IMG/VR virus record: IMGVR_UViG_3300046511_000576
Coordinates: 1 to 37,181 of that record
Source of the DNA: a virus
Direction: 5' to 3' (one strand)
DNA length: 37,181 nt
Shown here: in pieces, positions 1-37,181 of the stretch
Layout: the number at the start of each line of letters is the position of its first letter
Numbering within the stretch: the first letter of the stretch is position 1
Notes under the pieces: model-generated
The model's database searches: none
What the model saw: the letters and a program-made list of their open reading frames with translations, nothing else
Told to the model about the DNA's origin: nothing
Program-made: the position numbers and the translations under genes

Positions 1-73
1 CGCGCCGGTTGCCTCGCGGGTTGCCTCGCGGGTTGCCGCGCCGGTTGCCTCGCGGGTTGCCTCGTCGGTTGCC
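1..73. repeat. Terminal overlap, identical to 37109-37181
   Basis: Bases 1-73 match 37109-37181 exactly, the usual sign of a circular or terminally redundant assembly. The match lies wholly inside the 12-bp repeat array, and the same 73 bases also occur at 253-325, so alone it does not prove the join. The in-frame continuation of the DUF6745-like gene across the join is the stronger evidence. I do not read this as a biological direct terminal repeat. Confidence 0.9.
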
Positions 74-450
74 TCGCGGGTTGCCGCGTAGGTTGCCGCG
101 TAGGTTGCCGCGTAGGTTGCCGCGCCGGTTGCCGCGCCGGTTGCCGCGCCGGTTGCCGCGCCGGTTGCCTCGCGGGTTGCCTCGTCGGTTGCCTCGCGGG
201 TTGCCGCGTAGGTTGCCGCGCCGGTTGCCGCGCCGGTTGCCTCGCGGGTTGCCGCGCCGGTTGCCTCGCGGGTTGCCTCGCGGGTTGCCGCGCCGGTTGC
301 CTCGCGGGTTGCCTCGTCGGTTGCCTCGCGGGTTGCCGCGTAGGTTGCCGCGTAGGTTGCCTCGCCGGTTGCCGCGCCGGTTGCCTCGCGGGTTGCCGCG
401 CCGGTTGCCTCGCGGGTTGCCTCGCCGGTTGCCTCGTAGGTTGCCTCGTT
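1..450. repeat. 12-bp tandem repeat array, left-end part (37 units)
   Basis: Thirty-seven 12-bp units begin at 7, 19, 31 and so on to 439, each starting GGTTGCC followed by KCG and two variable bases. With two more units at 37091 and 37103 the joined array has 39 units with no length change anywhere. Variation is confined to one base (T or G after GGTTGCC) and the last two bases (CG, CC, TC, TA, TT). On the minus strand these are the first residue of each tetrapeptide and an E/A choice. Bases 229-354 are identical to the junction copy (37085-37108 joined to 1-102), a 126-bp internal duplication. Confidence 0.97.
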
Positions 451-729
451 TTTGATTAATTGCTTACGGCAGTGGATAATCCACGAAGCCGCACCATAAG
501 CGAAAGCCATAACCGCAGGGCTTGGTACGATTACGACACGTGGTTCTTTCAAACCGGCAGCGGCGTATAAGTTCTTTATAGCCGGGACGATTTTAGACGG
601 GACAATTGGATCCGTACGCATGGCGCGTTTGATCCACAATTGCGCATGGGCGTCCAGCTTGATTTTTTCCTCAGGTGTCACTCCGCCTCCCGCAAAATCT
701 GGACGACGAATAAATTTTGATACTGCCAT
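1..729 (-). CDS. DUF6745-like repeat protein, N-terminal part (continues at window right end)
   Basis: The minus-strand frame opens at ATG 729, preceded by AGGAG, and stays open to base 1. Residues 1-93 are a unique domain containing AAGLKEPRVVIVPSPAVMAF, which I recall from phage DUF6745 proteins. From residue 94 the chain is an uninterrupted run of tetrapeptides X-(E/A)-A-T, such as REAT, GAAT, YAAT and DEAT. Joining the two window ends across their 73-bp overlap (729 to 1, then 37108 to 36404) gives 1434 nt, exactly 478 codons, so this is one gene cut by the linearisation point. The join predicts 93 unique residues, 39 tetrapeptides (94-249) and a 228-residue C-terminal part. It is the first gene of the leftward operon behind the promoter at 800-828. 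Function is unknown; the repeat may be a long helical or rod-like linker. Confidence 0.9.
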   Translation of the reverse strand, partial: MAVSKFIRRPDFAGGGVTPEEKIKLDAHAQLWIKRAMRTDPIVPSKIVPAIKNLYAAAGLKEPRVVIVPSPAVMAFAYGAASWIIHCRKQLIKNEATYEATGEATREATGAATREATGAATGEATYAATYAATREATDEATREATGAATREATREATGAATREATGAATGAATYAATREATDEATREATGAATGAATGAATGAATYAATYAATYAATREATDEATREATGAATREATREATGA

Positions 730-799
730 GGTGTTCTCCTGGTATCTGGTTGAGACGCTTCGGGTTTAATTAAAACGGTTAATGGGTAACGCAGAACAG

Positions 800-828
800 A
801 ATTTAGACCCTAGAAAACGTGAAGTCAA
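800..828 (-). promoter_or_regulatory. Predicted sigma70 promoter for the leftward early operon
   Basis: Read on the minus strand the site is TTGACT, a 17-bp spacer, then TAAATT (-35 at 828-823, -10 at 805-800). Transcription would start near 793, leaving an untranslated leader of about 64 nt before ATG 729. It faces away from the promoter at 901-929, so the two form a divergent pair around the CAATTG-core sites. Confidence 0.6.
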
Positions 829-840
829 CACTTTTATTTT

Positions 841-892
841 ATCAATTGTTACTAGTATTTTGATCGTTTATATGCTATAGCAATTGTTATCA
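841..892. promoter_or_regulatory. Candidate operator pair between divergent promoters
   Basis: The word CAATTGTTA occurs at 843-851 and again at 881-889, 38 bp apart, between the two divergent promoters. The left copy read on the minus strand (CAATTGATAAAATAAAA) closely resembles the spacer/-10 region of the minus-strand promoters at 29505-29532 and 4046-4073 (AGCAWTTGATATAATAAAA). These are plausible binding sites for the Cro-like protein encoded at 955. The repetition is seen; operator function is inferred. Confidence 0.5.
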
Positions 893-900
893 AATATCAC

Positions 901-929
901 TTGAGAAGTCTTACACGCACGCTTATACT
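901..929 (+). promoter_or_regulatory. Predicted sigma70 promoter for regulator and primase genes
   Basis: TTGAGA (901-906), a 17-bp spacer and TATACT (924-929) make a good sigma70 match. The start point would be near 936, just upstream of the Shine-Dalgarno AAGGAGAA (942-949) and ATG 955. Its upstream edge abuts the CAATTG-core site at 881-889, so a bound repressor could block it. Confidence 0.65.
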
Positions 930-954
930 CCGCTTATCGAATAAGGAGAAGTTC

Positions 955-1209
955 ATGATATCGGAGCGTTTTAAGCAGTGGATGGACACGGCGACCGGGA
1001 AACGTAAAAAAGAAGTGGCCAAGAAAGCCGAGCTATCTCTCCAACGTCTCTACCACCTCGGAGCTGGTTACCGGAATGCGTCCAGTGAAATGGCGGCGCG
1101 AATCGAGGCCGCTGCCGACGGGGAATTGACCAGGGCTGATCTGAATGAGACTTGCGCAAACTGCCCTTATTACCAAAACTGCCAGCCAGCCAACGCTGTC
1201 AAAAAATAA
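955..1209 (+). CDS. Cro/YdaS-like DNA-binding regulator with C-terminal Cys cluster
   Basis: The 84-residue protein carries a helix-turn-helix-like core (KKEVAKKAELSLQRLYHLGA, residues 19-38), followed by a stretch like the second half of YdaS/Cro-type regulators (MAARIEAAADGELTRADL). It ends with three cysteines in CANCPYYQNC (C-x2-C-x5-C), a possible metal site. ATG 955 is chosen over an upstream TTG at 901 because it has AAGGAGAA at ideal spacing and lies after the predicted transcription start. It is the first gene rightward from the divergent control region, the usual place for a cro-like switch gene. No integrase is present, so it may time early transcription rather than maintain lysogeny. 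Confidence 0.75.
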   Translation: MISERFKQWMDTATGKRKKEVAKKAELSLQRLYHLGAGYRNASSEMAARIEAAADGELTRADLNETCANCPYYQNCQPANAVKK

Positions 1210-1212
1210 TCC

Positions 1213-1250
1213 AAAGCCCTGGACCGCCGGCCAACGGCATCCAGGGCTTT
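1213..1250 (+). terminator. Hairpin between regulator and primase genes (attenuator candidate)
   Basis: AAAGCCCTGG (1213-1222) pairs perfectly with CCAGGGCTTT (1241-1250) around an 18-nt GC-rich loop. It lies just after the stop codon of the regulator gene and before the Shine-Dalgarno GGAG (1261-1264) of the primase gene. Only three T residues follow, so it is more likely a partial terminator, attenuator or RNA-stability element than a full stop. Confidence 0.5.
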
Positions 1251-1272
1251 GTTGCCTCTTGGAGCGCCTTAC

Positions 1273-3315
1273 ATGCGATATCTCAAAGAATACGGCGCAC
1301 AGCTCGTCGCGCTCGGTTATTCCATCATCCCCCTCCCGCCTGGAACAAAAGGCCCGCGCAAACCCGGCTGGCAGAAAATAGAAGCAACACGCGAACTTGT
1401 GGACGCCTGGCTGGCGAACGGATCCGCTGACGACGGTATCGGTGTGCTGGCTGCCCACACACCAGCTATCGACGTCGATATCCTGGACGAGAAGATCGCC
1501 GAGGAAGTGCGTCGGCTCTTAGAGCGTCACTTCGGACCCGTACTGCACACACGTATTGGCATGGCGCCGAAGTTCCTGGTCCCGTTCCGCTGCGATACCC
1601 CTTTCAAGAAAATATCCTCCGATTATTACTACGATCCGTTGACCGATACCGAGCACCATGTCGAGATCCTGGCCGACGGACAGCAGTGGGTGGCGTATCA
1701 CCAGCATCCCGACACGCTCCAGCCGTACACCTGGCCACGCGGTAATCTCACCGACTTGCCTTACGATCAACTGCCAGTACTCTCCGAACAAGCGGCCGCA
1801 GCTTTCGTCGCTGGGTTTGAAACCATCGCCTCCCGGCTTGTGGGCCAAGGCCAGTGGGAGAAAAAACACCGCGTTCCCGCAACTCCCCCTAAGCCGCCGG
1901 CCGATGACCCGCTCATGAGCTGGAAGCCGGCCATTGATTTTAAGACATTGAAGGCCGCTCTCGCCAAAATCCCTAACAAAGACCGCCACGAGCTGGACTA
2001 CGACGCCTGGCGCAACATCATATTCGCTATCCACCGCGAGACACAGGGTGCCGACCATGGCTTGCAGCTCGCGCACGCTTGGTCCGCCCGCTCCGGTAAG
2101 TATGATCGCGCCTTCCTCGACGAACACGTGTGGCCTTATATCCACAGCGACCGCCCCGGCGCCGTCACCGGTCTCACCATCCTGAAATTGGCCCGTCAAC
2201 ATGGCTGGGACCCCGACGCCCCGGCGCCGCGCGCGCCAGTCACCGACGACCCCTACCCGCAATACGCATGGTCAGACTACCAGCAAGGTTTCGCTTCCCT
2301 GTCGTGGATCGTCAAGGGTGTATTGCCCCAAGCCGAGTTCGGGGTGTTGTACGGGGCTTCCGGCTCGGGCAAGACGTTCTTCGCACTTGACCTAGCCGCC
2401 ACCATCGCCCGCGGCGGCGAATGGCGCGGCCGGAAGACCAACGCCGGCGCCGTGGTGTACGTCGCCGCCGAAGCGCAAGAGGGTATCAAGAAGCGCCTAG
2501 CCGCCTACGACCAGCAATTCGGTACCGCCGGCAACCGGCCGCGTATCATGCCGGCGGCACCTAACCTGCTCAGCGCGGAGGACGCCGACGCCATTGTCAC
2601 GTCCACCAACCTGCGCGGCGGCGCATCACTTATCGTCATCGACACCATGGCCGCCAGCCACACCGGGGATGAGAACTCGACCAAGGACATGGGCATCTTT
2701 ATCGGTTTGTGCAAGTATATTAGCCAGCATACCGGCGCCATGGTCTTAGTCGTCCACCACACCGGCAAGGACGACACCAAGGGCCTGCGCGGCTCGTCCG
2801 CCATCTACGCGGCGGCTGACGTCGTCATCGAGGTATTCAAGAACCAATCCCTGCATGCCGCCAAGATCACCAAGCAAAAGGATGGCGAAGTGAATCTTGA
2901 ATTCGGGTTCACGCTTCCCGTGATTGAAGTCGGTCAAGACCAAGACGGCGATCCGATTACCACATGTGTTGTCCAACCCTCCGACGATGTCCCCGCCAAA
3001 GCAGGTAAAGAAGCAAAAGTTAGCAACTTCAATGACCCTCGGTATGATTTCCAACGCGCAGTTATTAACATATTCGCTGAATCTCTCGGTGATGCGCCTG
3101 ATGCACAGATGCAAGAAGTGGAATTGATCGAAGCGATCCAAGTTCAGTTCCCGGATAAGCGTTCTGACAATATTCATCGTGCTCTCCTCCGGTTGGTTAA
3201 ACAGGGAATTTTTTACATGAACGGCTCCTGGATTGGGTTTGCAGGCGATGCGCCAGTAGTTTCCTCCGGTTCCTCCGGTTCTCCTCCGATCTCCTCCGAT
3301 TCGACTCCGGAGTAA
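1273..3315 (+). CDS. Bifunctional primase-polymerase / RecA-like helicase
   Basis: The 680-residue protein combines priming and unwinding. Residues 1-190 resemble the archaeo-eukaryotic PrimPol domain, with the metal-binding AIDVD (D67, D69) and a later EHHVEIL segment. Residues 225-310 fit a PriCT-type linker domain. Residues 345-530 are a RecA-like/AAA_25 ATPase with Walker A GASGSGKT (361-368), Walker B LIVID (453-457) and VVHHTGK (493-499), as in RepA-type helicases. ATG 1273 is preferred over TTG 1249 because GGAG lies at 1261-1264. The last residues (SSGSSGSPPISSDSTPE) are low complexity, encoded by the CCTCC repeat that runs through the stop codon. It likely initiates phage DNA replication together with the Pol A at 29529-31607. 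Confidence 0.9.
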   Translation: MRYLKEYGAQLVALGYSIIPLPPGTKGPRKPGWQKIEATRELVDAWLANGSADDGIGVLAAHTPAIDVDILDEKIAEEVRRLLERHFGPVLHTRIGMAPKFLVPFRCDTPFKKISSDYYYDPLTDTEHHVEILADGQQWVAYHQHPDTLQPYTWPRGNLTDLPYDQLPVLSEQAAAAFVAGFETIASRLVGQGQWEKKHRVPATPPKPPADDPLMSWKPAIDFKTLKAALAKIPNKDRHELDYDAWRNIIFAIHRETQGADHGLQLAHAWSARSGKYDRAFLDEHVWPYIHSDRPGAVTGLTILKLARQHGWDPDAPAPRAPVTDDPYPQYAWSDYQQGFASLSWIVKGVLPQAEFGVLYGASGSGKTFFALDLAATIARGGEWRGRKTNAGAVVYVAAEAQEGIKKRLAAYDQQFGTAGNRPRIMPAAPNLLSAEDADAIVTSTNLRGGASLIVIDTMAASHTGDENSTKDMGIFIGLCKYISQHTGAMVLVVHHTGKDDTKGLRGSSAIYAAADVVIEVFKNQSLHAAKITKQKDGEVNLEFGFTLPVIEVGQDQDGDPITTCVVQPSDDVPAKAGKEAKVSNFNDPRYDFQRAVINIFAESLGDAPDAQMQEVELIEAIQVQFPDKRSDNIHRALLRLVKQGIFYMNGSWIGFAGDAPVVSSGSSGSPPISSDSTPE

Positions 3316-3384
3316 TCTCCTCCGATCCTCCGATTCCTCCAGTGTCTATAGACTGGAGGATCGGAGGGACCGGAGGAACCGGAG
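3261..3384. repeat. CCTCCG direct repeats followed by inverted GGAGG repeats
   Basis: CCTCCG occurs at 3263, 3272, 3283, 3293, 3318 and 3327 and as CCTCCA at 3336, about every 9-11 bp in places. After a centre containing TCTATAGA (3344-3351) come the inverted versions CTGGAGG, CGGAGG, CGGAGG and CCGGAG up to 3384. The arms can form a long imperfect hairpin. The array begins inside the primase-helicase gene and continues past its stop codon (3313-3315). Possible roles are an iteron-like replication origin next to the initiator gene, or an RNA element: CCUCC equals the 16S rRNA anti-Shine-Dalgarno core and GGAGG its target. Confidence 0.85.
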
Positions 3385-3387
3385 CAG

Positions 3388-3411
3388 ATGAAGTGTGTTG
3401 TTTTAAAGTAA
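3388..3411 (+). CDS. Possible 7-residue leader peptide
   Basis: ATG 3388 follows the last GGAG of the repeat (3381-3384) and encodes MKCVVLK before TAA at 3409-3411, eight bases before ATG 3419. If translated it could couple ribosomes to the zinc-ribbon gene, whose own Shine-Dalgarno sequence is weak. This is a weak call; it may be chance. Confidence 0.15.
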   Translation: MKCVVLK

Positions 3412-3418
3412 TAGAAAG

Positions 3419-3616
3419 ATGAACATGCGAAAAGATGCGACTTTGTGTTTCCGGTGTGGGAAAGCGTTTGAGATTGGTTTGATCGAGATGGTGAGAGCGA
3501 AAGAGCAGATTTGTCCTGCTTGTTGTTCACAGGACATCGACCACGCCGTAAAGGCCCAAGGAGCCACGATTCCGGGGCCACAGGCGATGATCAAGGGTAA
3601 GGGAGTACCGGAATAA
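3419..3616 (+). CDS. Small zinc-ribbon protein
   Basis: The 65-residue product has two cysteine pairs, CFRC (residues 10-13) and CPAC followed by another C, spaced as in a zinc ribbon or knuckle. Such phage proteins usually bind nucleic acid or a host protein; no specific function can be given. Starts at 3419 and 3425 (MNMRK) are both possible; neither has a strong Shine-Dalgarno sequence. The gene lies downstream of the primase-helicase and repeat array and upstream of a hairpin terminator, so it probably closes the short rightward early operon. Confidence 0.65.
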   Translation: MNMRKDATLCFRCGKAFEIGLIEMVRAKEQICPACCSQDIDHAVKAQGATIPGPQAMIKGKGVPE

Positions 3617-3624
3617 GGACGAGA

Positions 3625-3669
3625 CCCGAAAACGTCTCAAAATGCGTTTTAAACGGTTTCGGGTTTATT
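3625..3669 (+). terminator. Hairpin terminator between convergent small operons
   Basis: CCCGAAAACGT (3625-3635) pairs with ACGGTTTCGGG (3653-3663) with one mismatch; an inner AAAA-TGCG-TTTT can extend the stem. TTTATT follows on the plus strand. It sits 9 bp after the zinc-ribbon stop codon. The leftward gene ending at 3665 runs into the same structure, which may therefore act in both directions. Confidence 0.6.
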
Positions 3670-3853
3670 GCAGGGGAAGTGCTGCCAGGAGCAGGCCAGG
3701 GTTTGCGTGGAGCAGGGCATCACGGTCTTCGAAGCCGAGGTGTGTGGCCACAGCGTCGCCCATGGCTTCGAAGGAAGGATAGATGTCGCTGACCATGTAC
3801 GCGATCGGGGGTTCGGATTGCGGCATGAAGATGCCGTACACGAGGTAGCTCAT
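3665..3853 (-). CDS. Small protein of unknown function
   Basis: A 62-residue product with no motif I recognise, mixed hydrophobic/acidic (MSYLVYGIFMPQ at the start, LLLAALPLQ at the end). Its ATG overlaps the TGA of the upstream gene in an ATGA, so the two are translationally coupled. Both are driven by the strong promoter at 4046-4073 and end at the hairpin at 3625-3663. A short two-gene unit behind a consensus promoter is typical of early host-takeover or anti-defence genes; that role is inferred from position only. Confidence 0.6.
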   Translation of the reverse strand: MSYLVYGIFMPQSEPPIAYMVSDIYPSFEAMGDAVATHLGFEDRDALLHANPGLLLAALPLQ

Positions 3854-4011
3854 TGCAGCACGATCGCAGAATAAGGCACCGAGCGAACATAGAACAGGCG
3901 TTCAAAAGGGTGATAGACATCGGCGTAGGACAGATACTCCAGGTAACCGCAAGTGATGTCCAAGGCGGGGCAGTGCGGCTCCTGGCCCATGAGAACGATA
4001 AGGTGTTTCAT
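3850..4011 (-). CDS. Small protein of unknown function (53 residues)
   Basis: ATG 4011 is preceded by AGGAGA at suitable spacing, and the frame reads 53 codons to TGA at 3852-3850. The protein begins MKHLIVLMGQEPHCPALDIT and has no recognisable domain; two cysteines (C14, C21) are present. It is the first gene of the short leftward unit driven by the promoter at 4046-4073, and its stop overlaps the next start. Translation signals and promoter make it credible despite its size. Confidence 0.6.
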   Translation of the reverse strand: MKHLIVLMGQEPHCPALDITCGYLEYLSYADVYHPFERLFYVRSVPYSAIVLQ

Positions 4012-4045
4012 GATAAATTTCTCCTGTTCGGGTTGGTGAGCTTTT

Positions 4046-4073
4046 ATTATATCAAATGCTAAATGAATTGCAA
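4046..4073 (-). promoter_or_regulatory. Predicted strong sigma70 promoter for two small leftward genes
   Basis: On the minus strand the site is TTGCAA, 16 bp, TATAAT (-35 at 4073-4068, -10 at 4051-4046). The spacer and downstream bases (TTTAGCATTTGATATAATAAAA) match the promoter at 29505-29532 at all but one of these positions. That shared sequence beyond the hexamers suggests common control, perhaps by the Cro-like protein. Confidence 0.7.
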
Positions 4074-4131
4074 GGCGAGTGTGTCAACGCTTGCATCAGG
4101 CGCGCGTATCACGGATTGTGGCGTAAGGCTG

Positions 4132-4267
4132 CATACTCCCGGGAGTATGTGAACGGCATACGGACAAGGGAGTAGGGATAGGCTAATTGGAGGAAGCGGC
4201 ACTGGTCCGCAACCCCAAAACATGCATCGCCGTGCGATGACAGCCCCCAAAGTTAGTGAGTACTCAC
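4132..4267 (+). ncRNA. Candidate structured RNA upstream of terminase
   Basis: CATACTCCCGGGAGTATG (4132-4149) is perfectly palindromic. Downstream, GGG (4175-4177) plus GGCT (4181-4184) can pair with AGCC (4242-4245) plus CCC (4246-4248), enclosing two stems: TTGG/GCGG with CCGC/CCAA (4187-4217) and GCATCGC-CGT-GCGATG (4224-4238). GTGAGTACTCAC (4256-4267) follows. GGGAGT occurs twice (4141 and 4168), so ACTCCC has two alternative partners. The strand is unproven and no promoter for it is obvious. It does not fit a tRNA, hammerhead ribozyme or cobalamin riboswitch. Confidence 0.3.
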
Positions 4268-4427
4268 GCCAGTTCAATGCTGCGCTGCACAACGTAAAAT
4301 AACCCCAATTCGTTATGTCCATCAATATACTACGCGTTGTAAGTCATTGATTATAAAGGATGTTGCAGTGCAATATTCGCATAACTGTTATTATGTAAAA
4401 TAGCTTCCGGACCCGATTTCCACTATG

Positions 4428-4446
4428 AATGAGAACTATTCTCAAC
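4428..4446. promoter_or_regulatory. Fur-box-like inverted repeat
   Basis: TGAGAACTATTCTCA (4430-4444) fits the 7-1-7 form of Fur operators (TGANAAT-N-ATTNTCA) with one mismatch and is flanked by AA on both sides. It lies about 100 bp upstream of the putative terminase promoter. If the host iron regulator bound here it could influence late expression; it may equally be a chance hairpin. Sequence match only. Confidence 0.3.
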
Positions 4447-4539
4447 TCTGGGGGCCTCCCTCCCCCGGACGGGGCGGTTGTGATTTTTGTAGACTTGATC
4501 CCCGATCCGCGAACCAAAAAACACGCATAAAAATCAGGA

Positions 4540-4548
4540 TGCTATACT
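4540..4548 (+). promoter_or_regulatory. Possible extended -10 promoter for late genes
   Basis: TGC followed by TATACT (4543-4548) is an extended -10 element; no good -35 hexamer lies 16-18 bp upstream. The start point would be near 4555, giving a short leader before ATG 4574. No other start for the rightward late operon is as plausible. Confidence 0.4.
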
Positions 4549-4573
4549 CGCGAAAAATTACACGGAAAACCCT

Positions 4574-6580
4574 ATGGCAGCCTTATCCAACGCCGCAGTC
4601 CTGAAAGCGGTATCCGAAGACCGTGCACTCGGCAGCGCCATGATTTTCCCGCATCGCCACCCACAAGCCAGCCCCGCATTCCACGTCGATATCATGGACC
4701 TGTGGCGCTCATCCGACGAGAACGTGCTGGTCGAAGCGTTCCGGGAGGGCGCCAAGTCCACCCTGTCCGAGGAGTTCCTGCTGCTGGAAGCGTGTTACGC
4801 CAACTTCGGCTACTGCATTATCCTGGGCGAGACCTACACCAAAGCCTGTCAGCGCCTGGAGGCGATCAAACACGAAGCCGTAAAGAATTCCAAACTGTAC
4901 GCCTTGTTCGGGCAGTTGAAGAAAGCCGGCAATGTGTGGAACGAGAACCAGATCGAACTCATGAACGGCGTCATGATTGAGGCTCACGGCTGGGAGGAGG
5001 AGCTGCGCGGTTTCAAGTGGCATGACTTGCGGCCCGACCGCGCTTACCTGGACGATATCGAGAACCGTACCTCGGTCAAGGACAAGTTGGCGGTGGACGC
5101 TACCATGAAGAAAATCTACCTCGAACTGATGCCGGCCATGGACAAGGAGCGGGGGAAAATAAGGGTGACGGGGACACCACTGGCGGAGGACTGCATGATC
5201 TCCCGGCTGCGTAGCGACGCCGCATGGACGTGCGGCCGGTACCCGATCTGCAATGGCGATATCGACGATCCACGGACCGAGGCCACCTGGCCGGACCGGT
5301 ACCCGATGGACTGGATCCGCAAGAAGCGTGACGAATACGAGCGCGCCGGGCAGCTGCGGGGGTTCTTGCAGGAGTACATGCTGATGGCGATCGACACCCA
5401 GGACAAGCCTTTCGAGGACAGGCATTTCAGCGAAGTCATGTTCGATCCGGCGCCGTGGCTGCCGAAAACCATGATCATCGATCCGGCCCGGACGACGGAC
5501 ATCAAGAAGTCGGACAGGACGGGGCGAGTGGTGGTAAGCCGCCTGGGGTCGCGCGTATATGTGCATGCGAGTTCAGGCGAGTACTGGAAGCCGGACCAGA
5601 TCATCGACGACTGTTTCGTGACGTCGAAGAAGTTTGGCGAGGCGACGGTGGCGATCGAGAAAAATAGTCTGGACGAATGGCTACTGCAACCGATGCGCGC
5701 CGCGATGCTCTCCAAGGGCCGGTCACTGAACCTGAAGCCGTTACAGGCGCCGCAGAACATGGACAAAACCCAGTTCATCATGGGGCTGCAACCTTTCTTC
5801 GAAGCCGGCGACATTATCCTGGTCGGCGGCCGCGGGGCGCACGCGCAGCTGGTAGCCGAGCTGCTGAACTTCCCCTCAGGCAAGCGTGACATCGTCAACG
5901 CCCTGGCGTACGTGCTACGGGTCTATACCGGCACGCCGGTGTACGAGGATTTCGGGCCGTGGAACTTCGTGGCGGAGTACGAGCCGCCGCAAGGTACGCA
6001 GCTGGCCATCACGTTCAACGCCAGTAGCACCGAGACCACTGCTGTGCTGGTAGCGGTCGAGGGGGAACGCCTGGTGGTGCTGGCGGACTGGGCCTCGCCA
6101 GTGTCGCCGCTGGAGGCAGTGCCGGATATCCTGGCCGTGGTGCGCGCGGTGTACCCTGGCCGCCGGCTGTCGTGCTGGGTCACAGGTGATGTGGCTGACC
6201 AGAAGGACAGGCTGCCGCTCATGAACGCGCTGCGAACGGCCAATTTGCCGGCGCACCGCGGCGGATACGCGTCTGTTGCGCGCGGCGCCTTGTCGCCACT
6301 GATCCGTACCGAGGTGCGCGGCCGGCGGCTGTTGCTGGTAACATCCGAGGCGAAGCACACGGGCAATGCCCTGACCGGGGGGTATAACTTCCCGATGGGC
6401 AAGGATTTGCGCATGTCAGGCGAACCCGAGCGCGGACCGCACAGGACGCTGGTTGAAGGGCTGGAAACACTGGCCGCTAGCATTTGTCAAGGGAATAGTG
6501 ATATGCTCCCGGATAGCGCCCATATGGGGACCAATCCCCAGGGGGTTACCTACATGACATCTCTTCCTAGGAGAAAATGA
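4574..6580 (+). CDS. terL: Terminase large subunit (TerL) with C-terminal extension
   Basis: The 668-residue protein is the DNA-packaging motor. The ATPase has a Walker A-like REGAKST (57-63), Walker B AYLDDIE (157-163) and coupling motif VTGTP (198-202). The RNase H-like nuclease has MIIDPART (D303), VAIEKN (E362) and GKRDIVNAL (D439). About 200 residues beyond the usual end again look RNase H-like (strands around LAITFNASSTETTAVLVAVE and VVLADWA, ending HRTLVEGLETLAASIC), but without the acidic residue after the first strand. This may be a degenerate nuclease duplication. It opens the late operon and overlaps the next small gene by one base. The small subunit is far away at 25345. Confidence 0.92.
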   Translation: MAALSNAAVLKAVSEDRALGSAMIFPHRHPQASPAFHVDIMDLWRSSDENVLVEAFREGAKSTLSEEFLLLEACYANFGYCIILGETYTKACQRLEAIKHEAVKNSKLYALFGQLKKAGNVWNENQIELMNGVMIEAHGWEEELRGFKWHDLRPDRAYLDDIENRTSVKDKLAVDATMKKIYLELMPAMDKERGKIRVTGTPLAEDCMISRLRSDAAWTCGRYPICNGDIDDPRTEATWPDRYPMDWIRKKRDEYERAGQLRGFLQEYMLMAIDTQDKPFEDRHFSEVMFDPAPWLPKTMIIDPARTTDIKKSDRTGRVVVSRLGSRVYVHASSGEYWKPDQIIDDCFVTSKKFGEATVAIEKNSLDEWLLQPMRAAMLSKGRSLNLKPLQAPQNMDKTQFIMGLQPFFEAGDIILVGGRGAHAQLVAELLNFPSGKRDIVNALAYVLRVYTGTPVYEDFGPWNFVAEYEPPQGTQLAITFNASSTETTAVLVAVEGERLVVLADWASPVSPLEAVPDILAVVRAVYPGRRLSCWVTGDVADQKDRLPLMNALRTANLPAHRGGYASVARGALSPLIRTEVRGRRLLLVTSEAKHTGNALTGGYNFPMGKDLRMSGEPERGPHRTLVEGLETLAASICQGNSDMLPDSAHMGTNPQGVTYMTSLPRRK

Positions 6581-6741
6581 TGGCCGTATCGAAAACCAAC
6601 CACCCGAAAGCCCCGTCGCAAAAGCCGACGGACTTCTTCAAGGGCAAGCAGCAAGGCGGCGCCCATGGCAAGCCGCAATCGGTACCGGAGAAACTGACCG
6701 GCGGCCCGATGCGTGAAAAAATGGCGAAAAAGGGGCTGTGA
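6580..6741 (+). CDS. Small basic protein of unknown function (53 residues)
   Basis: ATG 6580 lies 6 bp after AGGAG (6569-6573) and overlaps the terL stop by one base; ATG 6577 is in frame but too close to the Shine-Dalgarno sequence. The product (MAVSKTNHPKAP at the start, MREKMAKKGL at the end) is rich in Lys, Gly and Gln, probably disordered and basic. Three such small genes sit between terminase and portal, all tightly coupled. A minor head or packaging role is a positional guess. Confidence 0.6.
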   Translation: MAVSKTNHPKAPSQKPTDFFKGKQQGGAHGKPQSVPEKLTGGPMREKMAKKGL

Positions 6742-6743
6742 TC

Positions 6744-6977
6744 ATGAGCATTCAGGATGATATCGCTGCCGATCTGGCGGCTGTCCAGGCTGCGCAAACC
6801 GCACTCGACGCCGCCAACCAGAAACTGGCGGATGATCGCCAAACTGCGCTGACCGTCGCCGCGCCACACCTGGCGCTGTGGGATGAGGTAGTCACTGCCG
6901 CCAATGCACTGGGCACCGACGTTGCCGCTCCTTTCGTTGCGCTGGCGGAACGCGCCAAAACTTTGCTGGGGTTGTGA
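6744..6977 (+). CDS. Small alanine-rich coiled-coil protein
   Basis: The 77-residue product is almost entirely predicted helix: DLAAVQAAQTALDAANQKLA is heptad-like, followed by a second Ala/Leu-rich stretch ending RAKTLLGL. A GTG at 6738 is in frame but ATG 6744 is the simpler start. It lies 2 bp after the preceding stop codon. It resembles small head or tail accessory proteins seen near portal genes but has no specific match I can name. Confidence 0.6.
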   Translation: MSIQDDIAADLAAVQAAQTALDAANQKLADDRQTALTVAAPHLALWDEVVTAANALGTDVAAPFVALAERAKTLLGL

Positions 6978-6979
6978 TC

Positions 6980-7171
6980 ATGGCTACCAAGAAAGATATG
7001 CGCGGAAACACCGGTAAGAACTGGTCGAAATCCGTAGACATGCGCACGGGCGGTGTCTACGACAAATTGTCCAAAAAACCGGAACCTGACGACCGACCAT
7101 CACGCACGCCGAAAGAGCGCAACACCGGCACCTCGGTGGCCCGCCGGCTGGCAGGCAAGGTTATAGGCTGA
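6980..7171 (+). CDS. Small basic protein of unknown function (63 residues)
   Basis: The product begins MATKKDMRGNTGKNW and is rich in Lys, Arg, Gly and Pro, likely disordered and nucleic-acid binding. Its ATG lies 2 bp after the previous stop codon and its own TGA overlaps the portal ATG at 7171, so it is translationally coupled to the portal gene. No family recognised. Confidence 0.6.
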   Translation: MATKKDMRGNTGKNWSKSVDMRTGGVYDKLSKKPEPDDRPSRTPKERNTGTSVARRLAGKVIG

Positions 7172-9354
7172 TGCCACGCGCAAAGAAAAGCAAGGTTCCG
7201 GCTGAGGACATCAAAGTCGGTAAGGTTGATTCCCGGGGAATCGACGCGGAAAAACTCGACGAGGAATTGGAGAATTGGGCCGACCAGCCCGATTCCGAAG
7301 CCTACCTCGAAGCCGAAAAGTTGTACCCCAAAATCGCCAAGTGCTACGAGAACAAGCAGGAACAGATGGACCGGATCGAGGAGTACTGGAACATTTACCA
7401 GGCGACCCCTGACGAGAATCAACAATATTCCGGCAACTCCTTGTGCTACGTCCCTGCGGTGCGCGACTGTATCAACGCTCGTATCAAGCGCACCCTGGCG
7501 CAATTATTCCCCGCCAACTACAAACACGTCGATGCTGTCGGCCCGACCGGCGACACACCGTTCGCGCAGATGTCTTTGCTTGAGCACTATATCCGCAAAG
7601 GTCACCTGAAAGACGTGGTACGCGCGGACATGTTGGCCGGCGATGTCACTGGGCAGTGGAACTTGTACGTTGACTGGACAAAGTCCACAAGACGTGTGAC
7701 GGAAGTCATCAAGAAGAAGCCGCCAACGCTGTCCAATGCTGACGGCTCGATCACCGCCGAGGATACGACCGCCGAGGAAGAATACGAGACCGAAAACAAG
7801 GAAGTCATCGACGAAGGCCCGGACATCGTTCCCTTCGCAACCGAGGATTTAGCCGTGTATCCGCCTACATGCAACAGCATCGAGGAAGCGACGGCGACAT
7901 GTATCCGGCTTCGCATGTCCAAGGAGAAGCTGGAGCAGCTGGTCGATGAAGGCGTGTTTATCGGTACCACAGCGAAAGAATTGCTCGACAAGGTCGCCAA
8001 ACCCACAGGCGGCCGTGAGAAGTACGTCCCCCCGAAGAAGCGTACCGGCGATGCTGGCGTACGCACCGAAGGCACGTACAAGTACGCCCTGATCTATGAA
8101 GTGCACACGAATCTGGACCTCGGCAAGGGTTACAAGGAACCGGTGTACGTGTATTACGCTGGACAAAACGAAATCCTGGGTATCATTCGAAACCCGTTCT
8201 GGGGCGGCTGGCGCCCGATTCTTAGCGCGCCAATTGAACGTATCCAAGGATCGTTCTTCGGTGTTTCCAAGATCGAGCCGGTGAAATATCTGCAATGGAA
8301 CCTGAACGATTATTTCAACATGGGGCAGGATTCTGCGCAGTACGCGCTCCTGCCTATCGTCATGACCGACCCTCTAGCGCAGCCGAACTATCAGAGCATG
8401 GTAATGGGTTTGGCGGCTGTGTGGCTGGCGAACCCGAACACCACGCAATTTGCGCAGTTTCCCCCTCTGTGGAAAGATTCTATTCAGCTCTGCGGCGCGA
8501 TCAAGCAGCAGATCCAGGAGTCCATGGACGTGAATGAGGCCATGCTCGGCAAAGTCCCCCAAGGCCGCAAGAACCAGGCGCAGCAGGCTGCCGCCTCGCA
8601 AACCCAAGAAACCAATATCGTTGACCATGCCAAACGCTACGAGGAGGTGATCCTCAATCCGTTACTGGAGCGCATGTTCGAACTTGACCGCCAATTTCGT
8701 ACCAAGGAAATAACTATCGCCAACATGGGCGAGGTCGGTACCGAGAAACGTTTGCAAGAAATCCCGCCTCAGGCTTTCGGGGAGCGCTATTTTTTCCGTT
8801 GGGCGGGTACCTCATTCCAGATGGGCATGCAGCGTATCCAGCAGATGATTTCATGGATGAACGTCATGCGTGGCATTCCACCGCAGCAGTTGAACGGCCG
8901 GCGCTTGGACATTACTCCTATTCTGGAGTACGGTACTGGTCAGATTTTCGGGGTGGAAGTCGCGCCAAAAATCCTGATCGATGAACGCAATCTGTTCCAC
9001 GTTGAGCCATCGGAAGAGAATCTGATGATGCACAACGGGTTACCAGCCGAAGTGCATCCGGCCGATGACGATGCACGCCATATTCAGGAACACCAGCAAG
9101 GTGCCATATTGACGGGCGATCCGTTGAGTTTGTTCCGGGCGCATATCCAGGCGCACACCCAGGCGATGCAAGCCAAGCAACAACAGGCCATGGGCCAGCA
9201 GCAAGGGGGTCAACCTGGTGTGCCAGGTGGCACCGGTCCTGGAGTGGCGGGTACGCCACGCCCAGGTGCACAGCCGGGGCAGCCACGGCCGCAGCAACCA
9301 CCTGGTGCAATTCATCCGGATCAGATGGCTGACCCACAGGCGATGCCGCGATGA
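7171..9354 (+). CDS. Portal protein
   Basis: A 727-residue protein of the size and position of podoviral portals. The N-terminal part has the repeating helical pattern of portal stem/wing regions (ENKQEQMDRIEEYWNIYQAT, near residue 60). The middle has NDYFNMGQDSAQYALLPIVM, reading like the portal core, followed by a helix-rich part with NQAQQAAASQTQETNIVDHA. The last 60 residues are Gln/Gly/Pro-rich (GQQQGGQPGVPGGTGPG) and probably disordered. It forms the 12-subunit ring at one capsid vertex through which DNA passes. Assignment rests on size, order after TerL and pattern rather than a single diagnostic motif. Confidence 0.82.
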   Translation: MPRAKKSKVPAEDIKVGKVDSRGIDAEKLDEELENWADQPDSEAYLEAEKLYPKIAKCYENKQEQMDRIEEYWNIYQATPDENQQYSGNSLCYVPAVRDCINARIKRTLAQLFPANYKHVDAVGPTGDTPFAQMSLLEHYIRKGHLKDVVRADMLAGDVTGQWNLYVDWTKSTRRVTEVIKKKPPTLSNADGSITAEDTTAEEEYETENKEVIDEGPDIVPFATEDLAVYPPTCNSIEEATATCIRLRMSKEKLEQLVDEGVFIGTTAKELLDKVAKPTGGREKYVPPKKRTGDAGVRTEGTYKYALIYEVHTNLDLGKGYKEPVYVYYAGQNEILGIIRNPFWGGWRPILSAPIERIQGSFFGVSKIEPVKYLQWNLNDYFNMGQDSAQYALLPIVMTDPLAQPNYQSMVMGLAAVWLANPNTTQFAQFPPLWKDSIQLCGAIKQQIQESMDVNEAMLGKVPQGRKNQAQQAAASQTQETNIVDHAKRYEEVILNPLLERMFELDRQFRTKEITIANMGEVGTEKRLQEIPPQAFGERYFFRWAGTSFQMGMQRIQQMISWMNVMRGIPPQQLNGRRLDITPILEYGTGQIFGVEVAPKILIDERNLFHVEPSEENLMMHNGLPAEVHPADDDARHIQEHQQGAILTGDPLSLFRAHIQAHTQAMQAKQQQAMGQQQGGQPGVPGGTGPGVAGTPRPGAQPGQPRPQQPPGAIHPDQMADPQAMPR

Positions 9355-9692
9355 AAAAGTTTATCGCCTACGCCACACCCTGGGGAACAATAAGAACGGG
9401 TTCCCTGTTCGAAAAACTGACCCCTCGTGAACAGCTGGCGGTGCTGGCGCATGAACGTGGCCATATCGTGCATCGGCATGCGTGGAAACGTATTTGGTGG
9501 ATGGTGACGCTACAGGTGTTTATCAGAGAAGACGCGTATTGGGCGATGTGTCGGGCGCAGGAATTCGAAGCCGATCAACACGCTGTTAAAGGCGGCCATA
9601 CAACAGGTTTGGCGATGGTGCTGGCGCGCTGTCCGATAGCACAAACTGATAGCCATCCATCGAAACAGGAAAGGTTGGCGAGACTGCTATGA
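9351..9692 (+). CDS. Small M48-like zinc metalloprotease
   Basis: The 113-residue protein has the gluzincin signature HERGH (residues 34-38) in VLAHERGHIVHRHA, and EFEADQHAV (E71, D75) matching the third zinc ligand ExxxD of family M48. SHPSKQERLARLL near the end matches the THPS-type motif that closes many M48 domains. It is much shorter than HtpX or Ste24 and has at most one weak hydrophobic segment (WKRIWWMVTLQVF). Start and stop both overlap neighbours in ATGA, so it is co-expressed with portal and fibre. Possible roles are prohead maturation or processing of scaffold or capsid; this is inferred from position. Confidence 0.8.
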   Translation: MKKFIAYATPWGTIRTGSLFEKLTPREQLAVLAHERGHIVHRHAWKRIWWMVTLQVFIREDAYWAMCRAQEFEADQHAVKGGHTTGLAMVLARCPIAQTDSHPSKQERLARLL

Positions 9693-10963
9693 GCGATCTT
9701 TATCCTCTCACCGCCCCCAGGGTGGATGCGCAAGGCGCAGATCTTACACAAATCAGCGTCCAGTTGGCGTTCAACCAACTGGCGGGCGCCGTTCGCATCT
9801 ACCTGAATCAGATTGCAGCCGGCACAATACCGATAGGGCCGGCCGGGGGTGACCTTTCCGGAACATACCCCAACCCGACTGTCGCAGCGGTACATGCGTT
9901 GGCGGGTACGGTTGATGGCGTAGTTATCGGGGGGATTGTTCCGGCTGCGGGGACTTTCACCACCTTGGCGGCGTCTTCATTAGTTCTTACCACAGCACTT
10001 GCCATTGCTCAAGGGGGTACTGGCGCCACGACGCAAGCGGGGGCGCGTACGAATCTCGGCTTGGGCACGATCGCCACGCAAAACGCGAACGCGGTGGCGA
10101 TCACCGGTGGCGCCATTGACGGAACCCCTATTGGCACTACGACCCGCGCCGCAGGAAATTTCACGACCTTAGCGTTGACTACGGCACTATCACCCGCGAA
10201 TGGCGGCACAGGATTGGCGACGCTTACTGCCCATGCCGTTATGCTTGGCGAAGGGACGAGCAATGTGGCGTTTGCAGCGCCGAGTACGGCGGGTCAGGCG
10301 TTAATTAGCGCAGGCGCAGCTGTCGATCCCGTTTTCGGTCTCACAACCGGTGCATTGATTAATATTCAACGTTTCACAGCCGGCGGCACTTACACGCCGA
10401 CAGCAGGCACGAATAGTGTGATTGCGCGCATTCAAGCTGCGGGAGCTGCGGGCGGCGGAGCCGCCGCGACAGGCGCCGGACAGGGTTCATGTGGCGGTGG
10501 CGGTGGTGCGGGGGGTTATATCGAACACCGCATGACTTCGGGCTTTTCCGGCGCGACGGTGATAGTCGGTGCAGGCGGTACGGGCGTGTCAGGTTCGACG
10601 GGAAATACGGGCGGTAACAGTAGTTTTGCGGGTATCGTGGCGAGTGGCGGTATTGGTGGCACAACAGCGGTTGCTGCGGCGCAAGCCAATGGCGGCGGCG
10701 GAGCGGGCGGCGCGGCAACAGGTGGTTCTATTCTCAACGCGCCGGGGGGTAGCGGCTCAAATTCTTTTATCTCTCCCAGTGCATTAAACTTTTTACCAGG
10801 GCAGGGCGCCAACAGCCAGATGGGTGGAGGCGGAACCGGGTCTGTGGCGAACGCTAGCGGTTTCGGTGCAGGCGGCGCTGGGCAAATCAACGGTCCATCA
10901 GCCGCAGCTTCCGCTGGGGGAAACGGTTCTCCGGGTCTTGTCATCGTCTACGAATATGCATAA
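9689..10963 (+). CDS. Tail fibre / adhesin with glycine-rich C-terminal domain
   Basis: The 424-residue protein has a short N-terminal attachment part, then repeated fibre segments containing GGTGATT, ARTNLGLGT and FTTLA typical of phage tail fibres, then about 190 residues of glycine-rich sequence (GAAGGGAAATGAGQGSCGGG, SSFAGIVASGGIGG) ending PGLVIVYEYA. The last part resembles the glycine-rich receptor-binding domain of T-even gp38-like adhesins. It likely contacts the host receptor. Its place between portal and capsid genes is unusual. Confidence 0.82.
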   Translation: MSDLYPLTAPRVDAQGADLTQISVQLAFNQLAGAVRIYLNQIAAGTIPIGPAGGDLSGTYPNPTVAAVHALAGTVDGVVIGGIVPAAGTFTTLAASSLVLTTALAIAQGGTGATTQAGARTNLGLGTIATQNANAVAITGGAIDGTPIGTTTRAAGNFTTLALTTALSPANGGTGLATLTAHAVMLGEGTSNVAFAAPSTAGQALISAGAAVDPVFGLTTGALINIQRFTAGGTYTPTAGTNSVIARIQAAGAAGGGAAATGAGQGSCGGGGGAGGYIEHRMTSGFSGATVIVGAGGTGVSGSTGNTGGNSSFAGIVASGGIGGTTAVAAAQANGGGGAGGAATGGSILNAPGGSGSNSFISPSALNFLPGQGANSQMGGGGTGSVANASGFGAGGAGQINGPSAAASAGGNGSPGLVIVYEYA

Positions 10964-10992
10964 TTGACTTTTATAACCAAAAGTAGTAAAAC
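10964..10992 (+). promoter_or_regulatory. Predicted sigma70 promoter for the capsid gene unit
   Basis: TTGACT (10964-10969), a 17-bp spacer and TAAAAC (10987-10992) lie in the 56-bp gap after the fibre gene. The start would be near 10999, ahead of AGGAGAG and GTG 11020. With the terminator at 13735 this frames the structural genes 11020-13728, which would allow extra capsid expression. Confidence 0.5.
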
Positions 10993-11019
10993 CCTTATTA
11001 AATCTTTCAGGAGAGTATC

Positions 11020-11541
11020 GTGAAGAAAACTTACCTCGCCGCGTTGATCGGCTCGTTTTTCCCGGCGATCATTGGCCCGGGTAATAACCCTAATGTGGGG
11101 TTGCTCGGTGCGCTCCCGGATGTCACATCTCTGAACAGCGCCATTCTGAACATTAATCCGTTTCAGGAAACCAACGTCAATTCCGCCGCGAACACGACAG
11201 CATTTACGCTCGTAGGTCCTCAGATTTCGGGGGCAGCTCAGAATTTCCTCTTTCTTGCTGGCACTCTCGGCGCCGGTGCGGCGCTCACTTTGCCGACAGT
11301 CGCCAATATGTTGCTGTCTTTGCCCCCCAACGTCCAAGCTGCGCCTATCGGAACCAGTTGGCAGTGCCGGATTATCAATAACGGTGCTGGCGCCTTCGCG
11401 TGGACCGTGACTACTGCTACGGGCTGGACGCTTCCCGCCCATGTTGCCATCGCGCAAAATACTTTCGTTGATTACGTCATCCAAATCACCGGTGCGGCCA
11501 CAGCAACAATGACCTCCGTGGGTTCGGGAGTTTCGCCTTGA
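11020..11541 (+). CDS. Putative structural protein upstream of scaffold
   Basis: GTG 11020 follows AGGAG (11009-11013). The 173-residue product begins with a hydrophobic stretch (MKKTYLAALIGSFFPAIIGP) and continues as beta-rich sequence with WQCRIINNGAGAFAWTVTTA and TFVDYVIQITGAATATMTSV. That pattern is common in phage head-decoration and fibre domains. It directly precedes scaffold and capsid genes in the unit with its own promoter, so a decoration or head-fibre protein is likely. No precise family assigned. Confidence 0.6.
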   Translation: MKKTYLAALIGSFFPAIIGPGNNPNVGLLGALPDVTSLNSAILNINPFQETNVNSAANTTAFTLVGPQISGAAQNFLFLAGTLGAGAALTLPTVANMLLSLPPNVQAAPIGTSWQCRIINNGAGAFAWTVTTATGWTLPAHVAIAQNTFVDYVIQITGAATATMTSVGSGVSP

Positions 11542-12290
11542 ACACGCTACTTTTTTTATTTCTCAAGCTTTTTTCGAGCTTGTTCCCAAGCGTTGACGAC
11601 GACGAGCTGCCGGAACTTCCCGACGATACCGTCTATGAGGACCAGGCAGACGACGATACCGTCGATGAGGACCAGGCAGACGACGATACCGTCGATGAGG
11701 ACGAACCGCCAGCACGACAATCCAAACGTGCCACGCGGGACGATTCCAGCTCCCGCGCGGTAGAAGCAGCGTTGGAGCGCGCCCGAAAGCTTGAGGAAGA
11801 TGTCGAAACCCTCAAGCGTAGCTCGGCAGCACCCTCCGAGGATCAGCGCCTGCGCGCCGAGGAAGACCGCCAGTTAGCTGATCCGCAAGCCGATCCAATG
11901 ACTAAATGGCAGATTCAAGCCAATCGTACTTTGCGCGATACGCAGCAAAACGCAAATCGTGCGCTGGCCGAAGCACGGGATATGCAGGACCGCGCCGCTT
12001 TCATGTCGAAATCAGCAACCGACCCACGCCGCGCCAAGTACGAAGACCGGATAGAGAAAGAGCTGAAAACACTGCGCAACAAAGGTCAGAACGTTGACCG
12101 CGAGACGCTTTACTACTACCAACTGGGCAAGGATATTGCCGAGGGTAAGCTGAAAGCGGCGCCGAAGAAAACCAACGCCGCAAGTGTGCCGCGTGGCCGG
12201 ACGCCGGCGGCGCGCAGCGATGTACGTTCACGCGGTAATAGCAGAAGTTCGTCGGGGGCACGCGAGCGCCTGGCAGACAAACCAATTTAA
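11538..12290 (+). CDS. Putative scaffolding protein
   Basis: The start is TTG 11538, overlapping the preceding TGA; no other start exists upstream of the conserved part. The 250-residue protein has a hydrophobic N-terminus (MNTLLFLFLKLFSSLFPSV), an acidic tract of near-identical 10-residue repeats (DDDTVDEDQA), a long charged coiled coil (residues 75-150) and a basic, Ser/Arg-rich C-terminus ending ARERLADKPI. Acidic/helical/basic composition just before the capsid gene is typical of scaffolds. The N-terminal 19 residues resemble those of the capsid protein (10 of 19 identical), an odd feature that also supports the TTG start. Confidence 0.78.
   Translation: MNTLLFLFLKLFSSLFPSVDDDELPELPDDTVYEDQADDDTVDEDQADDDTVDEDEPPARQSKRATRDDSSSRAVEAALERARKLEEDVETLKRSSAAPSEDQRLRAEEDRQLADPQADPMTKWQIQANRTLRDTQQNANRALAEARDMQDRAAFMSKSATDPRRAKYEDRIEKELKTLRNKGQNVDRETLYYYQLGKDIAEGKLKAAPKKTNAASVPRGRTPAARSDVRSRGNSRSSSGARERLADKPI
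11621..11702 (+). repeat. 30-bp tandem repeat inside scaffold gene
   Basis: About 2.8 copies of a 30-bp unit (GACGACGATACCGTCGATGA at its core) at 11621-11648, 11649-11678 and 11679-11702 encode the acidic DDDTVDEDQA repeat. The second and third copies are nearly identical and the first differs by TCTATG for TCGATG, which suggests recent expansion. Unit length is a multiple of three, so copy number can vary without frameshift. Confidence 0.85.
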
Positions 12291-12309
12291 CCCAACCAAG
12301 GATGACACT

Positions 12310-13728
12310 ATGAATACCTTATACCTTGCCATCCTTGCGGTGGCCCACAGCTTGTTTCCAGGCGTGACCAATCAATCGACCAGTTTTACGGCCGACGTTG
12401 AAGCCTACATTCAGGAAGAAGTCGAACCTTTGGCCCGCCGTCAATTGGTGGCGTACCAGTTCGGCAAACCCTTGCACCTGGACACCAATCGTGGTACGAC
12501 TTACACCGCCTCCCGTTATACCCGCTTGCCACTGCCTTTTGCGCCGTTGCAAGAAGGTGTAGCGCCACCCGGCGAAGCGATGACGTTGCAACAAGTCACC
12601 GCCACCGCCCAACAATGGGGCGACCGCGTCATCATTACCGACGTCGCCAACCTGACCATCAAGCATCCTCTGTTTCAACAAGCTTGCGAACTGGTGGCGT
12701 TGCAGATGCCGGAAACCCTGGAGCGCAACACGCTCAATACCCTGATGTCGGCTACCCAGGTGAACTTCGCCAACGGCAAAACAAGCCGTGCAAACCTGCT
12801 GGCTACTGATGTCATGACCCCCCACGAAAACAACCGTGTTGTCGGCTCCATGCTGACCTACGGTGTACCGCGTTTCATGGGTGATGAGCGCGAAGACATG
12901 ATGATCGAAGCTGGCGCATATCGCGACCCGTCGAAATCACCCGCTGTCATGCAGCATTATGTCGCATTGATTCACCCGCTGTCGGCGCAAGACATGCGCG
13001 AGAATACCGTGGTGGTCAACGCTTGGTCCTACAGTGATGTGAATCGTCTGTACAACAACGAACTCGGCCCGTTCGGCGGTTCGCGTTATGTTGAAACCAA
13101 CTTCATGCCGTATTTCGTCGGTAACGCCGCTATCCAGGGCACACCGTCGGCAGCCGGTGGTCAGTTGGCGACCAACGCCGGTTACCAGATCGTGGTTACC
13201 GCATCGCCTTCGCAAACCAGTGTCGAGCAGCAGATCTATCAGGTGTCGAGCGCGATCAGCGTCACCGGTCCGACAGGTTCTATCTCGGTCACCCTGCCGC
13301 AACTGGTGGGGTATACCTTCAGCGTTTATATCGGTACATCGGCCAATCCCGCAAACCTCGGTTTGTCGGCGTCCGGTCCTACGGTCGGCGCGCTGGCAGG
13401 CCAAGCCACCCAACTGGCTCCTAACCAGACCGTTGTTATCACTGGCATCGGCGCCGCACAAGTTCCACCAGCCGCGCCAGCAACCGGTGTAACCGTGTTC
13501 CCGACAATCTTCATCGGTAACCACAGCTATGGTCAGGTGCTTCTGGAAAATCCAGAGTTCCATTACCTGACCGGCGCCGACAAGTCCGATCCGTTGAACC
13601 AAACCCGTGTCGTGTCGTGGAAAGTGTTCTACGGTTCCATAATCCTGAACCAGGCATTCCTGGCGCGGGTTGAGGCAGGCTCGGGCTTCACTGCGGGTTA
13701 CACCGCGGGCACGGTAACAACACCGTAA
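12310..13728 (+). CDS. Major capsid protein, N4-gp56 family
   Basis: The 472-residue protein ends with the block characteristic of the N4 gp56 family (LTGADKSDPLNQTRVVSWKV then ILNQAFLARVEAGSGF) and has the helical E-loop/spine part near VEPLARRQLVAYQFGKPLHL. ATG 12310 is chosen because it follows AAGGA and gives the N-terminus MNTLYLAILAVAHSLFPGV, like that of the scaffold. Residues about 285-400 look like an inserted beta-sandwich domain (YQVSSAISVTGPTGSISVTL, TFSVYIGTSANPANLGLSAS) that the simpler family members lack. The gene is followed at once by a strong terminator. Confidence 0.9.
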   Translation: MNTLYLAILAVAHSLFPGVTNQSTSFTADVEAYIQEEVEPLARRQLVAYQFGKPLHLDTNRGTTYTASRYTRLPLPFAPLQEGVAPPGEAMTLQQVTATAQQWGDRVIITDVANLTIKHPLFQQACELVALQMPETLERNTLNTLMSATQVNFANGKTSRANLLATDVMTPHENNRVVGSMLTYGVPRFMGDEREDMMIEAGAYRDPSKSPAVMQHYVALIHPLSAQDMRENTVVVNAWSYSDVNRLYNNELGPFGGSRYVETNFMPYFVGNAAIQGTPSAAGGQLATNAGYQIVVTASPSQTSVEQQIYQVSSAISVTGPTGSISVTLPQLVGYTFSVYIGTSANPANLGLSASGPTVGALAGQATQLAPNQTVVITGIGAAQVPPAAPATGVTVFPTIFIGNHSYGQVLLENPEFHYLTGADKSDPLNQTRVVSWKVFYGSIILNQAFLARVEAGSGFTAGYTAGTVTTP

Positions 13729-13734
13729 CGCACC

Positions 13735-13757
13735 CGGGGGCTTCGGCCCCCGTTTTT
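13735..13757 (+). terminator. Rho-independent terminator after capsid gene
   Basis: CGGGGGC (13735-13741), a UUCG tetraloop (13742-13745), GCCCCCG (13746-13752) and TTTTT (13753-13757) form a textbook intrinsic terminator 7 bp after the capsid stop codon. It would cap high-level transcripts of the 11020-13728 unit while some read-through feeds the genes behind it. Confidence 0.92.
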
Positions 13758-13777
13758 AAACCTCGCTGGAGATAGCA

Positions 13778-14221
13778 ATGGCTACACGCCTACCGGGTGA
13801 AGATTCACCTAAAAAAGATGACGATACGCTCAAACAGCGGATCGCAGAACTGGAAGCGGAACTGGCCGCCTCCAAGACTTCCGAACAGAAAGCCCTCGAG
13901 CTGGCCGCGCACAATGCTGCGGCCGCGCAAAGCGTTCTCCTGTTCAACTCGGCGACAACCGAGATTGACATGGGCACAAACGCCGATGGCAAAATGCTGT
14001 GGAAATACAAAATCGATCTGCCCCCCTCCGGCGGTACTGACATCAAGGTCAACGGCGTACCGTACTACCACGGCGAGACCTACACCTTCGAGACCGATCT
14101 GCTGCGCACGATCAAGGAGATCGTGCAGCGCTCATGGGGTCACGAAGCCAGTATCCAAGGCAGCAACGAGAACTTTTATCGTCGCGAAATGAACAAGACA
14201 ATCAGCGGACGAGGCCGATAA
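13778..14221 (+). CDS. Conserved phage structural-module protein, function unknown
   Basis: A 147-residue protein with an N-terminal coiled coil (TLKQRIAELEAELAASKTSE, residues 17-36) and a C-terminal part containing GVPYYHGETYTF and HEASIQGSNENFYRREMN. I recall similar sequences after gp56-type capsid genes in other podoviruses, without a known role. GGAGA lies upstream of ATG 13778. Its TAA overlaps the next ATG, so it is coupled to the 132-residue gene. Candidate head-vertex or head-completion protein. Confidence 0.65.
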   Translation: MATRLPGEDSPKKDDDTLKQRIAELEAELAASKTSEQKALELAAHNAAAAQSVLLFNSATTEIDMGTNADGKMLWKYKIDLPPSGGTDIKVNGVPYYHGETYTFETDLLRTIKEIVQRSWGHEASIQGSNENFYRREMNKTISGRGR

Positions 14222-14619
14222 TGCAAAAAGAAACAATCGATACCGGCAGCGCGCCAATCACCGGCAATTTCGAGATTACCTTGCCCGCGCCGAACGGCGC
14301 CAGCTTGCGTATCACTGGCTACGTGTACGCCGGTGAGGATAATGTGTCGCTGAACGATCGCATGGACGTGTGCCGCGATTCGCTGCTGCGTCAACAGCAA
14401 GTGCTGGAAAAACCAGTGCTGGAAGAACGCGTGAAAATGCTGAAAGAGCAGGAAGCGCACATCGAAAAGGCATACGTAGACCTGCTGGAAAAGAACAAAA
14501 AACGTACCCTGCCGAGCGCCGAAGCGCAGCACTTGCAAAATTACCCAACGCAGCTGAAGCAGATCAAAGCCGAAATTCTAAAAGGCGAAGCCAAACTCGA
14601 AACTATCGGGGCGTTGTAA
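14221..14619 (+). CDS. Hypothetical coiled-coil structural-module protein
   Basis: ATG 14221 overlaps the preceding stop by one base. The 132-residue product starts with a beta-rich stretch (ITGNFEITLPAPNGASLRIT) and continues as a long charged helix (VLEERVKMLKEQEAHIEKAY to LKQIKAEILKGEAKLETIGAL). No family recognised. The beta-plus-helix design and position suggest a minor virion or assembly protein. Confidence 0.65.
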   Translation: MQKETIDTGSAPITGNFEITLPAPNGASLRITGYVYAGEDNVSLNDRMDVCRDSLLRQQQVLEKPVLEERVKMLKEQEAHIEKAYVDLLEKNKKRTLPSAEAQHLQNYPTQLKQIKAEILKGEAKLETIGAL

Positions 14620-15308
14620 TGGCACTTACTGCAAGCCAAATTGTTAGTTATGCCTGCCAAATTGCGAAATGCCCAGGCTTTACGCAACAAGGTGGGCAAT
14701 CGCTCAATCTGGTTTTGCAGGATTTGGCAATGCATCGGGATCTGAAAATCAATCGTGTAATGAGCACGATTACCGCGCAACCAAATAATAACGGCCCCTT
14801 CAATCTGGAGCCGGATTATTTGCGTACCTACGATCTGTTTTTCTCGCAAAACAATTTGCCCTATTTCCTTCATCCGATTTCGATGGAGGAGTATGACCAA
14901 GAGTTTAAGGACCCTTCCATCGCGAATTATCCGTATGAGTTCGCGACTGACTTATCTCCTCAGGCCACGGGTGGATTGGGCCTTCTTTTTATTTACCCGC
15001 AGTCGTCCGGCGTTATCCAGCTCACGCACCGTTATATGCTGCAAAGGGCGGATATCGCTACTCCTGAGACTTCGGCGAGTATCCCGTGGTTTCCGGATAC
15101 AGACTACCTGATTCACGCGACAGCCTACCGGCTCATGCGTATCACGGACGACGCCCGGCATGATAATTTTGTTGCCGAAGCCGATAAGATGCTCCGGATC
15201 CATCTCATCATGGAAGGAGACGAACAGGCGGTCGTCAAGAGTGTTCGCCTGGACCCTCGTCGTTTTCATTCCAACAGAACTCTTAAACCCACGAAAATCA
15301 CCGACTAG
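14619..15308 (+). CDS. Putative head-tail connector (P22 gp4-like adaptor)
   Basis: ATG 14619 overlaps the upstream stop codon. The 229-residue protein starts with helices (MALTASQIVSYACQIAKCPG, LNLVLQDLAMHRDLKIN), has a central segment of Tyr/Phe-rich turns (NLPYFLHPISMEEYDQEF) and ends helical and charged. Size, fold pattern and position between capsid and nozzle genes fit the adaptor ring below the portal in P22-like viruses. No catalytic motif is visible. The assignment relies heavily on gene order. Confidence 0.6.
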   Translation: MALTASQIVSYACQIAKCPGFTQQGGQSLNLVLQDLAMHRDLKINRVMSTITAQPNNNGPFNLEPDYLRTYDLFFSQNNLPYFLHPISMEEYDQEFKDPSIANYPYEFATDLSPQATGGLGLLFIYPQSSGVIQLTHRYMLQRADIATPETSASIPWFPDTDYLIHATAYRLMRITDDARHDNFVAEADKMLRIHLIMEGDEQAVVKSVRLDPRRFHSNRTLKPTKITD

Positions 15309-15316
15309 GAGCCGCA

Positions 15317-16966
15317 ATGCCGATTCCTAAGTCCTACCCCGTACGATTTACCCCAAAAGGCTTAAGCGATGCGTTCGACGCAACGGATACTTTCGCAGGT
15401 GCGTGTCGCACATTGCAAAATCTTATTTTCGACCAGGCAAACCCCGAGTTAGTTACTGCTCGTGCCGGTGTCGGTACGGCGTTGACGGTGTTCCCTGGCT
15501 TCACATCGCCGGGATTTGTTTCCGTCCATATCACCTTGGGTACGCTTACGTTCGGCATGTTGGCCACAAGCCGTAATGCGGGGCATGATGAACCGTTTTG
15601 CTACGACAACGCTGCGGGTTCCTTCGTTACAATCTCAGGCGTTACCGGAGCTAACACGCCCACATCACCGGCGACCTCGGGCAATTGGACCCCGCCGACG
15701 ATGGCGGTGATCGGTGTAAAAATCATCATTACCCATCCGGGTTTCAGTGGTGCGGCAGGCGTGTTTTTTGGGGTAATCGATATCAGCAACCCGGCGGCCC
15801 CGGCGTGGTCTTCGGCGAACCTTGCAACAAATCCGCTTACAGCGGTACCGTCGGCAGTGGCGAACTTCAATAATCGCGCTTATTTCGCCATTAAAAACCA
15901 ACTGTTCTATTCGGACGTGTTGGTACCAACGACGGCCACGAATGCCGGTCAATCGCTCACTGTGGGCGATAACACGACAATCACCGCCTTGTCCGGCCTT
16001 CCTGTGCAGACTACCTCTAGCGGTGTTGTGGGCGCCCTGGTGGTGTTCAAACCCGCATCCATGTGGCAGATTACGGGCGACGCTGCGGTGACAAATAGTT
16101 TGGCGCAAAACTACATCACATTGACGACGGGGTGCATCGCCCCCCGCAGTATCGTGCCCACCAGTTTCGGGCTAGCGTTTGTAGGGATATCAGGACCTTT
16201 TTTCCTGAGTTCGATCGGCACCGTCTATCCCCTGAATAAGGATTTGACAGGTACGGCGTCGGCCGACATACAAACCCCTTTTCAACAAACGACATCGCCC
16301 ACCCGTATTGCGGCTGGTTTCCAAGGGAGTATTTATCGCGTATGCGTGCCAACGGCTTCGCCAAACGGGAACGTTTCTAACGACTACTGGTACGATTTGT
16401 ATCGGCGGCGGTGGAATGGTCCTCACACTTTTGCTTATGACTGTGCCTCGATGGTCTCAGGCAATACGACGGGTTCGTATTTTGTGCTGTCATCGGCGGC
16501 CAATCCGGGTGCTTTGTATCGCAGCCTGGCGCAGCCGCAAGCGGGGGTAGTGTCTACGTTCACCGATATAGGCGTTCCGCTACAAACCGTTTTGCAAAGC
16601 GCTTCCTTTCCCAAAACAGGGCACATGGCCGAGAAACAGGTAGTAGAATCGACTATTGAGCTGTCATCTATCGGTATCGCGGTGTCCTATAGCATCAGCG
16701 CGCTGAGTACCGAAGGAAATGTTATTGGAAACGCCGCCGTGATGACAAAAAACATAGGCGGGGTTTGGGGGTCGAATACTTGGGGTGACGGTACGCTGTG
16801 GGCGTCAGCGGTGAATACACCGGCCACTTACGCAGTACCGTGGAGCGCGCCTGTTGTGTTTAAGAAAATTGTTTTAACCATAACGGCGCAGGCCACCAAT
16901 AGCTTGTCGATAGGCACTTTTTACGCACGTTACCAAGACTGCGGATACACTTTAATGGGTAGCTAA
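15317..16966 (+). CDS. Putative tail nozzle / DNA stabilisation protein (P22 gp10-like)
   Basis: The 549-residue protein is nearly all beta strand, with blade-like repeats (PTMAVIGVKIIITHPGFSGA, NNRAYFAIKNQLFYSDVLVP, GFQGSIYRVCVPTA, NDYWYDLYRRRWNG). This is typical of the beta-propeller nozzle that plugs the podoviral tail after packaging. AGGAG precedes ATG 15317. It follows the adaptor gene directly, as gp10 follows gp4 in P22-like modules. A minor alternative is another tail hub component. Confidence 0.68.
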   Translation: MPIPKSYPVRFTPKGLSDAFDATDTFAGACRTLQNLIFDQANPELVTARAGVGTALTVFPGFTSPGFVSVHITLGTLTFGMLATSRNAGHDEPFCYDNAAGSFVTISGVTGANTPTSPATSGNWTPPTMAVIGVKIIITHPGFSGAAGVFFGVIDISNPAAPAWSSANLATNPLTAVPSAVANFNNRAYFAIKNQLFYSDVLVPTTATNAGQSLTVGDNTTITALSGLPVQTTSSGVVGALVVFKPASMWQITGDAAVTNSLAQNYITLTTGCIAPRSIVPTSFGLAFVGISGPFFLSSIGTVYPLNKDLTGTASADIQTPFQQTTSPTRIAAGFQGSIYRVCVPTASPNGNVSNDYWYDLYRRRWNGPHTFAYDCASMVSGNTTGSYFVLSSAANPGALYRSLAQPQAGVVSTFTDIGVPLQTVLQSASFPKTGHMAEKQVVESTIELSSIGIAVSYSISALSTEGNVIGNAAVMTKNIGGVWGSNTWGDGTLWASAVNTPATYAVPWSAPVVFKKIVLTITAQATNSLSIGTFYARYQDCGYTLMGS

Positions 16967-16968
16967 TC

Positions 16969-17607
16969 ATGGCGATCATCGGAACTTTACCAAACAATAT
17001 ACAGAACGGTCAGTTAGAAGACGCTACGCCGTTAATGGCTGATTTTAATTTCATCGTCAATCAGGTAAATGCAAACGCCTCGCCCATAGGAACGCTGACG
17101 GCGCCGGCGGGCACACGTCTGCTTTTTAACCAGGCGGCTGTACCGGTAGGATGGACGCTGGAAACAGGAGCGGCGTATAACGATTGCGCTCTACGTACAG
17201 TGAATACCGCAGGGGGCAGTATTGGGGGTTCTATAACCTGGTCCCAATGGAACTTCGGGGGCGTTTTTGCGGTAACACCTTTCGCAATTGGCGTATCGCA
17301 ATTGCCTTCGCACAACCACACCGTATCAGGTGTAACCGGCGCGAATAACACGACGTTGAACCATACGCACACCTCGCTCAACGGGTCCGGGTTCTGGGAG
17401 TCGGGCGGGGGGAACATTGTCGGGTCGGGTACGTCGTTTAGCCTGAACGATACGTCAGGAACCACCGCAAGCCCTAATATTTCTCTCGATCACACGCACA
17501 ATTTCAGCGCCACATCGTCGTCCGCGGGTTCGGGCGTGTTGATTTCCCCGGTGTTCACAACACCGCAGGTCAAATTCACCGATATGATCATAGGGGTCAA
17601 GTCGTGA
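16969..17607 (+). CDS. Tail fibre / collar-domain protein
   Basis: The 212-residue protein has the phage tail-collar features PAGTRLLFNQAAVPVGWTLE (residues 45-64) and a histidine-rich ending: LPSHNHTVSG, LNHTHTSLNG and LDHTHNFSAT, which in related fibres bind metal ions at the trimer axis. It closes with FTDMIIGVKS, the usual collar end (IxxxIxIGVKS-like). It is probably a short tail fibre or tip. Its stop overlaps the next GTG start. Confidence 0.82.
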   Translation: MAIIGTLPNNIQNGQLEDATPLMADFNFIVNQVNANASPIGTLTAPAGTRLLFNQAAVPVGWTLETGAAYNDCALRTVNTAGGSIGGSITWSQWNFGGVFAVTPFAIGVSQLPSHNHTVSGVTGANNTTLNHTHTSLNGSGFWESGGGNIVGSGTSFSLNDTSGTTASPNISLDHTHNFSATSSSAGSGVLISPVFTTPQVKFTDMIIGVKS

Positions 17608-17900
17608 AAAACGTATGCCCCTTGCTCAAGAAAGAGTGTATCGAGCATCAATGCGCGTGGTACACACACGTGGTGGGGAAAGACCCCCAAACAGGCAAGG
17701 ACATGGACCACTGGGACTGCGCTGTACGCTGGTTGCCAATATTGATCACGGAAGCGGCGCGGCAAACCCATCACGTGGCGGCGTCAGTTGACTCGATGCG
17801 CAATGAGGTGGTGCAGCGCCAGGATACGTTGAACAACGCCATACGTATTGCACAGCCGCAAAAAACACCACGTATTGAAGAAGGGGACAGCAATGGATAA
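17604..17900 (+). CDS. Cysteine-bearing small phage protein, function unknown
   Basis: GTG 17604 overlaps the previous TGA. The 98-residue product has CPLLKKECIEHQCAWY with three cysteines, and a fourth in HWDCAVRW, arranged like a small metal- or cluster-binding site, followed by a helical tail. I recall this pattern as a recurrent phage protein between tail and lysis genes, with no known function. Its stop overlaps the ATG of the holin-like gene. Confidence 0.65.
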   Translation: MKNVCPLLKKECIEHQCAWYTHVVGKDPQTGKDMDHWDCAVRWLPILITEAARQTHHVAASVDSMRNEVVQRQDTLNNAIRIAQPQKTPRIEEGDSNG

Positions 17901-18069
17901 GCATTTAGTGGATGGGCTATCAGCTATAGCGGTAATTGCGACATTGATCGGGTGGTTGCCCTCAATTTCGGCGCTCGTGACCATTGTTTGGGTGTGTATT
18001 CGTATCTATGAAACCAAAACGGTGCAGGCGTGGTTAGGGCGTAAGGCGGTGGAAGATGAGCACTTTTGA
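17893..18069 (+). CDS. Holin-like small membrane protein
   Basis: ATG 17893 follows a GAAGGGG Shine-Dalgarno and overlaps the preceding stop codon. The 58 residues contain a hydrophobic region long enough for one or two membrane passes (LSAIAVIATLIGWLPSISAL and VTIVWVCIRIYE) and a short charged tail. It overlaps the endolysin start by 14 bp. Position directly before the endolysin and membrane character suggest a holin; a second candidate lies at 18538. Confidence 0.65.
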   Translation: MDKHLVDGLSAIAVIATLIGWLPSISALVTIVWVCIRIYETKTVQAWLGRKAVEDEHF

Positions 18070-18538
18070 CGACGCTTTCGATTTGTTGATCGGTAACGAG
18101 GGCGGTTACAGCAACAATCCAAAAGACCCAGGCGGCGAGACCATGTGGGGTATCACGTTACGTGTGGCGCGTGCTTATGGCTATTCCGGCGCCATGAAGG
18201 ACCTACCACGAGAATCCGCGAAGATCATGGCGAAAAAGCTGTATTGGGATCCCCTGAAGTTGGACCAGTTCGACGGGCGGGTAGCGTTTCAGATATTCGA
18301 CGCCAACTATAACGGGGGGCATCCGGTGATCTGGATGCAGGGCGCAGCCGGCGTGAAAGCAGACGGCGTTCTTGGTCCGATGACCGTCGCCGCAGTGGCG
18401 TCTACCGATCCTCTTAAATTCATTCTGCGGTGGAACAGTTTGCGTTTGCGATATTTCACCTCGCTGAAAACTTGGCTTACTTTCGGCAAGGGGTGGGCGA
18501 ATCGTATCGCTGACAATCTGAGAACGGGAGGCGGGTGA
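18056..18538 (+). CDS. Endolysin, GH108 N-acetylmuramidase
   Basis: The 160-residue enzyme has the GH108 signature EGGYSNNPKDPGGETMWGIT with catalytic Glu15, and a C-terminal part (ADGVLGPMTVAAVASTDPLK) matching the peptidoglycan-binding half found in this family. It cleaves murein glycan strands at lysis. There is no signal peptide, so release depends on a holin. The length is normal for the family (about 160-180 residues). ATG 18056 lies inside the end of the holin-like gene. Confidence 0.93.
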   Translation: MSTFDDAFDLLIGNEGGYSNNPKDPGGETMWGITLRVARAYGYSGAMKDLPRESAKIMAKKLYWDPLKLDQFDGRVAFQIFDANYNGGHPVIWMQGAAGVKADGVLGPMTVAAVASTDPLKFILRWNSLRLRYFTSLKTWLTFGKGWANRIADNLRTGGG

Positions 18539-19080
18539 TGTTACCGATTGCTTTAGCACTGGCGCAGTTCGCGCCCATGATCGCCGGTTTATTCGGCGGA
18601 AGCAAAGCCGAGGACGTGGCGCAAAAAGTTGTCGGCATCGCCCAAGCCGTAACAGGTCAGTCGGCGCCGGATGCGGCGTTGGCAGCTATTCAGGCCGATC
18701 CCAACATGGCGTTACAATTTCAGAAAGCGGTTCTCGACCAGCAGTACGAAATCCAGAAACTTAGCCAGGAAGTGCAGCTGGCCGAAATAGCCGCCGATGC
18801 GCAGAATACTGCTACCGTCAACGCCACCATGCAGGTAGAAGCGAAGGCGGACCACTGGCCCACCTACACCTGGCGCCCGTTCGTTGGGTTCTGCTTCGGG
18901 TTTGCCTGGATCGGTGCGTATTTCATCATTCCTATTCTGCGGGGCTGGTGGCCGGCTATCGCGCAGCCGAATATCCCGCCCGAGGCGTGGGTAGCGGTCG
19001 GCGGGGTGCTGGGTGTGGCGTCGTTCTTTCGCGGCAAGATGCAGGCCGATCCGAACGTAAAAACGGACAATCGAGGATAA
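18538..19080 (+). CDS. 3-TM holin-like protein
   Basis: ATG 18538 overlaps the endolysin stop codon; an in-frame GTG lies at 18535. The 180-residue protein has a hydrophobic N-terminus (MLPIALALAQFAPMIAGLFGG), a soluble helical middle, then TYTWRPFVGFCFGFAWIGAY, a membrane segment running to WWPAI, and a last hydrophobic stretch (VAVGGVLGVASFFRGK). This matches the 3-TM holin family known from gene transfer agents and phages. It likely works with or instead of the smaller holin at 17893. No spanin genes were recognised. Confidence 0.8.
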   Translation: MLPIALALAQFAPMIAGLFGGSKAEDVAQKVVGIAQAVTGQSAPDAALAAIQADPNMALQFQKAVLDQQYEIQKLSQEVQLAEIAADAQNTATVNATMQVEAKADHWPTYTWRPFVGFCFGFAWIGAYFIIPILRGWWPAIAQPNIPPEAWVAVGGVLGVASFFRGKMQADPNVKTDNRG

Positions 19081-19644
19081 ATGAAGAACTTACTTAAAAT
19101 TGCCCAGGGTATTGATACGTTACCCCTGCTCCTGGCCTTGCAGCGCCAGCCGAAACTGTGGAACCGGCATACGATCCGTAAGATAGCGGAAGGTACTCCT
19201 CACTCCGATATGTCGGACATTTGGCTGCGTTACAACGATGTCAGGGATTATGAGCTGACGGGCGACTACACCGGCTTCAATGACTCCCATGAGTCCGTGT
19301 TCTACCCAGAGTGGTATGCCTTGCCCCAAGTACGGCCTATTGTGATGGGGCTGATGGCGCGGGTGGAGGGTGTCCGCTTGGGGGGTGTGATGATCACCAA
19401 AATACCACCGGGCGGCAAGATCCTGCCGCATGTCGATACCGGCTGGCATGCCAAGTACTACAACACTAAATTGTATGTCGTCCTGCAATCCAATCCGCAA
19501 TGCGTGAACCGCGTAGAAAACGATGTGGTCAGCATGGCGCCGGGCGAGGTGTGGTTTTTTGATAACACCAAGGAACACGAAGTCTACAACGAGGGTACAG
19601 AGGACCGTATCACGTTGATTATCTGCATCCGGTGCGAAAAATGA
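19081..19644 (+). CDS. Aspartyl/asparaginyl beta-hydroxylase-like 2OG-Fe(II) oxygenase
   Basis: The 187-residue protein has a double-stranded beta-helix core with LPHVDTG (H117, D119) as the iron-binding HxD, NTKEHEVYN (H166) as the distal histidine, and R176 in DRITLI as the 2-oxoglutarate anchor, as in the Asp/Asn hydroxylase family. The enzyme would hydroxylate a protein side chain or small molecule using O2 and 2-oxoglutarate. It abuts the holin gene and overlaps the cupin gene by 4 bp. Its location among virion genes suggests a virion or host-protein target; the substrate is unknown. Confidence 0.85.
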   Translation: MKNLLKIAQGIDTLPLLLALQRQPKLWNRHTIRKIAEGTPHSDMSDIWLRYNDVRDYELTGDYTGFNDSHESVFYPEWYALPQVRPIVMGLMARVEGVRLGGVMITKIPPGGKILPHVDTGWHAKYYNTKLYVVLQSNPQCVNRVENDVVSMAPGEVWFFDNTKEHEVYNEGTEDRITLIICIRCEK

Positions 19645-19937
19645 TAAAACACCACTTTTCCACAGGCGTTTATATCCGCGAAATGGGGTTACGCGCTCAA
19701 CACTACGCCGAAACGCATAAGCACGAATACGACCATTTCGGTATTTTAGGGTCGGGAAGCGCTGCCGTTGCGCTGGACGGTGCGGTCACCGTGCACGAAG
19801 GGCCTTGTGTTATCGAGATAAAAGCGGGTAAAGAGCATACAATTACGGCATTAACGGACATTACTTGGTTCTGTGTCCACGCGACCAGCGAGACGGATCC
19901 GTTGACGATCGACGAAGTACTGATTAAAGGAGAATGA
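19641..19937 (+). CDS. Single-domain cupin protein
   Basis: ATG 19641 overlaps the TGA of the hydroxylase gene. The 98-residue protein fits one cupin barrel: motif 1 is HKHEYDHFGILGSG (H26, H28, H32, with His in place of the usual Glu) and motif 2 is IKAGKEHTITAL. Such small cupins bind a metal and act as sensors, isomerases or partners of oxygenases. Coupled translation with the 2OG hydroxylase suggests they act together. AGGAG after it serves the next gene. Confidence 0.78.
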   Translation: MIKHHFSTGVYIREMGLRAQHYAETHKHEYDHFGILGSGSAAVALDGAVTVHEGPCVIEIKAGKEHTITALTDITWFCVHATSETDPLTIDEVLIKGE

Positions 19938-19938
19938 C

Positions 19939-20922
19939 ATGCCTTGGAGTGTTGCTGCCGCAGTTGGCGGATCCCTGGTATCCGCGGCACTAGCCCCCAG
20001 CCCCAGCGGTGGGGGTAGTGGCGGGAACGCGAACATGTATGTCCCCTCCGGTCTCAGCACCGCCGATCAGGGTTGGCAGAACTTGAACCAAAGCCAGATG
20101 AACCTGTATGGTCAGGGCAATCCCTACGCAGGAGGCTACCAGAACGCCGCCGGCGGAGCCGCTGATAGCTACGGTGCGTTATCGAATGTTGCAGGGCAAT
20201 ACGCGGGTCAATTGGGTCAACAGGCGCAGAGTGCTTACGGTGCGCAGAACTATTTGCAGGGCGCGGGTCAACAGGTCTACGGCATGGCGATGGACCCGCA
20301 AAGTGCTTTGTATAATCGTACCGCAGGGCAGCTCGGGGACCAGGTCAATGCCGGCCAGGCACAACGTGGCCTCGGCGGCTCGGCCGTGGGGGGTTCAGAG
20401 TACAACCAGGCGATGTCTAATTTCAATATTGATTGGCAGAACCAACAACTAGGCCGCGCGGTACAGGGCGCTGGTGCGCTGAACCAGCTTTACGGCCAGG
20501 CCGGCAGTTACGGGCAGTTGGGTAACGCCGATCTGGCACAGGGGTTGTCAACGCAGAATCAGGCGAACACTTACCAGTTGCAAACGGGTCAGTTACCGTA
20601 CCAGACAGCGCAAGGCATTACGAACAACCAACTCGGTCAAGCGCAGGGTATCCAAGGACAACAGATTCCGTATATGAACTACGGACAGGGCGCCACGCAA
20701 AGTGCTTATAACGCGGCATCGGCCAACGCCGGTGCTACCGGTGCTTTGGTGAACCAGGGTATTAGTGCTTTGGGTAATTCTAGCTGGGGTCAGAACTTGT
20801 TCGGGGGGAGTGGGGGAGACGTAAGCGGAAACTACGGTACAGGAAACTCCGGAGCGTCTTCTTTTGGCGTCACTCCGGGTAGCTCTTACGGGTCGCTAGG
20901 CTCCGGTTTTTACGGTGTGTAA
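19939..20922 (+). CDS. Putative ejection (internal virion) protein 1
   Basis: The 327-residue protein has a short hydrophobic N-terminus (MPWSVAAAVGGSLVSAALAP) and is then very rich in Gln, Gly, Ala, Asn and Tyr with repeated GQ and YGQ patterns (AGQYAGQLGQQAQSAYGAQN). Three consecutive genes of this style follow the lysis cassette, as the P22 gp7/gp20/gp16 type ejection proteins cluster. Such proteins leave the capsid with the DNA and form a channel across the envelope. AGGAG precedes ATG 19939. Assigned from composition and position. Confidence 0.62.
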   Translation: MPWSVAAAVGGSLVSAALAPSPSGGGSGGNANMYVPSGLSTADQGWQNLNQSQMNLYGQGNPYAGGYQNAAGGAADSYGALSNVAGQYAGQLGQQAQSAYGAQNYLQGAGQQVYGMAMDPQSALYNRTAGQLGDQVNAGQAQRGLGGSAVGGSEYNQAMSNFNIDWQNQQLGRAVQGAGALNQLYGQAGSYGQLGNADLAQGLSTQNQANTYQLQTGQLPYQTAQGITNNQLGQAQGIQGQQIPYMNYGQGATQSAYNAASANAGATGALVNQGISALGNSSWGQNLFGGSGGDVSGNYGTGNSGASSFGVTPGSSYGSLGSGFYGV

Positions 20923-20933
20923 AGGAAAATATC

Positions 20934-22448
20934 ATGGCCGGACTTGGCGGGATGCCCTCCTACATTCAGGATCTGGGGGCCTTGCAACAGCAGCAGGCGC
21001 AGAAGCAACAAATGCAGCTGCAATTGCAACAAGCACAGCAGCAACAGATGATGCTGGAGCAGGCGCGCCAAGATCGCGCGCGTCAGATGGCAGCCGCAAA
21101 CACCGCCGGTAACGCCTTGCCCCAACTGTTTGCCCCACCTCCATCACCCGCGCAACAAGCGGGTACTCCGCCACCACAGCCCCCGATGCCTGGGCAACCG
21201 TCGCAGCCGATGATGCAGCCGCGTCCCGGCATGTTACCGCCCCCTCCTCAGCAAGGTACGTCCCAAGGCCAGCCGCAGATGCAGCAAGGGGGGACGCCGC
21301 CTCAAGGTGCGCCGCAGGGTATGCCGCAGCAACCGCCACCGTATCGGGCGATGCCCACCACACCACCCGCGCAGCCACCGCAGGGGGGCATGATCGCGCC
21401 TCCACCACAGGCTCCGCAGCAGCAAGCGCAGCAGCCGGGTCCGTTGTCATTCGAGAACGCTGTAAAGCTGCTGAGCGATCAAGGGTTGAAGGGCGCCGAC
21501 CTGATGGCGGGATTGCAGCAGTTGCAACCGTTGCTCGATACTCAAGCCAAGATGCAAGCCGCCCAAGTGCAGCAACAGTTCACGAATGAGGTCAAGTTAA
21601 GCCAGTTGCAAAACGCGCGCGATAATCTGGAAGAAAAGAAACGGGAAGCCGATCAACGGGCGCAGGATAGGTCCTTGGACCGCGCTGATCGTGAGCGGGC
21701 GCATGCGGATTCCATGGCACTTCGTGGTGAGTCTTTAGCCATCCGTAAAGCGCAGATAGCTGCCGGAGCAGGCGACGACGCCAAGTTTGGTCCGGAAGAC
21801 TTGAAATTTTTAGCAGAACAGGCGCGTGCCGGTGACACTTCGGTGTACCAGAATCTCGGCCGCGGTGCGCAGGGGGCCAAGAACATTATCGCCCTGCGGC
21901 GTGAGGTCATGCGCCAAACTCGCGAGGAAGGCGGTACGGGTGCCGATGTCGCGGCCGCTAATGTTGGCTTCGGGGGTGAAAAAGCAGCAGCGCGCACCGC
22001 CGGCACGAAAGCGACCAATGTGGAATTGGCGGCTGCCGAAGCACAGAAAACCTTTCCTTTGGTACTGCAAGCCTCGGCTGCGTTACCGCGTACCGAGTTT
22101 GTACCCGCCAACCGCGCCATCCAAGCCGCGCAAACGAATACCGGTGATCCGCGTGTTATCGCCCTTGGCACAGCGATCAACACCTCGGTCAATGCCTACG
22201 CAAGGGCTATTAGCCCCTCTGGCACACCGACGGTGCATGACAAGGAACATGCTCGTGAACTATTGAGTACGGCCAATACACCGGAGCAGCTGAAAGCGGT
22301 GCTGGGCATGATGGAAAAAGAAATGTCCGCTGCACGGCAGGCACCGAAAGAAGTCATGAGCGCGCAAAAGGCGCGTATCTCCGGTCGCCCTGGAGAAACC
22401 GCGCCGACGGGGGGTATCCCTTCCGGCTGGTCGGTCAAGGAGCATTAA
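20934..22448 (+). CDS. Putative ejection (internal virion) protein 2
   Basis: The 504-residue protein begins with a Gln-rich coiled stretch (LGALQQQQAQKQQMQLQLQQ), continues with about 110 residues of Pro/Gln/Gly-rich disorder, then becomes helical and charged (SQLQNARDNLEEKKREADQR) with a compact C-terminal half containing RQTREEGGTGADVA and ELLSTANTPEQLKAVLGMME. AAGGAAAA precedes the start. It matches the general build of podoviral internal virion proteins; no enzymatic motif is visible. Confidence 0.62.
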   Translation: MAGLGGMPSYIQDLGALQQQQAQKQQMQLQLQQAQQQQMMLEQARQDRARQMAAANTAGNALPQLFAPPPSPAQQAGTPPPQPPMPGQPSQPMMQPRPGMLPPPPQQGTSQGQPQMQQGGTPPQGAPQGMPQQPPPYRAMPTTPPAQPPQGGMIAPPPQAPQQQAQQPGPLSFENAVKLLSDQGLKGADLMAGLQQLQPLLDTQAKMQAAQVQQQFTNEVKLSQLQNARDNLEEKKREADQRAQDRSLDRADRERAHADSMALRGESLAIRKAQIAAGAGDDAKFGPEDLKFLAEQARAGDTSVYQNLGRGAQGAKNIIALRREVMRQTREEGGTGADVAAANVGFGGEKAAARTAGTKATNVELAAAEAQKTFPLVLQASAALPRTEFVPANRAIQAAQTNTGDPRVIALGTAINTSVNAYARAISPSGTPTVHDKEHARELLSTANTPEQLKAVLGMMEKEMSAARQAPKEVMSAQKARISGRPGETAPTGGIPSGWSVKEH

Positions 22449-22449
22449 T

Positions 22450-24000
22450 ATGCCGAAGTTCACGTTCACCTCCCCCGAGGGTAAGACCTACGACGTGCAG
22501 GGTCCCGACGGCTCCACCAAGGAGCAGGCGTTCGGTATCCTGCAACAACAGCTCGGTAGTGCACCGAAGGAACCCGCTGCACAAATCCCCGATACGGCCG
22601 CCACAGCACCGAAGCCGCGCTTGGCACCCGCACAAGAAACGGGTCCTCGTACCGGTGGCGATATCTTGAAGGGCTTGGGTGAAACGGCGTTGACCGTCGG
22701 TTCTGGCACGGCCGCAGGTCTTGCTGGACAGGTCAAAGGCATCGCTAAAGGCGTCACTGGCGGTAAATACGGTACGCAAGCCGGCGTTGCCGAGGCTGCG
22801 GATACAGCCAACAAGTTCACCCAGGAACACACTTACCGCCCGCGTACTGCTGCCGGACAGGAATACACCCAAGCGCTTGGCAGCGCCTTCGATGAGAGCA
22901 AACTGGCCGGCATGGCGCCCGAAGGCCAAGCCATGGGCCAGATCCCCAAAATTCCGCGCGCGATCGCTACCGGTGGCGAGGCCCTCGGCACGGGTACGTC
23001 TAAGGTAGGCAAGACACTGAGTCGCGTGGCGTTGAGCACACTACCGGCCATTGACCCGGAAACACGCGCCCTGGCCCGTGAGGCCCATTCTATGGGCTTT
23101 CGGCTCCGACCGGACCAAGTGTATGGCAGCAAATACGGCAAGGTCGCCGGTGAATTATCGTCGCAGGTTCCTTTCTCCGGCGGGGGCACCGACGCCAACC
23201 AGGCCATATTCAACCGCAATTTGCTGAAAACCATCGGCGGCGAAGGCGACAAACTGACCCGCAAAGCGTACAGCGACGCGATGAAAAAATCGGGGGGTAC
23301 GATTGGCGACATAGCCGAGAAAACCAACATTCCATTGAACGCGGACTTTATTGGGGGTTTGCGTCAAAGCTCCCAAGAAGCGGCCAAGTTTCAGACTTCA
23401 GACGTAGCCAAGGTAGTTGACAGCTATATTAATGAGATTATCAACAAATCGGAAAGCGGCGTATTGCCGGGCGCTACGCTGCGGGCGATCAATACCAAGC
23501 TTGGTAACCAGATCCGGTCTACAGCCAATGGCGACCTGAAATACGCATTGGGTGATGTGCAGGACACGATCCAAGATGCAATGAAAGCGAATTTGAGCAA
23601 GGAAGACTTGGCGGCGTTGAATACCGCCCGTCGTCAATACGCCGCGGGTAAAACACTGGAAAGTCTGGTCGCCAAGTCTCCTACGGGTGACGTTTCGCCG
23701 GCTTTGCTCTTGGGCGCTATCACGGGCAACAAGGCAGGTAAATCGCTCGTGGCCAAGGGCGCGGCCGGTGATCTGGGCAAGCTGGCCGATATTGGGCAGC
23801 GCTTTCTGAAAGAACCCGCGTCCAGCGGCACAGCCGAAAGGCAGCTTATGCAAAAAGTCGGCGCTGCCGGCGCGGTCGGGGGGTTGGCGGCGTACCCTGC
23901 CGCGATCCCTGGCGCCGCAGCGTTATACACCGGCGCGAACCTGTACAACCGCTACGGTCCCGGTATCACCCAAAGTCTTCTTGAGCGCCCTCCTAAATGA
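22450..24000 (+). CDS. Putative ejection (internal virion) protein 3
   Basis: The 516-residue protein starts with MPKFTFTSPEGKTYDVQGPD, a short N-terminal module I recall from many phage internal proteins and large virion enzymes. It has hydrophobic Gly/Ala-rich segments suited to membrane insertion (ETALTVGSGTAAGLAGQVKG; GAAGAVGGLAAYPAAIPGAA) and a helical centre. GGAG within the end of the previous gene serves ATG 22450. It is probably the third component of the ejection set. No transglycosylase motif was found. Confidence 0.65.
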   Translation: MPKFTFTSPEGKTYDVQGPDGSTKEQAFGILQQQLGSAPKEPAAQIPDTAATAPKPRLAPAQETGPRTGGDILKGLGETALTVGSGTAAGLAGQVKGIAKGVTGGKYGTQAGVAEAADTANKFTQEHTYRPRTAAGQEYTQALGSAFDESKLAGMAPEGQAMGQIPKIPRAIATGGEALGTGTSKVGKTLSRVALSTLPAIDPETRALAREAHSMGFRLRPDQVYGSKYGKVAGELSSQVPFSGGGTDANQAIFNRNLLKTIGGEGDKLTRKAYSDAMKKSGGTIGDIAEKTNIPLNADFIGGLRQSSQEAAKFQTSDVAKVVDSYINEIINKSESGVLPGATLRAINTKLGNQIRSTANGDLKYALGDVQDTIQDAMKANLSKEDLAALNTARRQYAAGKTLESLVAKSPTGDVSPALLLGAITGNKAGKSLVAKGAAGDLGKLADIGQRFLKEPASSGTAERQLMQKVGAAGAVGGLAAYPAAIPGAAALYTGANLYNRYGPGITQSLLERPPK

Positions 24001-25337
24001 AAATTCTCATTATCGACGTCGGTTCTAACGCTCTGGATTGGGCGATGCGCTGCCAGCTGTGGGGCCATGAGGTCATGTGGTACGACAAACCGCGTCCGGA
24101 CGGCACACACCGCCGCGCTGGCGAGGGCATGATAAAGAAAATCACCGACTTCGATTCATTACGCAAAAAATGGATCGGGTGGGCGGACTTGATCTATTTA
24201 CCGGACAACACCCACTATGTCGATATGCTGGACCCCTATCAACGGATCGGCTACCCGATTTTCGGTTGCAATCTAGCGGCGCGTGAATGGGAACTCGATC
24301 GTGAAGTCGGGCAGCAAGTCATGAAAGACTGCGGGATGAAGATCATCCCCAGCAAGACTTTCCACGATTACGACAGCGCCATCGCCTACGTAAAAAAACA
24401 AGGTAAAGCGTTCGTGTCTAAGCCCTCCGGCGACGGGGAGCGCGCGCTATCCTATGTCGCCGATAGCGCCGCCGACCTGGTCTACATGCTTGGGCGGTGG
24501 AACAAAGTTGACAAGTATCGGAAATCGGCCAAAGAGGAGGGTTTCATCCTGCAAGAGAAGATTTCCGGCATGGAGATGGCTTGCGGCGGGTGGTTTGGCC
24601 CCGACGGTTGGAGCAAATACTTCGTCGAGAACTTCGAGAACAAAAAACTCATGAACGGGGATCTCGGAGTTAATACCGGGGAGATGGGCACCACCGTGCG
24701 CTACGTCAAACACTCTAAGCTGGCCGACCAGGTGTTGCTGCCGGCAACGGAACGTTTGAAGGAAATCGGCTACATCGGCTACGTGGACAATAATTGCATG
24801 ATCGATGAATCGGGAACCCCCTGGCCTTTGGAATGGACCATGCGTGACGGCTGGCCGATCCGGCACAACCTGAACTCGCTCCACGAGGGAGATCCCGCGC
24901 AATGGATGCTGGACAAGATCAACGGCAAAGATACGTTGAAGCCGATCGTGGATCAGGTCAGTATCTCGGTGGTCATGGCGTTACCTGACTTCCCCTACTC
25001 CAAGATAACGAACAAGGAACTGTGCGGGATCCCGATTTATGGCGCCGATGACATGAGCCATATCCACTTGTCCGAGGCCATGATGGGTGTGGCGCCGGCC
25101 GAGATCAACGGTAAAGTGGTCGATCTGCCCTCCTTGGTTACGGCGGGGGATTACGTACTGGTGTGCACTGGATCAGGCGAAACAATCACTGGCGCGCGCC
25201 GCTCGGCCTATTCGGCGATCAAAAAGGTTAAAATTCCGAACAGCCCGTTCTACCGTACTGACATCGGCGCTGGCCGGCTCAAGAAGCAATTGCCGGTGCT
25301 CCAAGCTTTGGGGTACGCCAAGGGTCTCACTTTCTAG
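23997..25337 (+). CDS. ATP-grasp enzyme resembling PurD (GAR synthetase-like)
   Basis: The 446-residue protein has an N-terminal Rossmann-like part (MKILIIDVGSNALDWAMRCQ), an ATP-grasp core with GKAFVSKPSGDGE (the lysine that contacts ATP phosphate) and WPLEWTMRDGWP in place of the LEFNxRxGxPE metal-binding motif, and a C-terminal part (GARRSAYSAIKKVKIPNSPF then YRTDIGAGRL) matching the PurD closing domain. ATP-grasp enzymes join a carboxylate to an amine or thiol. Its ATG overlaps the stop of ejection protein 3, so it belongs to the late operon. Purine synthesis at that time is unlikely; a ligase for protein or DNA decoration is an alternative. Substrate unknown. Confidence 0.82.
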   Translation: MKILIIDVGSNALDWAMRCQLWGHEVMWYDKPRPDGTHRRAGEGMIKKITDFDSLRKKWIGWADLIYLPDNTHYVDMLDPYQRIGYPIFGCNLAAREWELDREVGQQVMKDCGMKIIPSKTFHDYDSAIAYVKKQGKAFVSKPSGDGERALSYVADSAADLVYMLGRWNKVDKYRKSAKEEGFILQEKISGMEMACGGWFGPDGWSKYFVENFENKKLMNGDLGVNTGEMGTTVRYVKHSKLADQVLLPATERLKEIGYIGYVDNNCMIDESGTPWPLEWTMRDGWPIRHNLNSLHEGDPAQWMLDKINGKDTLKPIVDQVSISVVMALPDFPYSKITNKELCGIPIYGADDMSHIHLSEAMMGVAPAEINGKVVDLPSLVTAGDYVLVCTGSGETITGARRSAYSAIKKVKIPNSPFYRTDIGAGRLKKQLPVLQALGYAKGLTF

Positions 25338-25344
25338 GAGCATT

Positions 25345-25851
25345 ATGCGCCGCGCCATGCGTTCCGGCCTGATATCCGAGGCCTCCATACAAGCTGTGTT
25401 GACCGAGACCAAGGGCGACCTGTTCCTGTCATCCTGCGCGCTCGATTGCACGGTACGGGAACTCGACCAATACATCCGGCGGTCGCCAGTCCTGCAAGCG
25501 TTCGCCGCGACAGTGGAGCAGGTGAAAACGGATCCGGCTTACGATCGCATGAGCGCCGAACAATTCGAGGCTCAAGTCACGATCCTGTCCAGGTCCTTCA
25601 AACTGGACGGACTGAACGAAATCCATACCCTGGCGATGATGAACCCGGGCGACTCGGCCGCTATGGCCAAAGTGAAGCTGGACGCCGCCTTGGCGCTACG
25701 TGGCGGGAACACGGGCGCCGGTCACGGGGGGGAGGCCGAGGCCGCACTGGCAGAACTGAACCAACTCTACCAAGCCAACGCGCCCCGGATCCGTGAAATA
25801 CGTACCACAGTCGTGACGCTTACCGACGAGCGCGATATCACGCCTAGGTAG
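25345..25851 (+). CDS. Putative terminase small subunit
   Basis: ATG 25345 follows AGGAG (25336-25340). The 168-residue protein begins with an HTH-like stretch (LISEASIQAVLTETKGDLFL then DCTVRELDQYIRRSP) resembling DNA-binding domains of small terminases, followed by helical oligomerisation segments and a charged tail. It closes the late operon and overlaps the convergent minus-strand gene by 8 bp. It would recognise phage DNA for packaging by TerL, whose gene lies 18.8 kb upstream, an uncommon separation. Another DNA-binding protein remains possible. Confidence 0.6.
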   Translation: MRRAMRSGLISEASIQAVLTETKGDLFLSSCALDCTVRELDQYIRRSPVLQAFAATVEQVKTDPAYDRMSAEQFEAQVTILSRSFKLDGLNEIHTLAMMNPGDSAAMAKVKLDAALALRGGNTGAGHGGEAEAALAELNQLYQANAPRIREIRTTVVTLTDERDITPR

Positions 25852-26035
25852 ACGTCTTCGCCCCCGCAGGAATAACTGTCAGACAACCGGCGGTCACGTC
25901 CTTATTCTCCTTGGCGATCCGGTTTGCTTCCTTCATGCAGTCCTTCATGGACTTGAATTGTGGGAAATCTTTAGGGACCAGGTAAGACGGTGCTCCCTGA
26001 AACGAAATTACAAAAGCGATGACATAGACGATCAT
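25844..26035 (-). CDS. Small exported or membrane-anchored protein
   Basis: ATG 26035 has TAGGAG upstream. The 63-residue product starts with an uncleaved-anchor or signal-like segment (MIVYVIAFVISFQGAPSYLV) followed by a small charged domain with two cysteines (C33, C51) that could form a disulfide in the periplasm. It is the last gene of the leftward operon and converges on the small terminase gene. A superinfection-exclusion or envelope role fits but is only inferred. Confidence 0.65.
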   Translation of the reverse strand: MIVYVIAFVISFQGAPSYLVPKDFPQFKSMKDCMKEANRIAKENKDVTAGCLTVIPAGAKTST

Positions 26036-26049
26036 GACGTTCTCCTACT

Positions 26050-26928
26050 TTACGGATGGGGTGGCAACCCCTCAACGTATCTTTGAATCTCCTGCAAATT
26101 CACGTAAGCGATATCGTGTTCCTTCTGGATACGGGCGTAGTTCACTTCATCGGTCGGGTAGACGTGTAACCGCGTCAGGCTGATATGACCTTGGCGCGCC
26201 ATCTCCTTGATGGATCGTTTCCACGGCTGGCCTGGCCCCCCAAGCTTGACAAAGTTCCGTGCGCCGTTGACCGCTTCCAACGCCTCCATTTCATCCCAGG
26301 AACGCACGAGTGCGGCGTCCTCTGGCTTGATGCGTAGTTTCACTGACCACAGCTCCTGAGGCCGGAGAACGTGTCGCATATACATCACGTGTTGCGGTAA
26401 GAAGCCCGTAGCGGCGGCCACTTCGCTATCAGTGGCCACTAATAGGCTGTCGGGATGCTTCGATACAGCCGCCATGGCGGCGCGTTCAGGTACTTCACGC
26501 AGCGCTTCCCGCAGCCGTCGGCAGGCGTCTGCGCTAGGTGTTGTCAGTTCAATGGCGTCAAAATGCGTTTTCCAGCTTTGCGGCTTGGCGATGATGGATT
26601 GTTGCTGCGCGTGCATGCGGGACCAGTCCAAAGACCACATGCCAAGAGGACACTCAACGTGGATCAGCACGTCGTGCGGGCCTACGTCGTGGGAGTTGGC
26701 CGAGCGATCGATCAGCACCCCGCCTTTCTCACGCCACTTTTCCAATTGTGAATATGTGCCTTTATCCCAATTGGCGTAGATGTACACGGGCAAATGAGCG
26801 ATCAACCCTGTTTTGAAATACACAGGGTTGATGATCCGATACGAACGGTTCAACACCACGTGGGTAAAATGTTCGTGCGCCTCCATCACGGACAGCGCAA
26901 TATTGGACGTTGCGAAGGCTTCGGACAT
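26050..26928 (-). CDS. Hypothetical protein of the early region (292 residues)
   Basis: I do not recognise this protein. It is mixed alpha/beta with a Trp-rich middle (GMWSLDWSRMHAQQQSIIAK), a helical stretch (CRRLREALREVPERAAMAAV) and a C-terminal segment (PWKRSIKEMARQGHISLTRL) that reads like a helix-turn-helix followed by a charged tail. It lies 1 bp after the 141-residue gene in the helicase operon, so a role in replication or DNA processing is possible. No catalytic motif seen. Confidence 0.65.
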   Translation of the reverse strand: MSEAFATSNIALSVMEAHEHFTHVVLNRSYRIINPVYFKTGLIAHLPVYIYANWDKGTYSQLEKWREKGGVLIDRSANSHDVGPHDVLIHVECPLGMWSLDWSRMHAQQQSIIAKPQSWKTHFDAIELTTPSADACRRLREALREVPERAAMAAVSKHPDSLLVATDSEVAAATGFLPQHVMYMRHVLRPQELWSVKLRIKPEDAALVRSWDEMEALEAVNGARNFVKLGGPGQPWKRSIKEMARQGHISLTRLHVYPTDEVNYARIQKEHDIAYVNLQEIQRYVEGLPPHP

Positions 26929-26929
26929 G

Positions 26930-27355
26930 TTACCGCCCCAATACTTTCCGCGCGGCGTTGCGCACTTCTTCAGTCACGTTCAGCGCATAGCAGTCCAGGT
27001 CCAGCAAGGCTTCGATGAAATTCTTATAGTCCATGATCGTCTTAGCGTTGCTGTCCGGGCCGATAACACCTGTCGGCTTGGCGTTGAGAGAGCCCCAAGT
27101 ATTCATGGCGACGAAACCGTTTTGAACGAGACCATTACCTTGGACTTGGGCGGCGGCTGAAAAAGCTTGCGGTGAAATATCTGTTGTCGCAGCGTGGGCT
27201 ATTTCCAGATCAATAACCCTTTTATCCAAACGAGTCAGAATGTGGACGATAGTTTGCTGTTCAAAACTACGTTCGTGGGATTTGTCACCGATAACTCTGT
27301 CCAAATCAGTCAAATATTTTATCCCGTGGTCTGTCATGGTTTTGCGATCCATCAT
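26930..27355 (-). CDS. Hypothetical protein of the early region (141 residues)
   Basis: The start at 27355 overlaps the helicase stop, and AAAGGAGAAA inside the helicase end serves as ribosome binding site. The product is helical and charged at the N-terminus (DHGIKYLTDLDRVIGDKSHE, IVHILTRLDKRVIDLEIAHA), with a central disordered part and a C-terminal helix. No family recognised; position suggests an accessory factor for the SNF2-like protein. Confidence 0.6.
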   Translation of the reverse strand: MMDRKTMTDHGIKYLTDLDRVIGDKSHERSFEQQTIVHILTRLDKRVIDLEIAHAATTDISPQAFSAAAQVQGNGLVQNGFVAMNTWGSLNAKPTGVIGPDSNAKTIMDYKNFIEALLDLDCYALNVTEEVRNAARKVLGR

Positions 27356-28782
27356 TTTCTCCTTTTCATTGCGTTGAGCAGCGAATCCTGCACACTGCGT
27401 TTCGTTTCCAGACGGTCCAGCACGTCATAATCGAGCGTGCCGTACGCCAAAATGTAGTGAATAAACACCGGCCGATCGTGACCGGCTTGCATCTGCCGTA
27501 CAGGTCCGATCCGTTCGATAATTTGCTGGTGTTCTTCGAGACTCCAGTTGATCGAAAAGAAGACCAGAATATTGCCGCCATCCTGTAAATTCAGTCCGTG
27601 TCCCGCAGACTGTGGATGAGCGAGGAGCATACGAATCCGACCACTATTCCAATCAGTGAGAGTGGAAGGATCACTATCCAGAGTACGAGCATAAGGGAAA
27701 GCATGACGAATCCGCGCAAGGTCGTGCTTAAAATGGTAAGCAACAAGCACAGGAGCGCCGCCAGACTCCTCCATAATATCGTCAAGGGCTGATAATTTCG
27801 CATCGTGTATCTCCGTCCAGTTGTGTGATTCATCTGTATAAATTGCGCCGTTCGCCAGCTGCAAACACTTCTGTGTTTTAGCCGCGGCGTTCAGCGCCTC
27901 TATTTCAACTTCCGCCTCCAGCTCCAGGAACATTTTTTTTTCCATGTCGCGGTACTGCTGCATCGCTCTCACCGGTAAATGGACCGGGATCACGTTCTTG
28001 ATCGGCTCTTTTATATCGAACCAGTCCTTCGCCTCTAAACTCAATGTGCAATCGGCTATCGCCGCTTGTATAGCTTCTTGAGCGCCGGGCAGTGGCTCCA
28101 CGCCGAAGCCGTCATAACTAGGCTTGAACCAGCGTTGCGTAAATGCCGTGTACGAGCGACCGAGCCGAGACCCCCCGTCAACAAACCACTGCTGCCCCCA
28201 GAGGTCTTTGAGTCCATTTGGCGCGGGAGTCCCGGTGAGGTTGATCCACCGTTTGACTTTGCGATGTGCCACCTCGGCAAGCGCACGCCCCCTGATACTG
28301 CCCCCCGACTTCTTGATAAATTCGTTCCCTTTTTTGCTTGTCTGGGTGCTGATACGTGTGCTTTTAAGCTTCGTCGATTCATCGGCGACAATGGTGGCAA
28401 ACGGCCACGGTTTCGGATTGTGTTTGAAGTAGTCCACAAGCCAAGGTAAGTTTTCATAATTCACCGTAAAAACAGAGGCATTTCGGTTATTCAACGCCAC
28501 AACACGGCGGTCCTTTGGTCCTAAAATCGGCTGCACCTCGATGTTACGCAGGTGCGCCCACTTCTTGGCCTCATCCGGCCATGTGGATTGTGCCACTCGT
28601 AGCGGAGCCAGGACAAGAGTCGGTTCTGACTCGCCGGCCAGGTACAGCCGTTCCAGTGCTGTTAGTGTGGCCACCGATTTACCGAGGCCCATTTGAGCGA
28701 ACACATTGACGCGATCAGTATCAATTTCAAAGTCCGTGATCAAGTCCTGATAGCCGCGGGGTACGTAGATTTTGCGGATCAT
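27352..28782 (-). CDS. SNF2/DEAD-like superfamily 2 helicase
   Basis: The 476-residue protein has motif I FAQMGLGKSVATL (residues 28-40), motif Ia LVLAPLRV, motif II VADEST (132-137, DEST in place of DEAH), motif III LTGTPAPN, and C-terminal motifs V/VI (QSAGHGLNLQDG and EEHQQIIERIGPVRQM). This is the compact SNF2-type helicase common in phage replication regions. It is an ATP-driven double-stranded DNA translocase, likely for fork remodelling or recombination. Both ends overlap neighbouring genes by 4 bp. Confidence 0.92.
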   Translation of the reverse strand: MIRKIYVPRGYQDLITDFEIDTDRVNVFAQMGLGKSVATLTALERLYLAGESEPTLVLAPLRVAQSTWPDEAKKWAHLRNIEVQPILGPKDRRVVALNNRNASVFTVNYENLPWLVDYFKHNPKPWPFATIVADESTKLKSTRISTQTSKKGNEFIKKSGGSIRGRALAEVAHRKVKRWINLTGTPAPNGLKDLWGQQWFVDGGSRLGRSYTAFTQRWFKPSYDGFGVEPLPGAQEAIQAAIADCTLSLEAKDWFDIKEPIKNVIPVHLPVRAMQQYRDMEKKMFLELEAEVEIEALNAAAKTQKCLQLANGAIYTDESHNWTEIHDAKLSALDDIMEESGGAPVLVAYHFKHDLARIRHAFPYARTLDSDPSTLTDWNSGRIRMLLAHPQSAGHGLNLQDGGNILVFFSINWSLEEHQQIIERIGPVRQMQAGHDRPVFIHYILAYGTLDYDVLDRLETKRSVQDSLLNAMKRRK

Positions 28783-28994
28783 TCTTTGATCTCGAAAGCA
28801 ACAGCGTCAGGACCGCACTTTGCGGTATCCGACCTTATTGTCGCCAGGTCTTGGTAACCCCATACGGGAATTGCCCCGCCGTAAACAGGCTCATATTTAG
28901 GGGTTTCCCCCAAATAACCGCATGAGGCGTCTACGTGTACTTTCAAAAATGTTCCTGCGGGGATGAAGTGTTTGCAATCTTTGCAGAATTTCAT
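28779..28994 (-). CDS. Small cysteine-containing protein
   Basis: The 71-residue product begins MKFCKDCKHFIPAG (C4, C7), with further cysteines at DASCGY and AKCGP, arranged like a four-cysteine zinc site. Such proteins are frequent among phage early genes, without known function. Its start and stop codons overlap both neighbours in ATGA, tying it to the VRR-NUC and helicase genes. Confidence 0.7.
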   Translation of the reverse strand: MKFCKDCKHFIPAGTFLKVHVDASCGYLGETPKYEPVYGGAIPVWGYQDLATIRSDTAKCGPDAVAFEIKE

Positions 28995-29296
28995 TTTGAT
29001 GCGCCCCCTAAAACGATGTGATTGATGAATCTATCCACGCCAGACTTCCCGATACACACCCACACTTCGCACCCCATCGTTCGCAGCCGTTTATGTTCTC
29101 GCAACTGGCCTTCATTTGGCGTTTTAAGATCCGCCTTTATCTCAACAAAAAAAACTTTGCCAAGGGGGCGGAATATCGCAAGTTGGTCCACCACGTTGCG
29201 CCGGCCGGGGGACACGAATTTGCGTGTCAGCCCCCCGACCTCTTTCACGCGACGTTTGAAATAGGCTTCAACCCCGTTGCGGCCTATTTCACGCAT
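28991..29296 (-). CDS. VRR-NUC domain nuclease
   Basis: The 101-residue protein is a bare VRR-NUC (PD-(D/E)XK) domain: GGLTRKFVSPGRRNVVDQLA gives catalytic D37, FFVEIKA gives E52 and K54, and the C-terminal beta-helix part follows. Usual family members read GVPD rather than NVVD before the first acid. Such minimal nucleases occur next to SNF2 helicases in many phages and probably cut branched DNA during replication or repair. It overlaps its upstream neighbour by 8 bp. Confidence 0.88.
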   Translation of the reverse strand: MREIGRNGVEAYFKRRVKEVGGLTRKFVSPGRRNVVDQLAIFRPLGKVFFVEIKADLKTPNEGQLREHKRLRTMGCEVWVCIGKSGVDRFINHIVLGGASK

Positions 29297-29471
29297 GACT
29301 GGCTTTACCCAACTGAAGTTTCAGCAGCTGTACATGTACGTCACGGCATTTTTGTTCGTAGTAAAGGGTAGAACGTTCGACATGATCGCGATCACGGTCC
29401 AAAGCATTGAGATGGGCGGCGATGTTGCGGATTTGACGCCGGAGAATCCAGCGGTGGACGAGGTTTTTCAT
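29289..29471 (-). CDS. Small basic helical protein
   Basis: ATG 29471 follows AGGAGA at good spacing and lies about 27 bp behind the predicted start of the promoter at 29505-29532. The 60-residue product (MKNLVHRWILRRQIRNIAAH at the start) is basic and helical with a Tyr/Cys-containing end. No family recognised. As the first gene of the promoter-proximal unit it may be highly expressed. Confidence 0.65.
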   Translation of the reverse strand: MKNLVHRWILRRQIRNIAAHLNALDRDRDHVERSTLYYEQKCRDVHVQLLKLQLGKASHA

Positions 29472-29504
29472 GACTTTCTCCTATAGTTGTTGTGCTGCGT
29501 TTTT

Positions 29505-29532
29505 ATTATATCAATTGCTAAACCAATGTCAA
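29505..29532 (-). promoter_or_regulatory. Consensus sigma70 promoter for the nuclease-helicase unit
   Basis: On the minus strand this reads TTGACA, 16 bp, TATAAT: perfect -35 (29532-29527) and perfect -10 (29510-29505). The -35 overlaps the last codons of the polymerase gene. Spacer and flank (TTTAGCAATTGATATAATAAAA) match the promoter at 4046-4073 and partly the CAATTG-core sites at 843-851 and 881-889, pointing to shared regulation. Confidence 0.85.
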
Positions 29533-31607
29533 TCTTTTCTGTAGCGATACGCTTCAAATCCCGCAGCCGCCAGCGGCAAGCCTTTGGTCCAATCCTTATT
29601 CTGGGCCAACAGCACGGATAATTGCTCATGACCGAATTCCGGTGTATCGGGCGCGTAGGTAATCAACTCATCATGTACTGTGAGACAAATATCGTAACCC
29701 GCGTCCCGGATACTCGGCATGTTATGCGCCATGACGTTGCGCGCAATCTTCTGGCACAGATTCTCGAACAGCTTCCCCCCGTAGGTTTTGATACGCGACC
29801 ATTGGCGACTGTATTGGTTGACGCCGGCATAGGTGATCGATCCGCTTTCATCGATTCTTGGCGACGGATACGCCAAGCAATCGCCGCTCGGTAGCATCAT
29901 ACGCAGCCAGTTACCGTCGCGCCGAAAATGGACCATACCGGCGGGGGACACGATACCTGGCTGATAGATGGCGATCCGTGCAGCGTTTTCCAGATCAGTC
30001 CACATGGTAACGATCTTGGGGTTTGTTTCGCGCCACATGCGTTTCAAAGATTCACAGACGCAGAATACCTCGTCTGTCAGGCCAAAAATTGGGCGTTTGG
30101 TATCTTTTGCCCAATCCAGGAATCCCTGAGATTCACGCCAGATCGTTGACGGTATAGAGTCCACCACAGCGTCGGTCATGTCGTCCAGATCGAGGCCATA
30201 GGTTGCGGCAAAGGTCAGGAACGCGCCTACGCCGCCGCCATATCCCAGCCCCAGCTCCTGAACCTTGCCGATCTGGCGTTGTGATTTATCCACGTCTTGG
30301 GGATCGATGCGGGAAGACCGGGCGTAGGCCAGCTTGTACAGATCGGGACCGGTGCCGGCATCAAAGTCTCGGAACGCTTGCAACTTCCATTTTTCACCGG
30401 CCAGCCAGGCCGCGGCCCGGCCTTCGATGTTGGACAAGTCGGCGACCACCAGCTTTTTGTCCGGTGGCGCGATAATCACGCCGCGCATACAGTTGGCCGT
30501 CAATTCCATGACATTGCCGAATAAGAGGTCTACGCAGCCAAGTTTGATGGCTTCTACCCCGGCGTCAATATCGGTTTGGGGCAGTGTGGGACGCAGAAAG
30601 TTTTGCGGTTGCAACAAACGACCGGCCCAACGTTGTGTACGGCTGGCGCCGGAGAATTGGAGCAGGCCGCGCATGTAGCCGTCTTTGGAAATACCTTTGA
30701 CGATCCGTTTGTATTTGCTCACGGAGCTGGTCGAGGCCTGTAACCGGATATGGATCAAGTCCCTGACTCCGTCCGGCAGGTTAGGGTCGTTTAACCGGCG
30801 CTCCAGGGTATCGGCGCGCATATCGGGCAGCTGGACCCCGTACTCAGATAGGATATGTTGGAGGAGTTTATCGCGCTGTGTGGCGGCGGATACTTCGCCA
30901 TTGGTCGCGTCATGGGTTTGCTCGGCTAATCCCGCTTGGGCGATATCGACCGCCGCGATGGCCTTTTGCGCCAGCTCTAGATCGATGAATGCGCCGGCTT
31001 GGTTGATTTCCTGATCCAGATGCCACAAGTCCAGCTCGAACTTATTGTTCGGGTAATTCCATTTCGGAATTTTAGGATGCAAAGCGCGCATCGATGTGAC
31101 GTCCGATTTGCCGTATTCGATGAACTCCGCCCATTCGACGGGGTGCGTCTCCCGTGTCGCGCGGCGCAGTTTCTGGTTTTTGGGGCGTGGTTTGCAAAAC
31201 AGTTGAATGAGCTGTCTACCGCGCTTCTGTTTGGCGGTATCTTCGGGCAATTTGAATATTTCGCACAGCTTGTCGAGACTGCCCGGCAAGCCGTGGCAAA
31301 GAGCCTGCACCATGAGGTCGCGATGCCTGTTACGATACATTACGCTGTAAATGCCCGGTAATGCGTTTTTCACCACCGTATTATCGAACATACCCGAATT
31401 CTGGCCCCAGTACTCCTCGCTGTCAGCGATAGCCGTAATCAGTTCTCCGGGCATAGATTCCCCCGTAGTGAGATCCCAACAGTGAACCGGACCGTCATCA
31501 ACGGCCCATAACCACAGCATGACCTCGGCGGCTTCTGCATAGGCGTGTGTACCGTTATTGATCGGTACTTCGCTGTATGTCTCCAGATCCCACCACAGTT
31601 TTTTCAT
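29529..31607 (-). CDS. Family A DNA polymerase with 3'-5' exonuclease
   Basis: The 692-residue enzyme has exonuclease motifs WWDLETYSE (D7, E9), NSGMFDNT (D75) and YGKSD (Y165, D169), and polymerase motif A VVADLSNIEGR (D390), motif B RQIGKVQELGLGYGGG (444-459) and motif C TVHDELI (H645, D646, E647). All catalytic residues are present, so it should be an active proofreading replicase. It overlaps the upstream HTH gene by 4 bp, and its 3' end carries a promoter for the next unit. Confidence 0.95.
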   Translation of the reverse strand: MKKLWWDLETYSEVPINNGTHAYAEAAEVMLWLWAVDDGPVHCWDLTTGESMPGELITAIADSEEYWGQNSGMFDNTVVKNALPGIYSVMYRNRHRDLMVQALCHGLPGSLDKLCEIFKLPEDTAKQKRGRQLIQLFCKPRPKNQKLRRATRETHPVEWAEFIEYGKSDVTSMRALHPKIPKWNYPNNKFELDLWHLDQEINQAGAFIDLELAQKAIAAVDIAQAGLAEQTHDATNGEVSAATQRDKLLQHILSEYGVQLPDMRADTLERRLNDPNLPDGVRDLIHIRLQASTSSVSKYKRIVKGISKDGYMRGLLQFSGASRTQRWAGRLLQPQNFLRPTLPQTDIDAGVEAIKLGCVDLLFGNVMELTANCMRGVIIAPPDKKLVVADLSNIEGRAAAWLAGEKWKLQAFRDFDAGTGPDLYKLAYARSSRIDPQDVDKSQRQIGKVQELGLGYGGGVGAFLTFAATYGLDLDDMTDAVVDSIPSTIWRESQGFLDWAKDTKRPIFGLTDEVFCVCESLKRMWRETNPKIVTMWTDLENAARIAIYQPGIVSPAGMVHFRRDGNWLRMMLPSGDCLAYPSPRIDESGSITYAGVNQYSRQWSRIKTYGGKLFENLCQKIARNVMAHNMPSIRDAGYDICLTVHDELITYAPDTPEFGHEQLSVLLAQNKDWTKGLPLAAAGFEAYRYRKD

Positions 31608-31906
31608 GCTTTACCCAAGCCGAGACACGGAGCGCCGGCCCAACCCTCGAACCAGTTTCTTCCAGTTGGTTTTTTTTGTTCCTCGTCTTGGTCAGGCGAC
31701 CAACGTTTTATAGGGGCCAACTTAGCCGGCTGACGCAACCCTTTACGTACGGCCGTTATCAGCTTATCGCGCATACATTGCTCAACCAAGACACGTGCTG
31801 CGTCTTTAGTAATACCCAAGGCTTCCTGTACATCGTTACGAGTCCCGCCTTCCTTGGCGATACGTAAGACGACTTTAATCCGTTCTGGTGTCACGACGTG
31901 TTTCAT
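31604..31906 (-). CDS. Small winged-HTH-like protein
   Basis: The 100-residue product starts MKHVVTPERIKVVLRIAKEG, followed by TRNDVQEALGITKDAARVLV, a clear helix-turn-helix, then a basic tail with KRWSPDQDEEQKKP. The build resembles small DNA-binding regulators or replication accessory factors. It overlaps the polymerase start in ATGA, so it is translated with it. Confidence 0.65.
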   Translation of the reverse strand: MKHVVTPERIKVVLRIAKEGGTRNDVQEALGITKDAARVLVEQCMRDKLITAVRKGLRQPAKLAPIKRWSPDQDEEQKKPTGRNWFEGWAGAPCLGLGKA

Positions 31907-31915
31907 TATGGCCTC

Positions 31916-32434
31916 CTAAAAATCAGAACCCGAACAACTGGAACTTGAGCTATCGGATGAGCTGCTAGAGCTGTCATAAGACGAGCAACTTGATGACGTA
32001 TCAGACGACGAACTGCTTGAAGAACTAGAAGACCAATCGCCTGACGAACCCCCACCGTCAAACGTACCGCCGCCGGCCGATACATCTGGCGTGGAAGGCA
32101 CAAGGGTATAGTGCGGCTGCGTCGCCGCGTTTAAAGCCAAATACATCAGCAAATCGTTATGCTGAGTGGATGTTTGCGGCTGCGTGTTATAAGGCCGAGT
32201 CTGTTCAGGAACCGTGACAACGCGACGTATCTCGGCTTGTCTCCTAGCGTGAGCATGGGCTGCGGGGGAGTTTATATCGGGTCGCTGGTCCATGTACATA
32301 TTCGCAAAACGTTCTGAATTTTCCTTTTTTATTTGCGCATTACGTTGAGCTTTCAGTTTTTCTTCCAATTCCTGTTGTTCAATGGTTTTGAACAAACCTA
32401 TTGACCCACAGACCGCAGCTAAAAATGACCACAT
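31916..32434 (-). CDS. Membrane-anchored protein with Ser/Asp/Cys-rich tail
   Basis: The 172-residue protein has a hydrophobic N-terminus (MWSFLAAVCGSIGLF), a charged coiled stretch (ELEEKLKAQRNAQIKKENSE), a middle rich in Gln/Thr, and a last 50 residues of Gly then almost only Ser, Asp and Cys (SSSSDTSSSCSSYDSSSSSS). The ending resembles the low-complexity tails of TPM/YgcG-like membrane proteins, but that domain is absent. It lies after the terminator that follows the SSB gene. Function unknown; a membrane or envelope location is likely. Confidence 0.65.
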   Translation of the reverse strand: MWSFLAAVCGSIGLFKTIEQQELEEKLKAQRNAQIKKENSERFANMYMDQRPDINSPAAHAHARRQAEIRRVVTVPEQTRPYNTQPQTSTQHNDLLMYLALNAATQPHYTLVPSTPDVSAGGGTFDGGGSSGDWSSSSSSSSSSDTSSSCSSYDSSSSSSDSSSSSCSGSDF

Positions 32435-32448
32435 ATCGCCACCTCTTT

Positions 32449-32474
32449 AGAAAGAAAAGCCCGGTCTCCCGGGC
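32449..32474 (-). terminator. Intrinsic terminator after the SSB gene
   Basis: On the minus strand GCCCGG-GAGA-CCGGGC (32474-32459) is followed by TTTTCTTTCT (32458-32449), a good rho-independent terminator 7 bp after the SSB stop codon. It would raise the SSB and upstream messages relative to polymerase and downstream genes, which need read-through or antitermination. Confidence 0.85.
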
Positions 32475-32480
32475 CACAAG

Positions 32481-33032
32481 TTACGCCAGGTCGTCGGCGG
32501 GGGCTTCGATGCTGTCGAATTCGTCCTCGTCGATCTTCCCGGCGCCGCCGAACGAATCACCGTCACGTAAGAACTGAATGCCCATCAACCCCGCACGCAT
32601 ACCGCTGTTCTCACCGTCCTGGGCGTAGATGTCGAAAGAACAGTTCACATAACAGCCGGCGTAGGGTTTGCCGTCTTTCTGTACCAGCGGATTTTTGTAT
32701 TGGTCGATGAGCAACGGGCGGCCGTCGGCCTGCTTGCGGTGAGTCCCGATATACATCATTCCCTGGAAGCCGTCGTATTCTTTCAAGTCGCCTTTTTGGT
32801 AACAAAACTTGTTGGCATTGCCGCGCATGGAATCCAGCATAGCCTGCCATTTTTTCGGCCACTTAGCTTTGGCTTCGGTCTCGATTGCTGCTAAGATTGC
32901 CTTATCATTCGCCGAACCTGGCACGATCAAAAAGGTTGCGCTATAGCGGAAGGGGCCTTTGTTCTGATATTGTTCCGGTTCGAAAACGGAAGTGCAGAAA
33001 GCGATCCGGACATCGTTGAGTTTGACGCGCAT
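32481..33032 (-). CDS. Single-stranded DNA-binding protein, DUF2815 type
   Basis: The 183-residue protein matches the DUF2815 phage SSB family: MRVKLNDVRIAFCTSVFEPE at the start, RYSATFLIVPGSANDKAILA, then LLIDQYKNP and GKPYAGCYVNCSFDIYAQDG in the OB-fold. It ends in an acidic tail (DEDEFDSIEAPADD) typical of SSBs that recruit partners. It coats single strands at the fork. A terminator directly follows it, so it may be the most abundant product of the upstream unit. Confidence 0.9.
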   Translation of the reverse strand: MRVKLNDVRIAFCTSVFEPEQYQNKGPFRYSATFLIVPGSANDKAILAAIETEAKAKWPKKWQAMLDSMRGNANKFCYQKGDLKEYDGFQGMMYIGTHRKQADGRPLLIDQYKNPLVQKDGKPYAGCYVNCSFDIYAQDGENSGMRAGLMGIQFLRDGDSFGGAGKIDEDEFDSIEAPADDLA

Positions 33033-33044
33033 TTTTATTTCTCC

Positions 33045-34295
33045 TTAAACTAGATCCATGCCGGGATCGACGGGGTCAAATTCATCGACCAGGGGTTTGA
33101 TTTCGAGTGGTGGACGTTTGTCCGATACATGGGCCACGTGCGGTTTGCCGGATCGTTGCGTGATAATGGCTTCGACTTTTTTCAACCGGCGTGGTTGATC
33201 TTTCAACAATTTCAGAATCGGCGTCGGTCCCAATAATTTGAAGCTGTACATCTCTTCCTGCTTGAGCCGGAAAGACTTGAGCAGCGTCTCGGCTTGTTCT
33301 TCCGATTCATAAGACCGGTTACCTTTACGTCCTTCGACCAGTTTCGTGCCTGGCACTTCACGGCCTTGCAGCAGCTCGTACTCGATACGGCCGCGCACGG
33401 CCTTGGTCCAGTCTTCGATAAAATCCAGCGCCGGCCAGATATCGCCCAAATCTTCATTGGACAGCATAGTGGTTTCCGCTGGCGGGCGCATGGTGTCGAA
33501 ATCCAGGCCAATGACTTCCTTGACCTTTTCCGACCGCGCGGGGCATACCCCCTTGGCGCGGCACCATTCACACTGCTTGGTGCCCGGGTTGAAGTCCTCG
33601 GCCCTAAGTGCGCGCTGGTCGCGCATGTGGTGGACCAAGACCGCGCGCCCGGCTGCTGGCGCCGCAACCGTGTCCACCCAGGTTTTCAGTTCCTTTACGC
33701 TGAAAGTCCATTCGGACGGAACACCGAGCGCCGGTTGATCAATGACGGCAGTCACGGTCTGAAAGTCGGCAACTAGTCCAAATTTTTCCAGCGCCCCCGC
33801 CGCGTACATCATGAGCTGAACGTTGTTTTCGACCTCCACTTCCTTGTAACCGAACTTAGCGTCGATCGGGCATATCTCGGCGCGGCCATCGGGCCAAGTC
33901 GCCAGCAAGATAACGTCAGCCCGACCTGTGGCGCCGACCTCGCCCGTGATCTGCGAGATAGGCACATCCTGCTCGATCTCGATCTGGACATCGGCGCCGG
34001 CCAACCTATACGCTTGGACCCTGTCCGCGATATTGTCCAGAACCTGCTGAACGCTATCGGCAAAGTCCTGATCGACCGCGTTACCTTTTGCCATGACGCT
34101 GTCGATCAAACCCAAAGCCGAAACGCCCGACAACAAGCACTTGGCCAACAGTTCGTGCTTATCAGTGCCAAGATCGGCGGCTGATAGGTCACGTATGTCT
34201 GGCTGATCGGCCTCGGCGGCCAAGGAATTAGGGCAATTGATCCACTTGGCCGCACCCGAGGGGCTGAGAAGCGCGTGGTATTCTTCCGTCATCAC
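33045..34295 (-). CDS. DUF2800-type RecB/Cas4-like PD-(D/E)XK nuclease
   Basis: The 416-residue protein has the DUF2800 opening HALLSPSGAAKWINCPNSLA, the nuclease core TGRADVILLA then ICPIDAKFG (acidic residue and D-x-K), VENNVQLMMYA (the Q of RecB-like nucleases), and CEWCRAKGVCPARS, a cysteine cluster like that of Cas4/AddB proteins, perhaps an iron-sulfur or zinc site. It probably acts as an exonuclease in recombination or host DNA breakdown. It overlaps the upstream gene by 4 bp and precedes the SSB gene, a common pairing. Confidence 0.9.
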   Translation of the reverse strand: MMTEEYHALLSPSGAAKWINCPNSLAAEADQPDIRDLSAADLGTDKHELLAKCLLSGVSALGLIDSVMAKGNAVDQDFADSVQQVLDNIADRVQAYRLAGADVQIEIEQDVPISQITGEVGATGRADVILLATWPDGRAEICPIDAKFGYKEVEVENNVQLMMYAAGALEKFGLVADFQTVTAVIDQPALGVPSEWTFSVKELKTWVDTVAAPAAGRAVLVHHMRDQRALRAEDFNPGTKQCEWCRAKGVCPARSEKVKEVIGLDFDTMRPPAETTMLSNEDLGDIWPALDFIEDWTKAVRGRIEYELLQGREVPGTKLVEGRKGNRSYESEEQAETLLKSFRLKQEEMYSFKLLGPTPILKLLKDQPRRLKKVEAIITQRSGKPHVAHVSDKRPPLEIKPLVDEFDPVDPGMDLV

Positions 34296-34738
34296 TCCCC
34301 CTTTTCAGGATCATAGTCGCCGGACAGCACGCGTTCACCATCGGCAATAAATTTGGCATATTGTTCCGGTTTCAATTCTTGGCCGTTTTTGGCGCCATAG
34401 CGCGACAACAACGCCACTACCTTGTCACGGCTCTTGCCTGCGATCGCCAAGATCTGTTTGCGCACGTCTTCGTAACTCGGCTCTGGCGAAGATGACTCGG
34501 TAGTCGGTACAGACGCTGGCGACGACTCGTCTGTCGTAGGTGCCTCCGTCTCTTTCAACTTTTTTTCGGTGACCTTTTTCTTGGCGTCGGCAACAGTACT
34601 TTGCGAAGCATCACGTTCCGCCATGACTTCTGCGGTGGTGACTTGCACCTTTGGCGCTGAGATGCTATTCATCGTCTGCGCAGCCGCCAGGTTATTGATC
34701 GCCTGAGCGAGAAGTTCGATACTTGATTCGAGTGACAT
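34292..34738 (-). CDS. Hypothetical early protein with Ser/Thr/Pro-rich linker
   Basis: The 148-residue product has an N-terminal helix (IELLAQAINNLAAAQTMNSI), a long disordered Ser/Thr/Glu/Pro part and a compact C-terminal domain (YEDVRKQILAIAGKSRDKVV to KFIADGERVLSGDYD) of the helical type found in several phage replication-region proteins. AGGAG precedes ATG 34738. Coupling to the DUF2800 nuclease suggests an accessory role; no defined function. Confidence 0.65.
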   Translation of the reverse strand: MSLESSIELLAQAINNLAAAQTMNSISAPKVQVTTAEVMAERDASQSTVADAKKKVTEKKLKETEAPTTDESSPASVPTTESSSPEPSYEDVRKQILAIAGKSRDKVVALLSRYGAKNGQELKPEQYAKFIADGERVLSGDYDPEKGE

Positions 34739-34760
34739 TGTTTTCTCCTGTGGGTAAAAA

Positions 34761-35960
34761 TTACATGCTTAAAATACTTTTCAGCACAACTTGGGCGTAG
34801 ACCACATACACGAAATCACTCGGGTGGTTCACTCCGTTCGCCGTCACGTCATAGAAGGATTTACGGGTCAGCATCGTGTCCCATACCGCCGAGGTAACGT
34901 TGGCGACTGAGATTTTTGGATCGCCAGTCATGCCGTACATATCACCGTTATACCAAACGAAGGGCGTCCAGCTCATAGGTTGCCAGTCGGGGTTCCCCGG
35001 CCAGCTAGAAACGAGCAGGATTTCCACATTAGGGTTGAGGGCCTTGGCGGCGTTGATCATTGTGGTTAAGTTGGCTGAGAAAGCCGCGGCTGTGGTAGGG
35101 GCGACGGCGTCATTCATACCGTAGGGGATCACCAGATAATCGGTAGGCGTATCACCAACCAAAGCGCTGGCGTTCGCAGCGCCTTCTACGCTACTTGTGC
35201 CGCCTACGGCCTTGTTACGTGTATAAACCTGGCCTGGGTATTGCTGGCTGAGATACGCGGTTACTAGAGCAGCGTAGCCGGGTTGCATAGGGGCTTGCCC
35301 ATTGTCCTTCGAGGAATTGCTCCCGGCGGTGATACTGTCCCCGATAAATGTGATAGTCACTGCTTGCCCTGCTTTCAACTTCCCTATCAAATTCCTAGGG
35401 GGGTTAATGGTGACAGGGGGATCTGCTGTGAATTGCGCGCTACTGTACGTGACTGCGATTTGGTTGGATTGATAGGTACTGTCGATCCGCAACGGGCCGC
35501 CGTTCTTTGTGTAAGGCTGGAATTGCGGCGGCGTGTTAGGAACCATTGTGTGCACGTAATCAACCGCGACCTGGGGGATAGTGGAACCGGCTGGAATAAC
35601 GAACTGATTATTCACTACTTGGTAGTCCCGGCCGGGAGCGAAGATAACGCCAGTCGCCCTGTTTCGTACAAGCTGAATTTCAAAAACCGGACGCCACAGA
35701 TTGTAAGCCGCCACACCCTGAACAGGGAGAAGAGATTCATCGTAGACAATATTGCTGTTCCAGAAAAACTTATCCACATTGAATTTACTTATCAGGTCAC
35801 CAGCGCAAGAGGAACTGGTACAGGCAGTGTATTTGCTGTAATCAAACACTACGGCCGTAGGGGGGTTGGCTACTGCTTTAGGTGTAGGTGTAGAGTCGCC
35901 CGATCCGCCCCCGCCACACGCAGAAAGGAACAAACAGAGGACGAGAATAAGCGTTTTCAT
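34761..35960 (-). CDS. SGNH/GDSL-hydrolase lipoprotein
   Basis: ATG 35960 (after AAGGAAA) gives a lipoprotein signal MKTLILVLCLFLSACGGGG with lipobox LSAC and C15 as the lipidated residue; the frame is open upstream to 36038 but that would bury the signal. After a beta-rich N-terminal domain the C-terminal half has all SGNH blocks: FIGDSITAGS (Ser209), VGGTSS (Gly), YGMND (Asn283) and VNHPSD (His379, Asp382). The 399-residue enzyme should be an active esterase/deacetylase tethered in the cell envelope. In a phage early region it may modify surface polysaccharide or block superinfection. A hairpin separates it from the gene upstream. Confidence 0.9.
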   Translation of the reverse strand: MKTLILVLCLFLSACGGGGSGDSTPTPKAVANPPTAVVFDYSKYTACTSSSCAGDLISKFNVDKFFWNSNIVYDESLLPVQGVAAYNLWRPVFEIQLVRNRATGVIFAPGRDYQVVNNQFVIPAGSTIPQVAVDYVHTMVPNTPPQFQPYTKNGGPLRIDSTYQSNQIAVTYSSAQFTADPPVTINPPRNLIGKLKAGQAVTITFIGDSITAGSNSSKDNGQAPMQPGYAALVTAYLSQQYPGQVYTRNKAVGGTSSVEGAANASALVGDTPTDYLVIPYGMNDAVAPTTAAAFSANLTTMINAAKALNPNVEILLVSSWPGNPDWQPMSWTPFVWYNGDMYGMTGDPKISVANVTSAVWDTMLTRKSFYDVTANGVNHPSDFVYVVYAQVVLKSILSM

Positions 35961-36004
35961 TTTATTTTCCTTATCAGGACTGAAATATAATTTAAAATCG
36001 AAAT

Positions 36005-36026
36005 ACGACGGGTTTAACGCCGTCGT
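36005..36026 (-). terminator. Hairpin upstream of the lipoprotein gene
   Basis: ACGACGG (36005-36011) pairs with CCGTCGT (36020-36026) around an 8-nt loop; on the minus strand a T-rich stretch (ATTTCGATTTT) follows. It lies in the 74-bp gap between the 117-residue gene and the lipoprotein gene, so it may partly terminate transcripts from the 800-828 promoter and leave the lipoprotein gene to its own start. No clear promoter was found in the gap. Confidence 0.45.
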
Positions 36027-36034
36027 TTCTGGGT

Positions 36035-36388
36035 TCAATCTTCAACGCGGCGCCAGCCTTCTGGCGAGTACTCGCGCTGACGACGGATTTCATAGTCGCC
36101 GGCGTCTATTTTGATTGTTTCGTGGGTATCGTGACCGCGCAAATGTTCCAACAACGTTTCAGTCGCGTCCGTTGCTTCTATCACGCGAAGATATGAAATC
36201 ATCGGATCGCCTGTCGTCAACAGCTGAACGTTAGGCCGCGCTTCGATGACATGGTTGTGGCCTGTTTCGCTGTGCGCAACTACGAAAACACCATTTTCCG
36301 GTGTAACCGTTACCGCAGTAGCAGGAATAGAGTCGATACGACGGATCATCAGATCGCCTTGTGCTGCCATTTTGTTAAATGTTTTCAT
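36035..36388 (-). CDS. Hypothetical protein adjacent to DUF6745-like gene
   Basis: The 117-residue product begins MKTFNKMAAQGDLMIRRIDS and contains VFVVAHSETGHNHVIEA, a His-rich stretch that I recall in small proteins next to DUF6745 genes, then a charged C-terminus ending EGWRRVED. The ATG follows GGAGCAATTGAA, 15 bp after the stop of the DUF6745-like gene. The two probably work together. Three histidines around a Thr-Gly turn might bind metal, but this is only a suggestion. Confidence 0.65.
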   Translation of the reverse strand: MKTFNKMAAQGDLMIRRIDSIPATAVTVTPENGVFVVAHSETGHNHVIEARPNVQLLTTGDPMISYLRVIEATDATETLLEHLRGHDTHETIKIDAGDYEIRRQREYSPEGWRRVED

Positions 36389-36403
36389 TTCAATTGCTCC
36401 TGG

Positions 36404-37181
36404 TTAAGTACGTACTTCGGGTGAAAAGTCTTTAGGATCAAGACCGTAGGTCCAGGCATTTGCTTGGATCGCCGTCCTCATGTCTGGCGGTACAGGAAGC
36501 GCAAACTGGCGTCCCGTGCCGCATTTCACTTGCAAAAACCGCTCCCGGCCGGAGTCCGGTAAATCAACTTCCAGTAATGTTCCGATTTCTTCATCGCCGT
36601 CTTCATCGATGATACGAGCGTTCAATTCGGTCAGAATTTTTGACCAACCGACAATTTCACATGCTGCGCGACGTTGCTCGATGTTGGGCCATGTAAGTGC
36701 TTCCTTTGCCGATGGCGGCTTCCCGCTTACCCATTCACCCGGGATCACGACACCGTGCCAGTGGTATAAACTCCACCCGTCACGCCAACGATGTGACGGG
36801 CCGTTCTCGCAATGTGGGCGATTTTCGTTATCCACTCTCAAAATTTCCGGGAAATCGCTCACCATGCAGAAATCCTCATGCATGACACGGAATCCGCCCT
36901 CAATTGCACATTGTTCCCAAGCTGCATATTTGTCATAAATAAGCAGTTTCAGGCCGAGAACATCACGTCCTGCTGATAAATAGCTATCGTAAGCCGCCCA
37001 CATATTGCCACCTTGATAATTCCCCCACCACCGTTGAGCGCATTGCAAGCCCCCCATTCCCGCTAAATCTTGACAGGCAGCCGCCGCGCCGGTTGCCTCG
37101 CGGGTTGCCGCGCCGGTTGCCTCGCGGGTTGCCTCGCGGGTTGCCGCGCCGGTTGCCTCGCGGGTTGCCTCGTCGGTTGCC
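36404..37181 (-). CDS. DUF6745-like repeat protein, C-terminal part (continues from window left end)
   Basis: The frame enters at 37181 as tetrapeptide repeats, passes a degenerate unit (GAAAAC) and continues as unique sequence to a stop at 36404. An internal ATG at 37057 is not needed as a start, because the same frame continues upstream into the repeats. The unique part contains QGGNMWAAYDSYLSAGRDVL, WEQCAIEGGFRVMHEDFCMV, RPHCENGPSHRWRDGWSLYH and WHGVVIPGEWVSG, the core I associate with DUF6745. The joined protein would be about 477 residues. No enzymatic motif is evident; the conserved Trp/His/Arg-rich centre suggests a binding or catalytic surface of unknown role. Confidence 0.88.
   Translation of the reverse strand, partial: ATDEATREATGAATREATREATGAATREATGAAAACQDLAGMGGLQCAQRWWGNYQGGNMWAAYDSYLSAGRDVLGLKLLIYDKYAAWEQCAIEGGFRVMHEDFCMVSDFPEILRVDNENRPHCENGPSHRWRDGWSLYHWHGVVIPGEWVSGKPPSAKEALTWPNIEQRRAACEIVGWSKILTELNARIIDEDGDEEIGTLLEVDLPDSGRERFLQVKCGTGRQFALPVPPDMRTAIQANAWTYGLDPKDFSPEVRT
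37085..37181. repeat. 12-bp tandem repeat array, right-end part
   Basis: The array resumes here with a half unit at 37085-37090 and full units from 37091; bases 37109-37181 duplicate 1-73. Counting the overlap once, this end adds two units (37091 and 37103) to the 37 at the left end. The unit order here is the same as at 229-325. Confidence 0.95.

Follow-up and report, generated by a model that had tools for sequence, protein, structure and literature searches.

Protein scaffolds built of near-identical units, in which variability is restricted to specific positions and the order of the units is subject to fast turnover, include TALE repeats, ankyrin repeats and LRR receptors. DUF6745 (PF20530) already has an entry in Pfam, as a domain whose function is unknown. 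In the literature searched, which excluded subscription journals and preprints, nothing functional was found on DUF6745, on STM4012-STM4015 or on phage tetrapeptide repeats. Within the same limits, DUF6745 is named by no paper, and STM4013 and STM4015 are mentioned only in passing. The window analysed here is a single IMG/VR virus record of 37,181 bases, and hosts a DUF6745 gene split by the ends of the contig within a tandem array. The array, the palette of residues at its variable position, and the two-gene module to which the gene belongs appear undescribed. Many bacterial viruses share a DUF6745 protein with a fast-changing repeat arm in the middle, and our analyses suggest that this arm binds at several sites and is attached to a conserved machine of two proteins.

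A gene divided between the contig ends

The minus-strand frame starting at 729 is open up to the contig end at base 1, and the frame entering at 37181 is open down to 36404. The parts of the gene are the following:

457-729, minus strand: 5' part of the DUF6745 gene, with start codon and N-domain, running into the array (ORF; relatives; AlphaFold flank of the intact relative L006)
1-456, minus strand: N-side share of the array, with the first 12-bp units, codons E/A-A-T-X (TRF, unit parsing)
253-325, minus strand: third copy of the 73-base junction sequence, inside the array (exact match)
37083-37181, minus strand: C-side share of the array, the final 73 bases being the same as bases 1-73 (TRF, comparison of the ends)
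36404-37082, minus strand: 3' part of the DUF6745 gene, with C-domain and stop (PF20530, E 1.2e-19; 67 viral relatives)

Bases 1-73 and 37109-37181 match exactly. This is the sole terminal overlap among lengths of 12 to 399 bases, and falls within the 12-bp array. Counted once, it yields a joined frame of 1434 nt (477 codons plus stop), which runs from the ATG at 729 to the stop at 36404 and has no internal stop. The corresponding protein of 477 residues consists of an N-part of 93-94 residues, 39 perfect in-register 12-bp units, and a C-part of about 228 residues that includes DUF6745. End-to-end concatenation gives instead 1507 nt, out of frame. Collapsing the overlap therefore matters, since plain joining shifts the frame. 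The preliminary description had reported both the 1434-nt join and the 39 perfect units between parts of about 93 and 228 residues; the two claims are reproduced once the overlap is collapsed, and its author had evidently done so without stating it. The number of units is another matter. The junction 73-mer recurs at 253-325, and units 9-18 of the array recur as units 30-39; short reads hence cannot fix the count. Any number fitting 18+21n (18, 39, 60 and so on) agrees with the assembly, and 39 is an uncertain figure chosen by the assembler. The claim that an ordinary gene caller would yield nothing but a 217-residue fragment goes too far, because partial proteins of 243 and 258 aa are listed when open ends are allowed. 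The TRF scores of the array (563 and 142) are such that its occurrence cannot be attributed to chance.

Close relatives bear directly on the reconstruction. In L006 and L007 the N-domain, the array and the C-domain lie in one frame on single contigs. Both are 92% identical to the C-part of the window, and between them neither the final 600 nt nor the predicted protein shows any difference. In three further close relatives (contigs of L008/L074, L009/L073 and L010/L077) the C-part and the N-part stand at opposite contig ends, and every break falls within the contig's own array. Adjacency of the window ends does not therefore rest on the 73-base overlap alone, and the notion that the gene straddles the contig ends is upheld by intact relatives, shared overlap and relatives broken at the array. 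Assemblies thus break repeatedly at the array, which is what circular or circularly permuted genomes would lead one to expect. Joining by overlap was attempted for the split contigs of L008, L009 and L010, but no terminal overlap was found, and their arrays thus cannot be closed. As such arrays break contigs, the DUF6745 genes of metagenomic phages escape notice at the ends of contigs.

The DUF6745 domain, its partner and the surrounding operon

The C-part of the window protein matches PF20530 with 70.9 bits (E 1.2e-19) over profile positions 31-206 of 206, well above the gathering score of 27 bits, in agreement with the DUF6745-like assignment initially made. The intact L006 protein scores 67.7 bits. 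The columns invariant among 25 relatives (D293, G294, W300, H301, G302 and R329) form a DG-(x)5-WHG motif and include the R of an RR helix, and all have equivalents in the C-part of the window. Relatives of the C-part were found at 67 viral loci, and at several loci in bacterial genomes. Cultured bacteria that carry DUF6745 loci in prophages include Aminobacter aganoensis DSM 7051 and Mesorhizobium sp. B2-3-4. The N-part, predicted to fold as helix-helix-strand-helix, has relatives at 15 viral loci when searched alone. A Deinococcus DUF6745 protein (L088, 5374-6375) has an LRR-effector-like leucine-rich-repeat region fused before the domain, at the site occupied in phages by the array. The genes next to the DUF6745 start and stop include the following features:

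36035-36388, minus strand: partner gene, 117 aa, phrog_27831 (E 1.1e-12), 15 bases downstream of the DUF6745 stop
730-900, no strand assigned: divergent control region, promoter-like hexamers on both strands (consensus matches only)
840-851 and 878-889, between the HTH gene and the DUF6745 gene: two near-identical CAATTGTTA sites (TATCAATTGTTA/TAGCAATTGTTA; consensus match)

DUF6745 and the partner constitute a two-gene module with conserved pairing. The partner is found near DUF6745 at 61 of the 67 viral loci, within the flanks available for these, and at 66 of 67 cellular loci, which are bacterial and nearly all from actinobacteria. Searched alone, the partner retrieved 11 of 50,697 phage records, precisely those retrieved by the DUF6745 domain, at a nearby position in each. 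Residues E41, H44, H46, H89, E106, P109, R113 and D117 are invariant in 19 partner sequences, and these, the first four above all, hint at a possible metal site of the cupin type, a name that no family or structure match supports. The partner has no match in Pfam, NCBIfam or PDB; phrog_27831 lacks a Pfam or NCBIfam model though it is conserved, beside DUF6745, from phages to Streptomyces, Nocardia and Deinococcus. Neither the DUF6745 protein nor the partner is matched by PADLOC models of known anti-phage defence. Genes of the STM4011-STM4015 cluster lie beside the cellular pair at 64 of the 67 loci; among the window genes named by Pfam or PHROGs there is no radical SAM, hydrolase, STM4014 or STM4015. 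Phages of the Ma-LMM01 group lack the array and still keep the pair, which is therefore the core of the system, the arm being an addition.

The DUF6745 gene heads a leftward operon, and is followed by the partner, a GDSL-type esterase, one gene with no assignment, an exonuclease, a Gp2.5-like annealing protein, a DNA polymerase and a helicase. It is divergent from the genes encoding an HTH regulator (901-1209) and a primase/helicase. Terminase, portal and head genes are on the opposite strand. An SD-like AGGAG precedes the start codon at 729. The first place in an operon with replication genes, the divergent regulator and the promoter-like matches upstream make 'early', the term used in the preliminary description, a fair one, and early expression of the gene is plausible on these grounds; a part in host takeover, also raised there, would be conjecture. 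The paired sites at 840-851 and 878-889 are possible operators of a genetic switch. Two other features of the window may be mentioned. The GDSL-type esterase of the operon (34761-36038, minus strand; PF13472, E 4e-17) shows what resembles a lipoprotein signal (LSAC) if translation begins at an ATG near 35960 and not at the listed TTG at 36038, and might be a surface-acting accessory gene. A 30-bp repeat (11621-11702, 2.7 copies, 98% identical) resides within the ORF 11538-12290, directly upstream of the major head protein gene.

Composition and turnover of the array

The unit had been described as X-(E/A)-A-T. This is correct for the window, but not as a fixed unit of the family, since relatives vary as X-B-(A/Q/S)-(T/V/L), with different unit DNA. 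Unit types seen across the 67 viral and several bacterial-genome loci are AAT, SAT, QAT, NAT, NAV, SQV, DQV, DQL and SSL. Comparing homologs for presence and length of the repeat, as initially proposed, revealed that most phage relatives have an array at this site, with lengths ranging from no units (L022, L023, L025, Ma-LMM01) to about 70. The gene had also been called interrupted. The array does lie between conserved parts; yet the term implies an accident, while most phage relatives bear a different array at the very same site. An imperfect eight-residue higher-order repeat (xEAVxDATxRAV type), unlike the other four-residue arrays, occurs in an 882-residue member encoded by a 179-kb phage contig (L071, 988-3636).

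Variation is sharply confined within the unit. In 52 arrays, the fraction of non-majority bases is 0.50, 0.32 and 0.06 at the first, second and third base of the X codon, 0.17 at the middle base of B, and 0.00-0.02 in the two constant codons, silent sites included. X codons ending in a pyrimidine encode mostly D (28%), Y (26%) and R (23%), which together make 76%; those ending in a purine encode G (27%), R (26%), W (25%) and E (11%), which make 88%. Despite the different codons, the share of aromatics (25-26%) and of Arg (23-26%) at X is the same in both classes. Pro is missing at X, and Lys and Thr are almost absent. Among 43 non-redundant arrays, which are phylogenetically related and do not count as independent trials, all contain aromatic and acidic residues and 39 contain Arg, four lacking it; the acid is at X in 37, and the remaining 6 all have Asp at B (Fisher p = 0.004). 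The mean net charge is -0.14 per unit. A codon persistently polymorphic in homogenised DNA would point to selection for diversity acting against concerted turnover. The palette is the strongest sign, and the data together imply protein-level selection on chemical character coupled to rapid turnover of the units.

Turnover is fast. L006 and L009 show 96.8% identity across their final 600 nt, yet their longest shared run of units is no longer than in shuffles. In L059 and L060, which are 99.7% identical, the arrays are rearranged, and the longest common run spans seven units. Purine-ending A-T arrays have at least three origins on starred branches of the C-domain tree; those of L010 and L011 fall inside the starred clade of six that includes the window. 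Each array reuses few unit types. The array is a hypervariable feature across the family. A common lag in the order of X residues, taken as a sign of solenoid turns, was searched for among the arrays and not found. Arg is slightly enriched one unit after an acid (z 2.5) and Arg-Arg is depleted (z -2.2); both effects are absent two units on. The bias could fit i/i+4 contacts in a helix, but is weak and one of many comparisons.

In the AlphaFold2 model of L006, obtained with 25 aligned sequences, the flanks are confidently predicted (most blocks near 90), and the array appears as one long helix with pLDDT below 50. An array of the SQV type, modelled with a thin alignment, gave a helix again at low confidence. 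At such values, the helical array is a tentative prediction. Fold searches of viral models retrieved DUF6745-like relatives and no others, and those of PDB gave no significant match; the antifreeze protein 4ke2 was listed there with no significance. Sequence matches in PDB were limited to designed helical repeats and low-complexity proteins, and were driven by composition.

Possible roles of the array and comparison with known systems

The model that we tentatively favour starts from the architecture, operon position, partner pairing, palette constraint and rapid turnover documented above. The conserved N- and C-parts of the DUF6745 protein would form a head that acts with the His-motif partner encoded by the next gene. 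Between them would sit an arm of variable length, probably alpha-helical, made of X-B-(A/Q/S)-(T/V/L) tetrapeptides, in which X is limited to a narrow palette (Arg, Asp/Glu, Tyr/Trp, Gly/Ala). It would evolve fast, as 12-bp units are duplicated, lost and placed in a new order and selection maintains the palette. The arm may be an evolvable multivalent contact surface, able to establish salt bridges, cation-pi and aromatic contacts, and could recruit to the head, early in infection, either a protein target that changes or further copies of itself. Members with no array indicate that the arm is dispensable to the head, and a helix is predicted for two unit types, as expected of such an arm; Gly, common at X in purine-ending arrays, is unfavourable to a stable helix, and this palette would also be appropriate for a disordered region that associates with itself.

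The latter is the main rival, unlikely on balance but to be taken seriously. Arg, Tyr/Trp and acidic residues would be stickers, Ala, Ser, Gln and Thr spacers, and the region would self-associate, for example in a replication compartment, with no specific target. The palette combining R, Y/W and D/E, the near-neutral charge, the use of Arg without Lys, the lack of a common lag and the low pLDDT fit this scheme. It accounts poorly for the lack of Pro and the paucity of Ser, Asn and Gln at X, although these are one base away, for the strict four-residue register, and for spacers that include V and L. AlphaFold moreover favours a helix for both unit types, and the weak acid-to-Arg enrichment is seen at one unit and not at two. 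A passive linker, that is a tolerated, self-expanding, microsatellite-like insertion in which differences at X have no consequence, would readily explain why lengths range so widely, why some members have no array, and how in-frame 12-bp units can multiply and leave the gene intact. If the array were neutral and subject to concerted turnover, X would however be expected to lose diversity, and silent sites to vary too. The opposite is seen: the first two bases of X vary in nearly all arrays, silent sites do not, and the palette reappears where other codons are used. Because of the palette, we consider a passive linker improbable. We regard as quite improbable a bolder reading, in which X residues would spell out, by their order, a combinatorial code for recognition, a lineage-specific barcode for a fast-changing host target or for self/non-self sorting of co-infecting phages, and the head with its partner is the invariant effector.

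Three other explanations were weighed. The repeat may act as DNA (binding-site array, origin, recombination site), coding being secondary, and the long GC-rich array does adjoin the control region and replication genes. Yet unit DNA is wholly different between phages (for example GCAACC, GCGACC, CAGGTC, CAAGTG) while the peptide pattern persists, and for this reason a DNA-level function was rejected as very improbable. The reading frame is moreover always kept, and the exact unit is absent from other relevant contigs; a search of viral contigs for the window unit gave two matching contigs, in each case through a monotonous repeat of GATA type that is unrelated. That each X reads one nucleic-acid base, in a TALE-like manner, is hardly credible. 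One hypervariable position per unit, about four chemical classes and long ordered strings recall such readers, but arrays are slightly acidic on average, lack Lys and in some cases Arg, and pyrimidine- and purine-ending arrays use different residue sets. No homology to any nucleic-acid-binding repeat was found, and the Pfam search gave no TALE-type match; the net charge of -0.14 per unit disfavours nucleic-acid binding in general. Equally far-fetched is the generation of X codons by a diversity-generating retroelement or a similar targeted mutator. Variation concentrated at two bases of one codon, with an NNC or NNG pattern, is reminiscent of these systems. Still, the window has no reverse transcriptase (no RVT_1 match, with positive controls), the mixture at X is far from NNC expectation, having no Pro and almost no Thr, and few unit types are reused in each array.

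If the arm sets binding specificity, as the favoured model would have it, the family would provide a new natural route to evolvable binders. The DUF6745 proteins of dozens of phages carry one of the simplest possible diversifying scaffolds, with four residues, one or two of them variable, a restricted palette and rapid reshuffling. With its nearly obligate partner, and with a cellular counterpart next to STM4011-STM4015 and their radical SAM gene, the system is directly testable.

Resemblance to known systems is partial at each level. The C-domain of the window exceeds the PF20530 cut-off, and the N-part and total length fit phage and cellular members; the profile has no array, and most phage members carry one. 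In cellular members the domain is preceded by a non-repetitive stretch, or by a leucine-rich-repeat region in Deinococcus. The cellular pair, found beside genes for a radical SAM protein, a hydrolase, STM4014 and the LRR-like STM4015, consists likewise of two adjacent genes. In contrast, phage flanks, like the window in those of its genes named by Pfam or PHROGs, show the pair alone, gene order is often reversed, and phages add the array. Ala-rich single helices, such as type I antifreeze-like proteins and designed helical repeats, share with the array an Ala-rich helical prediction; the phage palette differs in varying with aromatics, some unit versions carry V, L or Q, and the phage helix is a low-confidence prediction. 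Compared with TALE, ankyrin and LRR scaffolds, the phage unit is far shorter, at four residues, shows no sequence homology and has no known ligand, and its constant part does not correspond to any known solenoid fold. What the phage array has in common with them is that units are nearly identical, that variability is limited to certain positions, and that unit order turns over fast.
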